Part shown: positions 1 through 64,000 of the stretch, one piece after another
Layout: each line of letters opens with the position of its first letter
Numbering within the stretch: position 1 is the first letter of the stretch
Source: Acidimicrobiia bacterium
Lineage (GTDB): Bacteria; Actinomycetota; Acidimicrobiia; IMCC26256; PALSA-555
Assembly: GCA_040881685.1 (NCBI GenBank)
Contig: JBBECS010000050.1
Span: 75,588 to 139,587, forward strand
Direction: 5' to 3'
Length of the DNA: 64,000 nucleotides
The notes under the pieces: generated by a model
Databases searched by the model: none
Told to the model about the DNA's origin: nothing
Seen by the model: the letters and a program-made list of their open reading frames with translations, nothing else
Made by a program: the position numbers and the translations under genes

Positions 1-35
1 ACGGAGCGGAACGTACGACGGGGGTGTGACAAACT

Positions 36-50
36 CGGACCGAGTGTCCG
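36..50 (-). terminator. weak hairpin downstream of pup
   Basis: A 5-bp stem (CGGAC/GTCCG) with a 5-base loop lies 6 bases past the pup stop codon. On the minus strand it is followed by AGTTTGT, only modestly T-rich, so it may be a weak terminator or an RNA-stabilising end. If pafA follows pup it would lie outside the window. Confidence 0.3.
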
Positions 51-56
51 ATTTGT

Positions 57-251
57 TCACTCTCCTCCCTTTTGCACGTAGCTTTTAACAAAATCCTCTG
101 CGTTCTCCTCGAGCACCTCGTCGATCTCATCGAGCAGATCGTCGAGCTCGCTCTTGAGCTTCTCGCCGCGCTCGGTGGGCGCGGCGACGTCGTCGGTCTC
201 CTGCTCGCGCTCTTTGGGCGCCGGCTTCTGACGACGCTGCTGCTCGGGCAT
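57..251 (-). CDS. pup: Prokaryotic ubiquitin-like protein Pup
   Basis: This 64-residue protein is Pup, the tag that the PafA ligase attaches to lysines of proteins destined for the ARC-proteasome. It is hydrophilic and charge-rich, with a predicted helical stretch (residues about 27-55) that binds the ARC coiled coil, and it ends in the conserved Gly-Gly. The last residue is Glu (KGGE), not Gln, so the tag is ready for ligation without deamidation. A GAGGAGG sequence lies about 12 bases before the ATG. It follows dop by 48 bases on the same strand, the usual gene order. Family and role are certain; the start codon is very likely. Confidence 0.96.
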
Positions 252-299
252 GTCTCGAAGGTACCTCCTCGGGAGCAGTCCCCCGAACCGGGTTCCTGG

Positions 300-1787
300 C
301 TACGAGGCCAGCTGCCCTACGAGGTCAGCTGGGGTCTTCGCGTTCTTGAACAACGCTTCGACGTGAGCCTTGGTTCCCTTGAGGGGCTCCATCATCGGGA
401 TCCGCTTCAACGGGTCACCGCCGACGTCGAGGATGATGCTGTCCCAGTTCGCTGCGACGACCGAATCGGGCCACCGCAACAGGCACATGCCGCGGAAGTA
501 GGCGCGCGTCGACGCCGGCGGCTCGGTGGTGGCAGCCATCACGTCGGCCTCGTCCACGAGCCGCTCCACTTTGCCGGCGCGCACGAGGCGCTCGTAGAGC
601 GAGCGGTCAGGGCGTACGTCGTGGTACTGGAGATCAAGCAGCGCGAGCTTGGGGTCGTCCCACGCGAGGCCGTCGCGGTCCACATAGGCCTCGAGCAGTG
701 CGAGCTTGGTGACCCAGTCGAGCTGACCGTCGAGCAGCGAGGGGTCGCGTTCGAGCGCGCCCAGTACTGACTCCCAACGATCGAGCACCTGTTGCCCGAC
801 GGTGTCGCCACCGCAGAGCTCGAGGCCGGTCTCGTCGGCGTACTTCTGCGCGAGCCGGAGGAACTCCCACTGCAGCTCGACCGCGGTCATCCGGCCACCG
901 TCGACGAGCTCGATGGTCGCGCGGCACGTGGGGTCGTGTGACACGACGCGCATCGCGGGAACGGTCGACACGACCGAGTAGTCCTTGTCGATGAAGTCGT
1001 CCTCGATCATCGCCAAGACGATCGCGGTGGTACCCACCTTCAGGAAGGTGGCGACTTCGCAGAGGTTGGCGTCACCTGCGATCACGTGCAGGCGACGGTA
1101 GAGCTGTGGATCGGCATGCGGCTCGTCACGCGTGTTCACGATCGGGCGCTTCAGCGTCGTCTCGAGGCCGACTTCCTCCTCGAAGAAGTCGGCTCGTTGG
1201 CTCAGCTGGTACTCGATCGCACCGACGCCGTTCTCTCCGCCGACCTTGCCGGCACCCGTAAACACCTGCCGGGTAACGAACCACGGAAGGAGGTAGCGCA
1301 CGAGGTTGGCGAACGGCACCGCGCGGTCGACGAGGTAGTTCTCGTGGGTGCCGTAGCTGTTGCCCTTGCCGTCGGAGTTGTTCTTGTAGACGACCACCTC
1401 CTGCCCCGGCTCGAGCAGGCGACGCGCCGCGAGCATCGATCGCGCGAGTACCCGCTCCCCCGCCTTGTCGGCGATCACGAGCTCGAGCGCATCGGCGCAC
1501 TCGGGGGTGGAGTACTCGGGGTGGGCGTGATCGACGTAGTAGCGGGCACCGTTCGTGAGGACGGTGTTGACGAGGTGCGTCTCGATCTCCGGCGGCTGCG
1601 AGCCGTCACGAGCGAACCCGCGGGCGTCGCGTCCAGGTGACTCGTCCTCGAAGTCCCAGCCGACCTTGTGGTGCTCTACGTAGCCGTTGATCAGCATCGA
1701 CGATGCGAGCACAGGGTTGGCCTCTCCTGCGCCGCGGAGGACGACCCCGTACTCCGTTTCGATGCCACACACCTTCGGAACGGCCAC
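300..1787 (-). CDS. dop: Depupylase/Pup deamidase Dop
   Basis: Dop removes Pup from tagged proteins and, where Pup ends in Gln, deamidates it. The protein is 495 residues and carries the family's N-terminal GIETEYG strand, the LTNGARYYVDHAHPEYS block near residue 85, and YKNNSDGKGNSYGTHENY near residue 135. These distinguish Dop from the related ligase PafA. Because the local Pup already ends in Glu, the deamidase activity should not be needed and Dop probably serves as the depupylase. The GTG start lies six bases after a TAGCAT -10 box, so the mRNA is probably leaderless. The FMN-binding oxidase gene at 1874 is divergent. Confidence 0.95.
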   Translation of the reverse strand: MAVPKVCGIETEYGVVLRGAGEANPVLASSMLINGYVEHHKVGWDFEDESPGRDARGFARDGSQPPEIETHLVNTVLTNGARYYVDHAHPEYSTPECADALELVIADKAGERVLARSMLAARRLLEPGQEVVVYKNNSDGKGNSYGTHENYLVDRAVPFANLVRYLLPWFVTRQVFTGAGKVGGENGVGAIEYQLSQRADFFEEEVGLETTLKRPIVNTRDEPHADPQLYRRLHVIAGDANLCEVATFLKVGTTAIVLAMIEDDFIDKDYSVVSTVPAMRVVSHDPTCRATIELVDGGRMTAVELQWEFLRLAQKYADETGLELCGGDTVGQQVLDRWESVLGALERDPSLLDGQLDWVTKLALLEAYVDRDGLAWDDPKLALLDLQYHDVRPDRSLYERLVRAGKVERLVDEADVMAATTEPPASTRAYFRGMCLLRWPDSVVAANWDSIILDVGGDPLKRIPMMEPLKGTKAHVEALFKNAKTPADLVGQLAS

Positions 1788-1793
1788 AGATCA

Positions 1794-1799
1794 ATGCTA
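1794..1799 (-). promoter_or_regulatory. -10 box of dop (leaderless)
   Basis: TAGCAT on the minus strand, six bases before the dop GTG. A transcript starting at the usual distance would begin at the start codon. Confidence 0.6.
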
Positions 1800-1873
1800 C
1801 TGGCGCCCCGGCCAGGCCCCCTGACCCGCGAAATCGGTTGTCTGACAGGACGTCGAGGAAGAAGCATCGCCGT

Positions 1874-2533
1874 ATGCCCTCCGAGCAGCTCACGCAGACC
1901 GACGCGGTGACCGTGCGACGAAAGGTCGAACGCGCCGACTACCGGCGAATAAGCGCGAACGCGATCCTCGACGAGGCACTCGTCGCGCACGTCGGCATCG
2001 TGGTCGACGGCCAGCCGTTCATCATCCCGATGGCGTTCGGTCGCGACGGCGATCGACTGATCCTGCACGGCTCGAACGCGAGCAGATTGCTGCGGACACT
2101 CAGCGAGGGCGGGCCGGTGTGCGTCACGGTGACCATCATCGACGGCGTGGTGCTTGCGCGCTCGCAGTTCCACACGTCGATGAACTATCGCTCGGTGGTG
2201 ATCGTGGGCGAAGCACGCGCGATCTCCGACCTCGACGAGAAGCGGCGCGCCATGCGGTGCCTCGTCGAGCACGTGATGCCTGGGCGCAGTGGCGAGGCGC
2301 GCCCACCCACCGACTCGGAGCTCCGCCAGATCACGGCCGTCGAGATCCCGATCGACACTGCGTCCGTGAAGGCCCGGACCGAAGGGGTCTTGGACGAGCC
2401 GGAAGACCTCGAGCTCGACATCTGGGCCGGCGTGGTACCGGTGCGAACCGATTTCGGATCGCCCTTGCCGGAGTCCGACCTGCGCGCAGGCATCGCGCCG
2501 CCACCCTCGGTCTCGCCGTATGCACGGCCCTGA
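1874..2533 (+). CDS. Pyridoxamine 5'-phosphate oxidase-like FMN-binding protein
   Basis: A 219-residue member of the split-barrel flavin-binding family related to pyridoxamine phosphate oxidase. Visible family features are the N-terminal RRISANAILDEALVAHVG strand, the SSR-like HGSNASRLLR loop and the VCVTVTIIDG core. The C-terminal half resembles the actinobacterial subgroup that uses F420, FMN or heme; the cofactor cannot be read from sequence. The ATG at 1874 follows GAGGAAG by about 14 bases; no other in-frame start fits the family better. It is divergent from dop and convergent with the ARC gene, separated from it by two strong hairpins. Confidence 0.8.
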   Translation: MPSEQLTQTDAVTVRRKVERADYRRISANAILDEALVAHVGIVVDGQPFIIPMAFGRDGDRLILHGSNASRLLRTLSEGGPVCVTVTIIDGVVLARSQFHTSMNYRSVVIVGEARAISDLDEKRRAMRCLVEHVMPGRSGEARPPTDSELRQITAVEIPIDTASVKARTEGVLDEPEDLELDIWAGVVPVRTDFGSPLPESDLRAGIAPPPSVSPYARP

Positions 2534-2543
2534 TCGGATCGCC

Positions 2544-2566
2544 GAACGCCGGCTTCGCCGGCGTTC
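2544..2566 (+). terminator. hairpin after the FMN-binding oxidase gene
   Basis: A perfect 10-bp inverted repeat (GAACGCCGGC/GCCGGCGTTC, loop TTC) starts 11 bases after the stop at 2533. There is no T-run, as is common in high-GC actinobacteria. Confidence 0.6.
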
Positions 2567-2605
2567 AACCACCTCGACGCGAAATGGGCGGCGCCGGGGG
2601 GAGCC

Positions 2606-2630
2606 GACGAGGGGGGCAGCCCCCCTCGTC
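2606..2630 (-). terminator. hairpin at the end of the ARC gene
   Basis: A perfect 11-bp stem (GACGAGGGGGG/CCCCCCTCGTC, loop CAG) overlaps the last base pairs of the ARC stop codon. It probably ends ARC transcription and, with the hairpin at 2544-2566, insulates the two convergent genes. Confidence 0.6.
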
Positions 2631-4383
2631 ACAAGTACTGGCCGGTGGTGACGCGCTCGATCTGACGACCGCCGGTGGCTTCTTCGCCTTCGGACATCAG
2701 CGTGCGCACGTAGACGATGCGCTCACCCTTCTTGCCCGAGATCTTCGCCCAGTCGTCCGGGTTCGTGGTGTTGGGAAGATCCTCGTGCTCGCGGTACTCC
2801 TGCTTGATCGAGGCGAGGAGATCGTCGGTCGAGATGCCGCGCTGGCCGCCCTCGATCTGTCGCTTGATCGAAAGCTTCTTCGAACGCCGCACGATGTTCT
2901 CGATCATGGCGCCCGACGAGAAGTCTCGGAAGTAGAGCACTTCCTTGTCGCCGTTCTGATAGGTGACCTCGAGGAAGCGGTTCTCGTCGTCTTCGGCGTA
3001 CATGCGCTCGACCGCGGCCGCGATCATCGCGTCGATCGCCTTGTCGGCGGCGCCGTACTTCGTGACCTCCTCCTCGGAGATGGGCAGGGCCGCGGTGAGG
3101 TATTGCGTGAAGATCTGCCGCGCGCTCGACTCGTCCGGCCGCTCGATCTTGATCTTCACATCGAGACGGCCAGGGCGAAGGATGGCCGGGTCGATGAGGT
3201 CTTCTCGGTTCGACGCGCCGATGACGATCACGTTCTTCAGGCTTTCGACCCCGTCGATCTCAGCGAGCAGCTGCGGGACGATCGTGCTCTCGATGTCGGA
3301 CGAGATACCCGTACCGCGCGTGCGGAACAGGGAGTCCATCTCGTCGAAGAACACGATCACCGGCACGCCCTCTTCGGACTTCTCACGCGCGCGCTGGAAG
3401 ATGAGGCGGATCTGGCGCTCGGTCTCGCCGACGTACTTGTTGAGCAACTCCGGACCCTTGATGTTGAGGAAGTAAGACCGTGTCGATTCGTTGCCGGTCT
3501 TCTCCGCGACACGCTTGGCCAACGAGTTCGCGACGGCCTTCGCGATCAGCGTCTTGCCACACCCCGGCGGTCCGTACAGCAGAATGCCCTTCGGCGGCTG
3601 GAGCTCGTGCTCGTGGAAGAGCTCGGCGTACAGGTACGGGAGCTCGACCGCGTCGCGAATCTGCTCGATCTGGTCGTCGAGTCCACCGACGTCGTCGTAC
3701 GTCACGTCGGGCACCTCTTCGAGGACCAGCTCTTCCACTTCGGGGCGTGGCAGCCGTTCCACCACGAGACCGGAGCGGGCATCCATCAACAGGTGGTCGC
3801 CCGAGCGCAGCTTCTCGCCGATCAGCGCGCCCGCGAGCTCGCACACGCGCTCCTCGTCGGCGCGTCCGATCACGAGCACTCGGCGGGCGTCGTCCATGAG
3901 CTCCTTGAGCACGACGACTTCGCCGGAGATCTCAAGCCCGCGAGCGAGCACCACGTTCAGCGACTCGTTGAGCGCAACCTCCTGGCCCCGCTCCATCGCC
4001 TCGAGGTCGACCTCGGGGTGGACCGCGACGCGCATCTTGCGGCCGGCCGTGAAGATGTCGACGGTGCCGTCGTCGTTGGAGGCGAGGAAGGTGCCGTACG
4101 CCGAGGGCGGCATCGTGAGCTTCTCGACCTCTTCGCGCAGCGCCGCGATGTGCTCACGCGCTTCGCGGAGCGTGGCCGAGAGGCGCTCGTTCTGCGACAC
4201 CGCTTGGGCGAGCTGGCCCTTGGCCTCGAGCAAGCGCTCCTCGAGCGTCCGGACACGCTTGGGGGCGTCTTGAAGCCGACGCCGGAGGACCACAACCTCT
4301 TCCTCCAACGCCTTGAGCTGTGACTGGAGGTCACCGACCTGGCGCTCGTACTCGGCGAGGCGCCGCTCGTGCTCCGCCGTCAC
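2629..4383 (-). CDS. arc: Proteasome-associated AAA+ ATPase ARC/Mpa
   Basis: This 584-residue ATPase unfolds pupylated proteins and threads them into the 20S proteasome. The N-terminal 75 residues are a heptad-rich coiled coil (the Pup-binding part), followed by the OB-fold region (about 80-220) and one AAA+ domain with Walker A GPPGCGKT near residue 272 and Walker [11 protein letters not shown]. The C terminus is GQYL, the penultimate-tyrosine motif that docks into the 20S pocket. The start is GTG with GGAGG six bases upstream. The 20S subunits and PafA are not in the window. It is divergent from the ferredoxin gene. Confidence 0.97.
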
Positions 4384-4493
4384 GTGACACCTCCAGGCCC
4401 CGGATTGGGCTGTTTTCCGGGATTCGCGGACACTACACCGATGATTTCAGCACGCCGTGGCACCTCGGCCGGCCACATTTACCCCGCCACGGC

Positions 4494-4522
4494 TTGAGAA
4501 ATGCGGAACGTCGGTCTACCCT
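4494..4522 (+). promoter_or_regulatory. sigma70-type promoter of the ferredoxin gene
   Basis: TTGAGA (4494-4499), a 17-base spacer and TACCCT (4517-4522) form a well-spaced promoter about 35 bases before the ferredoxin start. AAGGAG at 4540-4545 is the likely ribosome binding site. Confidence 0.65.
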
Positions 4523-4557
4523 GATTCGAGCACCCCGAGAAGGAGATGCTCTCGACC

Positions 4558-4794
4558 ATGAAGGTCTGGATCGATCAAGACCTCTGCACCGGCGACGGTC
4601 TCTGCGAGGAGATCGCACCCGACGTGTTCACCCTTCTCGACGACGGACTCGCGTACGTGAAGGAAGGTGCGAAGGTCTTCAGCGAGCCGGGCGGTGCCGA
4701 AGGTCTCGCCGCGGTTCCCGCCGGCATGGAAGAAGCTGTCATCGAGTCGGCCGAAGAGTGCCCAGGAGAGTGCATCTTCATCGAAGTGGACTAG
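4558..4794 (+). CDS. Single-cluster ferredoxin
   Basis: A 78-residue electron carrier. Cysteines lie at 10, 16, 68 and 72; C10-x5-C16 and C68-P69 form the C-x5-C-xn-C-P pattern of actinobacterial 3Fe-4S ferredoxins, with Asp13 at the position where a fourth ligand would sit. The start at 4558 (MKVWID) fits the family; an ATG at 4546 abuts the ribosome binding site and is less likely. The gene is divergent from ARC and convergent with the MarP-like gene. The redox partner is unknown; no P450 is nearby. Confidence 0.87.
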   Translation: MKVWIDQDLCTGDGLCEEIAPDVFTLLDDGLAYVKEGAKVFSEPGGAEGLAAVPAGMEEAVIESAEECPGECIFIEVD

Positions 4795-4796
4795 CC

Positions 4797-4815
4797 CCAG
4801 GGCGAGCCGCCCTGG
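4797..4815. terminator. bidirectional hairpin between ferredoxin and MarP-like genes
   Basis: An 8-bp stem (CCAGGGCG/CGCCCTGG, loop AGC) fills the 28-base gap between two convergent stop codons. Confidence 0.55.
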
Positions 4816-4822
4816 TGAGCAG

Positions 4823-6001
4823 CTAGCCGACCAAGCACCGGCCAGTTCCTACTGGCGTCGCCGCGTCCGCGTTGATCGTTTCGATGATCCCCTCTGCCAC
4901 TTCGCCGTGGGTGAGCGCGTAGGCGGTGCTGTCGGCCCCGGGATCGACCGCGAATGCCACGCCGACGACCCGCCCCTCCGCGTCGAACAGCGGTCCACCC
5001 GAGTCGCCCGGTGCCAGCGCGGCAGCGAGCACGTACACCTCACGCACGGTGGACGCACTTCGGTAGATGTTCGTACCTTCAGCGAGGATCTCCTCGGCGA
5101 TGCGCGCCGGCGACTGCCGGAGCGAGCCGCCTCCTGGGTATCCCATCACGGCTCCCGCCGCGTCGAGATCGCCGTCGGCTTGTGGCAGGGCGTCGAGGTC
5201 GAGGCTTGGCACGCGCAGCACGGCCAGATCCCGCTCCGAGTCGAACAGCACAACGAGGGCGTCAAGTCGCCGCCCTGCCGTGGTGAAGACCGTCGTTTGC
5301 TGCTCGCCCGCGACCACGTGTGCATTCGTGACCACGAGGTCCGACGCGACCACCCACCCGCTCCCCTGCTGGATGAGGTCGCACGCGCGCCCCTCGATCT
5401 TCACCACCGATCGCGCGACGCGCGCCGCGATGCCGGGGAGGAGCCCGCCTCCGGGCGGTGGGCCCACATCTTCGGGCCGGTCGTGCAGATCGAACACGCC
5501 GGGGAACGGCGCAGCGTCGACGAGACGCCCGAGCGTCTCGAGCGAGTCCGGTGGTGCTGGTGCGTACCGATCCACCGCGCGCACGATCGCCGAGCCGCGC
5601 GCTGTGCGAGCCGGCCAACCGGGTGCGCTGGCGAGCGCGGGCGTGAGGAGCCAGATGATCACGAAGATCGCGAATCCACCCGCGAGCGCACCCCCGGTGC
5701 GATCCGCCACGCTCAGGATGCCTCTCGCCGGTAGGTGGCGACGGAGCAGCGATCCGATCGCGATCCCGACGGTCTGGCCGATCACCGTCATGAGGAAGAG
5801 GAAGGCCAGCGAGCCGACCAGCCGGGTCGAGGGTGTGGAGCTGCGCAGCTCGTTGGCGACGTCGTCCACGAACAGGACTCCGACGATCACACCGACGGAC
5901 AGACCGAGCCATGACAGGGCGCGGGTCATGAGCCCGTAGCGATACCCGGCGTAGGCCGCGCCACACGCGACCAGCGTGATGACTGCGTCGAGCCAGTTCA
6001 C
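4823..6001 (-). CDS. MarP-like membrane serine protease (CvpA + trypsin-like domains)
   Basis: A 392-residue protein with a CvpA-type membrane domain (about residues 1-125, several hydrophobic helices) and a chymotrypsin-like protease domain (about 185-370). The catalytic triad is visible: His in NAHVVAG, Asp in SERDLAVLRV and Ser in APGDSGGPLF. In mycobacteria MarP is a periplasmic protease for acid and oxidative stress. The GTG start overlaps the trmI stop codon (GTGA), so it is translationally coupled to it and is the last gene of the operon. Architecture and length match MarP; the substrate cannot be inferred. Confidence 0.9.
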   Translation of the reverse strand: MNWLDAVITLVACGAAYAGYRYGLMTRALSWLGLSVGVIVGVLFVDDVANELRSSTPSTRLVGSLAFLFLMTVIGQTVGIAIGSLLRRHLPARGILSVADRTGGALAGGFAIFVIIWLLTPALASAPGWPARTARGSAIVRAVDRYAPAPPDSLETLGRLVDAAPFPGVFDLHDRPEDVGPPPGGGLLPGIAARVARSVVKIEGRACDLIQQGSGWVVASDLVVTNAHVVAGEQQTTVFTTAGRRLDALVVLFDSERDLAVLRVPSLDLDALPQADGDLDAAGAVMGYPGGGSLRQSPARIAEEILAEGTNIYRSASTVREVYVLAAALAPGDSGGPLFDAEGRVVGVAFAVDPGADSTAYALTHGEVAEGIIETINADAATPVGTGRCLVG

Positions 6002-6780
6002 CCGCTGGGAACGAGCAACCGCGCGCTGGTGAGGAAGCCCGTGTGCGCAACCATGCGATGGTCTGGACGCACCGATTGACCCTCGACGTGCCATGTCCGG
6101 TGCAGGACCTCGAGGCTCTGCGCCATGCCGAACGCCGACTCTTCGAGCTCTTCGCGCAGACGCGCGACTTGACCGATCGTCGGCAGATACGCGATGAGAA
6201 TGCCGCCGGGGCGCAACGCGGACTCCGCGTGCTTCACCACGCGCCACGGCTCGGGTAGGTCGAGGACGACACGATCGAGCTCGTCTTCGTCGATCCCGTC
6301 ATACACGTCGCGTACCGTCACGTGGAGCGGGACGTCTGCACCGAGCAGTCCCTCGACGTTGCGCCGGGCGCGCTCGGCAAAGTCGTCGCGGATCTCGTAG
6401 CCGATGACGCGACCCGTGGGACCGATCGCACGCAGCAATGCCATCGTCAAAGCACCCGAGCCGACGCCAGATTCGAGCACCACCGCCCCCGGAAAGATAT
6501 CTCCCAGCACGAGGATCGGTCCGAGGTCCTTCGGATAGATCACCTGCGCGCCCCGCGGCATCTCCAGCACGTACTCAGCCAGCGTCGGCCGCACCGCCAC
6601 AAGGCGCGCGCCGAGGGTCGTTCGCACGGTCATGCCCTCCGGGGCACCGATGAGATCGTCGTGGCGAACCACGCCGGTGTGCAGGTGGAACTCGCCACCA
6701 GCTGCCAGCGTCACCAGATGTCGCCGACGCTTCGCGTCGACGAGCAGCACTCGATCCCCTGACTCGAACGCGCCCGGCAC
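5998..6780 (-). CDS. trmI: tRNA (adenine-58-N1)-methyltransferase TrmI
   Basis: TrmI methylates N1 of adenine 58 in the T-loop of tRNA using S-adenosylmethionine. The 260-residue protein has the N-terminal beta-barrel with FHLHTGVVRHDDLIG, the SAM-binding ESGVGSGALT loop near residue 100, and the catalytic-domain DLPEPWRVV motif near residue 174. It begins with GTG three bases after the ttuA stop and overlaps the MarP-like gene. The neighbours matter: m1A58 pairs with residue 54, which TtuA thiolates, so both genes act on the same structural element of tRNA. Confidence 0.95.
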   Translation of the reverse strand: MPGAFESGDRVLLVDAKRRRHLVTLAAGGEFHLHTGVVRHDDLIGAPEGMTVRTTLGARLVAVRPTLAEYVLEMPRGAQVIYPKDLGPILVLGDIFPGAVVLESGVGSGALTMALLRAIGPTGRVIGYEIRDDFAERARRNVEGLLGADVPLHVTVRDVYDGIDEDELDRVVLDLPEPWRVVKHAESALRPGGILIAYLPTIGQVARLREELEESAFGMAQSLEVLHRTWHVEGQSVRPDHRMVAHTGFLTSARLLVPSG

Positions 6781-6783
6781 CCG

Positions 6784-7707
6784 CTACTCCTCGTCTCTGG
6801 TCGAAGCGCTCGAAGCACGCTCCTGGAGACGACAGAACGCGCAGACCTCACCCGTCGTCGGACTTCCACATTCACGGCACGCGCCGAGCGCTTCGCGCTC
6901 CTCGCTCGCGACGGATTCGAATCGCGAGTGCGCGCGCTCGAGGAACCCGAACAAGAACGCCGACTTCGATCCCGGCGACCGGTCTTCGAGCGCGTTGAGC
7001 ACCTCCTTGTACCCGAGGTGGCGGTTGCCCTCGGCCATCGGGCACTCCTCGACCTGGTAGTCGATCGATTGCAGCACGCAGTACGCAGCCATCTCGCGCT
7101 CGCCGAGCCGCACCAAAGGCTTCACCTTGCGCACGAAGCCCGGCGCGGCGGGAAGCACCGGGTGCTGTCGCCCGAGATACCCGGTCTCCCACCGCAGCAC
7201 GTTGCCCAAGAGGACAGCGGCCTCGTCATCGAGGTTGTGGCCGGTCGCAACGATGTCGTAGCCGTGGTCCCGTGCAAAGGCGTTGAAGACGTGACGCTTC
7301 GACAATCCACACGCACCACACGGTGAGCGATGCGTCGCTGAGGCCGCCGCCGGCACCGTGAAGCCGAGGTCGCTGCCGAGGTCCACCTCGTGGAGCTTGC
7401 GACCATGGGCAGCGGCATACGCGCGCGCATAGCCGAGCGATTCGTCGGAGTACTCGTCGATGCCGAGCCCGAGATACAGGCCGTCGACGTCGTGGCCGAG
7501 TTCGGCGAGCAGGTCCCAGAGGGCGAGCGAGTCCTTGCCGCCCGAGACTGCGACCACCACCCGGTCACCCTCCTCGATCATGTGGTGGTCGTGCAGCGCA
7601 CGCCGGACTTGCTCGCGGCAGTGAACGAGGAAGTGGTCTCGGCAGAAACCCGCGTTGTGGCGACGGATGTCGATCACTGCCGGCCCGCGGCACACGCGGC
7701 ACTTCAT
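6784..7707 (-). CDS. ttuA: tRNA-5-methyluridine54 2-sulfurtransferase TtuA
   Basis: TtuA adenylates U54 (T54) of tRNA and replaces the 2-oxygen with sulfur delivered by the TtuB thiocarboxylate. The 307-residue protein has an N-terminal zinc finger (C3, C6, C22, H25), the PP-loop SGGKDS at 55-60, three 4Fe-4S/catalytic cysteines C130, C133 and C222, and a C-terminal zinc finger (CRECG...CAFC). From memory of the family, the three cysteines have the same numbering as in the Thermus enzyme. The ATG overlaps the ttuB stop codon (ATGA), a strong sign of coupled translation. Family assignment is very firm; TtcA and Ncs6 lack this double-finger layout. Confidence 0.94.
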   Translation of the reverse strand: MKCRVCRGPAVIDIRRHNAGFCRDHFLVHCREQVRRALHDHHMIEEGDRVVVAVSGGKDSLALWDLLAELGHDVDGLYLGLGIDEYSDESLGYARAYAAAHGRKLHEVDLGSDLGFTVPAAASATHRSPCGACGLSKRHVFNAFARDHGYDIVATGHNLDDEAAVLLGNVLRWETGYLGRQHPVLPAAPGFVRKVKPLVRLGEREMAAYCVLQSIDYQVEECPMAEGNRHLGYKEVLNALEDRSPGSKSAFLFGFLERAHSRFESVASEEREALGACRECGSPTTGEVCAFCRLQERASSASTRDEE

Positions 7708-8090
7708 GGCCGTGCCCCACCGGAGATGACCGGACGGATCTCCAACCTGCCTCGCTCGCTCTCTGCGACTCCATTGGTCGCCGCCGCGAGCGCCGGCTCC
7801 TGCGGGAGCGGTCGGCAAAGCCGCCGCTCTCCGCGCCGGGATACCCGTCTCGCGGGCGTTCGCTCGCTGGGCGAGCTCCCTTCGGTCGCCGCGACTGCAC
7901 CACCTGATATGACCGGACGGATCTCAACGTGTGCGGCGTCTTCGAGGCGCGCGTCGTGAGTGACGAGCTCTTCGCCCACGATGACGAGCACTGACTCCGG
8001 GTTCAGCTCGAGACGCTGAAGGAGCGCGGCGACTGTCAGCGGACCGGGCATCTCGAGCTCGCGCCGCGGGTTGCGCAGCAGGATCTTCAC
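7704..8090 (-). CDS. ttuB: Ubiquitin-like sulfur carrier TtuB with duplicated Gly-Gly tail
   Basis: Residues 1-64 are a complete beta-grasp sulfur carrier of the TtuB/ThiS type, with LNPESV, GEEL and a terminal ISGG, the glycine that would be activated and thiocarboxylated. The frame then stays open for 64 more residues, low in complexity and Arg/Ala/Ser-rich, and ends with a second EIRPVISGG followed by ARP. The second motif comes from a 30-base direct repeat (7713-7742 and 7896-7925). The stop overlaps the ttuA start (ATGA). Carriers of this type need a free C-terminal Gly-Gly, so the product either needs proteolytic trimming or is compromised. The GTG at 8090 gives the family's N terminus; a longer start at 8132 is less likely. 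Confidence 0.85.
   Translation of the reverse strand: MKILLRNPRRELEMPGPLTVAALLQRLELNPESVLVIVGEELVTHDARLEDAAHVEIRPVISGGAVAATEGSSPSERTPARRVSRRGERRLCRPLPQEPALAAATNGVAESERGRLEIRPVISGGARP
7713..7742. repeat. direct repeat copy 2 (distal ISGG codons of ttuB)
   Basis: Thirty bases matching 7896-7925 at 27 positions, including 16 identical bases in a row. The copies are 183 bases (61 codons) apart, so the reading frame is kept. It encodes the terminal EIRPVISGGA. Confidence 0.9.
7875..7889. repeat. 15-base interspersed motif, copy 1
   Basis: GCTCCCTTCGGTCGC lies inside the segment inserted in ttuB and recurs exactly at 49649-49663 in an intergenic region. This hints that the insert derives from a dispersed intergenic element. 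Confidence 0.5.
7896..7925. repeat. direct repeat copy 1 (proximal ISGG codons of ttuB)
   Basis: Copy at the canonical end of the TtuB domain; see the partner at 7713-7742. It encodes EIRPVISGGA at residues 56-65. Confidence 0.9.
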
Positions 8091-8100
8091 CCTCGAAAGG

Positions 8101-8334
8101 CTACCGGCGTGTCCGCTTGCCGCGACCACCATCGTGACGAGCCACGGTGCGCACTTCGATCCCCTGTCCGGGCTTCAACTCGGTCGTGAACACCGTCTCG
8201 GGCTGTTCGGTGAAGATCCGCCGAGCGATCTGGAGGGCTGCTGCGGTCATTCCTACATAGAGCCAACCGCGCGATCCGTCACGTAACCCGCGACGCAAAC
8301 CGGTGCGCATGAGCTTCGCGACGATCGCTGCCAT
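8101..8334 (-). CDS. Small conserved-looking protein upstream of ttuB
   Basis: A 77-residue basic protein I do not recognise. It has an amphipathic or weakly hydrophobic segment (GWLYVGMTAAALQIARRIF, about residues 23-41) followed by a beta-rich stretch (ETVFTTELKPGQGIEVRTVAR). It starts 9 bases after the stop of the 72-residue gene and ends 10 bases before the ttuB GTG, so it sits in the operon. The neat packing and the lack of any competing frame support it as a real gene. Confidence 0.65.
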   Translation of the reverse strand: MAAIVAKLMRTGLRRGLRDGSRGWLYVGMTAAALQIARRIFTEQPETVFTTELKPGQGIEVRTVARHDGGRGKRTRR

Positions 8335-8343
8335 CGCCGACCC

Positions 8344-8562
8344 TCAGACGCGACGAACTTCGACGATCGTCCGGCGACGTCGACCGCGCCGACGCCCCAT
8401 CAGGTACGCGATGCCGACCGCTGCCACGGCCGCGGCCACGCCAACCCCGCGGCCGATGCCCCGAGCCGTGTCCGCGCCGGCGCGGCCCTCGCCTTGAACC
8501 TCCCGAAACTTCGCCTCCAGATCGTCACGCGTGATCGCGCGTGACACACCGACGTTGCTCAT
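8344..8562 (-). CDS. Small protein with one membrane segment
   Basis: A 72-residue protein with a charged N-terminal half (TRDDLEAKFREVQGE) and a single Ala/Val/Gly-rich hydrophobic helix (about residues 40-55) followed by an Arg-rich tail (GRRRGRRRR), which suggests a membrane anchor with a positive cytoplasmic end. Its ATG overlaps the stop of the upstream 120-residue gene (ATGA). No function is recognised. Its position suggests a membrane pair with the upstream gene. Confidence 0.7.
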   Translation of the reverse strand: MSNVGVSRAITRDDLEAKFREVQGEGRAGADTARGIGRGVGVAAAVAAVGIAYLMGRRRGRRRRTIVEVRRV

Positions 8563-8921
8563 GTCTTCTTCTCCTTGCGTTCCTTGCGCTCGCGCCGTGA
8601 ACGGCGCGCCATCCAGGTGACCATCCCGCCAACGATCAACAGAACGAACGTGATGCCGTACGGCGCCCACGACCAGTCGCCTTCGAACGTGTCGCCCGTC
8701 TCGGTTTGGAGCGCACGGAGCGCGCCAACACCCAAGAGCAACGCGCCGAGCCCCAGGAGCAACGCCCCGGCGATCCCGAACGCGATGTAGCGCCCGAGCT
8801 GACGCAAGGGCACGACCGTCTCTTGCTTGACGTACGTGACGATCAGATCGCGCAGTTCGAGCACGAGCTGCGGGAGCGGCGCGCTCGGTGCTCCTCCGGT
8901 CGCGTCGCCAGTGTCCGCCAT
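8559..8921 (-). CDS. Small two-helix membrane protein (phage-holin-family/DUF1469-like)
   Basis: A 120-residue protein with a polar N terminus, two hydrophobic helices (about residues 46-69 and 86-104) joined by an acidic loop (TETGDTFEGDW), and a Lys/Arg-rich tail. It resembles the actinobacterial putative superfamily III holin-like (DUF1469) proteins that accompany small basic membrane proteins. No phage genes are nearby, so a lysis role is not implied. It is the first gene of the ttuB-ttuA-trmI operon and follows a TAGACT -10 box by nine bases. Confidence 0.75.
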   Translation of the reverse strand: MADTGDATGGAPSAPLPQLVLELRDLIVTYVKQETVVPLRQLGRYIAFGIAGALLLGLGALLLGVGALRALQTETGDTFEGDWSWAPYGITFVLLIVGGMVTWMARRSRRERKERKEKKT

Positions 8922-8930
8922 CAGCGGGCG

Positions 8931-8936
8931 AGTCTA
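8931..8936 (-). promoter_or_regulatory. -10 box of the ttuB-ttuA-trmI operon
   Basis: TAGACT on the minus strand, nine bases before the ATG at 8921. It lies two bases beyond the start region and just outside the stop codon of the PBP4 gene, so the operon probably starts here. Confidence 0.5.
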
Positions 8937-10346
8937 CGGTTCCGAGCGACCAGGTTCCCCGGCCGGGCGCGGCACGAGCTGATCGCCCGCGGGGGCGTCG
9001 GGGAACGTGGCGATGATCGTCGCGATCTGGCTGCGCAGCCCGATCCCACCGGTCTCGGTGAAGGCTCCGTTCGCGATGAACGCGAACCGCAAAGGACGCC
9101 CGACCTCGATGAGCCCTACCAAGCCGGTGACGCCGTCCAGCGACCCGGTCTTGCCTCGGAGCTTGCCCTCGAGCACGGTCCCGTCGAGCTGCTCCACGAG
9201 CGTGCCGGACTGCCCCGCGACCGCCAGTCCGCTCCACAACGCAGCGAACTCGGGTTCGGCACCGAGATCCAACGTTGCATCGAGCAGCTGGCACGTCACC
9301 CGGTTCCCGCGGTCGAGACCGGAGCCGTCGACGATCGCGAGGTTCGCCGTTGGGAGTCCGAGCTCGTTGAGCGTCTGCGTGATCGCTTGGATACCCGCGG
9401 CGGTCGTCCCCTGTTGCGTCACCTGGAGCCCGATCTCGCGGGTGAGGAGTTCCGCTCCGAGGTTGTCGCTGGCGCTGATCATCTCGCCGATGACCGCGGA
9501 CATCGGTGGCGACTCGATCGTCGCGATCTCCACGGCCCCCTTGGGTGACGTTCCCCGATCTGCGCCGCGCCCGATCGTGACGCCGCGCGCCTCCAACAGG
9601 CGTCCGAGTTCGGCCGCCGCGAACACGGCAGGGTCCGGCACCGGGATCGGGGTCGGTTGCAGCTGGCTGAAGCCGCCGTTCACGGTCAGCGCGCCGAGCG
9701 GGCCCACCTGCCCTTCCGTGCGGTACGTGTCCTTCCACGTCGGGAGGTATCGCAACGTCTCGTAGCGCGAGTCGTCACCGACGATGCCGCCGGGAATCGT
9801 GCGCACGCCCGCAGCAACCAAGGAGTCGGCCAACGCGCTGAACGACGTGGTTGGCATGCCTCGGAGCTCGGGCAGCTGCTCTCGAAGCGCCTGCGCCTCC
9901 GGGGTCATGAGGAGGAAGTCGCCGCCGCCCACGAGCCAGAGCCGCTCGATCACACCATCCTTGGGCGCGGCCGCGGCAACGGCTCGCGTCACGAGATGCG
10001 CGTCCGCACCGAGTACAGCGAGCGCGACCGCACCCGTGACGAGCTTCTCGGTCGAGGCCGGCACGAGCGGAACGTCGGGCGAGCGCACAGCGATCGGCGC
10101 GCCCCCCTCATCGACGACGAAACATGCGTCGACTCCCACAACGGCAGCATCGAGCGCGATCTGGAGGCGTTGGCCACCAACGGCGTCGACAATCGGCTGG
10201 GGGACCCGGCGGGGTGACCACACGGGCGTGGCGACCGCTCCTCGGTTCACGGCCTCGACCGTCGCATCACTTCGTCGGATGCCGAGGAACGCGCACACGC
10301 CCGCGACCACGGCAAGCACGACGGCCAGCGTTCGAGTCGGGGTCAT
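8934..10346 (-). CDS. dacB: D-alanyl-D-alanine carboxypeptidase/endopeptidase (PBP4, DacB)
   Basis: A 470-residue peptidase of the S13 family that trims or opens peptidoglycan peptides. The three active-site motifs are present: SxxK (STEKLV, about residue 89), SxN (SASDNLGAE) and KTG (GKTGSLDG). An N-terminal hydrophobic segment (residues 4-20) is a signal or anchor sequence, so it acts outside the membrane. Its ATG overlaps the stop of the acyl-CoA synthetase alpha gene (ATGA), an unexpected operon partner. Length is typical for DacB. Confidence 0.93.
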   Translation of the reverse strand: MTPTRTLAVVLAVVAGVCAFLGIRRSDATVEAVNRGAVATPVWSPRRVPQPIVDAVGGQRLQIALDAAVVGVDACFVVDEGGAPIAVRSPDVPLVPASTEKLVTGAVALAVLGADAHLVTRAVAAAAPKDGVIERLWLVGGGDFLLMTPEAQALREQLPELRGMPTTSFSALADSLVAAGVRTIPGGIVGDDSRYETLRYLPTWKDTYRTEGQVGPLGALTVNGGFSQLQPTPIPVPDPAVFAAAELGRLLEARGVTIGRGADRGTSPKGAVEIATIESPPMSAVIGEMISASDNLGAELLTREIGLQVTQQGTTAAGIQAITQTLNELGLPTANLAIVDGSGLDRGNRVTCQLLDATLDLGAEPEFAALWSGLAVAGQSGTLVEQLDGTVLEGKLRGKTGSLDGVTGLVGLIEVGRPLRFAFIANGAFTETGGIGLRSQIATIIATFPDAPAGDQLVPRPAGEPGRSEP

Positions 10347-11830
10347 GTCGTCGTCCGCTCGCGTCGCGCGCGATGGCGTGCATAGTGCCAGAGGTGCTCC
10401 AAGGCGATCACGGCGCGATGCGCCGACGGGTAGCACAGGCGCCCGGTGGCTCGAACCGTGCGCGGGCCGGCATTCGAGGGATCCGTGACCGCGAGCTCGG
10501 TTGCAGTGAGGACTGGCTTCCCTGTCGTCGCGCTGACGTCGGCCGCGGCTTCGGCGAAGCGTTCGTCTTGACGCTCGTGGTACGCAACGATGCGCTCGAG
10601 CCCGTGAGCCGGCCAAAACCGCCCGTCGCGCATGAGACGCGCCTGGTTCGACTGGATCCCAAGCCCGAGATAGATCACCGCGTCGACATCGTCGTGTCGC
10701 GCGACGAGATCGAGCACCTCGGGGATCGTGTCGCGCGTCTCGGCCCCGGCGAAGTCGATTGGGTTGCTGCGACTCCAGCGCGGCGGCAGGCGAAGGTCGA
10801 TCTCGGCGCGGAGGTCGTCTGGGAGCGCGACGAGATCGAGTGACGAGCGGCTGATCACATCAGCGGTGACGACTCCCCACCCGCCCGCCGTGGTCACGAC
10901 GGCGACACGCGGCCCGCGTGGGAGTGGTTGCGTCGCGAATGTGGCTGCCGCGTCGAACGCTTCCTCGATCGTGGCGGTCCTGGTGATGCCGGCTTGGCGA
11001 CACATGCCGTCGAAGACACGATCGTCTGAGGCGAGCGCACCAGTGTGGGAAGAAGCAGCACGCGCTCCGCCGCCGGTCGTACCACCCTTGAGGAGCACGA
11101 GCGGCATGGCTGCTGAGGCCGATCGCGCCCGGTCGAAGAAGGTCCGACCGTCGCCCACATCCTCTACATACGCCAATGCGACTCGCGTCTCGGGATCGGA
11201 GGCGTAGTACTCGAGGAGGTCGGCCACGGTGACGACTGCGGCGTTCCCGGCCGAGACGGCGCGACTGACGCCCACTCCTGTTGCCACCGCGTAGTTCTGG
11301 AACGAGGACACGAAGTTGCCCGACTGGCTCGCGATCCCGATTGGGCCTCGCGGCGGGTTCGGAGCGACGATCTGGGCACACAGCTGCGCGGGCGTCGATA
11401 CCACCCCTTGCCCGTTCGGGCCGACGAGCAGGATTCCGAGCTCTCGAGCCACCGCGACGAGCTCGGCTTCGGCGGCGCGCCCCTCCGGCCCCGCCTCGCC
11501 ATAGCCCGCTGACGTGACGAAGGCGGCGCGCGCGCCCCGGGCCGCGCATGCGCGCAGCAGCTCCACGTTCGCCGCGGCCGGCGTGCAGACGAAGACCAGG
11601 TCGAAGACGGCGTCCTCGGGCAGGTCAGCGACGGAGGGCGCCATCGGGACACCCAGCACCTCGCCACCATCGAGGTTCGTCCCGAACACGGAGCCCGCGT
11701 ATCCCTGCGTGAGGATGTTGTGGAGCGCGACGAAGCCGAACTTGCCCGGGTGGTTGGACACGCCGGCGACGAGGACACCTCGGGGCGCGAAGAGCGCGTC
11801 GAAGTCTCCGGATCGCTCGGCTTCGGTCAT
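10343..11830 (-). CDS. ADP-forming acyl-CoA synthetase, alpha subunit
   Basis: A 495-residue protein with an N-terminal CoA-binding Rossmann domain (GVLVAGVSNHPGKFG at about 18) and a succinyl-CoA synthetase-like ligase domain. The phosphohistidine is in SSHTGALAS near residue 260. Together with the ATP-grasp protein encoded just upstream it forms the split version of NDP-forming acetyl/acyl-CoA synthetase, which makes an acyl-CoA from acid, CoA and ATP or the reverse with ATP gain. Overlaps of four bases join it to both neighbours. The substrate is unknown. Confidence 0.88.
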   Translation of the reverse strand: MTEAERSGDFDALFAPRGVLVAGVSNHPGKFGFVALHNILTQGYAGSVFGTNLDGGEVLGVPMAPSVADLPEDAVFDLVFVCTPAAANVELLRACAARGARAAFVTSAGYGEAGPEGRAAEAELVAVARELGILLVGPNGQGVVSTPAQLCAQIVAPNPPRGPIGIASQSGNFVSSFQNYAVATGVGVSRAVSAGNAAVVTVADLLEYYASDPETRVALAYVEDVGDGRTFFDRARSASAAMPLVLLKGGTTGGGARAASSHTGALASDDRVFDGMCRQAGITRTATIEEAFDAAATFATQPLPRGPRVAVVTTAGGWGVVTADVISRSSLDLVALPDDLRAEIDLRLPPRWSRSNPIDFAGAETRDTIPEVLDLVARHDDVDAVIYLGLGIQSNQARLMRDGRFWPAHGLERIVAYHERQDERFAEAAADVSATTGKPVLTATELAVTDPSNAGPRTVRATGRLCYPSAHRAVIALEHLWHYARHRARRERTTT

Positions 11831-12525
11831 GCACCGACCTCGACCAACGCGTCCACGGCAACCGGTCGGCCGTTCGCGATCACGAGCGGGTTCACGTCGA
11901 CCGACTCGATGTCCGGGCGTGCGACGGCGAGTCGCGAGAGTCCTTGCAAGACTTCTGCCACGGCCTGTCGGTCGAGGGCAGCCTCACCGCGTATCGCGCT
12001 GAGCAGCGCTTGGCCATCGAGCGCGTCGAGCATCTCGAGTGCGTCGACCTCGTCAATCGGGACGAGGGCAAACGCCACATCGGCGAGTGCTTCCGCGTAC
12101 ACACCACCGATCCCGACCATGACGCACGGCCCGAACTGCGGGTCTCGGTGCACGCCCGCGATGAGCTCCCGGCTACCGCTCACCATCGCCGCGACGAGCA
12201 AGGTGACGTCGCCATCCTCGGGACGAGTGTTGGCAAGCAGCTCGACCGCGGCCGACTCCACCGCGTGTGGCGTCGTGAGCGAGAGCCGCACGAGTCCGCG
12301 CTCCGTCTTGTGGGCGATGCCCTCGCCGTTGATCTTCAGCGCCACCGGGTAACCGAGCTCCTCGGCGGCACCTGCCGCTGCGGCGGGGTCCGCGGCCACG
12401 AGCTCGTCCACCACCGGGACGCCGAACTCGGCCACCAGTCGTTTCGACTCGTGCTCACTCAACATGCGCCCCACGACGGGTCGCCCCTCAGACAGCGCGC
12501 TCGTGGCCGCGCCAGAACTCGTCAC
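11827..12525 (-). CDS. ADP-forming acyl-CoA synthetase, beta subunit (ATP-grasp)
   Basis: A 232-residue ATP-grasp protein with LSEHESKRLVAEFGVPV, the lysine motif GYPVALKI, the ELIAGVHRDPQFGPCVMVG block and the terminal DVNPLV motif, all typical of the ATP-binding half of NDP-forming acyl-CoA synthetases. The ATG at 12525 would overlap the upstream ligase gene by 38 bases and supplies the usual SEGR lead; a later ATG at 12465 is possible. It probably works with the alpha subunit encoded immediately downstream. Confidence 0.87.
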   Translation of the reverse strand: MTSSGAATSALSEGRPVVGRMLSEHESKRLVAEFGVPVVDELVAADPAAAAGAAEELGYPVALKINGEGIAHKTERGLVRLSLTTPHAVESAAVELLANTRPEDGDVTLLVAAMVSGSRELIAGVHRDPQFGPCVMVGIGGVYAEALADVAFALVPIDEVDALEMLDALDGQALLSAIRGEAALDRQAVAEVLQGLSRLAVARPDIESVDVNPLVIANGRPVAVDALVEVGA

Positions 12526-14038
12526 GGAGCGTCCGCTTCAGCAGCTTGCCGGCGTCGGTACGCGGGAGCTCGGCGCGGATCTCGAACGTGCGCGGTCGCT
12601 TGTAGCCGGCGAGTCGCCCGGCAACGAAGGCGTGCAAGTCGTCTGGCGTCGGCGCGGTTCCTACCTTCGGCTGGACGATCGCGTACACGCTCTCGCCCCA
12701 CTCGTCATCGGGTATCCCGAAGACGGCAGCGTCGAGGACGTCGGGATGTTCGTGCAGCACCGCTTCGATCTCGGCCGGATAGATGTTCACACCGCCGGAG
12801 ATGATCATGTCCTTCTTGCGGTCGCAGATGTGCACGTATCCCTCGTCATCGAGGTACGCCACGTCGCCGACGGACTTCCACTCTCCCCCGCTCAGCTCTG
12901 GGAGCCGTTCCTCCGTCCGGTGGTACCCGTCCATCGCTAGCCGCGTGCGGATGAACAGCTCGCCAGGTTCATCGACTGCAGCTTCGACGCCGTCGTCCCG
13001 CACGATCTTCACGTCGATCGCGCCGTAGGTCTTCCCACACGATCCGGGTTTGCGGAGCTGGTCCTCGGGCTTGAGCACGGTCACGACACCGAGCTCGGTC
13101 GATCCGTACACCTCGTAGAGGAAGCCGTCGCCGAGCTTCTCGATCACTTCCTGCTTCAACGCGTATGGCACGGGCGCAGCGTTCGCGACGAGCGAGCGCA
13201 TGGTGGAAAGTTCAGCCTTCGCGAGCTCCTCGGCTGGCAGGCTCACGATGCGCTTGAGCTGTGTCGGCGCCGAGAACGAGTTCGTGACCCCGTAGTCCTT
13301 GACGAGACGAAGCCACGCGACCGGGTCGAAGCGTCGGAGGACCACCACGAGGCATCCGAGTGTGTGGTTCAGCGACGCCCACGCCAACGGTCCCGAGTGG
13401 TACAGCGGTCCGGTCGTGACATGGACCTCGTTGCCCGGTTGGAGCCCGATCTCGGACAACAGCGTGAGCACCGTCTCGGGATCGGTACTCGTGCGCAGCG
13501 CGCCCTTGGGCTTCCCCGTCGTGCCTGACGTGTAGATCATCGCGGCGCCGGCGCTCGCATCTGGTGCAGCCTTTGGCTCGGTTGTGGGCTGACCCTCGAG
13601 CGTCTCCGCCCATGAGCGCATCCCAGCCGGCACGTCGCCGCCGTACACGATCACCTCGCGCAGCTTCGGCAACTGATCCCGGACGCTTGCCAGCATCGGG
13701 GCCTGCTCGGCGTCGATGACGACCAGCGTGGCGTCGGAGTTGTCAATCACGTACGCCATCTCGTCGGCGGTGAACCGGTACGACAGCGGCACCGCGACCA
13801 GCAAGCTCTTTCGAGCGGCGTGGATCGTCACCAGCACTTCGAGCGAGTTGGGCCCGCACCACACCAGACGCTCACCCGGCCGTGCGCCGAGCGCGAGCAT
13901 GCCGTTCGCGAGCTGGTTGACCTGCGCATCGAGCTCGGCGAACGTCGTGATCGATGGCCGACCGCCGCCGGCCGCGTCGACGATGACGGCGGGTGACTCA
14001 CCGATCGCGGCGGCGTGCATCGTCAGAGGATCAGGCAC
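12488..14038 (-). CDS. AMP-forming acyl-CoA synthetase (FadD-like)
   Basis: A 516-residue acyl-adenylate-forming enzyme that activates a carboxylic acid with ATP and CoA. The phosphate-binding loop YTSGTTGKPKG is near residue 173, the adenine motif YGSTE near 317, and the C-terminal lysine in TDAGKLLKR near 500. It is the first gene of the minus-strand operon with the ADP-forming synthetase and dacB. The start is GTG at 14038; a second ATG follows six codons later. The chain length or type of acid is not predictable. Confidence 0.92.
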   Translation of the reverse strand: MPDPLTMHAAAIGESPAVIVDAAGGGRPSITTFAELDAQVNQLANGMLALGARPGERLVWCGPNSLEVLVTIHAARKSLLVAVPLSYRFTADEMAYVIDNSDATLVVIDAEQAPMLASVRDQLPKLREVIVYGGDVPAGMRSWAETLEGQPTTEPKAAPDASAGAAMIYTSGTTGKPKGALRTSTDPETVLTLLSEIGLQPGNEVHVTTGPLYHSGPLAWASLNHTLGCLVVVLRRFDPVAWLRLVKDYGVTNSFSAPTQLKRIVSLPAEELAKAELSTMRSLVANAAPVPYALKQEVIEKLGDGFLYEVYGSTELGVVTVLKPEDQLRKPGSCGKTYGAIDVKIVRDDGVEAAVDEPGELFIRTRLAMDGYHRTEERLPELSGGEWKSVGDVAYLDDEGYVHICDRKKDMIISGGVNIYPAEIEAVLHEHPDVLDAAVFGIPDDEWGESVYAIVQPKVGTAPTPDDLHAFVAGRLAGYKRPRTFEIRAELPRTDAGKLLKRTLRDEFWRGHERAV

Positions 14039-14114
14039 TCTCGCTGTGCTCCCACTCGTCTCGAGCTTGTCGACCGGCTCTGCTCAGCCCGCCGCGTCGG
14101 CACCAAAGCGCCGG

Positions 14115-14120
14115 TAGCCT
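14115..14120 (+). promoter_or_regulatory. -10 box of nagA (leaderless)
   Basis: TAGCCT, exactly six bases before the GTG at 14127. Confidence 0.6.
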
Positions 14121-14126
14121 ACGTCG

Positions 14127-15248
14127 GTGGCCGCGACGACCGTGCTCGCCGCGGTCATCTGCCCTCCCGGTCCTCCACGCGTCGGTTGGGTCGCGATCGC
14201 CGACGGGATCATCGTGGAGGTCGGCGATGGGCGGCCCCCGGGCGGAGCACACGACCTCGGGTCAAAGATCCTGGCGCCGGGCTTCATCGACCTCCAGGTC
14301 AACGGTGTTCGCGACGTCGACTTTCGTACCGCAACACAGGAGCAGTGGCGACGCGCAAGCAACGCGCTGGCGCGATGCGGGACGACCGCGTTCTGCCCGA
14401 CATTTGTCAGCACAAACCTCGCCGACTACGACGCAATGCTCACCCGCGCCGCGGCAGCACGCGCCGACTCAGCCGCCGAGCCCGGCCACGCGTCGATCCT
14501 CGGCATCCATCTGGAAGGACCGTTCCTCGGTGGAGCACCGGGCGCGCACCGGCGCGACGTGCTCGTGCCCGCGGACCTGGCCTGGCTGAACGCGCTCCTG
14601 CTCACACACGCCGACCTCGTGCGAGTCGTGACGCTCGCTCCCGAGGCCGATCTGGGTCTCACGGCGACCCGAACCCTCAGCACCGCCGGGGTGATCGTGG
14701 CCCTGGGTCATTCGACAGCTACGTACGACGAGGCCATCGCAGCTGCGGATGCGGGCGCGACGGTCGTCACGCACCTGTTCAACGGAATGGGTCCGTTCCA
14801 TCACCGCGAACCTGGGCTCGTCGGTGCCGCGCTCGATGACGACCGCCTCACTCCAACATTGATCGCGGATCTCGTGCACGTGCACCCCGCGTCACTCCGT
14901 CTGGCCATCGCGCGCAAGGCGAACATCGCCCTGGTGAGCGACGTCGTCGCCGACGACGGGCACGACCAGGAAGCTGTTCGAACGGCCGACGGCCGGCTCG
15001 CGGGAGCAACGACGCTGCTCGACCGCGCCGTTGGAAACGTCGTCATGCTCGGCGAGTCGATCGAACGGGCGATCACGATGGCCACCGCGGTTCCGGCTCG
15101 AGTCGCAGGGTTCGGCGACCGCGGCACGATCGCCGTCGGCAATCGGGCCGATCTCGTGGCACTCGACCCCACATCACTCACCGTCGAGGACGTCTGGATC
15201 GCGGGCGATCACGTTCGCGACAACCCGCGATCTAGCGTGTCAGCGTGA
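14127..15248 (+). CDS. nagA: N-acetylglucosamine-6-phosphate deacetylase
   Basis: A 373-residue amidohydrolase that removes acetate from GlcNAc-6-phosphate in amino-sugar recycling. Family signs are the FIDLQVNG strand (about 55), HLEGPFLGG (about 130), the metal ligands GHSTATYDEA (about 195) and THLFNGMGPFHHR (about 217), and SDVVADDGHD (about 273) where the catalytic Asp lies. The GTG start follows a TAGCCT -10 box by six bases. Its stop overlaps the start of the FIST-domain gene (GTGA). No nagB is in the window. Confidence 0.92.
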   Translation: MAATTVLAAVICPPGPPRVGWVAIADGIIVEVGDGRPPGGAHDLGSKILAPGFIDLQVNGVRDVDFRTATQEQWRRASNALARCGTTAFCPTFVSTNLADYDAMLTRAAAARADSAAEPGHASILGIHLEGPFLGGAPGAHRRDVLVPADLAWLNALLLTHADLVRVVTLAPEADLGLTATRTLSTAGVIVALGHSTATYDEAIAAADAGATVVTHLFNGMGPFHHREPGLVGAALDDDRLTPTLIADLVHVHPASLRLAIARKANIALVSDVVADDGHDQEAVRTADGRLAGATTLLDRAVGNVVMLGESIERAITMATAVPARVAGFGDRGTIAVGNRADLVALDPTSLTVEDVWIAGDHVRDNPRSSVSA

Positions 15249-16384
15249 ACCAGTTCGCGGCCGCACTGTCGCGGCATCCGCTCGCTGCACACGCGGTGGG
15301 CGAGACGGCGGGCTCGGTCATGGAGCAGCTCGACGGTGAGGACCCCGATCTCGTCGTCTGCTTCGCGTCACCGCACTTCGTCGGCGCGCTCGACGACCTC
15401 GTTCATGCGTTGCGCAACCTCTTGAACCCGCGCGTGCTGCTCGGCGCCACCACCGTGGCCGTGATCGGCAACGCCGAGGAGGTCGAGGACGAACCGGCGT
15501 TCTCGTTGTTCGCGGCGTCCCTGCCCGAAGCACAGATCACACCGACGACCCTGACCGTGGAGCAGACGCCAGACGGTCCCGCCATCGTCGGCTGGCCCGA
15601 CCTCGATGGCGCACCACCCACGCTGCTGCTCCTCGCCGATCCATTCACCTTTCCGGTCGATGCGTTTCTGCGACGGCTCGACGAGGACCGCCCCGGCTTG
15701 CGCATCGTCGGCGGTGTCGCATCGGCCAACATGCGCCCCGGCGGGAACCGTGTCGTCCTCGACGCTGACGTGCGCGAGACCGGGGCAGTGGGCGTGTTCA
15801 TCGACGGCGCGGACATCGAACCGGTCGTGTCTCAAGGCTGCCGTCCCATCGGCCAGCCCTTCGTCGTGACCAGTGCGGAACGAAACTTCATCGCCGAGCT
15901 CGGTGGGCGCCCGGCAATCGAGCGATTGCAGGAGCTCGCGGAAGGGCTCGAAGAGGAAGACCGAGAGCTCGTCCGCCACGGCCTGCACCTCGGCGTGGTC
16001 GTCGACGAGCATCAGCCATCCTTCGGTCGAGGGGACTTTCTCGTGCGCAACATCGTCGGTGCGGACCGTACGACCGGCGCGCTCGCGTTGGGCGACGAGG
16101 TGGCCGTGGGCCAGACCGTCCAGTTCCAGGTGCGCGACGCGGCTGCGGCCGACGAGGATCTGCGGTCGCTCCTCGCGGACGCCGCGGCTGCAGCTGCGCT
16201 CGTCTTCACCTGCAACGGGCGGGGCCGGCATCTCTTCGGAGTGCCTGACCACGACGCCGGGGTCGTGGCCGAGCTCCTCGGGCCCATCCCCGCCGCCGGT
16301 GCCTTCTGCGCGGGCGAGATCGGGCCGATCGGTGGCCGCAACTTCCTGCACGGCTTCACCGCGAGCCTCGCCCTGTTCACGTGA
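15245..16384 (+). CDS. FIST-domain protein
   Basis: A 379-residue protein with the FIST N-terminal (about 30-220) and FIST C-terminal (about 225-365) domains, a proposed small-ligand-sensing unit found alone or attached to signalling proteins. Recognisable parts are GGVASANMRPGGNRVVLD and the closing GAFCAGEIGPIGGRNFLHGF. There is no attached output domain and no signal peptide. It overlaps nagA by four bases, so an amino-sugar or cell-wall-fragment ligand is an attractive but unproven guess. Confidence 0.85.
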   Translation: MNQFAAALSRHPLAAHAVGETAGSVMEQLDGEDPDLVVCFASPHFVGALDDLVHALRNLLNPRVLLGATTVAVIGNAEEVEDEPAFSLFAASLPEAQITPTTLTVEQTPDGPAIVGWPDLDGAPPTLLLLADPFTFPVDAFLRRLDEDRPGLRIVGGVASANMRPGGNRVVLDADVRETGAVGVFIDGADIEPVVSQGCRPIGQPFVVTSAERNFIAELGGRPAIERLQELAEGLEEEDRELVRHGLHLGVVVDEHQPSFGRGDFLVRNIVGADRTTGALALGDEVAVGQTVQFQVRDAAAADEDLRSLLADAAAAAALVFTCNGRGRHLFGVPDHDAGVVAELLGPIPAAGAFCAGEIGPIGGRNFLHGFTASLALFT

Positions 16385-16478
16385 TCCAATCTTCGGGTAC
16401 TCCAGCTCATATGGCACGCCACGATTCGCTTGCCGCGCCATAGTGGAGATCGGAGCAGCCGAGCGCTCCCAACGGGAC

Positions 16479-16499
16479 GGGGCCGGGTAACCCGGCCCC
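16479..16499. terminator. hairpin between the FIST and transketolase genes
   Basis: A perfect 9-bp stem (GGGGCCGGG/CCCGGCCCC, loop TAA) 30 bases before the transketolase ribosome binding region. It may end the nagA-FIST transcript or act in the tkt leader. Confidence 0.45.
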
Positions 16500-16528
16500 G
16501 AGCGAACGCGACCATGAAGGAGGAACGG

Positions 16529-18511
16529 GTGGCGGTCAGCGAGCTCGAGCAACGCGGGATCAACGTGGTCCGCGGGCTGGCGATCGACGCGGTACAGCAG
16601 GCCAACTCTGGGCACCCGGGCACACCCCTCGCACTTGCCCCGCTCGCCCACGTGCTGTTCACACGCGTGATGCGCTACGACGCAGGTGCGCCCGAGTGGC
16701 CTGACCGCGACCGCTTCGTGCTCTCGGCCGGACACGCATCGATGCTGCTCTACGCGATGTTGTACGTGACCGGCTTCGGGCTCGAGCTTGACGACCTGCG
16801 CGCGTTCCGCCAGCTCGGCTCGCGCACTCCTGGTCATCCGGAGTACCGGCACACGCCCGGTGTCGAAGTGACGACGGGGCCCCTTGGCCAAGGGTTCGGC
16901 AACGGGGTGGGGATCGCACTCGCCGAGGCCAACCTGCGCGCGCGATTCGGTCCTGAGGTCACCGACCACCACGTGTTCACCATCTGCTCGGACGGAGACC
17001 TCGAAGAGGGCGTGAGCCACGAAGCCGCGTCCCTGGCTGGTCACCTCGGCCTCGGTCGGCTCGTCTACGTGTACGACGACAACCACATCTCGATCGACGG
17101 TCCCACCGAGCTCTCGTACACGGACGACGTACCGAAGCGCTTCGAGGGATACGGCTGGCACATCGTGCAGCTGGGTGAGGTTGCCAACGATGTCGACGCC
17201 ATCGAAGCCGGCTTGCGCGATGCCATCGCCGAGGACGATCGCCCGAGTCTCGTGATCTTGCGCAGCCACATAGGCTGGCCTTCACCGAAGTACACCGACA
17301 GCGAGTTCGCCCACGGAAACCCGCTCGGCGAGGACGAGGTGTGCGCGGTCAAGGAGATCCTCGGACTTCCGGTCGACGAGCCGTTCTTCGCTCCCGACGA
17401 TGTGATCGCGTTCTATCGCGATGCCGGCACTCGTGGTCGCACGGCGCGTGAGGAGTGGGAACAGCGGCGGGCTGCCCTGCGCGACTCCGAAGCCAATCTT
17501 GCAGAGGAGTACGAGGCGTGTCTTGGGTCCCGCGGGCTGCCGGGGTGGGAAGCGAAGCTCCCGAGCTGGCCGGCGGGCGAACAGGTGGCCACGCGGTCTG
17601 CGTGCTCGGACGTGCTCGGGGCGATCCTCGACGTCGTTCCGGGCATCGTGTCGGGAGGTGCCGACCTCACGGGCAACACCGGAACCGAGCTCAAGGACGC
17701 ACCGGTCATCGCGACACACGACTTCGGTGGTCGACAAGTGCACTGGGGTGTTCGCGAGCACGGCATGGGCAGCGTGATGAACGGCATGGCCGTCAGCCAC
17801 ACCGTCCCCGTGGGCGGCACGTTCTTCTGCTTCTCCGACTACATGCGCCCCGCGGTTCGGCTTGCGGCGCTCTCCGGGTACAAGTCCGCATTCGTGTGGT
17901 CACACGATTCGATCGGCCTCGGCGAAGACGGTCCGACTCATCAGCCGGTCGAGCACCTCGCGTCACTGCGAGCGATGCCCGGTCTTCGGGTCATCCGACC
18001 GGCCGATGCGAACGAGGTCGCGCAAGCGTGGCGAGTGCATCTCGAGGGCGACGGACCGACCGCGATCATCCTCACGCGCCAGAAGCTCCCCGTGCTCGAG
18101 GGGACTGCCGAGCGTTGTGCCGCCGGCGTGGCGGCTGGCGGGTACAAGCTGGTCGACGAGACCGGCGGCGCGCCCGACCTGGTGCTCGTCGCGAGCGGAT
18201 CAGAGGTCTCGTTGTGCGTCGACGCGCGCGAGGCACTCACGGCAGATGGCATCTCCTGTCGCGTCGTGTCGATGCCGTCGTGGGAGCTGTTCGAGGCGCG
18301 ATCACGCGACGAGCGTGGTCGCGTGCTGCCGCCAGGTGTGCCGACGCTGGCCGTCGAGGCCGGAGCCACCCTCGGCTGGGACCGATACGCCAACGACGTG
18401 ATCGGCATCGACCACTTCGGTACGTCGGCACCGGGAGCAACCGCGATGACTCATTTCGGCTTCACCGCCGAGCATGTCGTGCAGCGCGCCCGGGCGCTGC
18501 TCGGCCGCTGA
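16529..18511 (+). CDS. tkt: Transketolase
   Basis: A 660-residue thiamine-diphosphate enzyme moving two-carbon units in the pentose phosphate pathway. The start of the family domain (GLAIDAVQQANSGHPGTPL), the TPP/Mg motif CSDGDLEEGVSHEA near residue 150, the central HDSIGLGEDGPTHQP and the C-terminal domain are all present. An AAGGAGG ribosome binding site at 16517-16523 sits five bases before the GTG at 16529, so that start is preferred to the ATG at 16514, which overlaps the site. Transaldolase follows 19 bases downstream. Confidence 0.95.
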   Translation: MAVSELEQRGINVVRGLAIDAVQQANSGHPGTPLALAPLAHVLFTRVMRYDAGAPEWPDRDRFVLSAGHASMLLYAMLYVTGFGLELDDLRAFRQLGSRTPGHPEYRHTPGVEVTTGPLGQGFGNGVGIALAEANLRARFGPEVTDHHVFTICSDGDLEEGVSHEAASLAGHLGLGRLVYVYDDNHISIDGPTELSYTDDVPKRFEGYGWHIVQLGEVANDVDAIEAGLRDAIAEDDRPSLVILRSHIGWPSPKYTDSEFAHGNPLGEDEVCAVKEILGLPVDEPFFAPDDVIAFYRDAGTRGRTAREEWEQRRAALRDSEANLAEEYEACLGSRGLPGWEAKLPSWPAGEQVATRSACSDVLGAILDVVPGIVSGGADLTGNTGTELKDAPVIATHDFGGRQVHWGVREHGMGSVMNGMAVSHTVPVGGTFFCFSDYMRPAVRLAALSGYKSAFVWSHDSIGLGEDGPTHQPVEHLASLRAMPGLRVIRPADANEVAQAWRVHLEGDGPTAIILTRQKLPVLEGTAERCAAGVAAGGYKLVDETGGAPDLVLVASGSEVSLCVDAREALTADGISCRVVSMPSWELFEARSRDERGRVLPPGVPTLAVEAGATLGWDRYANDVIGIDHFGTSAPGATAMTHFGFTAEHVVQRARALLGR

Positions 18512-18530
18512 CTCAGGGAAGGACGAGCAA

Positions 18531-19625
18531 ATGGCGTCGAACATCGCTGCGCTCAACGACTTCGGCCAGAGCCCCTGGTACGACAACCTCACGCGCGAGC
18601 TGCTGCAGGACGGAGGGCTCGCCAAGCTCTTCAAGGACGACGGCATCCGGGGCGTCACGTCGAATCCCACGATCTTCGAGAAGGCGATGGGCACAGGTGA
18701 CGTCTACGACGAAGGCTTGGCGACGTGTGCGAAGGACGGTCTGGGGATCGAGGAGTCGTATTGGCGTCTCGTCACCGAAGACGTCGCGAGCGCGGCCGAC
18801 CTGCTCCGGCCGGTGTACGAAGCCTCGGGCGCCGCCGATGGATTCGTCTCGCTGGAGGTGTCGCCCGACCTGGCGCACGACACCGGCGGCACCTGCGCAC
18901 AGGCCAAGGAGCTGTTCGAGGATCTCGGGCGACCCAACGTGATGATCAAGGTCCCAGCGACCAAGGAAGGGCTTCCTGCGATCACGGCCACGATCGCCGA
19001 GGGGATCAACGTGAACGTCACCCTCATCTTCGCGTTGCAACGCCACGCTGAGGTGATCGACGCCTACCTGACTGGTCTCGAGCAGTTGGCGGCAGCGAAT
19101 GGCGATCTCGCCCGCGTGTCGTCGGTGGCCTCCTTCTTCGTGAGCCGCGTCGACACCGAGACCGACCGACGCCTCCCAGAGGGTCACGAGCTGCGCGGCA
19201 AGACCGCAGTCGCCAACGCCAAGCTCGCCTACCGGTTGTTCACTGAGTCGTTCGCCGGTGAGCGCTGGGAGGCACTCGCCACGAAGGGCGCCCGACTGCA
19301 GCGTCCACTTTGGGCATCGACCTCGACGAAGAACCCGGACTATCCCCCGACGCTCTACGTCGACGAGCTCATCGGGAAACACACCGTGAACACGCTCGCG
19401 CAGGCGTCGGTCGACGCGCTCCACGAAGGCAAGGCCACACTGCGCGCCGACACCGTCGAGCACGACGTCGCCAGCGCGCACCAGGTCATCGACGCGCTTG
19501 CGGATGCCGGGGTTGACTTCGACGACGTAACGGCCACCCTCGAGCGCGAAGGCGTTGCGTCGTTCTCAGCCAGCTTCCACGACGCCTTCAACACCCTCGA
19601 GAAGAAGCGCGCAGAAGTTACGTAG
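18531..19625 (+). CDS. tal: Transaldolase
   Basis: A 364-residue transaldolase of the longer bacterial type (TalA/Tal-PGI N-terminal-like) which transfers dihydroxyacetone units between sugar phosphates. The Schiff-base lysine is in VMIKVPAT near residue 142; GVTSNPTIFEKA (about 44) and WASTSTKNP (about 262) are also diagnostic. GGGAAGGAC lies about 8 bases before the ATG. It forms an operon with tkt. Its stop overlaps that of the convergent glycosylase fusion gene by eight bases. Confidence 0.95.
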   Translation: MASNIAALNDFGQSPWYDNLTRELLQDGGLAKLFKDDGIRGVTSNPTIFEKAMGTGDVYDEGLATCAKDGLGIEESYWRLVTEDVASAADLLRPVYEASGAADGFVSLEVSPDLAHDTGGTCAQAKELFEDLGRPNVMIKVPATKEGLPAITATIAEGINVNVTLIFALQRHAEVIDAYLTGLEQLAAANGDLARVSSVASFFVSRVDTETDRRLPEGHELRGKTAVANAKLAYRLFTESFAGERWEALATKGARLQRPLWASTSTKNPDYPPTLYVDELIGKHTVNTLAQASVDALHEGKATLRADTVEHDVASAHQVIDALADAGVDFDDVTATLEREGVASFSASFHDAFNTLEKKRAEVT

Positions 19626-20697
19626 AGCGTGTCGCAAGCGCCGCCGCGGCGCGCAAGTGCTCGGTGATGTCGTCGAGGGTTGCGTTGGCGTTGATCCCGC
19701 TCGGGTTGGGCATGACGTAGACCGGTCGGTGACCGAAGCCTTGCCTCTGCTCCCCCGCCTTCGCCTTCGGGTCGATCGCCGCGCGCCAGCCGGCGAAGCC
19801 GACGAAGCACACCGCGTTCGGCTGAAGCCATCGGACGAGGCGCTCGACGCGGGCAACGCCGTCGATGTAGTCGGCCTTGGACAGCGCGTCGGCCGACTTC
19901 GTGGCCCGCTTCACGAGGTCCGTCATCCCCATCCCGTGCTCGCTGAGCGCGTGCGCGGGCTCACGGTCACGAGAGACCAGTCCGGCAGCCAACGCCGCGG
20001 GCCAGAAGCGGTTGCCGGGCCGGGCGAAGCCGACACCGACATCCGCCGCGTATTCGCTCGGATTCAGGCCACAGACCAACAACTCCATGTCTGGCCGGAC
20101 AAAGTCAGGGAGGGTTCGTGCTCGTGTCGCGTGCACGTTGATCCATTCGCCTTCGAGCACCATCTCGTCGACCGTGAAGCCGGCACCGACCACGACGTCG
20201 CGCAACGGCTCCGTGTCCCATTCGGCGAAGAGTCGCCCTGCGAACTCGTCGTCGGGGATCTCGCCTTCGTTCGATCCGGGTCGGAACGTGAACGCGGCGG
20301 GGGCGCTCACCTCGAGCGCGCGATGCAGCTCCATGAGGGCGTACGGGAGGCGCGCCCGGCGCACATGGAGATAGCTCGCCCGCGCCCATGAGCCCCCGAC
20401 GCTGCCTCGCCGGAACGGAAGTGCCTCGAGATCGGCTTGCATCGGGAGTGCATCAGGTGCCGCGTCCCGAGCGAGCGCAACCATGGCGTACGCCGCGTCC
20501 AGCGCCACGACCGGATTCCCGAGATGCTCGAGGTGGAGACCGGCTCCACAGCCGACATCGATCCGCGCGGCCCCGCGCCTCACCTCTTCGCCCAACGCTC
20601 GCGCGCGCTCCGGAAAGCGCGCTGGCCGACGATCGCGCCACTCCTGCGCTCGTTGCTCGTACACGTCGACGGTGTCTCGATCCACCGGCCGTATCAT
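19618..20697 (-). CDS. Methyltransferase-Mug/TDG-type uracil-DNA glycosylase fusion
   Basis: A 359-residue fusion. Residues about 1-190 are a class I SAM methyltransferase-like domain (IDVGCGAGLHLEHLG near 36, then LPMQADLEALPFRRGSV). Residues about 200-359 are a mismatch-specific uracil-DNA glycosylase of the Mug/TDG family, with the active-site GLNPS, the wedge region GNRFWPAAL, GMTDLVKRAT and the PNPSG loop. The glycosylase half should remove U or T from G mismatches; the methyl acceptor of the first half is unknown. Only seven bases separate this start from the divergent pgl start; a GTG at 20664 is an alternative. The two domains are in one unbroken frame. Confidence 0.82.
   Translation of the reverse strand: MIRPVDRDTVDVYEQRAQEWRDRRPARFPERARALGEEVRRGAARIDVGCGAGLHLEHLGNPVVALDAAYAMVALARDAAPDALPMQADLEALPFRRGSVGGSWARASYLHVRRARLPYALMELHRALEVSAPAAFTFRPGSNEGEIPDDEFAGRLFAEWDTEPLRDVVVGAGFTVDEMVLEGEWINVHATRARTLPDFVRPDMELLVCGLNPSEYAADVGVGFARPGNRFWPAALAAGLVSRDREPAHALSEHGMGMTDLVKRATKSADALSKADYIDGVARVERLVRWLQPNAVCFVGFAGWRAAIDPKAKAGEQRQGFGHRPVYVMPNPSGINANATLDDITEHLRAAAALATRST
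20692..20697 (+). promoter_or_regulatory. -10 box of pgl (leaderless)
   Basis: TATCAT, seven bases before the pgl GTG. It overlaps the first codons of the divergent methyltransferase-glycosylase gene. Confidence 0.6.
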
Positions 20698-20704
20698 CGC
20701 CCAC

Positions 20705-21349
20705 GTGGAGGGCACGATCGAGGTGGTTCCCGATGTCGCGCAGGCATTCGCCGCGCTCCTCGTCGCCGAGGCACCGCGCTCGCTCGCACTGTCAGGCGGC
20801 GACACGGCTCGTCGCTCCTACGAGCTCCTCGTCACCGCGGACCTGGACTGGGCCAAGGTCGATGTGCTCTTCGGCGACGAGCGGTGGGTTCCGCTCGGTG
20901 ATCCCGACTCGAACGAAGGCATGGCCCGCGTCAGCTTCCTCGATCAGGTGGGACCACACGAGGTGCACTCGATGCGAGAGGCGGGGACGACGCCGGAGAC
21001 AGCGGCTTTGGCGTACGACGAGCTACTTCAGGGCTTGCCCACACTCGACGTCGTGCATCTCGGCCTCGGCGAGGATGCCCACACCGCGTCGCTCTTCCCA
21101 GGGTCCCCCGCACTCGACGAGTCCGCACGCCTGGTCGTCGCGACCGGAGACGAGCTTCATCCACACCGGAGGCTGACGTTCACCTTCCCGGCGATTGCAC
21201 GATCTCGGCTCGTCGTCTTCACGGTGTCCGGCCCCGAGAAGCGCGACGCGTTCTCCCGGGTTCGTCGCGACGAGCCCGTCCCGGCGGCGAGGGTGAGGGC
21301 CGAGCGCATCGTCTGGCTCGTCGATGATGCGGTCGTCGCCGACTCTTGA
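20705..21349 (+). CDS. pgl: 6-phosphogluconolactonase
   Basis: A 214-residue hydrolase of the SugarP_isomerase-like family that opens 6-phosphogluconolactone in the oxidative pentose phosphate branch. Diagnostic parts are LALSGGDTARRSYELL, the FGDERWVPLGDPDSNEGMA block and LGLGEDAHTASLFPG. It is divergent from the glycosylase fusion and 19 bases upstream of fbiC. With tkt and tal nearby it belongs functionally to pentose phosphate metabolism, though zwf and gnd are not in the window. Confidence 0.92.
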   Translation: MEGTIEVVPDVAQAFAALLVAEAPRSLALSGGDTARRSYELLVTADLDWAKVDVLFGDERWVPLGDPDSNEGMARVSFLDQVGPHEVHSMREAGTTPETAALAYDELLQGLPTLDVVHLGLGEDAHTASLFPGSPALDESARLVVATGDELHPHRRLTFTFPAIARSRLVVFTVSGPEKRDAFSRVRRDEPVPAARVRAERIVWLVDDAVVADS

Positions 21350-21355
21350 GGGCTC

Positions 21356-21361
21356 TAGTCT
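21356..21361 (+). promoter_or_regulatory. -10 box of fbiC (leaderless)
   Basis: TAGTCT, seven bases before the ATG at 21369, in the 19-base pgl-fbiC gap. Confidence 0.55.
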
Positions 21362-21368
21362 CACGGGC

Positions 21369-23720
21369 ATGTTGAGCCGTCTCGACGCGCTCCACCTCAC
21401 GCACGCGTCCCCTGCCGAGCTGTTCCCCGACGCTGCACGACTTCGCGACGCCGGTCACGGCGATCGCATCACGTTCTCGCCCAAGGTCTTCATCCCGCTC
21501 ACGATGCTCTGCCGCGATCGGTGCGGCTACTGCACCTTCGCCAAGCCACCGGCTCGGCTCGCGTCGCCGTACCTTTCGATCGACGAGGTGCTCGCGATCG
21601 CACGCAGTGGGGCCGACCTCGGCTGTCACGAGGCATTGTTCACGCTCGGTGAAGCACCCGAAGACCGCTACCCCGCGGCGCGTGCCTGGCTCGATGGGCA
21701 CGGCTACTCATCCACCGTCGACTACCTCGCGGTTGCTGCTCGTGCCGTCCTCGACGAGACCGGTCTGCTTCCGCACGCCAACGCGGGCGCGCTCACGCGA
21801 TCGGAGCTGGAGCTGCTTCGGGAGATCAGCCCGTCACAAGGGATGATGCTCGAGACCCTCGCCGCGCGTCTCGCCGAATCCGGAGGCCCGCACCACGGTG
21901 CGCCTGACAAGACGCCCGAACGCCGGCTCGCGACGCTCGAGGCGGCCGGACTCGCGGGCGTGCCGTTCACCACCGGGATCCTCGTCGGCATCGGCGAGAC
22001 ACGTGACGAGCGCCTCGACGCCCTGCTCGCGATCCGCGAGTCGCACGAGCGCCACGGACACGTGCAAGAGGTCATCATCCAGAACTTCCTGCCTAAGGCG
22101 GGGACGGCGATGCACCGCCACCCCGCGTGCGATCCCGATGAGATGATCTGGACCGTGGCCGCGGCACGGCTCGTGCTCGGTGCGGCGATGCACCTCCAGG
22201 CGCCTCCGAACCTCGCAGATGATCTCGGCCGGCTGATCGAAGCGGGCATCGACGACTGGGGTGGCGTCTCACCGGTCACACCCGACCACGTGAACCCCGA
22301 GCGACCATGGCCTGCTCTCGATCGGCTCCGGCATGCAACCGAGGCCGCGGGCAAGGTGCTCGCCCCGCGCCTCACCATCTATCCCGAGTACGCCACTACC
22401 GCAGAGCGCTGGCTCCACGCCGACACCGTTGCCGCGGTGATCCGCGCCTCCGACTCAGAAGCGCTGGCACGCGACGGCATGTGGGTAGCCGGAGGCGATG
22501 AGTCACCACCACACGTCCTCCCGGCACCGATCCCGACGCGGGCGGGTGGACCGGTCGGCGAAGTGCTCGCGGGCGTGCTCAACGGTGAGGAAGTCGATGT
22601 CGACGAGATCGTGACGTTGCTCAGCGCTCGCGGCTCCGAGGTGACGCGGGTCGCGGAGGTCGCTGATCAGCTGCGTTTCGATGCCGTCGGCGACGCCGTG
22701 ACGTTCGTGCGCAACCGGAACGTCAACTACACGAACGTGTGCACGTTCAAGTGCCGATTCTGCGCGTTCTCCAAGGGTCCGCTCTCGCTCAACCTACGAG
22801 GTGCGCCGTACCTCCTGGAGCTCGAAGAGATCCAGCGCCGAGTCGTGGAGGCAGTCGACCACGGGGCAACCGAGGTGTGTCTCCAAGGCGGCATCCACCC
22901 CGACTTCGACGGCGACTACTACGTCGACGTGGCGCGCGCTGTGAAAGAGGTCGCACCGACCATCCATGTGCATGGTTTCACTGCTTTGGAGGTCACCGAG
23001 GGCGCTCGTCGTCTGGGCATGCCGCTCCGCGACTACCTCCTCGTGCTCAAGGACGCAGGCTTGGCCAGCCTGCCGGGCACCGCGGCCGAGATCCTCGACG
23101 ACGAGGTGCGCGCCGTGATCTGCCCGGACAAGGTCACGACCGAAGAGTGGCTCGAAGTCCATCGGGTCGCGCACTCGATCGGGCTCCGCTCGAACATCAC
23201 GATCATGTTCGGCACGGTCGAACGACCCGTCCACGTAGCGCGGCACATGGTGCGGACGCGTGCCGTGCAGAAGCAGACCGGAGGGTTCACCGAGTTCGTT
23301 CCGCTCCCGTTCGTACACATGGCTACGCCGATCTATCTCCAGAAGCGTGCTCGCCGCGGTCCGACCTTCCGCGAGGTGCTGCTCGTGCATGCGGTCGGCC
23401 GCATCGCGTACCGAGGTTGGATCGACAACGTGCAGGTCTCCTGGGTCAAGGTCGGGATTGGTGGGGCGCGGCAGGCGCTCGTTGCAGGCTGCAACGATCT
23501 CGGGGGCACGCTGATGGACGAGAACATCTCGCGCGCGGCGGGCGCGAGTCACGGACAAGAGATCGACGATTCCGATCTGCGATCGATCGTCGAGCCGATC
23601 GGTCGACACCTCGAACAGCGCACCACCCTCTACGGTCGCACCCAGACCTTGGGTCGACGTTTGCGCGCCCGCGAGTCGGTACCGATCCCGGTGACGAGCG
23701 TCACCGGCGTACTTGCCTGA
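21369..23720 (+). CDS. fbiC: FO synthase FbiC (CofG-CofH fusion)
   Basis: A 783-residue double radical-SAM enzyme that makes 7,8-didemethyl-8-hydroxy-5-deazariboflavin, the chromophore of coenzyme F420. The first cluster motif is CRDRCGYC (about residue 47, CofG half); the second is CTFKCRFC (about residue 458, CofH half). Full length matches the actinobacterial fused form. The stop overlaps the start of the PfkB kinase gene (TGATG). The Ddn-like protein at the right end of the window is a likely F420 user. Confidence 0.97.
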   Translation: MLSRLDALHLTHASPAELFPDAARLRDAGHGDRITFSPKVFIPLTMLCRDRCGYCTFAKPPARLASPYLSIDEVLAIARSGADLGCHEALFTLGEAPEDRYPAARAWLDGHGYSSTVDYLAVAARAVLDETGLLPHANAGALTRSELELLREISPSQGMMLETLAARLAESGGPHHGAPDKTPERRLATLEAAGLAGVPFTTGILVGIGETRDERLDALLAIRESHERHGHVQEVIIQNFLPKAGTAMHRHPACDPDEMIWTVAAARLVLGAAMHLQAPPNLADDLGRLIEAGIDDWGGVSPVTPDHVNPERPWPALDRLRHATEAAGKVLAPRLTIYPEYATTAERWLHADTVAAVIRASDSEALARDGMWVAGGDESPPHVLPAPIPTRAGGPVGEVLAGVLNGEEVDVDEIVTLLSARGSEVTRVAEVADQLRFDAVGDAVTFVRNRNVNYTNVCTFKCRFCAFSKGPLSLNLRGAPYLLELEEIQRRVVEAVDHGATEVCLQGGIHPDFDGDYYVDVARAVKEVAPTIHVHGFTALEVTEGARRLGMPLRDYLLVLKDAGLASLPGTAAEILDDEVRAVICPDKVTTEEWLEVHRVAHSIGLRSNITIMFGTVERPVHVARHMVRTRAVQKQTGGFTEFVPLPFVHMATPIYLQKRARRGPTFREVLLVHAVGRIAYRGWIDNVQVSWVKVGIGGARQALVAGCNDLGGTLMDENISRAAGASHGQEIDDSDLRSIVEPIGRHLEQRTTLYGRTQTLGRRLRARESVPIPVTSVTGVLA

Positions 23721-24721
23721 TGACAGCACCGACTCGTTCGCTCGACGTCGTCGGGATCGGGAACGCCCTCGTCGACGTGCTGAGCCACGAGAGCGACCAG
23801 TTCCTCGAGGAGCACGGCCTCGTAAAGGGCGGCATGTCGCTCGCCGACGGCGCCCGAGCTCACGCGCTGTACGACGACATGGGCCCGGCAACGGAGATCT
23901 CCGGCGGCTCGGCCGCCAACACGATGGTCGGCATCGCGTCCTTCGGTGGACAGACGGCCTTCGTGGGTCGCGTTCGCGACGACGAGCTCGGCGATGTCTT
24001 CGCCCACGACATCAGGGCCGCAGGGGTGCGCTTCGAGACTCCTGCGGCCCGCGAGGGGCTCTCGACAGGGCGCTGCCTCATCGTCGTCACGCCCGACGCC
24101 GAACGCACCCTCACGACGTTTCTCGGAGCCGCAGCCGAGATCGGACCCGCGGATGTCGGGCATGACCTGATCGCGTCCTCACAGGTGACCTACCTAGAGG
24201 GCTATCTGTTCGACCAACCCTCCGCGAAAGACGCCTTCCGGTTCGCCGCCCGAAGTGCACACGATGCTGGCGGCCGTGTCGCGCTCACCCTCTCTGACTC
24301 CTTCTGCGTCGACCGTCACCGACATGACTTCCTCACGCTCGTCGAGCACGAGGTCGACATCCTCTTCGCCAACGAGCACGAGATCTGCGCCCTCTACGAA
24401 GTCGATGACTTCGACACCGCGCTCCAGCACGTGAACCACCAGTGCGAAGTTGCCGCGCTCACGCGCAGCGCCAAGGGCTCCGTCGTCGTGAGCGGCGACG
24501 AGACGCATGTGATCGACGTCCATCCGGTCGCGGGCGCCGTGATCGACACCACCGGTGCGGGCGATCAGTACGCGGCCGGCTTCCTCTTTGGTTTCACACA
24601 CGGCTACGACCTCGCGCGCTGCGGCCGGCTCGGGAGCCTCGCCGCGAGCGAGGTGATCTCGCACTTGGGCGCGCGGCCAGAGACGTCACTGGCCGACTTG
24701 GGCGCGTCACTGCTCCGGTGA
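23720..24721 (+). CDS. PfkB-family carbohydrate/nucleoside kinase (adenosine kinase-like)
   Basis: A 333-residue ribokinase-fold enzyme. It begins VVGIGNALVDVLS, carries GGSAANTMVGIASFGG near 56 and the catalytic anion hole DTTGAGDQYAAGFL near 276. This layout resembles the adenosine kinase-like subgroup, but substrate cannot be assigned from sequence alone. It overlaps fbiC at the start and the LOG gene at the end, so the three form one operon. Confidence 0.87.
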   Translation: MTAPTRSLDVVGIGNALVDVLSHESDQFLEEHGLVKGGMSLADGARAHALYDDMGPATEISGGSAANTMVGIASFGGQTAFVGRVRDDELGDVFAHDIRAAGVRFETPAAREGLSTGRCLIVVTPDAERTLTTFLGAAAEIGPADVGHDLIASSQVTYLEGYLFDQPSAKDAFRFAARSAHDAGGRVALTLSDSFCVDRHRHDFLTLVEHEVDILFANEHEICALYEVDDFDTALQHVNHQCEVAALTRSAKGSVVVSGDETHVIDVHPVAGAVIDTTGAGDQYAAGFLFGFTHGYDLARCGRLGSLAASEVISHLGARPETSLADLGASLLR

Positions 24722-25764
24722 GATTCCCCCGCTACCGCACGGGGGATGCCGAGCTCGACAAGGCGATCGCTGAGCTCGTCGAAAGGGCCGGCACTGAACC
24801 CGAGAATGCCGATCTCGTGTTCGAGCTCATCGCTTCGACGTTGCGACTGGCGCGTGATCGAGCGGACCGCGGCGACCTCAAGATGGCCAATGCCGCACTC
24901 AAAGAGATGCGCTCGACCTTCCACGTCTTCGAGCCGTACCGCTCGGGCCTGAAGGTCGCGATGTTCGGTTCGGCGCGCACACAACCCGACGATCCGCTGT
25001 ACGACCAGGCGCGCCGTTTCGCCGCCGCGATTGCGGGGCGCGACTGGATGGTGATCACCGGGGCGGGCCCAGGGATCATGGAAGCCGGCATCGAGGGCGC
25101 CGGCGCCGACCGGGCGTTTGGCGTCAGCATCCGCCTCCCCTTCGAGACCGCGACGACCCAGCTCGTAGCGGACGACCCGAAGCTCATCAACTTCCGCTAC
25201 TTCTTCACGCGCAAGCTCGCGTTCATCAAGGAAGCCGACGGCTTCGTGCTGCTGCCCGGCGGCTTCGGCACACTCGATGAGGCATTCGAGCTGCTGACCC
25301 TCGTGCAGACCGGCAAGGCGCAACCGGGACCGATCGTCCTGCTGGACGTGCCGAGAGGTACCTACTGGACCGACTGGCGCACGTTCGTGGAGCGCGAGCT
25401 CCTCGCCCGCGGTTACGTATCCGATCACGATCTCGACATGGTGCTGATCACCGATGATGTAGACGCGGCGGTCGAGGAGATCGTCGGATTCTACGCCAAC
25501 TATCACTCGCAGCGGTTCGTCGACGGCCGGCTCGTGCTGAGGATGCAACACGCGCCCGACGATGCACGCCTTCGAGCGCTCACCGAAGAGTTCACCGACA
25601 TCGTCGCTCGAGGCGAGATCGAACGGGTCGACGCCTCAGGCGCGGAGATCGCCGACGACGACCATGTTTCGCTCGAGCGGGTCGCGTTGTGGTTCAACCG
25701 GCACGGTTGGGCGCGGCTCCGCGCGCTCATCGATCGCGTCAACGAGGAGAAGAGGGACCGCTGA
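24718..25764 (+). CDS. LOG-family (lysine-decarboxylase-like) nucleotide phosphoribohydrolase
   Basis: A 348-residue protein of the LOG/TIGR00730-type family with FGSARTQPDDPLY (about 81), TGAGPGIMEAGIEG (about 112) and the signature LPGGFGTLDEAFELL (about 180). Family members release a base from nucleoside 5'-monophosphates. It is longer than plant-type LOG proteins, with about 80 extra residues on each side of the core. The GTG start overlaps the kinase stop (GTGA). A link with adenosine salvage alongside the kinase is an inference. Confidence 0.85.
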   Translation: MRFPRYRTGDAELDKAIAELVERAGTEPENADLVFELIASTLRLARDRADRGDLKMANAALKEMRSTFHVFEPYRSGLKVAMFGSARTQPDDPLYDQARRFAAAIAGRDWMVITGAGPGIMEAGIEGAGADRAFGVSIRLPFETATTQLVADDPKLINFRYFFTRKLAFIKEADGFVLLPGGFGTLDEAFELLTLVQTGKAQPGPIVLLDVPRGTYWTDWRTFVERELLARGYVSDHDLDMVLITDDVDAAVEEIVGFYANYHSQRFVDGRLVLRMQHAPDDARLRALTEEFTDIVARGEIERVDASGAEIADDDHVSLERVALWFNRHGWARLRALIDRVNEEKRDR

Positions 25765-25769
25765 ATCCG

Positions 25770-25973
25770 TCAGTATTCGGGCGTGTGACCGAGGGCCTTC
25801 AGCGCTCGTTCCACGCCCCGGCGGGCCTGCTGGAGGCGCCGCTCCTGCGCGATCGCCTCCTCGTCGCCATCTTCGGCCGCAGCCCGTAGCCGCTCGTACG
25901 CCAGTTCGCGCAGCCGCTCTTCGACACGCGTCAGCGTGTCCACCAGATCGCCTGTGTCGCCGACGTCACTCAC
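25770..25973 (-). CDS. Small helical protein downstream of glcE
   Basis: A 67-residue, highly charged, probably all-helical protein (TRVEERLRELAYERLRAA, then QERRLQQARRGVERAL). I do not recognise it. Its GTG overlaps the glcE stop (GTGA), so it is translated with the glycolate-oxidase-like genes. It takes the place where the iron-sulfur subunit GlcF would often be, but has no cysteines and cannot replace it. It is convergent with the LOG gene, five bases away. Confidence 0.65.
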   Translation of the reverse strand: MSDVGDTGDLVDTLTRVEERLRELAYERLRAAAEDGDEEAIAQERRLQQARRGVERALKALGHTPEY

Positions 25974-27007
25974 GTCGAAGCAGCCTCGCGCGCATCCAGC
26001 GCGAAGGGCAGCCGACCCGGCGCGAACTTCCCGCGTGGATCGAACCCGTGCTTGATCCGCGTCATCAGCTGAGCGTTGGGCAACCCGACTCCGAACCCGT
26101 CGAGGCCTGGAGCACCTGCCTCACGCAGCAACCATCCACCGGTTGACTCCGCGACTCTTCTGGCCGCGGCGAGCCCGCCTTCCTCGTCGCAGGCAATGTG
26201 CACGGTGCCGACTCCCGACTCCGCCAGCCAACGGACGTTGCCGAGCGCGCCCAGCGCGCGCCCGAGCGCGCCGATCTGTGCTGGCGGGACCGAGGCGCGC
26301 CCCCGGTGCTCACCGTCAGGAAGGCGAGGCGGCGCTTCGAGCGGCTCGACACCGGCTTCCCCACGCTGTTGCTCGACGTCGTCGGGATGGCCTTCGAGCA
26401 GCACCGAGGTCGTGACACCGTCCCACAGCACTGCGGACGGCCGGAAGCAACGCGCCCGAACCGCGTCTGGCGGCTCATCGGTCCGACCCCATCGCACCTC
26501 CGGAGGTCGAGGCTGACAACGAAGGATGACGCGGGTCAGCACACCGAGCGTGCCGAGCGAGCCGACGAGCAGACGCGGCATGTCGTACCCGGTGACGTTC
26601 TTCACCGTGGGTCCCCCTCCACGCACGAGTTGCCCGTCCGCGTTGGCGAAGCGAACTTCGAGGACGCGGTCGCGCAACGGCCCGTACCGCAGCCGTCGCC
26701 AACCCGACAGACCGCACGCCAATGTCCCGCCGATCGTCGACGATGGGTCGCGCGGGTCGAGCGCGCACTCCTGGCCCGCCTCACCGAGCACAGCAGTCAG
26801 CTCGCCGACGGTGGTGCCGGCACCGACCGTCACCGTGAGCTCGGCGGGGTCGTACGCGACCACACCGGCTGGCGCACGCACTTCGGTCCCGACCGGTGGT
26901 GGGCCGCCGACCTCTCGGTGGATACGCGACCCGACTGGATCGACCACGTCGGCCGCGGCGACGGCGGCCGCCACCTCACGCTCTGCGGCAAGGAGGTCTA
27001 GATCCAC
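25970..27007 (-). CDS. glcE: Glycolate oxidase subunit GlcE-like FAD-binding protein
   Basis: A 345-residue FAD-linked oxidase of the GlcE type. It has the FAD-binding pieces VVAYDPAELTVTVGAGTTVGEL (first part), DPSSTIGGTLACGLSG and VKNVTGYDMPRLLVGSLGTLG. The C terminus ends in the typical MTRIKHGFDPRGKFAPG. GTG start, with GGAGGG about six bases upstream, overlapping the glcD stop by ten bases. With GlcD it should oxidise glycolate or another 2-hydroxy acid; the electron-accepting subunit GlcF is absent here. Confidence 0.9.
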   Translation of the reverse strand: MDLDLLAAEREVAAAVAAADVVDPVGSRIHREVGGPPPVGTEVRAPAGVVAYDPAELTVTVGAGTTVGELTAVLGEAGQECALDPRDPSSTIGGTLACGLSGWRRLRYGPLRDRVLEVRFANADGQLVRGGGPTVKNVTGYDMPRLLVGSLGTLGVLTRVILRCQPRPPEVRWGRTDEPPDAVRARCFRPSAVLWDGVTTSVLLEGHPDDVEQQRGEAGVEPLEAPPRLPDGEHRGRASVPPAQIGALGRALGALGNVRWLAESGVGTVHIACDEEGGLAAARRVAESTGGWLLREAGAPGLDGFGVGLPNAQLMTRIKHGFDPRGKFAPGRLPFALDAREAAST

Positions 27008-28368
27008 GCGCCCTCCGGGACGACCGCGAGCTCACCGCATCGGCTGCCGCGCGGAAGGATCTTGTCGGGGTTGGCTCGACCTGACGGGTCGAATGCGTCG
27101 CGGAGCCGAGCCTGCGCATCGAGATCGGCGGCGTCGAACACCATGGGCATCGCCTCGCGCTTCTCGAGTCCGATGCCGTGCTCACCAGACAGCACACCGC
27201 CGGCGTCGACGCACGCCTGGAGGATGGCGTCGCCGGCCGCATGCACGCGCGTCCAGATACCCGGCTCTCGCGCGTCGAAGACGATGAGCGGGTGAAGATT
27301 GCCGTCGCCGGCATGAAACACGTTCATCATCGTGAGCCGCTGCTCTGCCGCGATGGCGTACACCTGGCGGAGCACGTCCACGAGACGCGTGCGGGGAACC
27401 ACCGCGTCGTGGAGGTAGTAGTCGGGAGCGATCCTCGCGATCGCCCCGAAGGCCGACTTCCGTCCTTTCCAGAGCAGCGCGCGCTCCGATTCGTCGGCTG
27501 CCACCCGGACGGTGCGCGCGCGGTGCTCGAGACCGACGGTACGGACCGCCTCCACTTGGGCTTCGACACCATGCTCCAAGCCATCGAGCTCGACGAGGAG
27601 GACCGCGGCGGCATCGCGCGGGTAGCCCGCCCCCACGAAATCCTCGACGGCGCGCGTGATCTCGGCGTCCATCATCTCCAGGGCCGCGGGAACGACACCT
27701 GCCGCGATCACGCCGCTCACGGTCGCAGCCGCGTCCTCGATCGAAGTGAAATCGAGGAGCAACGTGCGCACCGCAGGTGGATTCGGCGTGAGTCGCACGG
27801 CGATGCGCGTGGCCAAGCCCATTGTGCCTTCACTACCCACGAAGCAGCCGCGGAGGTCGTAGCCGGGTTGGTCGGGCTCGACCCCACCGAGATGGGCGAC
27901 CGAGCCGTCCGCAAGCACGACATCGAGGGCGAGCACATGTGCCGCAGTCACGCCGTAAGCGAGGCAATGAGGTCCGCCGGCGTTCGTCGCCACGTTGCCG
28001 CCGATCGTGCAGGCCTGCTGTGACGACGGGTCGGGCGCATAGTGCAGACCAAGGTGCTGCACGGCGCGGCTCAGGTCGAGGTTGAACACACCCGGCTCGA
28101 CCCACGCGAGCCGCTGGTCCTGATCGACCTCGAGCACCTGGTTGAGGTGCGTGGTGACGATGACGAGCGGTCTCCCGACCGGCGTTGCACCGCCCGCCAG
28201 GCCGGTACCGCTCCCGCGTGCCACAAACGCTCGGTCGTGGCGGGCCGCGACACGCACTGCCTGGATCACCTGGTCGGCGGTCGCCGGGAAGCACACGGCG
28301 GCGGCCTCGCCGACATCCACACCTGCGTCGCGTCCGTAGAGGCTCAGCTCGAGCGGCTCCGCTCGCAC
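26998..28368 (-). CDS. glcD: Glycolate/lactate oxidase subunit GlcD-like FAD-linked oxidase
   Basis: A flavoprotein of the GlcD/D-lactate dehydrogenase family. It has the FAD site GSGTGLAGGATPVG, PDPSSQQACTIGGNVATNAGGP, and the C-terminal NVFHAGDGNLHP and LSGEHGIGLEKR motifs with catalytic histidines. The coordinates here use the first conventional start (GTG, 456 residues), but the family's N-terminal helix continues upstream in frame (LLADLQAALGADRV) to an ATC codon at 28425-28423. No ATG, GTG or TTG lies between that region and an upstream stop. The ATC lies six bases after a TAGGCT box, so the true product is probably 475 residues. Confidence 0.93.
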   Translation of the reverse strand: MRAEPLELSLYGRDAGVDVGEAAAVCFPATADQVIQAVRVAARHDRAFVARGSGTGLAGGATPVGRPLVIVTTHLNQVLEVDQDQRLAWVEPGVFNLDLSRAVQHLGLHYAPDPSSQQACTIGGNVATNAGGPHCLAYGVTAAHVLALDVVLADGSVAHLGGVEPDQPGYDLRGCFVGSEGTMGLATRIAVRLTPNPPAVRTLLLDFTSIEDAAATVSGVIAAGVVPAALEMMDAEITRAVEDFVGAGYPRDAAAVLLVELDGLEHGVEAQVEAVRTVGLEHRARTVRVAADESERALLWKGRKSAFGAIARIAPDYYLHDAVVPRTRLVDVLRQVYAIAAEQRLTMMNVFHAGDGNLHPLIVFDAREPGIWTRVHAAGDAILQACVDAGGVLSGEHGIGLEKREAMPMVFDAADLDAQARLRDAFDPSGRANPDKILPRGSRCGELAVVPEGAWI

Positions 28369-28431
28369 ACGATCGGCGCCGAGCGCAGCCTGGAGGTCGG
28401 CGAGCAGCGCGCGGTCCTCGTCGATGGCCGA

Positions 28432-28437
28432 AGCCTA
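28432..28437 (-). promoter_or_regulatory. -10 box of glcD, six bases before an ATC
   Basis: TAGGCT on the minus strand. At the spacing seen for other leaderless genes in the window the transcript would start at or next to the ATC codon at 28425-28423. Confidence 0.55.
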
Positions 28438-28450
28438 CCGATCGGCTGGG

Positions 28451-28456
28451 TACGCT
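28451..28456 (+). promoter_or_regulatory. -10 box of the Cys-rich protein gene
   Basis: TACGCT, about 32 bases before the ATG at 28489; that gene has its own ribosome binding site, so the mRNA is leadered. Confidence 0.45.
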
Positions 28457-28488
28457 CGACCCGACGCCTGGAACCGATGGAGGACGCA

Positions 28489-29268
28489 ATGCCGGGTCCG
28501 ACCCGCGAGTGGGTCACCTTCGATGATCCCAAAGAGGATGGACGGCGTTGGCAGGTCGACGTCACCTTCCTCCTCTCTTCGTGGCAATGCATCTACGGCT
28601 GTGGCTGTCAGGGGGTCCTCACCGAGCGTGCGCCGGAGATGGTTCAGGGTTGCTGCTCGTACGGTGCCCATTTCTCGGACCGGAAGGACCGTGACCACGT
28701 CGCGCGCGCGGCCAAGAAGCTCACTGATGACGAATGGCAGTTTGCTGCGATCGGTCGTAAGAAGGGCGTGTACGCGAAGTGCGGGAAGGACGAGGACGGG
28801 AAGCAGGAGTGGCGCACGCGCTTGGTCGATGATGCATGCGTCTTCCTCAATCGACCCGACTTCCCGGCTGGCGCCGGTTGTGCGCTGCACCTGCACACGA
28901 TGCGCACCGGCCAGCACCACAGCGCATTGAAGCCGGAGGTCTGTTGGCAGCTCCCGCTCCGTCGCATCGACGAGGAACAAGAAGACGGCACCGTTGTGTC
29001 AACCCTCACCGAGTTCGCGCGCGAGGGATGGGGCGAGGGCGGCGACGACTTCGCCTGGTGGTGCACCGAAGCACCCGAGGCGTTCACGGGAGCCGAGCCG
29101 GTCTACCGGAGCCTGGGTGTCGAGCTCACCAAGATGATGGGCGACAAGCTGTATCGCCAAGTCGCGGGATACCTCGAGACGAGGGTTTCGTCGCGCAACG
29201 GCGTGGTGCACCACCCGGCCGAGACCAAGGTCACGCTCGGCGCGCCACGCCGCTCCCGGCGCTCCTGA
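28489..29268 (+). CDS. Cysteine-rich protein, probable metal-binding
   Basis: A 259-residue soluble protein I cannot name with certainty. Near the N terminus it has a cysteine cluster, CIYGCGCQG, then GCCSYGAHF, which recalls the YkgJ/DUF3109 type of zinc- or iron-chelating proteins. Further cysteines occur at VYAKCGK, DDACVFL, GAGCALHLH, PEVCWQLP and WWCTEAPE, some next to His. The ATG at 28489 has GGAGG five bases upstream (28479-28483). It is divergent from glcD. The spread of Cys and His suggests a metal site and not a plain zinc ribbon. Confidence 0.75.
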   Translation: MPGPTREWVTFDDPKEDGRRWQVDVTFLLSSWQCIYGCGCQGVLTERAPEMVQGCCSYGAHFSDRKDRDHVARAAKKLTDDEWQFAAIGRKKGVYAKCGKDEDGKQEWRTRLVDDACVFLNRPDFPAGAGCALHLHTMRTGQHHSALKPEVCWQLPLRRIDEEQEDGTVVSTLTEFAREGWGEGGDDFAWWCTEAPEAFTGAEPVYRSLGVELTKMMGDKLYRQVAGYLETRVSSRNGVVHHPAETKVTLGAPRRSRRS

Positions 29269-29334
29269 AACCGCGCGGCACCGGAGCGCAGCGGAGGTGC
29301 TCGCCGAGGGAGCGAACGCCTGAGCGACCGAGAT

Positions 29335-29667
29335 CTAGAGGTAGAGCCCCGTCTCCCCTTCGGTCCGCACCGACGCGACCGCGTGGACATCACGCTCACG
29401 GAGGATGAGGTACTCGTCGGCCCTGATCTCGACTTCGTAGCCACTGTCAGGTGCGAAGAGCACGTGATCGCCTTCTTCGACATTGCGCACCGTGGGGCCC
29501 ACCGCAACGACTGAGGCCCAGACCAGCCGGCGATCGACGTTGGCTGTCGCCGGGATCAGGATCCCGGACCGCGACTTGCGCTCGCCGATCTCATCCGACG
29601 GACGGACGAGGATGCGATCCGCGGTCATGCGAATCGACTGTTTGACGTCATCCTCGTTCTCAGCCAT
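29335..29667 (-). CDS. GroES/Cpn10-like co-chaperonin
   Basis: A 110-residue Cpn10-fold protein: VKQSIRMTADRILVRP, the mobile loop ERKSRSGILIPATANV, and GDHVLFAPDSGYEVEIRADEYLILRERDV. It lacks groEL beside it and has no CIRCE operator, so it is probably a divergent stand-alone paralogue rather than the main GroES. The ATG at 29667 lies eight bases after a TAACCT -10 box that overlaps an earlier in-frame ATG at 29676, so 29667 is preferred. Confidence 0.85.
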   Translation of the reverse strand: MAENEDDVKQSIRMTADRILVRPSDEIGERKSRSGILIPATANVDRRLVWASVVAVGPTVRNVEEGDHVLFAPDSGYEVEIRADEYLILRERDVHAVASVRTEGETGLYL

Positions 29668-29675
29668 CGGAGGCA

Positions 29676-29681
29676 AGGTTA
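29676..29681 (-). promoter_or_regulatory. -10 box of the groES-like gene (leaderless)
   Basis: TAACCT on the minus strand, eight bases before the ATG at 29667. Confidence 0.5.
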
Positions 29682-29687
29682 CCGATC

Positions 29688-29710
29688 GCGTCGCAGGTAT
29701 CCTGCGACGC
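29688..29710. other. hairpin in the groES-ctaB divergent region
   Basis: A perfect 10-bp stem (GCGTCGCAGG/CCTGCGACGC, loop TAT). A second, 7-bp hairpin (GTCGTCG/CGACGAC) lies at 29774-29791. The rest of 29677-29904 holds only the ctaB promoter candidate TACATT near 29872. I see no tRNA or riboswitch fold. Confidence 0.5.
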
Positions 29711-29904
29711 AGGGAACCGAGGCCCGAGCGGCCTGGCGCGTAGGCGGCGGCTGTGCCGACCGCCGAAGCAGGAGTCGTCGCTCGCGACGACGACCAATGG
29801 AGGCGTAGCGCCGAGAGCGGAAGTTTGGGTTACCGATCGCTGCTTGCTTCGTGGGCACCGTGGCCACTCGGGTACATTGCTCCGGTCCCGTCCTTGGAGC
29901 GCGC

Positions 29905-30834
29905 GTGTCCGACTTCGTCGCACCATCACCGACATTGAGCGTCGCCCGCTCGCGCGCGCGGCGGTTGCAGCGCACCCTCGGTGCGTACGTCCGGCTCACC
30001 AAGCCGCGCGTGATCGAGCTTCTCCTCGTCACGACGGTTCCGGCGATGGTTCTCGCCGCCGACGGAGTCCCGTCGCTCGATCTGGTCATCGCGGTGCTCG
30101 CCGGCGGCGGCCTCGCTGCTGGGGGCGCGAACACGATCAACTGCTGGATCGAGCGCGACCGCGACCAGCTCATGCGTCGCACCCGGGACCGCCCGCTGCC
30201 CGCCCGAGAGATTCTCGCCACGCACGCGCTCGTGTTCGGACTCGCGCTCGAGGTCCTCGCCTTCGGTTTGCTCTGGGCGACGGCGGGCCTCCTCGCCGCG
30301 GCCCTCGCCATCGGGGCCACGCTGTTCTACGTGTTCGTCTACACGATCTGGCTCAAACCCCGCAGCGTGCAGAACATCGTCATCGGCGGCGCCGCGGGCG
30401 CCGTCCCCGTGCTGGTCGGCTGGGCCGCGGTCACCGGGACCGTGGGAGCGCCGGCATGGCTCCTCTTCGCCATCGTCTTCTGCTGGACGCCGCCCCACTT
30501 CTGGGCCCTCGCCCTCCGATACCACGACGACTACGCAGCAGCCGGCTTCCCGATGCTGCCGGTGGTCAAGGGCCGGAGAGCGGCGACGCGTCAGATCGTC
30601 GCCTACAGCGTCTTCGTCGTTGCGGTGAGCCTCGCACTCCCGCTCGTGGCAGCCAGCGGCATCGTCTACGGAGTTGCGGCCGCGCTCCTCGGAGTCGCGC
30701 TGGTCCGCGAGTCCTTGCGGCTGCTGCGCGATCCCAGCTCGGAGCGCGCGATCCGGATGTTCGTCTTCTCCAACACCTATCTCGCGTTGCTCTTCGCGGC
30801 CGTTGCCGTCGACACCCTCGTCCGCACCTCCTGA
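29905..30834 (+). CDS. ctaB: Protoheme IX farnesyltransferase (heme O synthase)
   Basis: A 309-residue membrane prenyltransferase converting heme B to heme O for cytochrome oxidase. It has about nine hydrophobic helices and the two Asp-rich motifs NTINCWIERDRDQLMRRT (about 75) and DDYAAAGFPML (about 206), with WTPPHFWALALRYH between them. GTG start with TTGGAG about seven bases upstream. The gene for heme A synthase is at 47417-48355, so both steps of heme A formation are in the window but apart. Confidence 0.96.
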   Translation: MSDFVAPSPTLSVARSRARRLQRTLGAYVRLTKPRVIELLLVTTVPAMVLAADGVPSLDLVIAVLAGGGLAAGGANTINCWIERDRDQLMRRTRDRPLPAREILATHALVFGLALEVLAFGLLWATAGLLAAALAIGATLFYVFVYTIWLKPRSVQNIVIGGAAGAVPVLVGWAAVTGTVGAPAWLLFAIVFCWTPPHFWALALRYHDDYAAAGFPMLPVVKGRRAATRQIVAYSVFVVAVSLALPLVAASGIVYGVAAALLGVALVRESLRLLRDPSSERAIRMFVFSNTYLALLFAAVAVDTLVRTS

Positions 30835-30850
30835 GGCGCGGCGCCCTTGG

Positions 30851-31402
30851 GTGCTCCCGTTCACCGCCGCGCTCGTGATCACGCTCATCGGCGCCGTCAC
30901 GTTCTGGGTAGTGAGCCGCGACGATTCCGGACCAGGCGCCTCGAACTGCGCGGCGCGCGTCGTCCCCGAAGGGGAGCTGGTAGCGGTTGGCCGCGACGCA
31001 CCGCGGTTCGTGCTCCCTGAGCTCGCTGGCGGCTGCTTCCATTCTGCGTCCGTTCACGGGCGTCCACTGATCGTGAACTTCTGGGCATCCTGGTGCCGCC
31101 CATGTCGAACCGAGTTCCCGCTGTTCGAAGAAGCGCGGACCAGCTACGGCGATGAAGGCCTCGAGGTGATCGGGGTCAACGTCCAGGACATCACGAGTGA
31201 CGCCCGTCAGTTCGCCGATGCGCGAGGCGCCGAGTGGCCGCTGGTTCTCGATGAGGACGAAGTGGTGGCCGATGCCTTCGGCGTCCGATCCGTTCCCGAG
31301 ACGTTCTTCATCGCTGCGGACGGGACCGTGGTCTCGCATGTGTTCGGGCTCACGTCGAAACGAGATCTGAACAGAGAGATCGCGCGACTGTTCGACCGCT
31401 GA
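30851..31402 (+). CDS. TlpA/ResA-like membrane-anchored thioredoxin
   Basis: A 183-residue thiol-disulfide protein with an N-terminal membrane anchor (residues about 2-22) and an extracytoplasmic AhpC-TSA/Redoxin domain. The redox site is WASWCRPCR near residue 83. Such proteins reduce apocytochrome c or oxidase copper sites. Directly downstream of ctaB (17 bases), it fits a role in cytochrome oxidase assembly. The GTG at 30851 is chosen; a TTG at 30803 overlapping ctaB would add 16 residues. Confidence 0.88.
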   Translation: MLPFTAALVITLIGAVTFWVVSRDDSGPGASNCAARVVPEGELVAVGRDAPRFVLPELAGGCFHSASVHGRPLIVNFWASWCRPCRTEFPLFEEARTSYGDEGLEVIGVNVQDITSDARQFADARGAEWPLVLDEDEVVADAFGVRSVPETFFIAADGTVVSHVFGLTSKRDLNREIARLFDR

Positions 31403-31411
31403 GCGAACCGT

Positions 31412-32140
31412 CTACTCCTCCCAGCGGAAGAAGCGCGCGGCCAACGTCGGCGCGATGATTGCCCAACCGATCAACACTCCCGCGCTGTCCCAGGGAATCC
31501 CGCCACTTCGCAACGCGGCACGCACACTCTCGGCGAGGGCGGCCGCCGGAAGCAGCCCTGCGAAGGACTCGAGCACATCGGGCAGTCGCCCGAGCGGATA
31601 TGCCATTCCGCCGAGGAAGAGCAAGATGAGGAACAGCGCGTTGGCCACGGCAAGGTTCGCCTCGGCGCGCAGGGTGCCGGCGAGGAGCAACCCGACCCCG
31701 GCGAACGCGATCGTGCCGACGATCAGCCACAACATCGCGAGGAGCACTCCGCGCTCGGCGTCCCAGCCGAGGGCAAGGCCGGCACCCACGATCGCGAGGG
31801 CTTGGACGATCTCGATCAGCAAGACGACGATCGTCTTGGCCGCGAGCAGCCCTCCTCTCGAGAGCGGCGTCGAGCCGAGCCGCTTCAGGACTCCGTAACG
31901 CCGCTCGAAGCCGGTGGCGATCCCCAAGCTCACCATCGCGGTGGACATCACCGCAAGGGCGAGCACGCCCGGCACGAGGAAGTCGACGGGTCGGCGCAGC
32001 GTGGTGTTGACCGCGTCGACCTTGGCGAAGAAGACGAGGATCCCGATCGGCACGAAGAACGAGACGAGCAGGCTCTCGGCGCGCCGGAGCGAGAGGAGCA
32101 GCTCCACTCGCGCCTGCGCGATGACGGCGGCGCCCTTCAT
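31412..32140 (-). CDS. ABC-2 type transporter permease
   Basis: A 242-residue membrane protein with six hydrophobic helices typical of ABC-2 exporter permeases (LVSFFVPIGILVFF, then VPGVLALAVMSTAMVSLG, and so on) and the conserved FERRYGVLKRLGSTPLSR loop. Its start overlaps the stop of the ATPase gene (ATGA). The pair forms a DrrAB-like exporter of unknown cargo. It ends nine bases before the convergent thioredoxin gene. Confidence 0.9.
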   Translation of the reverse strand: MKGAAVIAQARVELLLSLRRAESLLVSFFVPIGILVFFAKVDAVNTTLRRPVDFLVPGVLALAVMSTAMVSLGIATGFERRYGVLKRLGSTPLSRGGLLAAKTIVVLLIEIVQALAIVGAGLALGWDAERGVLLAMLWLIVGTIAFAGVGLLLAGTLRAEANLAVANALFLILLFLGGMAYPLGRLPDVLESFAGLLPAAALAESVRAALRSGGIPWDSAGVLIGWAIIAPTLAARFFRWEE

Positions 32141-33066
32141 GTCCGCCCTTCCCCGGTGACGCGGAGGAACACCTCCTCCAACGTGCTCTGGCCGGCACGC
32201 AGGTCGCCGAGCGACACATCGCGATCGCGCAGCCACACAGCAAGGTCTGCAATCCGCGCCGGTGTTGCTTCCGCGGCAATCCGGTACTGACCTGGACGCG
32301 TCTCGGTGACCAATTCCGCGGTTACCCCCACTGCTACGGCGATCTCGGCGCACGGGAGGCCGGGAACCGCGGAGAAGCGGATCGCTTCACCCACGGCGTG
32401 GTTGGTCAGCTCGGCGGGTGTTCCGGCTGCGACCAGTCGACCGTGGTCGACGATCGCGAGGTGGTCACAGAGGTGCTCGGCCTCGTCCATCGCGTGGGTC
32501 GTGAGCATCACGGTCGTTCCGCCGTCACGCAGCTCGCGCACGAGCTTCCACGTCGTCGCGCGAGCGTGCGGATCCATCCCTGCGGTTGGCTCGTCCAGGA
32601 ACAGGAGCGCCGGCCGGCCGACGAGCGCGAGCGCGAGCGCGAGGCGCTGCTGCTGCCCGCCCGACAGTCGGCGGACGAGCGTGCGATGCATCTCGTCGAG
32701 GCCGACCAGGTGGATGAGCTCCTCAGGATCGCGCGGGTTGTCGTAAAACGCGGCGAACGATCGGAGCACCTCGAGCGGTCGGAGACCCGGGTACAGCCCG
32801 CCGTCCTGCAGCATCACGCCGATCAAGGGCCGCAGTCGCGAGCCGTCGTGGATGGGGTCGAGTCCCAGCACGCGCACCGAGCCCCGATCGGCGCGGCGAT
32901 ATCCCTCCAGAATCTCGACGGTCGTTGTCTTTCCCGCGCCGTTCGGACCGAGGAGACCAAACACCTCACCGGCTTCGACGGTGAGCGAGATGCCGTCCAC
33001 GGCCTGGGTATCTCCGTAGCGCTTCTCGAGCTCGGCGACCTCGATCGCGGGTGACGCCGATGTCAT
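32137..33066 (-). CDS. ABC transporter ATP-binding protein (DrrA-like)
   Basis: A 309-residue ATPase with Walker A GPNGAGKTTT (about 39), the LSGGQQQRLALALAL signature (about 134), Walker B ALLFLDEPTAGMDP and the H-loop TTHAMDEAE. The extra C-terminal 80 residues end in STLEEVFLRVTGEGR, the DUF4162-like tail of drug-exporter ATPases. It follows a TAGGCT -10 box by nine bases. Confidence 0.92.
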   Translation of the reverse strand: MTSASPAIEVAELEKRYGDTQAVDGISLTVEAGEVFGLLGPNGAGKTTTVEILEGYRRADRGSVRVLGLDPIHDGSRLRPLIGVMLQDGGLYPGLRPLEVLRSFAAFYDNPRDPEELIHLVGLDEMHRTLVRRLSGGQQQRLALALALVGRPALLFLDEPTAGMDPHARATTWKLVRELRDGGTTVMLTTHAMDEAEHLCDHLAIVDHGRLVAAGTPAELTNHAVGEAIRFSAVPGLPCAEIAVAVGVTAELVTETRPGQYRIAAEATPARIADLAVWLRDRDVSLGDLRAGQSTLEEVFLRVTGEGRT

Positions 33067-33075
33067 CGGCGGCCG

Positions 33076-33081
33076 AGCCTA
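33076..33081 (-). promoter_or_regulatory. -10 box of the ABC exporter operon
   Basis: TAGGCT on the minus strand, nine bases before the ATG at 33066. Confidence 0.5.
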
Positions 33082-33141
33082 TCGGAGCACCCGCGCCAGC
33101 CCCGATGCGTGACACGACGTCTTCGCCGCGCGCGCACAAGA

Positions 33142-33501
33142 ATGGGGTTCGTGCCCGACGAGCTCCAGTACTTCGCCCTGCTCGGCGGTTGCCTGTTGAT
33201 CACCCTCCCACTCGAGATCGTGTTCGGCGCGCGCGTGTGGAGACAGCCGCGCCGATTGATCAAGGCGCTCATTCCGACGGTTGTGGTGTTCTCGCTGTGG
33301 GATCTCATGGCGATCGCCCGCGGTCATTGGGGTTTCAGCGCGCGTTACGTGACGGGCTGGGAGATTCCTGGCGACCTACCGATCGAAGAGCTCGCGTTCT
33401 TCGTGGTCATCCCCATCTGCGGACTCTTGACGCTCGAGGCCGTACGCACGATGACGAGCCGCCGAATCGCGATGCCGGACGAACGGATCGTTCGTGCCTG
33501 A
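33142..33501 (+). CDS. crtYc: Lycopene cyclase subunit CrtYc-like
   Basis: A 119-residue membrane protein with three hydrophobic helices and the lycopene cyclase-domain motif GWEIPGDLPIEELAFFVVIP (about 73-92). It is the first half of the heterodimeric actinobacterial cyclase that closes the rings of lycopene. An upstream ATG at 33109 would add 11 residues; 33142 gives the usual N terminus. It overlaps crtYd by eight bases. Confidence 0.88.
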   Translation: MGFVPDELQYFALLGGCLLITLPLEIVFGARVWRQPRRLIKALIPTVVVFSLWDLMAIARGHWGFSARYVTGWEIPGDLPIEELAFFVVIPICGLLTLEAVRTMTSRRIAMPDERIVRA

Positions 33502-33811
33502 GTACACAGTCGTCGCCGTCCTGTCCCTGGCCGCGGTCGTGACGCTCGAGGCGCGGGTCCTGCGCACGGGGCTCCTGCAGACCCGCGCGTATTGGATCGC
33601 GATGGCGATTTGCTACGGGTTCATGATCGCGGTCAATGGATGGCTCACCAAGCTGACCGCGCCGATCGTCGTGTACGACCCTGACGCGATCACGGGCTGG
33701 CGCATTCCATGGGACATCCCTTTCGAGGACTACTTGTTCGGGTTCTCGATGCTTACCTTGACGATGCTGGTGTGGGACGTTGTCGGTGAGCGGCAGGAGG
33801 TCAAGGCATGA
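33494..33811 (+). CDS. crtYd: Lycopene cyclase subunit CrtYd-like
   Basis: A 105-residue membrane protein, the partner of CrtYc, with the parallel motif GWRIPWDIPFEDYLFGFSML near residue 67. The two halves look like a tandem duplication of one cyclase domain. GTG start overlapping the crtYc stop; its own stop overlaps the hydroxylase start (ATGA). Confidence 0.88.
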   Translation: MPEYTVVAVLSLAAVVTLEARVLRTGLLQTRAYWIAMAICYGFMIAVNGWLTKLTAPIVVYDPDAITGWRIPWDIPFEDYLFGFSMLTLTMLVWDVVGERQEVKA

Positions 33812-34296
33812 CCGGCGTGCTGCTCGCGATCGGGACCTTCCTGCTGATGGAGCCACTCACGGCGCTCATCCACCGGTTCGTGTTCCACGGCTTCGGGATG
33901 GGCTGGCACCGGAGCCACCACGAGCCCCCGCGCCGAGCGCTCGAAGCCAACGACCTCTTCCCAGTGGTGTTCTCCTCGGCGACGATCGCATTGCTGTCCA
34001 TCGGCGTCTGGGTGGGCGGCCGTTCGATCCTGGTGCCGCTCGGCGTCGGCATCACCGCGTACGGTGCGACCTACCTGGTCGTCCACGACCTGGTCATTCA
34101 CCGCCGCGTGCCCTGGCTGCGCATCCCCGATCGGGTCGGGCGGCAGCTGCGCACGGCGCACAACGTGCATCACCTCTACAGCCGTGCCCCATACGGCTTC
34201 ATCGCACCGGTCGTGCCGCGAGACCTCAGAGCCAGGGCAGCGGCTCGAGGGATCGATCAAACACCCCGGGCGATCACGGAGCGCTGCCCCGGCTGA
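33808..34296 (+). CDS. crtZ: Beta-carotene hydroxylase CrtZ-like
   Basis: A 162-residue membrane di-iron hydroxylase. All four histidine motifs are visible: HRFVFH (22), HRSHH (34), HDLVIHRR (93) and HNVHH (117). It should hydroxylate the ionone rings to give zeaxanthin-type pigment. The end overlaps the end of the convergent crtB by 23 bases. Confidence 0.9.
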   Translation: MTGVLLAIGTFLLMEPLTALIHRFVFHGFGMGWHRSHHEPPRRALEANDLFPVVFSSATIALLSIGVWVGGRSILVPLGVGITAYGATYLVVHDLVIHRRVPWLRIPDRVGRQLRTAHNVHHLYSRAPYGFIAPVVPRDLRARAAARGIDQTPRAITERCPG

Positions 34297-35131
34297 GCAT
34301 GCTCCGACCGACGACGAACACCTTGCGCACCGTCGGAACGCGAGCACGGGCCGAGAACACGTCGTAGTCGGCAGCCTCGATGCGGTCGAGGATCTCGCTG
34401 TACATGCGACGCGCCGCACAGATGCAACCCGCTGATCGCGACGGCAGCATCGGCACGCCGAGATCCGCGGACTCGTAGAACGCCCGGGTTCGCGCGATCT
34501 CGAACTCCATGAGGGAGCGCCACTCTGGCGTCACCCGACGCAACCACGGGTCAGCACCAAAGCGCTCGAGATCCTCCTGGGGCACGTACACGCGCCCGCG
34601 ATCCAGATCTTCGCTGACATCGCGCAAGAAGTTGGTGAGCTGGAATGCGATGCCGAGATCGCGTGCGTGGTCGAAGGCCTGTGGTGAGCGCGGCTCGAGG
34701 ATCGGGACCATCATCTCTCCGATCACCGCGGCCGAGCCGTCCATGTACCCGAGCAGGTCTTCGAAGGTCCGGTACTCGCTGATGGTCAGGTCCATGCTCA
34801 TCGACCGGAGAAACCGGCGGAAGCAGTCAGGATCGATGCTGTATGTGACCATCGTGTGCACGACCGCCTTGAGCACGACGTCATCGGAGTCACCGAGCTC
34901 CAGATCACGAAACAACCTCGCGCCGAGGTCATCGAGCGCTTGTTCGCGCTCCGCCGCCGATGCCGGACCGAGGTCGTCGACGACATCATCCGCGTGCCGG
35001 CAGAAGCCGTACAGCGCATGCACATGACGACGCTTCGGTCGCGGGAGAAGGAAGGTCGCGGCGTAGTACGTCGTGCCGAACGCCTTGTTCAGCTCACGAC
35101 ACCTTGCGTAGGACTGCTCGAGCGTCGTCAT
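34274..35131 (-). CDS. crtB: Phytoene synthase
   Basis: A 285-residue squalene/phytoene synthase that condenses two geranylgeranyl diphosphates. The two Asp-rich motifs are CRHADDVVDD (about 44) and DVSEDLDRGRVYVP (about 168). The ATG overlaps the crtI stop (ATGA). It is the last gene of crtE-crtI-crtB. Confidence 0.95.
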   Translation of the reverse strand: MTTLEQSYARCRELNKAFGTTYYAATFLLPRPKRRHVHALYGFCRHADDVVDDLGPASAAEREQALDDLGARLFRDLELGDSDDVVLKAVVHTMVTYSIDPDCFRRFLRSMSMDLTISEYRTFEDLLGYMDGSAAVIGEMMVPILEPRSPQAFDHARDLGIAFQLTNFLRDVSEDLDRGRVYVPQEDLERFGADPWLRRVTPEWRSLMEFEIARTRAFYESADLGVPMLPSRSAGCICAARRMYSEILDRIEAADYDVFSARARVPTVRKVFVVGRSMLSRGSAP

Positions 35132-36597
35132 GGGCGCGCATAGGCGTCGACACGAGCGGCGGCGAGGCCACCCGAGATGAGCACCATCGGGATCCCCACA
35201 CCGGGCACGGTGCCCATGCCGGCGAGCACGAGTCCAGGGACACGCGCGTCGACGTTCGCAGTGCGAAATGGCCCGCTCTGAAAGAAGCGGTGCGCCAGCG
35301 AGAATGGGGTGCCGCGTTCGTACCCGAGCGACGCCCAACCGACGGGGTCGGTGAAGCGGTCGACGACCACATCGTCGACCGGGTAGCCGAGGGAGCCGAG
35401 CCGCGCGACGAGCTCGTCACGGGGTCGCGATCCCTGAGCACCCCAATCGATCCTGCCGTCGAGGTTGGGAACCGGCTCGAGCGCGTACAGCACCAATCCA
35501 CCTTCAGGAGCCAGCCGCTTGTCCGACACCGTGGGACTGCTCACGAGGATCGACGGGTCGGGCATTCGCACACCGTCGCGGAGCAGCGCGTCGAACGACC
35601 CGCGCCAATCATCGCCGAAGTGGATGTTGTGGTGACCGGCAGAATCAGGCACCTTCCCGCGGACACCCGCGACCCACACGATGCACGAGGGTGAGTACCG
35701 ACCACGCGCGACTGGTCGCGGCGGCGCGAGCCCGAGCAGGTGTCGATACGCGAACGCCGGATCCGTGTTGCAGACCACCGCCTCCGCGTCGACGTGTTCA
35801 CCGGAGGTGGTACGCACCCCGGCGACGCATCCATCAGGGTGGCGCAGGATCCTCTCGACGGTTGTCGAGAAGGCGAACGCCGCGCCCGCCTTGGCCGCAG
35901 CGTGGGCCAGTCCCTCGGCGATGGCGTGGATGCCACCATCCGGGAAGTAGACGCCCTCGACCGTGTCCATGTACGTGATCACGCAATACACCGCCAACGC
36001 TTCGAACGGCGAGAGCCCCGCGTACAACGACTGGAACGAGAACACCTGTTGCAAGCGCGGATCTTGGAAGTAGGACGCGACCGTCGGAGCCAGGCGCCGC
36101 AGCGCGCCCAGGCGAACCAGCTTCCACATGGAGCCGGGATCGCGGGCGAGATCGAGCGCGGAGTCGTAGTTGCGGTCGATGAAGCCGCGGAGCTCCACCT
36201 CGTACAGCTGCTCGAGCCACGCGCAGAACCTCACGAACGCCTCGGCCTCGGCTGGTCCGCAAACCGTTCGGATCTCGTCCTCCATCGCCTCGCGACCGTG
36301 GCGCAGGCGCAGCTCGCTCCCGTCTGGGAAGCACGCCCGGTACATCGGGTCGACGGGCCGCAACCGAATGTGGTCGTCCATGTCCGCGCCGGCCGCGGCG
36401 AACACGTCGCGCAACAGGCCCGGCATCGTCAGCACCGACGGACCCGTGTCGATGCGAAACCCAGCCTCCTCGATCACTCCTGCCCGACCGCCCGGTCGTT
36501 CTTGTTGCTCGAGCACCACGACCTCGTGGTCACGTCCGGCGAGGTGACACGCTGCGGACAGACCGCCGAGCCCGGCGCCGACGATCGCCACTCTCAC
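35128..36597 (-). CDS. crtI: Phytoene desaturase
   Basis: A 489-residue flavoprotein with the N-terminal dinucleotide site VAIVGAGLGGLSAACHLAG, the RPGGRAG loop, and the C-terminal PGLVLAGMGTVPGVGIPMVL signature of CrtI desaturases. It should convert phytoene to lycopene. The GTG at 36597 follows CTGGAG by about six bases. The number of desaturation steps cannot be read from sequence. Confidence 0.94.
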   Translation of the reverse strand: MRVAIVGAGLGGLSAACHLAGRDHEVVVLEQQERPGGRAGVIEEAGFRIDTGPSVLTMPGLLRDVFAAAGADMDDHIRLRPVDPMYRACFPDGSELRLRHGREAMEDEIRTVCGPAEAEAFVRFCAWLEQLYEVELRGFIDRNYDSALDLARDPGSMWKLVRLGALRRLAPTVASYFQDPRLQQVFSFQSLYAGLSPFEALAVYCVITYMDTVEGVYFPDGGIHAIAEGLAHAAAKAGAAFAFSTTVERILRHPDGCVAGVRTTSGEHVDAEAVVCNTDPAFAYRHLLGLAPPRPVARGRYSPSCIVWVAGVRGKVPDSAGHHNIHFGDDWRGSFDALLRDGVRMPDPSILVSSPTVSDKRLAPEGGLVLYALEPVPNLDGRIDWGAQGSRPRDELVARLGSLGYPVDDVVVDRFTDPVGWASLGYERGTPFSLAHRFFQSGPFRTANVDARVPGLVLAGMGTVPGVGIPMVLISGGLAAARVDAYARP

Positions 36598-36667
36598 GGG
36601 AGTCTCCAGCTCTCTGGGTCGCCTCCGCTGCACCGTCCCGCTCGTCCGAGCACGGTTCCGCTGCGTC

Positions 36668-37741
36668 TCAGCGGTCGCGCCAGGCCACGAACGTCCCGAG
36701 CTCCTCGAGCCCAACGCGCGCATCGGCCGTGATCGGCGCCGAGGTCAACGCCGTCAGTGACTGCTCCACGAGTCGTTCGATCGCCCGCTCGACCTCATCA
36801 CGCGCGCCGCATTCAACAAGGAAGGTCTGGAGCGCTGTCACCTCTGATTCGTCGAGATCGGGACGGCCGAGCAGCGACAGCAGACGAGCTCCAGCCGCAT
36901 CGGCGCGGCGAGCCGCGAACGCGACGAGCGGCGTGAGCTTGCCTTCCCGCAGATCGTCGCCCACCGGCTTGCCGGTGATTGACGCGTCGCCAAACACACC
37001 GAGCAGATCGTCACGCAGCTGAAATGCTTCACCCAACGGCAGGCCCACTGCGCTCAGCGGTCCCGCGAGCTCATCGAGTCGGCCCGCGAGCGCAGCACCG
37101 AGATGCAACGGGCGCTCAACGGTGTACTTGCCTGACTTGTATCGCGCGATCCGTGACGCCTGGGTCGCGTCGCTGCTGGCACTGGCGGTGCCCACAAGGT
37201 CGAGGTACTGGCCCACGCAGAGCTCGACTCGCAGCTCGTCGAACACTTCTCGCGCGACTGGCGGAGCAGAGCGAAACAGCTTGTCTGCGTAGACGAACGC
37301 GAAGTCGCCCACGAGGATCGCTGCACCCTCACCGAAGCGTCTCGCCTCGCCCCGCCACACCGCTTCGTCATGACGAGTGATGAAGTGCTCGTGGATGGCC
37401 GGGAGCCCGCGGCGTCGCTTCGACCCGTCCATGACATCGTCGTGGACGAGCGCAAAGGTGTGCAGCATCTCGAGCGCGGCGCCGGCGTCGACCACCAGTG
37501 GATCGTCGGGTGACCCTCCCGCTCCGACATAGGCCCAATGACAGAACGCCGGGCGGAGCCGCTTCCCGCCGGCGAGCACGAGATCGCGCAGTGCATCGAG
37601 CGGGTGGACGAGATCAGCGTCGATCTCGCGCCACCGCGAGATCTCGCCGTCGAGCAGCTCGATGACCCGTGCTTCCGCACGTGCACCGACTTCGGCGAGG
37701 CTCGGCGGCACACCGGCGAGACGGCGCGTGGGGCTGCGCAT
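36668..37741 (-). CDS. crtE: Geranylgeranyl diphosphate synthase-type prenyltransferase
   Basis: A 357-residue trans-isoprenyl diphosphate synthase. It has GGKRLRPAF near 58, the first Asp-rich motif HDDVMDGSKRRRG near 97 (DDxxD) and the second QLRDDLLGVFGD near 246. The context says it supplies GGPP to crtB. The ATG at 37741 lies six bases after a TACGAT -10 box, so the carotenoid operon is probably leaderless. It is divergent from the SCP2 gene. Confidence 0.93.
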   Translation of the reverse strand: MRSPTRRLAGVPPSLAEVGARAEARVIELLDGEISRWREIDADLVHPLDALRDLVLAGGKRLRPAFCHWAYVGAGGSPDDPLVVDAGAALEMLHTFALVHDDVMDGSKRRRGLPAIHEHFITRHDEAVWRGEARRFGEGAAILVGDFAFVYADKLFRSAPPVAREVFDELRVELCVGQYLDLVGTASASSDATQASRIARYKSGKYTVERPLHLGAALAGRLDELAGPLSAVGLPLGEAFQLRDDLLGVFGDASITGKPVGDDLREGKLTPLVAFAARRADAAGARLLSLLGRPDLDESEVTALQTFLVECGARDEVERAIERLVEQSLTALTSAPITADARVGLEELGTFVAWRDR

Positions 37742-37747
37742 CGAGCG

Positions 37748-37753
37748 ATCGTA
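37748..37753 (-). promoter_or_regulatory. -10 box of crtE-crtI-crtB (leaderless)
   Basis: TACGAT on the minus strand, six bases before the crtE ATG. Confidence 0.55.
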
Positions 37754-37782
37754 CGCCCGCGTTCCTCCCTCGGGGCAGCCGG

Positions 37783-37788
37783 TACGCT
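37783..37788 (+). promoter_or_regulatory. -10 box of the SCP2 gene (leaderless)
   Basis: TACGCT, six bases before the GTG at 37795. Confidence 0.55.
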
Positions 37789-37794
37789 CGGAAT

Positions 37795-38193
37795 GTGGCC
37801 GCCTTCCTGTCCGCGGAGTGGCTGCAAGACCTCGACCGAGCCGCGCGTGCATCCCCTGCGCTCACCGAGATCGGGCGCGCCGGCGAGCTTGTCGTAGAAC
37901 AGCACGTGACTGGCACACCGACCGGAGATGTCTCGTACCACGTCGTCATCGACGGCGATGGGGCTCGCGTCGTGAATGGGCCCGCACCCGAGGCGAACAT
38001 CGTCATCACCACCGACTTCGCGACGGCGGTCTCCCTCCATGCGGGCGACATGAACGCGCAACGAGCGCTGGCATCCGGGTCCCTGAAGCTCACGGGTGAC
38101 ATCGATCAGCTCGTTCAGCGATCCGATGCGCTGAAGGCGCTCGACGACGTCTTCGCTTCGATTCGTGCGACCACCACAGTCACCGTCGCGTGA
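37795..38193 (+). CDS. SCP2 sterol-transfer-domain protein
   Basis: A 132-residue stand-alone SCP2-fold protein with YHVVIDGDGARVVNG, ANIVITTDFATAVSLHAGDMNAQRAL in part and GSLKLTGDIDQL, all typical. Such proteins bind hydrophobic ligands such as sterols or acyl-CoA. The next gene is an acyl-CoA dehydrogenase, so an acyl-CoA-binding role is plausible. GTG start set by the -10 box. Confidence 0.85.
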   Translation: MAAFLSAEWLQDLDRAARASPALTEIGRAGELVVEQHVTGTPTGDVSYHVVIDGDGARVVNGPAPEANIVITTDFATAVSLHAGDMNAQRALASGSLKLTGDIDQLVQRSDALKALDDVFASIRATTTVTVA

Positions 38194-38207
38194 GTCACGG
38201 CCGCCGC

Positions 38208-38213
38208 TAGCAT
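38208..38213 (+). promoter_or_regulatory. -10 box of the acyl-CoA dehydrogenase gene
   Basis: TAGCAT, 33 bases before the ATG at 38247; GAAGGG at about 38237 is the likely ribosome binding site. Confidence 0.4.
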
Positions 38214-38246
38214 CGCCTGACCATCGCCGAACCCGAAGGGTCGTGG

Positions 38247-39467
38247 ATGAGTGTGATCACCGAAGCCGACTTCCGGGCCGAAGCGCACGCGTTTCTCGAG
38301 TCGAACGTCGAGCGCCGCGTCGAGCGAAAGTTCGCGTGGGGTGAGGGTTCCGACCGCGTCGGCCTCCTCGAAGAGAAGACGCCAGAAGAAGAGGCCGCCG
38401 AGCTTGCCCTGGCCAAGGTGTGGAAGGCCAAGGAGTTTGACGCTGGGTTCGGCTGGATCACCGGACCCGAGGAGTACGGCGGCCGCGCGTTGCCGACGTC
38501 ATACGAGCGGGCGTATCGCGAAGAGGCGTCGGGCTACGCCATCTCGTCCCAAGGTGCGTTCGTGATCGGCCTGGGCATGGTTGGACCTACGATCCTGGCG
38601 CACGGCATCCCCGAAGTGAAGACCAAGTACCTCCGCTCCCTGTATCGGGGGGACATCGTCGGGTGCCAGTTGTTCTCCGAGCCCGTCGCCGGAAGTGACC
38701 TCGCCGGCATCCAGACCCGCGCCGTACGAGACGGCGACGAATGGGTGCTCACAGGGCAGAAGGTCTGGACGTCGGGTGCACAGTTCAGCGACATCGGCGA
38801 GATCATCACGCGCACGTCGCCCGACAAGCCGAAGCACAAGGGCCTCACGATGTTCGTGGTGGACATGAAGGCCCCCGGCGTCGACGTGCGACCCTTGCGC
38901 CAGATGACCGGAGGTGCTTCCTTCAACGAGGTCTTCTTCGAAGAGGTTCGGGTCCTCGACACCCACCGACTGGGCGATGTGGACGAGGGCTGGGGTGTCG
39001 CGCTCACCACGTTGATGAACGAGCGGGCCGCGATCGGCGGCGGCGGGTCGAGCGGCGTCGGCGACTACAACTTCACGCGCTTCAAGGAGATGGCCCGCCA
39101 CTTCGGCGTGGCTGATGATCCGGTCATTCGGCAAAGGCTCGCGTCGATCTACATCAACTCGCACGTCGCTCGGGCGACGGCGATGCGCGCGATGGCCAAG
39201 GTGCGCGCCGGGCAGGTTCCCGGACCGGAGATGTCGATCGGCAAGCTCTCGCTCACCAAGAACATGCAGCTGATGGCGCAGACGGCCGGCGAGATCGTCG
39301 GTCCCGGCCTCGTGGCCGACACCGGCGAGTGGGGAACCTACGCCTGGAGCGAGATGGTGCTCGGCGTGCCCGGAGGGCGCGTCGCCGGTGGCACCGACGA
39401 GATCATGCGCAACATCATCGGCGAGCGAGTCCTCGGGCTTCCCAAGGAGCCCCCGGCGGCGGGCTGA
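38247..39467 (+). CDS. Acyl-CoA dehydrogenase
   Basis: A 406-residue flavin enzyme that makes a 2,3-double bond in an acyl-CoA. Clear parts are CQLFSEPVAGSDLAG (about 140), the FAD-binding WVLTGQKVWTSGAQ, the middle-domain VFFEEVRV, and the C-terminal GGTDEIMRNIIGERVLGLP. Residues around 330-345 read SLTKNMQLMAQTAGEIVG. It resembles the actinobacterial FadE types used on unusual or steroid acyl-CoAs; substrate unknown. A hypothetical gene follows after five bases. Confidence 0.93.
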   Translation: MSVITEADFRAEAHAFLESNVERRVERKFAWGEGSDRVGLLEEKTPEEEAAELALAKVWKAKEFDAGFGWITGPEEYGGRALPTSYERAYREEASGYAISSQGAFVIGLGMVGPTILAHGIPEVKTKYLRSLYRGDIVGCQLFSEPVAGSDLAGIQTRAVRDGDEWVLTGQKVWTSGAQFSDIGEIITRTSPDKPKHKGLTMFVVDMKAPGVDVRPLRQMTGGASFNEVFFEEVRVLDTHRLGDVDEGWGVALTTLMNERAAIGGGGSSGVGDYNFTRFKEMARHFGVADDPVIRQRLASIYINSHVARATAMRAMAKVRAGQVPGPEMSIGKLSLTKNMQLMAQTAGEIVGPGLVADTGEWGTYAWSEMVLGVPGGRVAGGTDEIMRNIIGERVLGLPKEPPAAG

Positions 39468-39472
39468 CCTCG

Positions 39473-40246
39473 GTGCTCCCCTTCGAGCGGCTCCGTGCAC
39501 TCGCCCGCTCCGGCGCCGACGACTCGGGTCTCGTCTTGGAAGCGGCCGACTGCCTCGCCGAGTTCGAGTACGACCAGACGCAGCTCGTCACGGTGTGTCG
39601 TCGCCTGCTCGCGCACCACGTGGAATGCGGCCCGTTGTGGTGGCTGTGTGCCCACGTCGTCGCGGCCTCCGACCCTGCGGCAGGTGCACGCGACGCCATC
39701 CGTCGCCTCGAAGGTGATCGCACCGCGGCTCGGCTGGCAACACTGCTTCCGTTTCCCCACGACGAGCCGATTGCCGTGCTCGGGTGGCCCGAGATCACCG
39801 GCCGCGCGCTCGCGGAGCGCCCCGACCTCGATGCCGTGGCGGTCCGACCCCGCGGCGGGGATCACATGATGACGGCACGTCTGCGTCGCCTCGAGCAGTC
39901 GGTTCGAGTCGTCGATGAAGCCGAGATCGCCGCGCTCACACCGAGCCATCTCTTGATCGAGGTCAGCGCGGCGAGTCCGACGGACGCGCTCGTGCCGCCG
40001 GGCACGGCCGATCTGCTCTTCGCGCTCGGCGAGACCCGGTGCTGGTTGGTGATCGGAACCGGTCGCCTGCTCCCCGCACGCCTCTTCGAGGTGCTGCGCA
40101 CCGAGGCGCTCCGTCGCGACGCCGGAATCGAAGAGCTGGAGGTGACGCGCGCGGAGCAGGTGGCCGGCCCGGCTGGGCTCGAGGACCCGACCCGCCTCGT
40201 GCACCGCGTGGACTGCCCCGTCGCACCCGAGCTTCTGCGGCTGTAG
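39473..40246 (+). CDS. Conserved-looking hypothetical protein
   Basis: A 257-residue soluble protein that I do not recognise securely. The N-terminal third is helical with Trp/Cys (HHVECGPLWWLCAHVVAA). The C-terminal part alternates strands and helices (EPIAVLGWPEI, VAVRPRGGDHMM, THLLIEV-like SHLLIEVSAASP, CWLVIGTGRLLP), a Rossmann-like pattern faintly like eIF2B/ribose-1,5-bisphosphate isomerase folds. That likeness is weak. GTG start, in operon with the acyl-CoA dehydrogenase. Confidence 0.7.
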   Translation: MLPFERLRALARSGADDSGLVLEAADCLAEFEYDQTQLVTVCRRLLAHHVECGPLWWLCAHVVAASDPAAGARDAIRRLEGDRTAARLATLLPFPHDEPIAVLGWPEITGRALAERPDLDAVAVRPRGGDHMMTARLRRLEQSVRVVDEAEIAALTPSHLLIEVSAASPTDALVPPGTADLLFALGETRCWLVIGTGRLLPARLFEVLRTEALRRDAGIEELEVTRAEQVAGPAGLEDPTRLVHRVDCPVAPELLRL

Positions 40247-40275
40247 CGGTCCGCGCTACCCGACGACACGGCGGG

Positions 40276-40281
40276 TACGGT
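40276..40281 (+). promoter_or_regulatory. -10 box of the small zinc ribbon gene
   Basis: TACGGT, nine bases before the ATG at 40291. Confidence 0.45.
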
Positions 40282-40290
40282 CACCGAGCG

Positions 40291-40437
40291 ATGGACGAAC
40301 CCGCTGCGCCGACCTCCCACGTCGTCGATCTGTCGACGACCTGCCTGGCGTGCGGCAGCCAGATGCGCGAGGAGCATGCGCATTACCGATGTCCGACCTG
40401 TGGGTGGCGCGACTCCTGCTGCGACGGCCCCTACTGA
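40291..40437 (+). CDS. 48-residue zinc-ribbon protein
   Basis: A tiny protein with two CxxC knuckles (CLACGSQ and CPTCGWR, residues about 18-40) and a terminal CC pair (DSCCDGPY). The knuckle spacing fits a zinc ribbon. The gene has its own -10 box at leaderless spacing, sits 44 bases after the hypothetical gene and is convergent with rmuC. Function unknown. Confidence 0.72.
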   Translation: MDEPAAPTSHVVDLSTTCLACGSQMREEHAHYRCPTCGWRDSCCDGPY

Positions 40438-40450
40438 CGCAGCTGCGGCC

Positions 40451-41554
40451 TTAAGCCTCGAGCGCGAGGGGCGGGTCGGACTCGCCCGCGTCGAGCTCCC
40501 GGGCTTCGCGCAGGTCGGAGATCTTGTCGAGCTCGCGCTCGAGCGTGCGACGGCGTGTGCCGGTGAGCTCGTCGAAGTCTCGTCGCGCGGTCCCGAGTGA
40601 GCGGTCGAGCTTCTCCATCTTCTCGACGAAGAGCTCCCACTGCTTCCCGAACGCGGTAAGTCTGGTCAGGATCTCGTTCGACGTGCGCTCGACGCGGAAG
40701 TTGTCGACCGCCTGGCGCACGACCGCCAGCACGGCATAGAGCGTCAGCGGCGAACAGAACACCAGCTTCTGCCCGAGGGCGTCGTCCAGGATCGTGCGGT
40801 CCTGCTCGTGGATGAACGAGTACAGGGCCTCGTTCGGGATGAAGAGCAACACACAGTCGACGGTGTCTTCGACGCCGTCGCTGTACCCGCGACTTGCCAG
40901 CGTCTTGACGTGCGTACGGACGTCACGCAGGAAGTCGTCGCGCGTGCGTCGCTGCTCGATCTCTGAGTCAGCCTCGAGATAGCGAAGGTAGTTGTCGAGC
41001 GGGAACTTCACGTCCATGTGGAGGAGCAGCCCGTCGGGCAGGAAGAACGTGAAGTCGGGCACGCCGGCCTCGATCGCCTTCTGCTTGCGGTAGTTGAGGC
41101 CTTCGCGGAACCCGTGCAGGCGAAGCACGTCGTCGGCCATGCGCTCGCCCCACTGACCGCGTGCCTTCGTGCTGGACAGCGCTTGACGCAGCCCCTGCGT
41201 GGTCTCCGCGAGGATGGCCATGTGCTCGCGCTGCACCTCGAGCGCGCCCGTGAGCTCGCCGAACTTCTCGGCGCGGTCGGCTTCGAGCTCGCCGACCAGG
41301 CTCGTGACCCGACGCAGCTCGCCCGACAGCGCGGCGAGCTGCTCCCCGATCACCCCACTGCGACCTTCGAGCTCCTTGCTCGCGAGCTCGCGCTCGGCGT
41401 CCATCAATGCCTTGCCGGTCGTCATCAGCTCCTCGACCGCCCGCCGCATCTCGACGTTGACGGCGTCGGTCGCGCTGTGGCGACCCCTGAACACGACCAC
41501 AGCCGCCACAGCAGCCACAGCGATACCCACGACGAGTCCTGCGATGATCTCCAT
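40451..41554 (-). CDS. rmuC: DNA recombination protein RmuC
   Basis: A 367-residue RmuC-family protein. It has an N-terminal membrane anchor (about residues 2-22), a long coiled coil (about 35-125), and the RmuC domain with RGQWGE, MDVKFPLDNYLRYLEAD, the VDCVLLFIPNEALYSFIHE core and a terminal charged tail. In E. coli RmuC limits inversion at short inverted repeats. The start is the ATG at 41554. A striking 12-bp hairpin and a 40-base C run lie upstream. Confidence 0.93.
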   Translation of the reverse strand: MEIIAGLVVGIAVAAVAAVVVFRGRHSATDAVNVEMRRAVEELMTTGKALMDAERELASKELEGRSGVIGEQLAALSGELRRVTSLVGELEADRAEKFGELTGALEVQREHMAILAETTQGLRQALSSTKARGQWGERMADDVLRLHGFREGLNYRKQKAIEAGVPDFTFFLPDGLLLHMDVKFPLDNYLRYLEADSEIEQRRTRDDFLRDVRTHVKTLASRGYSDGVEDTVDCVLLFIPNEALYSFIHEQDRTILDDALGQKLVFCSPLTLYAVLAVVRQAVDNFRVERTSNEILTRLTAFGKQWELFVEKMEKLDRSLGTARRDFDELTGTRRRTLERELDKISDLREARELDAGESDPPLALEA

Positions 41555-41611
41555 GCACCCAGAGTCGCAGAGGGGTGTGACACTCCCCGGGACCCCCTCT
41601 GACCTGCTCAA

Positions 41612-41639
41612 ACACGGGGGAGGCAAGCCTCCCCCGTGT
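41612..41639. terminator. strong hairpin upstream of rmuC
   Basis: A perfect 12-bp stem (ACACGGGGGAGG/CCTCCCCCGTGT) with loop CAAG, 58 bases upstream of the rmuC start. It could end readthrough from the beta-propeller gene. Confidence 0.5.
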
Positions 41640-41844
41640 GCCCCCTCCCGCGACATTCCCCGTCACACGTCGGTTGAGGACCGGCAAAGCCGGCCCTCGG
41701 CGAGCCAAGTGCAATCGAGCCGAGAAGAGAGAGGCATCGGCGATGCGGATGCCGTCGGTTCGCCCCGGGGTGGCTTTGCCGCCCCGGAACCGCAGCGTCG
41801 CGACCGGAGTCGCGTTGGGAGGGGCTGACGGGGAGGGCCTGCCC

Positions 41845-41887
<43 letters not shown>

Positions 41888-41891
41888 GAAG

Positions 41892-43454
41892 CTACGCGTC
41901 TGCGAGGGCGTACGCGAGGCCACCGCGGGTGCCGACGTAGATCCGGCCTTTCCACACTGCGGGGGTCGCTTCGATGCAGCTGCCCAGCGGGACGCTCCAC
42001 ACCTCGGGGGGGTCGATGAGCGTGTTCAAGACGTCGTACGCGTGGAGGTTGCCCGCGCAGTCACCGATGATCAGCCGGCCGTCGACGAAGACCGGCGATC
42101 CCATGACGGGCGCCGCCAGGCGCTTCTCCCAACGGATGGCACCGGTGGTCCGGTCCACGCCCACGACGCGGCCGGAGTACGTGGTGTATACGACGAGATC
42201 CTCGTAGATGCCAGGAGTGCCGAACACGCCGGCCTTCGACTCCCCGTCGTCGTGTTGGGACCACACGAGCGGCGCGATCGGCACGGCCGGGTTGAGCTTC
42301 CACATCTGCCCGACGGTTCTGCCCTGCGCGTTGTGGCGCTCCCACTCCGAGCCGCCGTAGAGGAACCCTTGCTCGTCGACGACGATCGACGCGTCGGTGT
42401 CGTCGCCGGTCCAGAAGCGGAAGATGCGCGTCGGCATCGTGCCGGTGAGCAGACCGCTGATGTCCCATCCCTGTACCAACCCGCCCGAGTTCGCGAAGTA
42501 CAGCGTGTTCCCCGAGATCGCGACCGAGTTCTCGATCGACACCTCGCTCCCCGCGTTGGCGATCAGCTCGCTGTCCCAACCCGGCGCGTTGAAGACGAGC
42601 TGCGGCGCGACCGTGACAAGGCCATCCGCGCCCTGGGCGCGGTTGAGCTTGACGATGTGGATCTGGCTGTTCTCCCCACCTTCGAAGAGGTAGTCGTTGA
42701 GGACGAGGCCGCTCCCGTCCCAGTCGTCGTTCCACATCGTGGGTGACACGTCCTTGGCGTGCAGCTTCCACAGCTCCGTCGCCTCGGGTCGGTCGATGGC
42801 GAGGACACGGAAGTACGCGTCACGCGAGCCGATGTACACGAGTGGGAAGCCGTCGGGGTCGATGGTGACGGATCCCTTGATGATGTCGCCCGTGGGGAAC
42901 GGCGGGAGGATGTCCTGACCGGTGATCCCGTCCACGAAGTGCACCGCACGGTCGTACGCGCCGAAGACGACCCACGTGCGGCCGTCCTTCTCGAAGACGG
43001 CCGGCTCCCCCGTCCATCCGTTGCCGCACCATTGCGTGGTCTCGCCCCGGTCCTCGGAGAGCGAGCACATGGCGCTGCCCGGGTACTGCCACACGACCTT
43101 GGGTGCGATCGGCACGGGGCCCTGGCCGTAGTAGTTGCGGGTCGGGTTGCCGCGGAAGGTGAGGAGGCCTTGCACCGTCGCCTTGTAGAACGGCTGGAAG
43201 GCCGACTCGGGATCCACCCAGCCCGTGTACGGCGGCTTGGTGGTCGTCGTGGTCGGGGGGATCGTCGACGTCGTGCTCGGCGGCGTCGCTTGCTCGTCGG
43301 AGTCGCCTCCGCCCGTCACCGCGAGCGCGCCGACACCAAGTGCAGCAACGACCACAACGCTGACCGCTGAGATCGCGACCACCCGGCGCCGCCGACGGCG
43401 TCGGTCATCGCGACGGGCGGATCTCCCGTTCGCCTCGTGCCCCGACGTCACCAC
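41892..43454 (-). CDS. Membrane-anchored PQQ-like beta-propeller protein
   Basis: A 520-residue protein with an Arg-rich N terminus, one membrane helix (about 25-47), a Thr/Pro-rich linker (TTSTIPPTTTTTKPP) and an extracytoplasmic beta-propeller of PQQ/pyrrolo-quinoline-quinone-like repeats (for example VVGVDRTTGAIRWEKR and RLIIGDCAGNLHAYDV). Blades end in strands such as IYVGTRGGLAYAL. No PQQ-binding cysteines or catalytic site are evident, so it is more likely a binding or assembly protein. The GTG start follows a TACGCT -10 box by six bases. Confidence 0.85.
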   Translation of the reverse strand: MVTSGHEANGRSARRDDRRRRRRRVVAISAVSVVVVAALGVGALAVTGGGDSDEQATPPSTTSTIPPTTTTTKPPYTGWVDPESAFQPFYKATVQGLLTFRGNPTRNYYGQGPVPIAPKVVWQYPGSAMCSLSEDRGETTQWCGNGWTGEPAVFEKDGRTWVVFGAYDRAVHFVDGITGQDILPPFPTGDIIKGSVTIDPDGFPLVYIGSRDAYFRVLAIDRPEATELWKLHAKDVSPTMWNDDWDGSGLVLNDYLFEGGENSQIHIVKLNRAQGADGLVTVAPQLVFNAPGWDSELIANAGSEVSIENSVAISGNTLYFANSGGLVQGWDISGLLTGTMPTRIFRFWTGDDTDASIVVDEQGFLYGGSEWERHNAQGRTVGQMWKLNPAVPIAPLVWSQHDDGESKAGVFGTPGIYEDLVVYTTYSGRVVGVDRTTGAIRWEKRLAAPVMGSPVFVDGRLIIGDCAGNLHAYDVLNTLIDPPEVWSVPLGSCIEATPAVWKGRIYVGTRGGLAYALADA

Positions 43455-43460
43455 CGTGCG

Positions 43461-43466
43461 AGCGTA
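43461..43466 (-). promoter_or_regulatory. -10 box of the beta-propeller gene (leaderless)
   Basis: TACGCT on the minus strand, six bases before the GTG at 43454. Confidence 0.55.
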
Positions 43467-43501
43467 CTGCCCGCGCGCGCGACGCCTTTCGCGGGAACGG
43501 T

Positions 43502-44260
43502 CTAGAAGGTGCCGCCGTCGACCACGATCTTCTGGTCGGTCACGTAGCCCCCCGCGTCGGAGACGAGGAAGCGCACGACGTCGGCCACCTCTTCAGGACT
43601 GCAGACGTGTCCGAACGGCGACCGCGCATCCAGGTCATGAATGTCTTCGGCCCCCATCGTGGCCCGGGCAAGGCGACGACCCATCTCGGTGTCGACAAGA
43701 CCCGGCGCGACGATGTTCACGTGGATGCCGTGCGCGCGCTCTTCCTTGGCGACCGTGCGTGCCAATGCCTCGAGAGCGGCTTTGCCCATGTTGTACGGAG
43801 CCGAGTTCGGCGCCCAATGCGTGGTCGCTGCGCTCGAGATCATGACGACGTCACCACGTGGACGCGCCCGCATGCCCGGCAGCACCAGCTTGCACAACAT
43901 GAACGCTCCCAACGCGTTGATCCGCCACAGCCGCTCGATCTCATTGGGATCGGTGTCGACCACGGTCTGCCCGCGACTCGCGATCCCCGCACTGTGCACG
44001 AGCACATCCACGTGGTCGAAGTCGCCGAGCACCGTCTCGACGAGCCGCTCGCACTCCGCGGGGTCGTCCACTGAAGCCTGGTGGGCCTCGCCACGCCGTC
44101 CCGTCGCACGGATCGCGGCCACGGTCTCGGCTGCACTCTCTTCGTCTCTTCGGTACGCGATCGCCACGTCGGCGCCGTCCTCGGCGAGCGCGATCGCAAT
44201 CGCGGCGCCGATGCCCCGGTTCCCACCGGTCACCAGCGCGGCTCGACCTTCGAGTCCCAT
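43502..44260 (-). CDS. Short-chain dehydrogenase/reductase (FabG-like)
   Basis: A 252-residue classical SDR enzyme with the nucleotide motif TGGNRGIG (11-18), the NAG-equivalent HSAG (about 90), the catalytic Ser in ISSAATT (about 141), Y and K in YNMGKAAL (about 154-158) and the C-terminal GGYVTDQKIVVDGGTF. It should reduce or oxidise an alcohol/ketone with NAD(P). AAGGGAG lies four bases before the ATG. Substrate unknown. Confidence 0.93.
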   Translation of the reverse strand: MGLEGRAALVTGGNRGIGAAIAIALAEDGADVAIAYRRDEESAAETVAAIRATGRRGEAHQASVDDPAECERLVETVLGDFDHVDVLVHSAGIASRGQTVVDTDPNEIERLWRINALGAFMLCKLVLPGMRARPRGDVVMISSAATTHWAPNSAPYNMGKAALEALARTVAKEERAHGIHVNIVAPGLVDTEMGRRLARATMGAEDIHDLDARSPFGHVCSPEEVADVVRFLVSDAGGYVTDQKIVVDGGTF

Positions 44261-44275
44261 CAGCTCCCTTTGTCG

Positions 44276-45151
44276 TCAGGCGCGCTTGGTCGCCAAACGA
44301 TTCGCGCGCTCGGTCAGCGACGATCGCCCCAGGCGATCGGCCCACTTCGCGAAGTCCCCGGTCGGGCCTTGCCAGCGCCAGTCGTCAGCGGTGCCCACAT
44401 CTCCGTCGGCACGCAGCGTCGCGAGCGTCAGGAACAACCGGGCCGCGTCGCGTTGGGCCGCCAACGTTGCGGCGAGCTTGGCCGCACCCCGCACGGTCAC
44501 GTCCCATTGGTTCGCGTCGTCGGGGATGTCGTCCACGTGGCCGTAGCGCGACAGCACGGCCGCGGCCGACTTCGCGCCCCAACCCGGCAGGCCCGGGAAC
44601 CCGTCCGCGCTGTCGCCAACGAGCGCCAACCAGTCAGGGATCGACGCGGGTGGCACGCCGTACTTCGCCTTCACGCCGGCCTCGTCGAGCGTGACGCCCT
44701 TGCGGCGATCGAGCACTGCCACCTTGGGGTCCTGCACGCACTGTGCGAGGTCTTTGTCCGGGGTGCAGATGAGGACCCGCTCCACCCGTTCGTCGGCGAT
44801 CGCGACCGCCGCGGCGGAAGCGAGCCCATCATCGGCCTCGAGCTCCACCTCGGCCCACACCGTCACGCCGAGCGCTCGCAGCGCTTCCTCGAGGAGCGGG
44901 AACTGCGTGAACAGGACCGGATCGATTCCTGCGCCGGTCTTGTACCCGTCCCAGAGGTCGTTCCGGAACGACTCGACGATGTGATCCGTTGCCACACCGA
45001 CGTGCGTCGCGCCACCTTCGAGGAGCTCGAGCACCGACTGCACGACACCGCGAACGGCGCCAACGTCGATTCCACTCGCATCCAGGTGCTCCGGGACCGC
45101 GTAGTAGAAGCGGAACAGCTCGTAGGTGCCGTCGATGAGATGTACGTGCAT
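44276..45151 (-). CDS. 5'-3' exonuclease/flap endonuclease-like protein
   Basis: A 291-residue stand-alone relative of the 5'-3' exonuclease domain of DNA polymerase I. It has HLIDGTYELFRFYYA at the N terminus, the metal-binding AEVELEADDGLASAAAVA and VLICTPDKDLAQCV motifs, and the H3TH region LVGDSADGFPGLPGWGAKSAAAVLSRYG. It should trim 5' flaps or RNA primers. The ATG at 45151 is chosen; a GTG at 45160 would add three residues. Confidence 0.9.
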   Translation of the reverse strand: MHVHLIDGTYELFRFYYAVPEHLDASGIDVGAVRGVVQSVLELLEGGATHVGVATDHIVESFRNDLWDGYKTGAGIDPVLFTQFPLLEEALRALGVTVWAEVELEADDGLASAAAVAIADERVERVLICTPDKDLAQCVQDPKVAVLDRRKGVTLDEAGVKAKYGVPPASIPDWLALVGDSADGFPGLPGWGAKSAAAVLSRYGHVDDIPDDANQWDVTVRGAAKLAATLAAQRDAARLFLTLATLRADGDVGTADDWRWQGPTGDFAKWADRLGRSSLTERANRLATKRA

Positions 45152-45164
45152 CGCCGTCACACTC

Positions 45165-45617
45165 TCACGAGCCGTTCAGTGCGCGCCGCTCGAACTCACG
45201 CAAGCCCACTTCGATCACGCGGTCGTGCGCCCACATCATCGCGGGACGGGCCACGAACGAGAGCGGTCTGAGCAACGAGTCCCGGAGATCGAGGCTCCAG
45301 GCCAGGCGGGCTGAGGAACCGGTGGGGCCGGGATCGATCTCGAGTCGCGCGGGTCCCTGGAGATCCCCACTCACTCGAGTCTGGACCTGTTCGTGAGCGA
45401 TGACGCGCTCGACGGTGATCTCGAAACGCAGCCTGTACGGCAGCGGGCCCTGCACCGCGCAGCGAGCGACGGCGCCCTCGCGCAGCTCGCCGCCATCCAG
45501 CTCGCGCAGCCACGACCACCACGTCGGATAGTGCTCGGTCTGCTGAAGCACGTCCCAGAGCTGCTCCGGCGTGGCTCGAAGGTCAAAGCGTCGATCGAAG
45601 GTGAACGGCGCCGGCAT
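45165..45617 (-). CDS. SRPBCC-family (polyketide cyclase/START-like) protein
   Basis: A 150-residue helix-grip protein: FTFDRRFDLRATPEQLWDVLQQTEHYPTW in part, GPLPYRLRFEITVE, and the long C-terminal helix HDRVIEVGLREFERR. Members bind a hydrophobic ligand. It lies 31 bases after the ABC permease gene and ends 13 bases before the exonuclease start, on the same strand. Confidence 0.82.
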   Translation of the reverse strand: MPAPFTFDRRFDLRATPEQLWDVLQQTEHYPTWWSWLRELDGGELREGAVARCAVQGPLPYRLRFEITVERVIAHEQVQTRVSGDLQGPARLEIDPGPTGSSARLAWSLDLRDSLLRPLSFVARPAMMWAHDRVIEVGLREFERRALNGS

Positions 45618-45648
45618 CGGGGCAGCCTCGCACGCGCGGCGAGCATGC

Positions 45649-46455
45649 TCACGCGCCTCGGCGCAACCGCCCACGAAGTGCGAGGAGCGCGAGCGTCATG
45701 CTCAGAATCGCGATTCCGACGATGGCCGCCACGGCCTCGAGAATCGGACCGGCGTCCCACCCGCCGAGCACGAGCGCTCGCATCCCTCCGAGCAGGTACG
45801 TAACCGGGTTGTACTCAGCAACGGTCGCGAGCCAGCCCGTGAGCGCAGCCTCGGGCAAGAACGCGGTCGTAAGAAAGGCAAAGGGGAAGAAGAGGATAAA
45901 GCTCATGTTGACGGCGGCCGGATTCCCTGTCTTCAGCGCGATCGCGTACGGGAACCCGGTGAACGCGAGGCCCCACGCGGCGCCCAAGAGCATGAACGCG
46001 ACGATCCCCAGGAAGCCGGTCTCAAAGCCCACGCCGAGGGCGAACCCCAGACCGAGCACAGGGATCGTGAGAAATACCACGGTCGCGAAGTCCGCGACCA
46101 TCAGCCCCAGGAGGAGTGCGAGGCGCCGCACCGGGGTCATCAACAGACGGTCGAAGTACCCGTCTTGGATGTCCAGGACGAGGGCAGACGCTCGCGAGAT
46201 ACCCGTGACCGCGAAGATGATCGCAACCGGGAGTTGGAACGCGCGGAAGTCGGAAACGCTCCCCTGAGCCTCCGCCACCTTTTCCAACGCGCCGATGTTC
46301 ACGAAGTAGAAGAACACTGGCATGGCCAACGCCGGGATCATGAACTCGGGCTCACGTGGCACAGATCGCAACGCGCGGCCGGCGATCGCCGCGCAGTCGC
46401 GCCAGAACCCCGCGGGCTTGGCCACGGTGGGAACGGACATCGCCGGTGCGCTCAT
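45649..46455 (-). CDS. ABC-2 type transporter permease (DrrB-like)
   Basis: A 268-residue permease with six hydrophobic helices and the family segment DGYFDRLLMTPVRRLALLLG near residue 97, plus the AEYNPVTYLLGGMRAL motif near 220. Its start overlaps the stop of the ATPase gene (ATGA). With the ATPase and the heme A synthase gene upstream it forms one operon. Confidence 0.9.
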   Translation of the reverse strand: MSAPAMSVPTVAKPAGFWRDCAAIAGRALRSVPREPEFMIPALAMPVFFYFVNIGALEKVAEAQGSVSDFRAFQLPVAIIFAVTGISRASALVLDIQDGYFDRLLMTPVRRLALLLGLMVADFATVVFLTIPVLGLGFALGVGFETGFLGIVAFMLLGAAWGLAFTGFPYAIALKTGNPAAVNMSFILFFPFAFLTTAFLPEAALTGWLATVAEYNPVTYLLGGMRALVLGGWDAGPILEAVAAIVGIAILSMTLALLALRGRLRRGA

Positions 46456-47420
46456 ACGGAAGCTTCCTCCTCCTGCTCGTCCCGACCGATATGCGCACCG
46501 GTGAGCTCGAGGAACACGTCGTCAAGTGTCGGCGTCCGCATCGTGAGGTTCAGCACGTTGACACCGCCGGCTTCAAGCGCAATCGCCACAGAGCTGAGCA
46601 TCGTGGATGCGTTCGGCGTGACGATCGTGAGCTCGTCGCCGTGACGCTCCACACGTTCCACGCCGCCGATGCGCTCTACTTCGGCACACGCGCGCTCGCC
46701 GGTACCAGCACCCACCGCGGCCACGATCACGTCGGATCCGAGCGACTGCTTGAGCTCGGACGGCGCCCCCTCCGCGATGATCTTTCCGCGGTCGATGATC
46801 CCAACGCGATGGGCAAGTGAGTCGGCCTCCTCAAGATACTGGGTGGTGAGGAAGATCGTCATGCCAACATCGTGCAGCCGGCGAACCTCGTCCCACACGC
46901 GCGCGCGGCTGGCCGGATCGAGACCCGTGGTCGGCTCGTCGAGGAAGAGGATCTCGGGCCGGTGCACCAAGGCCGCGCCGAGGTCGAGGCGACGACGCAT
47001 GCCTCCGGAGTACGTCTTGATCCGGTGATCGAGCGCGTCGCCGATGTCGATCATCGCCGAGACGTCGCGCACTCGATCCTCGATCTCGGCGTTCGAGAGC
47101 CCGTACAGCCGACCCTGGAGCACGAGCAGCTCGGTGCCGGTCTGGTTCGGGTCGAGCGATGCCTCCTGAAGAGCCGCGCCGATGCGAAGCCGGACCTCCT
47201 TGGGCTGGTGCACGACGTCGAAGCCCGCGACTCGGGCGGAACCGCGGGATGGACTGATCAAGGTGCACAGCACCTTCAACATGGTCGACTTGCCGGCGCC
47301 GTTCGGTCCAAGGAAGCCATAGATCTCTCCAGGCGGCACCACGAGGTCCACACCGTCCACAGCGCGGGTGGCGCCGAACGTGCGCTCGAGGCTCTCCACG
47401 ACGATCGCGTCAGCCGTCAT
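46452..47420 (-). CDS. ABC transporter ATP-binding protein (daunorubicin-resistance DrrA type)
   Basis: A 322-residue ATPase with Walker A GPNGAGKSTM (about 38), signature YSGGMRRRLDLGAAL (about 139), Walker B EILFLDEPTTGLDP and H-loop TTQYLEEAD. The C-terminal extension ends TPTLDDVFLELTG. The glutamine in TTQ (in place of TTH) is normal for this DrrA subgroup. The ATG overlaps the ctaA stop. Confidence 0.92.
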   Translation of the reverse strand: MTADAIVVESLERTFGATRAVDGVDLVVPPGEIYGFLGPNGAGKSTMLKVLCTLISPSRGSARVAGFDVVHQPKEVRLRIGAALQEASLDPNQTGTELLVLQGRLYGLSNAEIEDRVRDVSAMIDIGDALDHRIKTYSGGMRRRLDLGAALVHRPEILFLDEPTTGLDPASRARVWDEVRRLHDVGMTIFLTTQYLEEADSLAHRVGIIDRGKIIAEGAPSELKQSLGSDVIVAAVGAGTGERACAEVERIGGVERVERHGDELTIVTPNASTMLSSVAIALEAGGVNVLNLTMRTPTLDDVFLELTGAHIGRDEQEEEASV

Positions 47421-48355
47421 GTCCCGATTGCCGCTTGCGGTGGCACACGCGACTCCACCAACGCGGGCTCGTCGCGAGTCGAGAGCCCGAGGTAGTACGA
47501 GACCACCGCGGCCCAGATGGCCGCGGCTCCGGCGATGTGAAGGCCCACGAGCACCTCGGGGATGCCGTTGAAGTACTGGATGTACCCGATCGCCGCTTGA
47601 ACGATGATCAAACCGAGCAGCACGAAGAGACGCTGGTGCACTCCGGCGGGTGCGTTCGTACGCCGCAGCAGCCACAGCGTCGCGACAACCCCGACGATGA
47701 GCGCGATCACCGCCGCGCCGTGCACACGCGCGACTTCCGGCGGGTTGAACGACAGCGGCTTCACGTCCTTGTCCCCGAGGTGCGGACCCGTGGCAGTGAC
47801 GAACGTACCTGCCACCACCACCACGGAGGTCACCGCGATGAGCAGGCGTCCGGCCGTCCGCACTTCGGGAGCGACAACGGCGTGCGCCGGTGCATCGGGC
47901 TGCCCGGCGCGTCGGCACAGGACGACGGCGTTCGTCAGCAGGACCAATGACAAGAGGAAGTGCGCCATGACCAACGGGGGCTGGAGCTCGAACAGCACGA
48001 CAAGCCCACCCAGCACCGCTTGCCCGAAGACGCCGGCAACCAAGCCCCACGCCAACATGACGAGGTCGCGGCGGCGCGGGACTCGGCGTAAGGCTCCGAG
48101 CACACACACGATCACCGCCAGTGACACCAAGCCGGTGAACATGCGGTTCACGAACTCGACCATGGCGTGCTCGTCGGAGGCGCTGTGTGGGGCCAGACGA
48201 CCACCGCTGCACGTCGGCCAGTCAGGGCACCCGAGCCCCGAGTCGCTCAGGCGGACGGCACCACCGGTGACGATGATGATCGCGAGCAGGACCGCAGCGA
48301 CGAGCGTGACACGTCGGTACAGACCGGGTGTCATCTCGGGCAGGTGCATCCGCAT
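47417..48355 (-). CDS. ctaA: Heme A synthase (CtaA/COX15)
   Basis: A 312-residue membrane protein with eight helices that oxidises heme O to heme A. Conserved points are GGAVRLSDSGLGCPDWPTC (about 31-49) with its cysteine pair, EFVNRMFTGLVSL (His-to-Asn variation is seen at NRM), MAHFLLSLVLL, and the C-terminal GLHIAGAAAIWA histidine. The ATG at 48355 is nine bases after TACGAT. Together with ctaB it indicates an aa3-type oxidase. Confidence 0.94.
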   Translation of the reverse strand: MRMHLPEMTPGLYRRVTLVAAVLLAIIIVTGGAVRLSDSGLGCPDWPTCSGGRLAPHSASDEHAMVEFVNRMFTGLVSLAVIVCVLGALRRVPRRRDLVMLAWGLVAGVFGQAVLGGLVVLFELQPPLVMAHFLLSLVLLTNAVVLCRRAGQPDAPAHAVVAPEVRTAGRLLIAVTSVVVVAGTFVTATGPHLGDKDVKPLSFNPPEVARVHGAAVIALIVGVVATLWLLRRTNAPAGVHQRLFVLLGLIIVQAAIGYIQYFNGIPEVLVGLHIAGAAAIWAAVVSYYLGLSTRDEPALVESRVPPQAAIGT

Positions 48356-48364
48356 CGGCGGGCG

Positions 48365-48370
48365 ATCGTA
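48365..48370 (-). promoter_or_regulatory. -10 box of the ctaA operon
   Basis: TACGAT on the minus strand, nine bases before the ctaA ATG. Confidence 0.5.
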
Positions 48371-48419
48371 GGCGGCTGACCACCGCCCTCGGTGACGGAG
48401 GCGGTGTGGCCCTCGTCGG

Positions 48420-48425
48420 TACGCT
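48420..48425 (+). promoter_or_regulatory. -10 box of the capA-like gene
   Basis: TACGCT, ten bases before the ATG at 48436. Confidence 0.45.
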
Positions 48426-48435
48426 CGAGCGCCTC

Positions 48436-49605
48436 ATGTCGATTCCTCAGTCGCCACGCTCGACGCGCCGAGCTGATCAGCGCCGGAGATCTCGGCGGCG
48501 GGCCGTGCTGGTCGGTGGTGTGCTTGCCGCCATCGTGGTTGGTGGTGTCGGAGCCTTCGCGCTGACGACCTCCGACGGGTTGGACGAGCGGGCCGAGCCC
48601 AAGCGTCCGAAGGTCACGACGACGACGCTCCCCCCGACCACCACGACGACCCGCGATCCGCGTCGCGGTCTCAACGTGCCGGTCACGATCGCCTTCGCGG
48701 GCGACGTGCACTTCGAAGGTCCGATCCGCACGAAGCTCGCCGAGAACCCGAGCGTCATGTTCGCCCCGATCGCTCCCGTCCTCTCGAGCACCGACATCGC
48801 GATGGTCAACTTCGAGTCGGCCATCACCGAGCAGAACACACCCATCCCGAAGCAGTTCAACTTCAAGTCGCCCACGAGCGCGCTCGTAGCGCTCCAGGCC
48901 GCGGGTGTCGACCTCGTGAATCAGGCGAACAACCACAGCGTGGACTTCGGGCCCCAAGGGTTGGCCGACACCATCGCGGCCAAGGCCACATCGCCGATCC
49001 CGATCATCGGGGTAGGGAACAACGCCACCGAGGCGTACACGCCATTCCTCACGGAAGTCCGGGGTCAGCGCATCGCGATCTTCGGCGCAACCGACGTGAT
49101 GGGCGAAGAGCACGTCGCCTCCTGGACGGCAACCGACACCCAAGCGGGCATCGCGTCGACGAAGTACGAAGCCGAGGCGCGAATGATCGCGTCGATCCAG
49201 GCCGTCCGCCCACTCGTGGACACCTTGGTGGTGTTCCTGCACTGGGGTGTTGAAGCGATCGGCTGCGCGACTGATCGCCAGAAGGCGCTGGCGCGTGCGC
49301 TTGTCGATGCGGGCGCGGACATCGTTGTCGGGTCGCACGCGCACGTGTTGGAAGGTGGCGGCCGCCTCGGCACCGCGTTCGTCGGCTACGGGCTGGGCAA
49401 CTTCTCCTTCTACAACGAGGCCGGCGAGAACGGCCGCACCGGCGTGCTGATCGTGACCATCACCGGTCGCGACACGGATGCGTACCAGTGGGTGCCGGCA
49501 CGCATCCGAGGCGGGATCCCCACACCGCTACCGGCGGGCCCCGAAGCCGACGCCGAAGTAGCGCACTGGAACGAGCTCCGCGCCTGCACCGACCTCACGC
49601 CCTAA
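48436..49605 (+). CDS. CapA-family (poly-gamma-glutamate synthesis-type) metallophosphoesterase-like protein
   Basis: A 389-residue protein with an N-terminal membrane anchor (about 23-44), a Thr/Pro-rich linker (TTTTLPPTTTTTR) and an extracytoplasmic CapA domain: VTIAFAGDVHFEG (about 80), NFESAIT, LVNQANNHSVDFG (about 157), VVFLHWGVE and VVGSHAHVLEGG. This is the PGA_cap fold, related to metallophosphoesterases. Other PGA genes (capB, capC) are absent, so a role in polyglutamate synthesis is unproven. It is divergent from ctaA. Confidence 0.88.
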   Translation: MSIPQSPRSTRRADQRRRSRRRAVLVGGVLAAIVVGGVGAFALTTSDGLDERAEPKRPKVTTTTLPPTTTTTRDPRRGLNVPVTIAFAGDVHFEGPIRTKLAENPSVMFAPIAPVLSSTDIAMVNFESAITEQNTPIPKQFNFKSPTSALVALQAAGVDLVNQANNHSVDFGPQGLADTIAAKATSPIPIIGVGNNATEAYTPFLTEVRGQRIAIFGATDVMGEEHVASWTATDTQAGIASTKYEAEARMIASIQAVRPLVDTLVVFLHWGVEAIGCATDRQKALARALVDAGADIVVGSHAHVLEGGGRLGTAFVGYGLGNFSFYNEAGENGRTGVLIVTITGRDTDAYQWVPARIRGGIPTPLPAGPEADAEVAHWNELRACTDLTP

Positions 49606-49648
49606 TGCTTGGCGCGCTCGCTGTTCGCCAGCGCCTGCGAGCACCTGC

Positions 49649-49663
49649 GCTCCCTTCGGTCGC
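49649..49663. repeat. 15-base interspersed motif, copy 2
   Basis: GCTCCCTTCGGTCGC in the 99-base gap before the hydrolase gene, identical to 7875-7889 inside ttuB. Confidence 0.5.
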
Positions 49664-49691
49664 TACGGTGCCGCCGCTCGTGACCGCGCAT

Positions 49692-49697
49692 TAGCGT
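49692..49697 (+). promoter_or_regulatory. -10 box of the alpha/beta hydrolase gene (leaderless)
   Basis: TAGCGT, seven bases before the GTG at 49705. Confidence 0.55.
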
Positions 49698-49704
49698 CGA
49701 CGGC

Positions 49705-50610
49705 GTGACGATGCACGAGTATGACGAGTTCTCGCTGTTTCACGAGAATGCTGAGGAGTTCGGGATTCCGTTCTCCGGGCCACCGGCGGTTCGACGGGTG
49801 TCGGTGGCGGTGGCCGACGACCGCGACCTCAGTGCGCTCGTGTGGGGAACCGAACCGCCGGATCTCGTGCTCCTGCACGGCGGTGCGCAGAACGCGCATA
49901 CGTGGGACACCGTGGCACTCGCACTCGGGCGACCGCTGGTAGCGGTCGATCTGCCTGGCCACGGCCACTCGGACCACCGCGACGACGGTCCGTTCGGCCC
50001 GCGTCAGAACGCCGTCGATATGGCTGTCGCGCTGCGCTCGTTGGCGCCACACGCGGGGATGGTCGTGGGGATGAGCCTCGGCGGCCTGACGGCGATCGCA
50101 CTCTCGACGCACGCTCCGGAGCTCGTGCGGTGCCTTGCGCTCGTCGACGTGACTCCCGGGGTCGACCGCGACAAGGCCGCCCCGATCGCGCAGTTCATCG
50201 CCGGTCCCGACTCGTTCGAGAGCTTCGACGAGATCCTCCAGCGCACGATCGAGTTCAACCCGACCCGCAGCGAGTCGTCGTTGCGCCGCGGTGTACTGCA
50301 CAACGCGATCGAACGCGACGACGGCCGATGGGTCTGGCGGTACCAGCGGCCGCGGATCCTCGAGGCGACCGAGATGGACATTCCCGCCGACTTCGCAACG
50401 CTCTGGGAGGACGTCGGCCAGATCTCGGTGCCGTTGATGCTCATCCGCGGCGGCGCCACGGGCACCGTGGTAGACGACGCCGACGAGGCCGAGCTGCGAC
50501 GACGCCAGCCTGGTGCGCGCGTCGAGCTCGTCCAGGGCGCCGGCCACAGCATCCAGGGGGACAAGCCGCTCGAGCTCGCACAGCTGCTCGACGACTTCCT
50601 CTCGACCTGA
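49705..50610 (+). CDS. Alpha/beta-fold hydrolase
   Basis: A 301-residue alpha/beta hydrolase with the oxyanion strand LVLLHGGAQNAHTWD (about 52), the nucleophile elbow VVGMSLGG (Ser near 119), Asp in LMLIRGGATGTVVDDADE and the catalytic His in GAGHSIQGDKP near 281. Substrate unknown. GTG at 49705 is set by the -10 box; an ATG lies two codons later. A hypothetical gene follows after one base. Confidence 0.9.
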   Translation: MTMHEYDEFSLFHENAEEFGIPFSGPPAVRRVSVAVADDRDLSALVWGTEPPDLVLLHGGAQNAHTWDTVALALGRPLVAVDLPGHGHSDHRDDGPFGPRQNAVDMAVALRSLAPHAGMVVGMSLGGLTAIALSTHAPELVRCLALVDVTPGVDRDKAAPIAQFIAGPDSFESFDEILQRTIEFNPTRSESSLRRGVLHNAIERDDGRWVWRYQRPRILEATEMDIPADFATLWEDVGQISVPLMLIRGGATGTVVDDADEAELRRRQPGARVELVQGAGHSIQGDKPLELAQLLDDFLST

Positions 50611-50611
50611 G

Positions 50612-51349
50612 GTGCTCGCACTTCCCGCGATCGAAGACCCACAAAGCTTTGTCGCCACGCGGCAGGCCTGGCACACCATGGCCGAGCACGTGCTCGCGGC
50701 AGCGCGATACAACGCCGAAGGTCGCATCGGGCTGCGCGCCGCGCCCGGCGGGTACAGCACGCCGCCATACGAGCGCTCGGGTGTGGTCGAGGAGCTCCGG
50801 GTCGCGGCCGACGAGCTGCACGTGCACCGCGACGGTGCGGAGATCACGCACCCGCTGACGACGATCGCCGCAGCAGCGAACGCCGTGAACATCGAGCCGG
50901 GCGCACCCGCGCACGTGTACACGCCGTACACGTCGTTGGAACCTGCCGCGCCCCTGACGGTCGATCTCCGAGCGGCCGAGATCCTCGCGTCCTGGTTCGC
51001 CCTCGGCTGGTCGGTGCTCGAGGAGCTCGCCGGCACCGCCCGGGTCAACGATGCGCCCCCCGAGATCACGTTGTGGCCCGAGCACTTCGACGCGGCAGTG
51101 GAGCTCGGAAGCGCAGACGTGGGGGCGCGCGGCACGTTCGGGGTCTCGCCGGGCGACCACGAGCACCTCGAGCCGTACCTCTACGTGACCCATTGGGCAG
51201 GCGTGCCCACCGACCTGTTCTGGAACGACGCCGCGTTCGCGGGAGCCAGCCTTGGCTACGGGATTCTCCGTGCAAGTACCGACCCGAGCTCCGCCGCGCT
51301 CGACTTCTATCGACGCGGCCTTGCCGTGCTCAGCGCGCCCCGGAGCTGA
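50612..51349 (+). CDS. Uncharacterised protein coupled to the hydrolase
   Basis: A 245-residue soluble protein that I do not recognise. It reads as a mixed alpha/beta fold with FVATRQAWHTMAEHVLAAARY, GRIGLRAAPGGYSTPPYE, EELRVAADELHVHRDG and a C-terminal GRGTFGVSPGDHEHLEPYLYV-like stretch (about 174-190). GTG start one base after the hydrolase stop. The last 20 bases overlap the convergent acylase gene. Confidence 0.75.
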   Translation: MLALPAIEDPQSFVATRQAWHTMAEHVLAAARYNAEGRIGLRAAPGGYSTPPYERSGVVEELRVAADELHVHRDGAEITHPLTTIAAAANAVNIEPGAPAHVYTPYTSLEPAAPLTVDLRAAEILASWFALGWSVLEELAGTARVNDAPPEITLWPEHFDAAVELGSADVGARGTFGVSPGDHEHLEPYLYVTHWAGVPTDLFWNDAAFAGASLGYGILRASTDPSSAALDFYRRGLAVLSAPRS

Positions 51350-53615
51350 GCCGGGTCGAGTCCGATCCGATGGCGGCCAGGTCGTTCCAGCTCGCCCACG
51401 CGCGCAGCAGCTCTCCCGCCGCCCACGCGCGCTGCTGATCCGCGAAATGCTCGCTGCCCCGATCACCCGATGCCCCCAGCGGGACGACCCACCGACTGTT
51501 CCTACGATCGCCGAGATCGAACACATACCGCGCCACCGATGCACCCGTGACCCCGAAGCCGAAGCCCGCCGGGTGGGCCGCGTTGAAGACCGTGTCGGAG
51601 TCGCCGCCCATCTCGATCGGCGCCGGGTCGAGCTCGATCGCGACGTCAGGTCGGACCGCTGAGAGTGGATGGGACGGAGCGCACGAGTGCAGGGCTCCCC
51701 ATCGCCACGCGCCGACGTCGTCGCCGAGCAAGGTCCTCAGCACACCCACACCGTTGGTGACCGCTCCGGCCAGGAGCTCGGTCCAAGTCTGTTCGTCGCC
51801 GAGGAGGGTTCGGTCATCGACTGCGAGCAGCTCCGTCAGCAGCGGCCACAGCCGCAGCTCGAGAGGTAGGAAGGTCGCGCTCGGTTCGCCCTCCAAAGGA
51901 GCTCGCAGCGCGGCCAACCGCGGGTCATGGGCGATGATCCGGCCCGCGGCGTCGCGAACCGCGAGGTACACCGCGGCGCCGATCGAGTCGGCGTCCATCG
52001 CCCGATCCCAGGCGCGGAGCGCGCCGATCGAGTCGCGCTCCCATTCGTCACGCCCATCGATCGCGGCGATGTGTTCGACCCACACGTCAGCAGGAAGCGA
52101 TCGGCGGTCGCGGTGCACGAGCGCCATGTCTTCGACCGTGACGTCGACCGCGTCATCGAGGCGATCGTGCAGGCGACGTGCTCGGTCGGGACGGGCGTAG
52201 TCCAGACCGAGATGGTGCGGATACGCGTCGCCGACGATTCGCTGGTTCGCGGTCACGATCAGTCCCCCGGCTGGGTTCTTCGTCCGCGGGAGCTCGTCAT
52301 GAGAGACCACGCCGCTCCACTCGTACTCATCGGTCCACCCGGGCACCGGGCCCCACGCGTTTGCCGGCGAGCGCACCGGGACACGACCAACGGTGCGATA
52401 GCCGATGTTGCCGTCGACATCAGCGCTGACGAAGTTGTTCACCGGGTCGACCCACGAGCGCATGACGTCATCGAGCTCGTCCACGTTCGCGGCGCGCAGC
52501 ATGGGCTCGAGTACGGACAGACCCGCGCTCGGCTCGACAAGGGCCGTGGAGCGAAGCGCCACCGCGTGACCCGATGCGGGATCGCCGAACACGACGGGGC
52601 CATGGCGCGTCTCGAGGCACTCGACGGACACCGCATCGGAGTCGTGGACCTCGACGGTCTCGGTTCGTCGCTCGGGCTCGAGCCACGCGCCGGCGGCCTC
52701 GTACCGGAGTGAGCCGTCGTCTCGGAACCGCTCCACGTAGAGGTCTTGGTAGTCGCCGTTGGCGTTCGTGACGCACCACGCGATCCGATCGGTCTGACCG
52801 AAGTGGGGGAAGCCGGGGAGGCCGACGAACGCCAGCCCGACCGCGTCGAACTCGGGACACGCAAGGCGGCACTGGTAGTAGACGCCGGGAACCTCGACGA
52901 GTCGGTGAGGATCACCCGCGAGCAACGGCTGACCTGATGCTGTGCGGGAGCCGTGGACCGCCCACGCGTTGCTACCGTTGGCCGACTCGACCAGCATCCC
53001 GGTTGCGTTGGCAACCGGGGCCAGTTGCCTCGGGTCGTGCACGGCGGCGCGCCACCACTCACCCGGCGGGACGATGAGTGGCGTGTCGCTCGCAGCATTG
53101 CCCTCGAGGCGCGCGACAGTCTCGGGACCGAGCACGACCGCGAGGCGGCCTCGCCACAACTTGCGCTGCCAGTTGGCGAAGACGACGTGGCGCACGAGGA
53201 ACACCGCGCAGCAGTCCCACGGCGACCATGCCTCGGGGGTGACGCCCATGGCACGAAGATCAGGCGGCATCGCCATGCCACCCTCGATGCGCGCGTTCAC
53301 GCCCGCGGCAAACGCGATGAGCGGCTCTCGCGCGTCGGGAGGAAGCCCCTCGTACTCGCGACGGGCGGCGTCCCGAAGCCCACAACGACGAACGAAGATG
53401 TCAAAGCCCAGCGCACCTCGCCCCGCAACCTCTGCCCACTGCCCGTAGGCGCGACGTCGGTCGTACTCGAGCTGCCCGAGTCGGTCTTCTGCTTGAACGA
53501 AGCCTTGGGCAACGAACGCGTCCCTCGCGGTGGACGCCTGGATGTGCGGGATCCCCAACTCGTCTCGATGGATCGTGACCTCGTCGTCGAGCCCGACGAC
53601 CGACACATCCACCAC
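51330..53615 (-). CDS. Penicillin acylase-family N-terminal nucleophile hydrolase
   Basis: A 761-residue Ntn hydrolase. The alpha region begins DELGIPHIQASTARDAFVAQGFVQAEDRLGQ; the autocleavage site is at GSNAWAVHG (about residue 245), where the Ser becomes the new N terminus and nucleophile. Later GLPGFPHFGQTDRIAWCVTNANGDYQDLY and the ANQRI (oxyanion Asn) motifs are present. There is no obvious signal peptide, unlike most secreted relatives. Start at GTG 53615, seven bases after TAGCGT; a GTG at 53624 is an alternative. Substrate could be an acyl-amide such as an N-acyl homoserine lactone or cyclic lipopeptide. Confidence 0.9.
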   Translation of the reverse strand: MVDVSVVGLDDEVTIHRDELGIPHIQASTARDAFVAQGFVQAEDRLGQLEYDRRRAYGQWAEVAGRGALGFDIFVRRCGLRDAARREYEGLPPDAREPLIAFAAGVNARIEGGMAMPPDLRAMGVTPEAWSPWDCCAVFLVRHVVFANWQRKLWRGRLAVVLGPETVARLEGNAASDTPLIVPPGEWWRAAVHDPRQLAPVANATGMLVESANGSNAWAVHGSRTASGQPLLAGDPHRLVEVPGVYYQCRLACPEFDAVGLAFVGLPGFPHFGQTDRIAWCVTNANGDYQDLYVERFRDDGSLRYEAAGAWLEPERRTETVEVHDSDAVSVECLETRHGPVVFGDPASGHAVALRSTALVEPSAGLSVLEPMLRAANVDELDDVMRSWVDPVNNFVSADVDGNIGYRTVGRVPVRSPANAWGPVPGWTDEYEWSGVVSHDELPRTKNPAGGLIVTANQRIVGDAYPHHLGLDYARPDRARRLHDRLDDAVDVTVEDMALVHRDRRSLPADVWVEHIAAIDGRDEWERDSIGALRAWDRAMDADSIGAAVYLAVRDAAGRIIAHDPRLAALRAPLEGEPSATFLPLELRLWPLLTELLAVDDRTLLGDEQTWTELLAGAVTNGVGVLRTLLGDDVGAWRWGALHSCAPSHPLSAVRPDVAIELDPAPIEMGGDSDTVFNAAHPAGFGFGVTGASVARYVFDLGDRRNSRWVVPLGASGDRGSEHFADQQRAWAAGELLRAWASWNDLAAIGSDSTRLSSGAR

Positions 53616-53622
53616 GGTGGTC

Positions 53623-53628
53623 ACGCTA
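53623..53628 (-). promoter_or_regulatory. -10 box of the penicillin acylase-like gene
   Basis: TAGCGT on the minus strand, seven bases before the GTG at 53615. Confidence 0.5.
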
Positions 53629-53682
53629 CGCCCCGCTCGAACCGCGCCTGGGGGCATTCCCCTGACGCGCGAGCATCGCGGT

Positions 53683-54639
53683 GTGCACGAAGACCTGATC
53701 CGTTCGGCCCGCCGACGGATTCGGATCGTCGCGGTGATCGGCTTCGCTGTGCTCGTGCTCACGATGGGCGCGATCGTGTTCCCGGTCGCGTGGGTCCTTG
53801 GTGCGGCGTCGAACCCGCTCGGCACCGACCTCGGCTATGGATGGGGCCTGGCGGCGTGGAGCGCGTGGGTGAGCCTCGGGATCGGCCTCGTTGTCGGCGC
53901 TGCGACCTTCGCGTGGTCGTTGCTGCATGTGGAGGGACGCGTGCTCGACTTCGTGCGTGCCTGGCCCGGCCCGCGCGCCGGACCCAAGCCACCGCCCCGG
54001 CTCCCCCACGATGCCGTCGAACGCACCGAGAAGCTGCTCATCGGTCTCGGTCTCGCGGCCGGGGTCCACGCGCCACGTATCGCCGTCGTCATCGATGACG
54101 CGCCCAACTGCCTGACGGTCGGCCGGCGGAGCGACACGGCATGGCTCGTGGTGACCACAGGTCTCCTGGACACCTTGCCGAAGCGCGAGCTCGAAGCCGT
54201 GCTTGCGTACGAGGTCGGGCGCGTGGTCGAGCTCGAGGTCTCGCTCGACACGGTCGTCTATGCGTTGACGGCGCGGACGTTCGAGCTGTGGGCCGCGGCC
54301 TTCGATGACCTCGACGAGGTGTCGCTTCTGCTCGCGCCGCTTGGCCTCATCGCGTTTCCGTTCGTCGTCATCAGCGCGGTGCTGCGGGCCTCCGTTCTCC
54401 GGAGTCGCGCGCGTCTGGCCGATGGGCTCGCGGTCCGCTATTGCCGCAACCCCGTCGCGCTCGCGCACGGGTTGCGGCGGATCCTGGAGGACCCACGCGA
54501 AGTGCGCCGAGGCGATCCTGCCAACGCCCATTTGTGGCTGGAATACCCGCATACCCGCTCGTCGCGCTTGTTCTTGCGCACACACCGCATCCTGCCCCGA
54601 CGCGTACGCCGCCTCGAGCGCGCGGCTGGTCTCGGCTAG
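53683..54639 (+). CDS. Degenerate M48-type (HtpX-like) membrane peptidase homologue
   Basis: A 318-residue protein with two N-terminal membrane helices (about 13-40 and 55-80) and an M48 peptidase-like domain. The family landmarks are intact: APNCLTVGR, AWLVVTTGLLDTLPKRELEAVLA. But the zinc motif HExxH is replaced by Y176-E-V-G-R180, and the downstream third-ligand region reads RARLADG. It is thus very likely catalytically dead. GTG start. Its stop overlaps the stop of the convergent selenoprotein gene by four bases. Confidence 0.8.
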   Translation: MHEDLIRSARRRIRIVAVIGFAVLVLTMGAIVFPVAWVLGAASNPLGTDLGYGWGLAAWSAWVSLGIGLVVGAATFAWSLLHVEGRVLDFVRAWPGPRAGPKPPPRLPHDAVERTEKLLIGLGLAAGVHAPRIAVVIDDAPNCLTVGRRSDTAWLVVTTGLLDTLPKRELEAVLAYEVGRVVELEVSLDTVVYALTARTFELWAAAFDDLDEVSLLLAPLGLIAFPFVVISAVLRASVLRSRARLADGLAVRYCRNPVALAHGLRRILEDPREVRRGDPANAHLWLEYPHTRSSRLFLRTHRILPRRVRRLERAAGLG

Positions 54640-55172
54640 CTCGCGACCCGCAACGCGCCGATCACGTCGTCGATCGGTGCGTGGTCGGCCGAATGGGCAT
54701 CGAGGTACTCGTAGGCCACGAGCTGACCTGGCCCCACGACGAAGGTCGCGCCGAGCTGCGTGACCCTCGCGCCGGGCTTGTGAACCTTGTGACCTGAGGC
54801 TCGTGCTCGACGCGTTCCCGCCCAGCTGCGCGGGTTGAGGATCAGCTTGAAGAAGTTGACCTTTCCCACTCCGGCCGCGCGTGCTGCGTCACTGTTATCG
54901 TCCACAAGCACTGGAAACGGCACATGCTCGTCATCGACGAACGCAGCCGCATGCAAGCGGTTCCCTGTCCCCACCGCCACGACCTCGCCGTGGAGGCCCT
55001 TGATCTCGTCGTAGCGCTCGCGCAACTGCGCGGCATGCTCACGGCAGAGCAGTCAGCCGAAGTGGCGCAAGAACACCAGCACGACGGGCCGCGCAGCCCA
55101 GAAGTCACCGAGCCGTCGGAGTGCGCCCCTCGAATCCTCGAGCTTCACGTCGGCAAGCGTCGCGATGTCCAC
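54636..55172 (-). CDS. Peroxiredoxin-like (AhpC-TSA_2) protein with in-frame TGA, probable selenoprotein
   Basis: The frame from a GTG at 55172 is interrupted only by TGA at 55055-55053, then continues for 138 codons to a TAG/TGA-type stop at 54636. Upstream it encodes DIATLADVKL and VVLVFLRHFG; downstream LLCREHAAQLRERYDEI and the thioredoxin-fold body (FPVLVDDNSDAARAAGVG, TQLGATFVVGPGQLVAYEY). Homologues have FLRHFGCxxC here, so the TGA replaces the first redox Cys: U40-L-L-C43. A hairpin with GU in its loop follows (55019-55032). Total length with Sec is 178. A simple nonsense mutation is the alternative, but the position and the intact promoter and frame favour selenocysteine. Confidence 0.8.
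55019..55032 (-). promoter_or_regulatory. candidate bSECIS hairpin
   Basis: On the RNA a 5-bp stem CGCGC/GCGCG with loop AGUU starts 21 bases after the UGA, with the loop G at base 27. A GU in a small apical loop at this distance is the usual bacterial SECIS pattern. A lower 4-bp helix (GCUC near base 3 with GAGC near base 34) can form as an alternative. Confidence 0.55.
55053..55055 (-). other. in-frame UGA at the redox-Cys codon (probable selenocysteine)
   Basis: TGA as codon 40, followed by CTG CTC TGC, giving UxxC in place of CxxC. Confidence 0.75.
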
Positions 55173-55178
55173 GGGACC

Positions 55179-55184
55179 ACCGTA
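55179..55184 (-). promoter_or_regulatory. -10 box of the selenoprotein gene (leaderless)
   Basis: TACGGT on the minus strand, exactly six bases before the GTG at 55172. It shows that the gene starts upstream of the TGA. Confidence 0.55.
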
Positions 55185-55252
55185 CTGGCACGGGCCGTCG
55201 ATCGATGGTCCTCGGCCGCCCGCACACAGGGCCGACGTGGGAGAATGTGGCC

Positions 55253-55807
55253 ATGACCACAGCAACCACCTTCACCCGCATGGACGAGTCGACGGCTGAG
55301 CAGTGGGCAGTCATCGGCAAGGAGACCATGGAGCAGCAAGGTCGAGTCGCCGAGGGCGTACTCGCCATGCTGCGGTCGCTCGCCGACATCACCGATGGCT
55401 TTGCGGTCGATCAGCTCACGCACTGCTTGCAGACCGCCACGCTGGCCGAGCGCGCCGGCGCCGATGACCAGATGGTGGTCGCGTCGTTGTGCCATGACAT
55501 CGGCAAGGCGATCAGCGTCCCGAACCACCCGAAGATCGCCGCCGAGGTCCTGAAGTCGTATGTGCGCGACGACGTGTACCAGGTGATCCGCGTCCACCAG
55601 GACTTCCAGGGCCGGCACTACTACCACCACTTCGGTGGTGATCCCGACGCGCGCGAGCAGTACCGCGGCGAGCCATGGTTCGCGCTCGCCGAGCAGTTTG
55701 CCGACGAGTGGGATCAGATCGCTTTTGATCCCGACTACGACACGCTTCCACTCGAGCACTTCGAGGACCGGGTACGGAACGTGTTCGGCTCACCCCACTC
55801 TTTGTGA
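55253..55807 (+). CDS. HD-domain protein (PhnZ-like)
   Basis: A 184-residue HD-fold protein. Metal ligands are seen in LTHCLQTATLAERAGADDQMVVASL (His early), the LCHDIGK core (HD) and VIRVHQDFQGRHYYHHFG. The overall order recalls PhnZ/MIOX-like di-iron oxygenases more than phosphohydrolases, but this is an inference. The ATG at 55253 is chosen. It is divergent from the selenoprotein gene and convergent with the PGA hydrolase-like gene. Confidence 0.8.
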   Translation: MTTATTFTRMDESTAEQWAVIGKETMEQQGRVAEGVLAMLRSLADITDGFAVDQLTHCLQTATLAERAGADDQMVVASLCHDIGKAISVPNHPKIAAEVLKSYVRDDVYQVIRVHQDFQGRHYYHHFGGDPDAREQYRGEPWFALAEQFADEWDQIAFDPDYDTLPLEHFEDRVRNVFGSPHSL

Positions 55808-55823
55808 GCGAGGCGCTCCAGCT

Positions 55824-56423
55824 CTAGCTCCGCGCGTTGGTCGACGCGGCAAACCCTGCGAGCGCGTCGACGAGCGCTTCGGTGTGCGGCGTGAACCCGG
55901 CGCCATCGAAGTGGTCCCAATGAGGTCCCATGCCGCGAACACGTGGAGGAAGCTCGACCTGCACACCCCCACCGTTGGCACGATTCACCGGATTCCGGTG
56001 GTCGAGACCGCGCAGCGCGGCGGGGATCACGTCGACGTCATCCACCACGTCGTATGCCGGCAGACCACTTCGAAGTGCGGCGGCGAGGCGCGATGCGAGG
56101 TTTCGGTCAGCGCCGCCCAGCAGGAGCGAGGTCCACCAACCGGCGCGCCCGTACCCGTGGAGTGAGACCACCACATCGCAGTGCGCGAGCACCTGCTGGA
56201 GTCGTGGCGAGGCGCCAGGATCGAAGTGGTGCGACGGCACGTGCCACGCGAGGTCGGCTGGCTGCACCACGACGTAGCAGGATGCTGCGGCTCGACTGGC
56301 GGCGGCTTCCGCGATCTCGGCCGTCCCTCCTTCGAGGCCGCCGTGCAGCGCGAGGAATCCGACGCGCGCTCTCAGGGCGACGCGCTCTTCGACACCGGGA
56401 GATGCCAGGAGCTCGGCGAACAC
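55824..56423 (-). CDS. Poly-gamma-glutamate hydrolase-family protein
   Basis: A 199-residue zinc-peptidase-like protein of the phage/Bacillus PGA hydrolase family. It has FLALHGGLEGGTAEIAEAAAS (about 23), VVVSLHGYGRAGWWTSLLLGG (middle) and NPVNRANGGGVQVELPPRVRG, where His, Glu and the NGGG loop form the metal site. No signal peptide is seen. Start at GTG 56423, seven bases after TAGGGT. A capA-like gene is 7 kb away; a functional link is not shown. Confidence 0.82.
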   Translation of the reverse strand: MFAELLASPGVEERVALRARVGFLALHGGLEGGTAEIAEAAASRAAASCYVVVQPADLAWHVPSHHFDPGASPRLQQVLAHCDVVVSLHGYGRAGWWTSLLLGGADRNLASRLAAALRSGLPAYDVVDDVDVIPAALRGLDHRNPVNRANGGGVQVELPPRVRGMGPHWDHFDGAGFTPHTEALVDALAGFAASTNARS

Positions 56424-56430
56424 ACGCTCG

Positions 56431-56436
56431 ACCCTA
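56431..56436 (-). promoter_or_regulatory. -10 box of the PGA hydrolase-like gene (leaderless)
   Basis: TAGGGT on the minus strand, seven bases before the GTG at 56423. Confidence 0.5.
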
Positions 56437-56496
56437 GATGTCTCGGAACCCTCGCTCCGCTCGCCGCACAGCGAGCCAGCCTGGCATCCTCGCGGG

Positions 56497-57450
56497 GTGC
56501 GATGCATCGTGGCGGTGGTAGGCGCGCTCGCGCTCGGCCTGGTCGGATGCACTGGCGGCGGCGGGCAGCTCGCACAGCGTGAGGCCACGGCGACCACGAC
56601 GACATCGACCGCGACCACCGCCACCACGGCGACAACCGCTCCGGAAGCTTCGCCGACGACGACGGCCGCGACCACCGCCACGACCGCGGCTTCGACCAAC
56701 CCGATCCCGACCGACCAGCTCAAGGGGCCGAAGACCGCGAACGCTGCCGCAGAGGCGATCGCCCGCATCGAGCGTCGCCTCCGAAGTTCGAACCGTGACC
56801 TGACGCGTCTCCTCAAGCTCGGACGCGCGCAGCAGCTCGCGTATCGGGCGCTGTCCTCACACCCGGCGTGGGTGGACAACGTGGTCGGCGAGGTCCCCGC
56901 GGACCTGCAGCCGCACGTGCAGGCGAACATCGACGCCGGGAACGCGCTGAGCGGGCTCACCGGTTCCGCGCCCGCACCCGCCGGGCTTCCGCAATGGCAG
57001 ATCCTGGTGCCCGAGCCCGCCGCGACCTTACGCAGCTACTACGACGAAGCCGAGGCGGCCTACGGCATCCCGTGGCAGTACCTGGCGGCCATCCACTTCG
57101 TCGAGACGCGCATGGGGCGCATCCACGGCCTCAGCAGCGCGGGCGCGCAGGGACCGATGCAGTTCATCCCGGAGAGCTGGGCCGCGTTCGGGCAGGGCGG
57201 CGACATCAACAGCAACCATGATGCGATCCTTGCTGCCGGGCGCTACCTGGAGGCGAGCAACGCCGCCACCGACATCGACGGCGCACTGTTCTCGTACAAC
57301 CACGACGAGCGCTACGTCGCGGCGATCAAGGCGTACGCGAGCGTGATGATGGCGGACCCGGGCGCGTACGACGGTTACTACCACTGGCAGGTCTTCTACG
57401 TGAGCGCCGACGGCACCTTCCTGTTGCCGGAAGGGTGGAGCGCGGTCTGA
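56497..57450 (+). CDS. Lytic transglycosylase-like lipoprotein
   Basis: A 317-residue lipoprotein: signal peptide ending LVGC (lipobox, Cys18), an Ala/Thr-rich linker (about 30-68, many ATT repeats), a helical region (about 80-110) and a C-terminal SLT domain with the catalytic Glu in IHFVETRMGRI and GAQGPMQFIPESWAAFG. It should cleave peptidoglycan glycan strands outside the membrane. GTG start. It is divergent from the PGA hydrolase-like gene. Confidence 0.92.
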   Translation: MRCIVAVVGALALGLVGCTGGGGQLAQREATATTTTSTATTATTATTAPEASPTTTAATTATTAASTNPIPTDQLKGPKTANAAAEAIARIERRLRSSNRDLTRLLKLGRAQQLAYRALSSHPAWVDNVVGEVPADLQPHVQANIDAGNALSGLTGSAPAPAGLPQWQILVPEPAATLRSYYDEAEAAYGIPWQYLAAIHFVETRMGRIHGLSSAGAQGPMQFIPESWAAFGQGGDINSNHDAILAAGRYLEASNAATDIDGALFSYNHDERYVAAIKAYASVMMADPGAYDGYYHWQVFYVSADGTFLLPEGWSAV

Positions 57451-57484
57451 CGGTCGGCATCGGGAACGGCCGCCTACCGGCAGG

Positions 57485-57490
57485 TAACCT
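57485..57490 (+). promoter_or_regulatory. -10 box of the acyltransferase-oxoamine synthase operon (leaderless)
   Basis: TAACCT, eight bases before the ATG at 57499. Confidence 0.55.
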
Positions 57491-57498
57491 GGGCCGCC

Positions 57499-58413
57499 AT
57501 GTGGCGGCGGCGAGTCGACGGCGTGCTGGCACGCAACGTTGCGAACACCCGACGAGTGATGCCCTACCTCATGCGCGGCCGCAACGAAGCGGCCGTGTAC
57601 CTCTCGCACGAGATTCCGATCGCGAAGACCGACGCGTTCGTGAGCGCCTGGAACCAGGCCAACCCGAGGTTGCGCATCGACGCATTCCACATGGTGGTGT
57701 GGGCGCTCAAAGACGCGCTCGAGAGGAACCCCACTGTGCACAGGTTCGTGGCCGGCGGCCGTTTGTACAACCGTGACGGCATCTGGTTCTCCTATGCCGT
57801 CAAGCGCAGGCTCGAGACCGGCGCCCCGTTCGTGGTGGTCAAGCGAAGGTTCGATTTCGACGAGTCGTTCGGCGAGATGGTCGAAGGGATGCACGCCGAG
57901 CAGGCGAAGGCTCTCTCCGGCGAGCTGAGCACGGTCGACCGCGAGCTGGGCTTGCTCATGAAGTTTCCCGGGTTCTTGCGACGCTTCTTGATGGCGTGCG
58001 TGCGCGGCGCCGACAATCTCGGACTGCTCCCTCGGAGGTACATCGAGAAGGACCCGATGTACACCTCCGCGTTCTTCGCCAACATGGCGAGTCTCGGCAT
58101 GCCCGCCGTGTACCACCATTTGTACGAATACGGCACGGCCTCGATCTTCGCGTCGGTCGGACGACCGATCGCCGAACCGGGGAGCCCGACCAGCGGCCCT
58201 GATCGGCGCCGCGTCATGCAGATCAAGTACACCTTCGACGAGCGCGTCGAGGACGGTCTCGCCGCATGGTTCACGTGTCGGCGCATCCGCCAGGTCCTCG
58301 AGGATCCCGGGGCGAACGGGGTGGTCATGGAGGCCCGCGCGGCGGGATCGGTGGCCGAGCCCGATGCGGCCCCGGTCGAGACCACGCCGACGACCGTAGA
58401 CTTATCGCCTTGA
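57499..58413 (+). CDS. E2-fold (2-oxoacid dehydrogenase acyltransferase-like) protein without the catalytic His
   Basis: A 304-residue protein with the CoA-dependent acyltransferase fold of E2 components but no lipoyl or E3-binding domain. Typical strands are AVYLSHEIPIAKTDAF, DAFHMVVWALKDALERNP and the closing MQIKYTFDERVEDGLAAWF. The catalytic DHRxxDG motif reads DERVEDG, so the active-site His is Glu. This is probably a subfamily trait rather than a defect. It is coupled by four bases (TTGA) to the alpha-oxoamine synthase gene. Confidence 0.82.
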   Translation: MWRRRVDGVLARNVANTRRVMPYLMRGRNEAAVYLSHEIPIAKTDAFVSAWNQANPRLRIDAFHMVVWALKDALERNPTVHRFVAGGRLYNRDGIWFSYAVKRRLETGAPFVVVKRRFDFDESFGEMVEGMHAEQAKALSGELSTVDRELGLLMKFPGFLRRFLMACVRGADNLGLLPRRYIEKDPMYTSAFFANMASLGMPAVYHHLYEYGTASIFASVGRPIAEPGSPTSGPDRRRVMQIKYTFDERVEDGLAAWFTCRRIRQVLEDPGANGVVMEARAAGSVAEPDAAPVETTPTTVDLSP

Positions 58414-59612
58414 GCTACTTCTCCGATCGTCTCGACGCGTTCCCGCGCATCGAGCAGTATCGGCTTGCGAAGGCATCGGGCTACTGGCCCTATTACAAGT
58501 CGGTCGAGTCGGCGTCGACCCCGCGCATCACGATCGAAGGTCGCGAGGCGATCAACTTCGGGTCAAACAACTACCTCAGCCTCTCGTACCACCCCAAAGT
58601 GATCGAAGCCACGCTGGCGGCGACACGACACTTCGGGAGCGGCGTCACCGGCAGCCGACTGCTCAATGGCACGCTGACGCTGCACCGCGAGCTCGAGGGA
58701 GAGCTGGCCGACTTCTACGGCCGCGAGGCAGCCCTTGTGTTCGCCACCGGCTACGTCGCCAACATGAGCGCAATCGCCGGGTATCTGACTCGGCGTGACT
58801 TTGCCGTCGTCGACAAGGAGATCCACAACTCCCTGCTCACCGGCGTGAAGCTGGCCGGCGCGAGCATGAAGCGCTTCCGGCACAACGACCTTGCCCATCT
58901 CGAGAAGGTGCTCCAGTCCTTGCCCGACGAGGCAGGGAAGGGAATCATCATCGACGGCGTCTACTCGATGGGTGGTGACACCGCGCCGTTGGCGGCGATG
59001 GTCGAGCTGTGCCGGAACGTGCCCAATGCGTTCATTCTCGACGACGAGGCCCATGGGCTCGGTGTGCTCGGTGAGCTCGGACGGGGCGCCGCGGAGCAGT
59101 ACGGAGTCCTCGACGCCGTCGACCTCGTCACCATCACGTTCTCCAAGACGCTCGGCTCATGTGGTGGCGCGCTCATCGGCTCGCACGAGGCCGTCGAGCT
59201 GCTCCAGCTCACGTCCGACATGTTGATCTTCACGGCGTCGAACACGCCCGGCTCGGTCGCGGCAGCACTCGCGGCATTGCGAATCCTGCGGGCGGAGCCC
59301 GACCGTCCCGCGCGGCTTCGCACAGGAGTCTCGGATTTCCTCGGGATGCTTGCGACGCGCGGCGTGCCGACGAATCCGGCGGAGAGCGCGATCGTCACGA
59401 TCCCGCTCCGCAAGGACAGCGAAGTCGACACCGTCTTGCTCGCGCTCGATCTTCTCGACCACGGCGTGTTCGTGAACCCGGTCATTCCCCCGGCGGTCAC
59501 CAAAGAGATGGGGCTCATCCGCCTCAGCCTGATGGTCGACCACGACACCGAGCTGCTCGAAGAGGCAGCAGACACGCTGTCAAAGGTGATGGCCGACCAC
59601 GACCAGCTGTAG
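58410..59612 (+). CDS. Alpha-oxoamine synthase (8-amino-7-oxononanoate/serine palmitoyltransferase family)
   Basis: A 400-residue PLP enzyme that condenses an amino acid with an acyl-CoA and releases CO2. It has FGSNNYLSLSYHP, GSGVTGSRLLNGT, the cofactor-binding DDEAHGLGVLG and the Schiff-base lysine in TFSKTLGSCGG (about 247). Biotin genes are absent and the neighbours act on acyl groups, so a lipid product (serine palmitoyltransferase-like) is a reasonable guess. The TTG at 58410 overlaps the previous stop. Confidence 0.9.
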   Translation: MSYFSDRLDAFPRIEQYRLAKASGYWPYYKSVESASTPRITIEGREAINFGSNNYLSLSYHPKVIEATLAATRHFGSGVTGSRLLNGTLTLHRELEGELADFYGREAALVFATGYVANMSAIAGYLTRRDFAVVDKEIHNSLLTGVKLAGASMKRFRHNDLAHLEKVLQSLPDEAGKGIIIDGVYSMGGDTAPLAAMVELCRNVPNAFILDDEAHGLGVLGELGRGAAEQYGVLDAVDLVTITFSKTLGSCGGALIGSHEAVELLQLTSDMLIFTASNTPGSVAAALAALRILRAEPDRPARLRTGVSDFLGMLATRGVPTNPAESAIVTIPLRKDSEVDTVLLALDLLDHGVFVNPVIPPAVTKEMGLIRLSLMVDHDTELLEEAADTLSKVMADHDQL

Positions 59613-59627
59613 CGCCCGAAGAAAGAT

Positions 59628-60386
59628 CTACGCCGCGTTCCGCACGTTCTCGAAGCGCTTCTCCCACGCGCTGTGGCGCGCACGAGCGTCTTGGATGAAC
59701 GGCGAGAAGCCGATGAGCTTGAGGACGATCTCGTTGAAGATCCTCGCGAACCCTTTCAAGGGTCGCTTGAAGTCAACGAACAGCACTACTCGCGTGCCGT
59801 CACTGTCGTTCCAAGCTTCGTGCTCGAACGTGTCGTCGAAGACCAGGCTCTTACCCTCGACCCACGGGCGCACATCGTTACCCACCCGGATGCGGCAGCT
59901 CCCAGGTGCACCGGGGACCATGAGCGCGAGGTGGTACCGCAACACCCCTTTATAGGGACCGCCGTGCGCGGGAATGTGCTTCCCTGGCGACAGGATCGAG
60001 AACATGCCCGACGTCATCCCCGGGATCTTTGCCAGCGCGCTCGCCGTCGCCGGGCACCGATCGGCGTTGTCTCCAGCCTTGTAGCCGTAGGCGTAGAAGA
60101 AGAACGTCTTCCAGCGATCGTCGTCGGTGATCGAGTACTGGTCGGTAGAGATGTCCTGGAAGTTCGGCAGCGCGTCGTGGTACTGGAGCACCTCGTCGAG
60201 CTCTTTACGGATGGCTGGAACGTCGGCCTCGACATCGGCGATCCACGGGAAGTCGGACTGGTCGAAGAAGGTGTGATCCCCCACCAATGAGCGACGTCCG
60301 AAGTATCCGTCGACCCAGCGCAGGAACTTCTCTCCGATGCGGTTGGCCACGTCGACGGCACGTGCGCGAAAACCCTGGATGGGCAT
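59628..60386 (-). CDS. Aspartyl/asparaginyl beta-hydroxylase-family (LpxO-like) dioxygenase
   Basis: A 252-residue 2-oxoglutarate/Fe(II) dioxygenase. The core has the first histidine region KHIPAHGGPYKGVLRYHLAL, then LVFDDTFEHEAWNDSDGTRVVLFVDF, whose second His and Arg bind iron and 2-oxoglutarate. Relatives such as LpxO hydroxylate lipid acyl chains. It is convergent with the oxoamine synthase gene (15 bases), which supports a lipid substrate. GGGAAGGGG lies about four bases before the ATG. Confidence 0.9.
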   Translation of the reverse strand: MPIQGFRARAVDVANRIGEKFLRWVDGYFGRRSLVGDHTFFDQSDFPWIADVEADVPAIRKELDEVLQYHDALPNFQDISTDQYSITDDDRWKTFFFYAYGYKAGDNADRCPATASALAKIPGMTSGMFSILSPGKHIPAHGGPYKGVLRYHLALMVPGAPGSCRIRVGNDVRPWVEGKSLVFDDTFEHEAWNDSDGTRVVLFVDFKRPLKGFARIFNEIVLKLIGFSPFIQDARARHSAWEKRFENVRNAA

Positions 60387-60408
60387 CGATCCCCTTCCCG
60401 ACGGCAGG

Positions 60409-62358
60409 TCAGGCTACCGGCCGCGCACTCTCCGCGAGGAAGCGGTGGGCGGTCTCACCATCGACGACCCTGCGCATGGGCGGGAGGGCATCGAGCAGGA
60501 CGTTGCGGTATCGCGCCGTTGCCAGCCGCCGATCGAGCACGGCCACGACCCCGCGATCGTCACGCGTGCGCACGAGCCGCCCGGAACCCTGCGCGAGAAC
60601 GAGCGCGGTCGCCGGGAGATCCACGTCGAGAAAGCCGTTGCCCCCGGTTCGCTCCACGAGCTCGCGCCGGGCCTGCTCCAAGGGTTCGTCGGGGCGAGCG
60701 AACGGCAGCCGATCGATCACCACGAGCACGCACGACGGACCCGGTATGTCGAGCCCCATCCAGAACGCGCGGGTGGCGACGAGGCATGACGTCTCTTCCG
60801 CGGCGAACTGCTCGATCAAGCGGGCCGCCGGCTCGTCGCCCTGAACGAGTACGTCGTGTGACGTCTGTGCCCGCAAGAACTCCGAGAAGGTGCGCACCAC
60901 CCGCCACGAGGTGCAGAGAACGAGCGCGCGACCGCCTGCGGCTTCGACGAGGGTGCACAGCTCTGCGCCGGCTGCGTCGTCCCAAGCCGCCTCGCGTACG
61001 TCGGGGAGATGTCGCGGCACATACAGCATCGCCTGGTTGCGGTGATCGAATGGCGACTCCACCTGCAGGGCCACGTAACCCAGGCCCGGACCGTCGTCGC
61101 CAAGGCCAGTGTCATCCTCATCTGCGCCCGCTCCCCCGATCGGAGCCGCGGGGTCCAGTCCCAATCCGCGCGCCAGCGGCTCGAACCGCGTCCCGGGACC
61201 GAGCGTGGCCGAGACGAGCACCGTGGCCACCTTCTCGAAAAGCACCGGCGCAAGGCGGGGCCCGATGGTGATCGGCGCGAGCCGCAGTACGCGTCGCTCG
61301 ACACCCTCGACCCACACCACCTCGCCGTCTTCCGGCGCCTGAAGCTCACGCACTGCATCGAGGCGCGTGCTCGCCAGTCGAAACGCTTGGGCCGCGATGG
61401 CGCCGCCGCGCTCACGGTCGATCCCGCGCATCGCGGTCGCGAGCTGCTCCGCCAATCCCGCGAGCACCTCGGCGATCCGCCCGTCGGTGGTGTCGACTCG
61501 TCCCTCGAGCTGATCGAGTGCATCGCTCACGCGCTCAGCCGACGTGTTGATCGCGTCCACGGCTGCCGCAGGCGTGTCCACCCTGCGCAACCGGGCGGCG
61601 AGCTGGTGCAACCCGCCCGCCGACAGCTCAAAGCCGAGAGCACCCGTTGCCGTGCGGTCGAGCGCGTGAGCCTCGTCGAAGACCACCACGTCGTGCTCTG
61701 GGAGGAGATGGCCGTCGGCCGCGAGGTGCGCGCAGTACAGGGCGTGGTTGACGACAAGCACGTCGACGTCTTCGGCCTGGAGGCGAGCCAGCTCGGCGAA
61801 GCATTCGGCCCCCTGCTCGCAGCGCGTCGCGCCCGGGCACTCGTTGGCGGCGCACGTCACCAACCGCCACGACGCCGGGTCGATCCCCTCGGGAAGGTCA
61901 TCGACCGCGCCCGTCGCCGAGTCAGAACTGAAGCGCTCCAGTGCCTTGAGATCGCGTTGGAACTGCTCCGACGGTCGCTCGTCGAACAGCGCACGGTCGC
62001 CGCGCGCCGCGGCCATCTTGGCGAGGCAGAGATAGTTGCTGCGACCCTTGAGCAGCGCGCGCGTGAAGGGCACGCCGGAATGCTCCTCGAGATGCGGCAG
62101 ATCCTTGTGCCAGAGCTGGTCTTGCAGCGCGAGCGTGGCGGTCGCGACCACCGTGCGTCGCCCCGACGCCAGCGCGGGCGAAAGGTACGCCAGGCTCTTG
62201 CCCGATCCGGTGGGTGCTTCGGCAACGAGGTGGTGACCGTCGGTGATCGCCTCGAAGACTGCCTCGGCGAGACGGCGCTGCCCCGGACGTTCTTCGCCTC
62301 CGAGCGCACGAACGGCGCGGTCGAGCACATCGAGCGCGTCGGATGACTTGCTGGGCAC
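60409..62358 (-). CDS. DinG/YoaA-type ATP-dependent helicase (XPD-like)
   Basis: A 649-residue superfamily 2 helicase of the iron-sulfur XPD type. Walker A is EAPTGSGKSLAYL (about 47), the 4Fe-4S cysteines are in NYLCLAK, TCAANECPGATRC (about 168-181), the DEAH box is VVVFDEAHALD (about 227), and motif VI is QGSGRLVRTRDD. The GTG start lies six bases after a TACCCT -10 box. It should unwind 5' overhangs, R-loops or damaged DNA. Confidence 0.94.
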   Translation of the reverse strand: MPSKSSDALDVLDRAVRALGGEERPGQRRLAEAVFEAITDGHHLVAEAPTGSGKSLAYLSPALASGRRTVVATATLALQDQLWHKDLPHLEEHSGVPFTRALLKGRSNYLCLAKMAAARGDRALFDERPSEQFQRDLKALERFSSDSATGAVDDLPEGIDPASWRLVTCAANECPGATRCEQGAECFAELARLQAEDVDVLVVNHALYCAHLAADGHLLPEHDVVVFDEAHALDRTATGALGFELSAGGLHQLAARLRRVDTPAAAVDAINTSAERVSDALDQLEGRVDTTDGRIAEVLAGLAEQLATAMRGIDRERGGAIAAQAFRLASTRLDAVRELQAPEDGEVVWVEGVERRVLRLAPITIGPRLAPVLFEKVATVLVSATLGPGTRFEPLARGLGLDPAAPIGGAGADEDDTGLGDDGPGLGYVALQVESPFDHRNQAMLYVPRHLPDVREAAWDDAAGAELCTLVEAAGGRALVLCTSWRVVRTFSEFLRAQTSHDVLVQGDEPAARLIEQFAAEETSCLVATRAFWMGLDIPGPSCVLVVIDRLPFARPDEPLEQARRELVERTGGNGFLDVDLPATALVLAQGSGRLVRTRDDRGVVAVLDRRLATARYRNVLLDALPPMRRVVDGETAHRFLAESARPVA

Positions 62359-62364
62359 GAATGC

Positions 62365-62370
62365 AGGGTA
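62365..62370 (-). promoter_or_regulatory. -10 box of the helicase gene (leaderless)
   Basis: TACCCT on the minus strand, six bases before the GTG at 62358. Confidence 0.55.
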
Positions 62371-62410
62371 GGCAGCCCGAGCGAGGTCATCTCACGAGCT
62401 GCCGGTTCGA

Positions 62411-63427
62411 TCAGTGGCCAGCGTACTCGATGAAATCGTAGGGGTAACCGCGCGGGAAGGCGCTGGCCCACGTGAGCGCCTTCCAGTGCTCCTCGTCCAA
62501 TTGCCAACCGACGGCACCGATGTTGGCCTCGAGCTGCTCGACGTTCCTCGTCCCGATGATCGGGGCGGTGATGCCGGGGCGATTGGTGACCCAGTTGAGC
62601 GCGACTTGAGCCGCGGTCTTGCCGGTCTCCTCCGCGACCTTGCGAACCGCGTCCACGATCCCCCACGCTCGCTCGTCGAGCCGGTACGTGAAGGTGATGG
62701 GCTCTTCGGTCTCGCCACCACGCGTCCCCGCTGGGAGCTCGGCATCTCTCTCGTACTTGCCGGTGAGGATGCCGCCGGCGAGCGGGCTCCACGGCAGGAC
62801 GGCGAGGTTCTCGGAGCGGCAGAGCGGCAAGAGCTCGCGTTCGATGTCGCGGGTGATCAACGAGTACTCCGGCTGGAGGGACACGAAGGGCGTCCACCCC
62901 TTGCCTTCGGAGAGGCCCAAGGCCTTCGCGAGCTGCCACGCCGTGTAGTTGCTCGCGCCGACGTAACAGACCTTCCCTTCATGTACGAGGTCATCGAGCG
63001 TCGACAGGGTCTCGTCGAGCGGCGCCCGGTTGTCCCAGCAGTGGACCTGATACAGATCGATCCAGTCGGTCCCGAGTCTGCGCAGCGAGTTCTCGACGGC
63101 ACGACGGATGTGGCGACGGGAGAGGCCGACGTCGTTCGGGCCGGGCCCGGCCTGGAAGCGCACCTTGGTGGCGAGGATCACCCGATCCCGCTTGCCCGCG
63201 AGCGCTCGTCCGGTGATCTCTTCGGAGACGCCGTCGGAGTAGACGTTCGCCGTATCGATGAAGTTGCCACCAGCGTCGAGGAAGCGGTCGACCATCGCGT
63301 GGCTCGTCGCCTCGTCGGCCTCACGCCCGAACGTCATCGCTCCGAGACAGAGCTCCGAGACGCTGATGCCGGTCTGTCCGAGCTGGCGCAGCTCCACAAG
63401 ATCCTCCTGGTCGCGGTGGGTTGCCAT
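62411..63427 (-). CDS. Aldo/keto reductase
   Basis: A 338-residue NADPH-dependent oxidoreductase of the AKR superfamily. The tetrad is visible: Asp in [12 protein letters not shown] with the Tyr, Lys in ILATKVRF and His in [10 protein letters not shown]. The C-terminal cofactor part reads [14 protein letters not shown] and [15 protein letters not shown]. Substrate unknown. GGAG about 12 bases and GAGG directly before the ATG could serve as ribosome binding sites. Confidence 0.93.
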
Positions 63428-63474
63428 CCTCGCGGCTCCGGGGCGCGGCTCACAATGCAGCCAGGTACGAGGCC

Positions 63475-63480
63475 TACGGT
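63475..63480 (+). promoter_or_regulatory. -10 box before a 36-codon ORF
   Basis: TACGGT, exactly six bases before the ATG at 63487. Confidence 0.4.
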
Positions 63481-63486
63481 GGGCTG

Positions 63487-63597
63487 ATGGCCGTCCGTCC
63501 GCCGGCGCGCGTTCGCATCCTGCGGTGGGGGCTCACGATGGCGATGAACATCGGGATCGCCAACGAACAGCTCGACGAGCAGACGCGCGCGATCTGA
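63487..63597 (+). CDS. Possible 36-residue protein
   Basis: A short frame ([18 protein letters not shown]... then [10 protein letters not shown]) with a basic start, a short hydrophobic patch and a polar end. It has the -10 box and six-base spacing seen for other leaderless genes here. It ends four bases before the convergent Ddn-like gene. Coding status is uncertain; no family is recognised. Confidence 0.4.
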
Positions 63598-63600
63598 CGC

Positions 63601-64000
63601 TCAAGAACGCTCGAGGACGATGACCGGGATTTGACGATCGGTCTTCTGCTCGTACTCGGCGACGTACGGGATGTCGCGCTTCTGTGCTTCCCAGATGCGA
63701 TCGCGCTCTTCGCCCTCGGCGACCCGCGCCCGCGCGCTGAACTCCTCAGTGCCGACTTCCACGGTTACGTCGGGGTTCGCGAGCACGTTGTGGTACCAGT
63801 CGGGGTGCGTGTGGGCACCGGCCTTGCTGCCGAAGACCGCGAGCCCATCGCCCTCTTTCCGGTACGCCAACGGAGCCACGCGCTCTTGACCGCTCTTGGC
63901 GCCGGTGGTGTGCAAAAGCAGAAGGTGTGCCCCCTTGAAAGGGCCACCGACCTTGCCGCCGTTGGCACGGAACTCGTCGATGATCTGTTGATTGAAGTCG
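63601..64000 (-). CDS. Deazaflavin (F420)-dependent nitroreductase-family protein, partial
   Basis: The C-terminal 132 residues of a Ddn-type protein; the start lies beyond the right edge. The visible sequence includes FNQQIIDEFRANGGKVGG, LLLLHTTGAKSGQERVAPLAY, GSKAGAHTHPDWYHNVLANP and the DIPYVAEYEQKTDRQIPVIVLE end. These are the F420-binding split-barrel proteins of actinobacteria. It links to fbiC at 21369, which makes the deazaflavin. Truncation is due to the window edge only. Confidence 0.92.
   Translation of the reverse strand, partial: DFNQQIIDEFRANGGKVGGPFKGAHLLLLHTTGAKSGQERVAPLAYRKEGDGLAVFGSKAGAHTHPDWYHNVLANPDVTVEVGTEEFSARARVAEGEERDRIWEAQKRDIPYVAEYEQKTDRQIPVIVLERS

Follow-up and report, generated by a model that had tools for sequence, protein, structure and literature searches.

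The window, a 64,000-nucleotide stretch of an Acidimicrobiia genome (3.1 Mb in 54 contigs, estimated completeness 100%), carries a gene for a peroxiredoxin-like protein whose reading frame is interrupted by a single TGA codon (Table 1). The frame runs on the minus strand from GTG 55172 to TAG 54636 and, with the TGA translated as residue U40, gives a protein of 178 residues. A sequence-only reading had proposed this gene as a candidate selenoprotein, and its account of the frame held on translation: the TGA at 55055-55053 is the sole internal stop, and it stands for the first redox residue in HFG-U-LL-C, within the motif VFLRHFG-U-LLCREH (in a longer rendering, VFLRHFG-U-LLCREHAAQLRERY). Genes for a penicillin amidase family protein, an M48 peptidase and a divergently transcribed HD-domain protein lie nearby; the last resembles the HD oxygenases of phosphonate degradation (Phn-HD), with a score far below the cut-off.

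Table 1. Features in and around the predicted selenoprotein gene (positions in the window)
Feature	Position	Strand	Basis
Penicillin amidase family protein	51330-53825	minus	614 bits
M48 peptidase	53530-54639	opposite to the selenoprotein gene	
Predicted selenoprotein gene, UxxC peroxiredoxin-like (AhpC-TSA / AhpC-TSA_2)	54636..55172	minus	translation, Pfam, NF040769, orthologues
Predicted bacterial SECIS hairpin, CGCGC-AGUU-GCGCG, 5-bp stem	55019..55032	minus	loop invariance, covariation, synonymous freezing
Resolving Cys43 (predicted)	55046-55044	minus	
In-frame TGA, predicted U40, first UxxC redox residue	55053..55055	minus	TGA in 18/21 and Cys in 3/21 orthologues
GTG start codon	55170..55172	minus	ATG/GTG at the equivalent place in most orthologues
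TACGGT -10-like promoter element	55179..55184	minus	TANNNT at 12-14 nt from the start, 17/21 orthologues
Divergent HD-domain protein	55253-55807	plus	

The readthrough product scored 54.2 bits against Pfam PF00578 (AhpC-TSA; gathering threshold 26) and 48.2 bits against PF13911 (AhpC-TSA_2; gathering threshold 27). Among 61 related genomes we found 21 orthologues, among them genes with matching start, length and TGA. Eighteen contain a single TGA, which is at the U40 codon in every case; the other three encode Cys there. The in-frame UGA thus lies where homologues have Cys or Sec, and an alignment at codon 40, which the earlier reading had suggested as a check, showed TGA and not TGC in close relatives.

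The genome also encodes the machinery that selenocysteine insertion would need. It contains a tRNA-Sec scoring 66.8 bits, above the Rfam cut-off, which ARAGORN likewise calls as SeC with anticodon UCA; selA (469.6 bits), followed directly by selB with the two matches 12 bases apart; and selD (403.9 bits), so that all four components named for this search in the sequence-only reading are present.

Under the standard code the TGA breaks the frame, and the gene could accordingly be regarded as a dying one in which a Cys codon, TGC or TGT, has mutated to TGA. Several observations make a nonsense-mutated pseudogene extremely unlikely. Eighteen orthologues, drawn from many families, retain the TGA, a degree of conservation that refutes such an origin, and its presence tracks that of selA. 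The protein itself is conserved, with dN/dS well below 1 on either side of the TGA: against the nearest relative, dN was 0.215 and dS 1.03 before the codon, and dN 0.135 and dS 1.03 after it (dN/dS ~0.13-0.21), and no other disabling changes were seen. The draft state of the source genome, with its 54 contigs, might instead suggest a sequencing or assembly error, but independent assemblies from different projects give the identical codon, which refutes this explanation and leaves it a negligible probability.

A further alternative is that the real gene is the downstream 129-codon open reading frame starting at TTG 55025. This is the one that the ORF finder gives; as had been anticipated, its list for this frame holds nothing but the TTG-started fragment of 129 aa, 55025-54636. 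That fragment, however, would be missing the redox motif as well as the protein's first strands and helices, and the residues that are invariant in the family alignment, F34-H46, lie upstream of it. In addition, a conserved -10 element precedes GTG 55172, and we give the shorter gene hardly any credence. For the full-length gene, the TACGGT at 55184-55179 does end six bases before the GTG, as first described, its first base lying 12 nt from the start codon. A TANNNT beginning 12-14 nt before the start occurs in 17 of the 21 orthologues, against a local background of 0.4% per gene; the binomial P, which treats the orthologues as independent, is hence too small, yet conservation of the position is clear. 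The orthologue starts showed no consistent Shine-Dalgarno sequence. In actinobacteria, a conserved -10 element close to the start without a Shine-Dalgarno sequence is the pattern of leaderless genes, and because the gene fits this pattern, its mRNA is probably leaderless, with the 5' end at the GTG. Standard gene callers would truncate or drop the gene, and its annotation at 54636..55172 is therefore a correction.

The hairpin described in the sequence-only reading, a 5-bp stem with an AGUU loop, begins at the 21st base after the UGA (55032-55019), with the loop at 55027-55024 and 25 nt separating it from the UGA. The AGUU loop was invariant in 32 of 32 distinct aligned sequences, a set with distant UPFC-type paralogues and a single sequence of UIPC type; this invariance applies to the aligned set, from which two UIPC-type sequences with an AGGU loop (L042 and L045) had been left out. 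Two sequences (L057 and L080), which we counted as partly broken, retain a 5-bp stem, but their loop is AGUUU and the register is shifted. Within the 32-sequence alignment, compensatory changes to both sides were seen in six of the seven stem pairs. Double-changed cells numbered 16, compared to 6.7 in shuffles, and the covariation score was 0.233, compared to 0.089; in neither case did any of 500 shuffles reach the observed value. Shifting the pairing partners by 1 to 3 columns lowered every measure, except for the pair-type count, which tied at +2, and RNAalifold gave the identical stem. The element thus combines a small G-containing loop, a position just past the UGA and a covarying stem, as bacterial SECIS elements do, and its retention along with the TGA in orthologues of many families indicates more than a chance hairpin.

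The coding sequence tells the same story at the level of codons. Synonymous sites after the TGA are frozen at codon +1 and at codons +7 to +11: codon +1 is CTG in 18/18, +7 is GCC in 16/17 and +8 is GCG in 18/18, while codon +10 is TTG in 18/18 even though TTG makes up 15% of the Leu codons in these genes. The three Cys orthologues have CTT, CTG and CTG at codon +10 and ACC, GTG and GTG at codon +8, a release that is as expected if the constraint serves Sec. The single-sequence folding energy was not unusual relative to shuffled sequences (z = -0.56), so the support for the SECIS is comparative and does not come from stability. No Rfam family fits the hairpin, the loose threshold giving chance matches alone. 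Genome-wide, the pattern of TGA plus GCAGTTGC occurred 11 times, compared to 22 in the control; with no excess, this pattern cannot by itself find other selenoproteins.

A full-length protein would likewise result if the UGA were read as another residue, whether by near-cognate Trp or Cys readthrough or through reassignment of UGA. We consider this very improbable. Orthologues of the gene terminate in TGA, which argues that UGA is not reassigned in the lineage; the genome encodes a Sec-specific tRNA as well as SelB, and Cys is the alternative residue at the site. Moreover, the AGUU hairpin is constrained solely when the TGA is present. Taken together, the Sec machinery, the conservation of the TGA, the comparative evidence for a SECIS and the purifying selection bear out the earlier proposal and indicate that the gene almost certainly encodes a selenoprotein in which the UGA at codon 40 is read as Sec.

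The split between Sec and Cys forms also follows the distribution of the machinery. Of the 18 TGA-form genomes, 17 have selA, whereas it was found in none of the three Cys genomes (exact P = 4/1330, ~0.003); the latter are incomplete drafts (64%, 74% and 88% complete) in which absence is weaker evidence, and none of them has a tRNA-Sec over the cut-off. In the assemblies of some Sec-form genomes a component is missing, selA in G055 and a tRNA-Sec over the cut-off in G031 and G050. The tree places the three Cys forms of Actinomycetota at two separate points inside the Sec forms, and we therefore conclude from their placement that Sec was lost to Cys twice, independently. These two changes among close relatives, in which selA was not found and the SECIS codons were released, offer a natural experiment on the retention and loss of Sec.

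The family extends beyond the orthologue set. A scan of named genomes, using a degenerate DNA pattern for FLRHFG-[U/C]-LxCREH, matched 33 places, 27 of them with TGA, mainly in assemblies of Acidimicrobiia and other Actinomycetota; further matches fell in some assemblies labelled Deltaproteobacteria (Myxococcota in the tree) or other proteobacteria and in three Cerasicoccus (Verrucomicrobiota). Two matches belong to the genus of the source genome, probably a freshwater one. Orthologues in assemblies labelled Deltaproteobacteria/Myxococcota (L067, L073, L076 and L078) nest within the Acidimicrobiia tree, through either horizontal transfer or mis-binning of contigs. A back-translated protein scan of genome contigs gave no match, its patterns, which avoided the motif, being perhaps too specific. 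At E <= 1e-30, the family was found in 26 of 396 genomes sampled from the phylum, with TGA in most matches. One locus (L104; G084:C130:56116-57215) holds a tandem pair of Sec-form copies, both with the TGA and the hairpin.

Paralogous Sec families occur in related genomes as well, namely, UPFC/UPHC-type (L043, L046, L047, L048, L050) and UIPC-type (L042, L045, L049) peroxiredoxin-like proteins. The UPFC/UPHC paralogues and L049 have an AGUU-loop hairpin at an equal distance from the UGA; L042 and L045 have AGGU. We somewhat favor a reading in which this lineage of Acidimicrobiia possesses a selenoprotein subfamily with leaderless mRNAs and with recoding directed by a minimal 5-bp AGUU hairpin, the latter shared in design with UPFC-type and some UIPC-type paralogues. 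If this is true, several of the lineage's selenoprotein families rely on a single loop signature. Among TGA-holding AhpC/TSA genes, the source genome has one further Sec gene only, a second selenoprotein of PrxQ/BCP type (L085; G000:C36:237470-237844, +; FTPGU-TLQLRSYRDDF) with its TGA at the peroxidatic position.

A confident AlphaFold2 model built on the family alignment (pLDDT 93.2, pTM 0.89) has a thioredoxin fold, in which U40 immediately precedes helix 41-52. The top solved match in Foldseek was human prostamide/prostaglandin F synthase (9usa, titled as a C44S/C47S double mutant; TM 0.81/0.88, E = 7.7e-12), and a sequence alignment to the same protein, PRXL2B (E = 7.8e-5), places U40 and C43 on its CxxC. 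The model thus has the Prx-like2 fold of SelU/PRXL2 with CxxC/UxxC at the helix start. As the human enzyme is SelU3 of the SelU/PRXL2 family (PMC3473315), the term "SelU-related" in the sequence-only reading is fair at the level of fold.

These results suggest the following model. SelA, SelD and tRNA-Sec would produce Sec-tRNA, and SelB, bound to the AGUU-loop hairpin just past the UGA of an mRNA that probably starts at the GTG itself, would deliver Sec at codon 40; the ribosome would then continue to TAG 54636. The predicted product is a peroxiredoxin-like oxidoreductase of thioredoxin fold, whose U40 selenolate, at the N-terminal end of helix 41-52, would attack a peroxide or disulfide. C43 would resolve U40 as a selenenylsulfide, which a thiol reductant would then reduce. 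Because the fold and the CxxC alignment match human SelU3/PRXL2, peroxide or disulfide reduction through a U40-C43 selenenylsulfide is the likely chemistry. On this model, freshwater and soil Acidimicrobiia use selenium in the active site of an antioxidant-type enzyme.

Among curated protein families, the nearest NCBIfam model is NF040769, SelL-related redox protein. All 31 aligned relatives match this model, and the window protein matches it over nearly its full length, at 110.8 bits, just short of the curated cut-off of 120. The motif of SelL, after which the model is named, is UxxU; this motif was absent from the window protein and the relatives inspected, which have UxxC. A match with two TGA codons (G171), examined as a possible UxxU form of SelL, was rejected because its second TGA is the terminator. 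The protein shares a thioredoxin-like fold with ResA and with PrxQ/BCP peroxiredoxins (e.g., PDB 5epf, M. tuberculosis BcpB) but differs from the latter in its active-site context, UxxC rather than the TxxC of Prx.

Members of SelU/PRXL2, including human PRXL2B (PDB 9us9, 9usa), are the top sequence and fold matches among solved structures, with CxxC aligned at U40/C43 and the AhpC-TSA_2 domain in common. The human enzyme, however, is only ~20% identical to the window protein, has Cys and acts on prostamide, a substrate not known for the bacterium, and eukaryotic SelU carries its SECIS in the 3'-UTR, in contrast to the coding-region hairpin after the UGA seen here. By description, a close counterpart is the Prx-like selenoprotein family, with an AhpC/TSA domain, UxxC, a coding-region UGA with a downstream bacterial SECIS, and Cys homologues. 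Prx-like thiol:disulfide oxidoreductases with UxxC or UxxU (PF00578) are listed in reviews as a predicted selenoprotein family (PMC13188914, Table 1), and marine surveys commonly recover UxxC proteins of the Prx-like kind, as "Prx-like 1" of the GOS survey (PMC2398784). Selenoproteins of Actinobacteria have been on record since 2006 (PMC1794560); our literature search found no selenoprotein report for Acidimicrobiia. Collectively, these comparisons identify the gene as a very well-supported addition to the already known UxxC Prx-like selenoproteins, enzymes of a general kind known to use selenium. To these it adds a lineage, a minimal AGUU SECIS that is conserved together with its codon signature, and a start of leaderless type that is likewise conserved.
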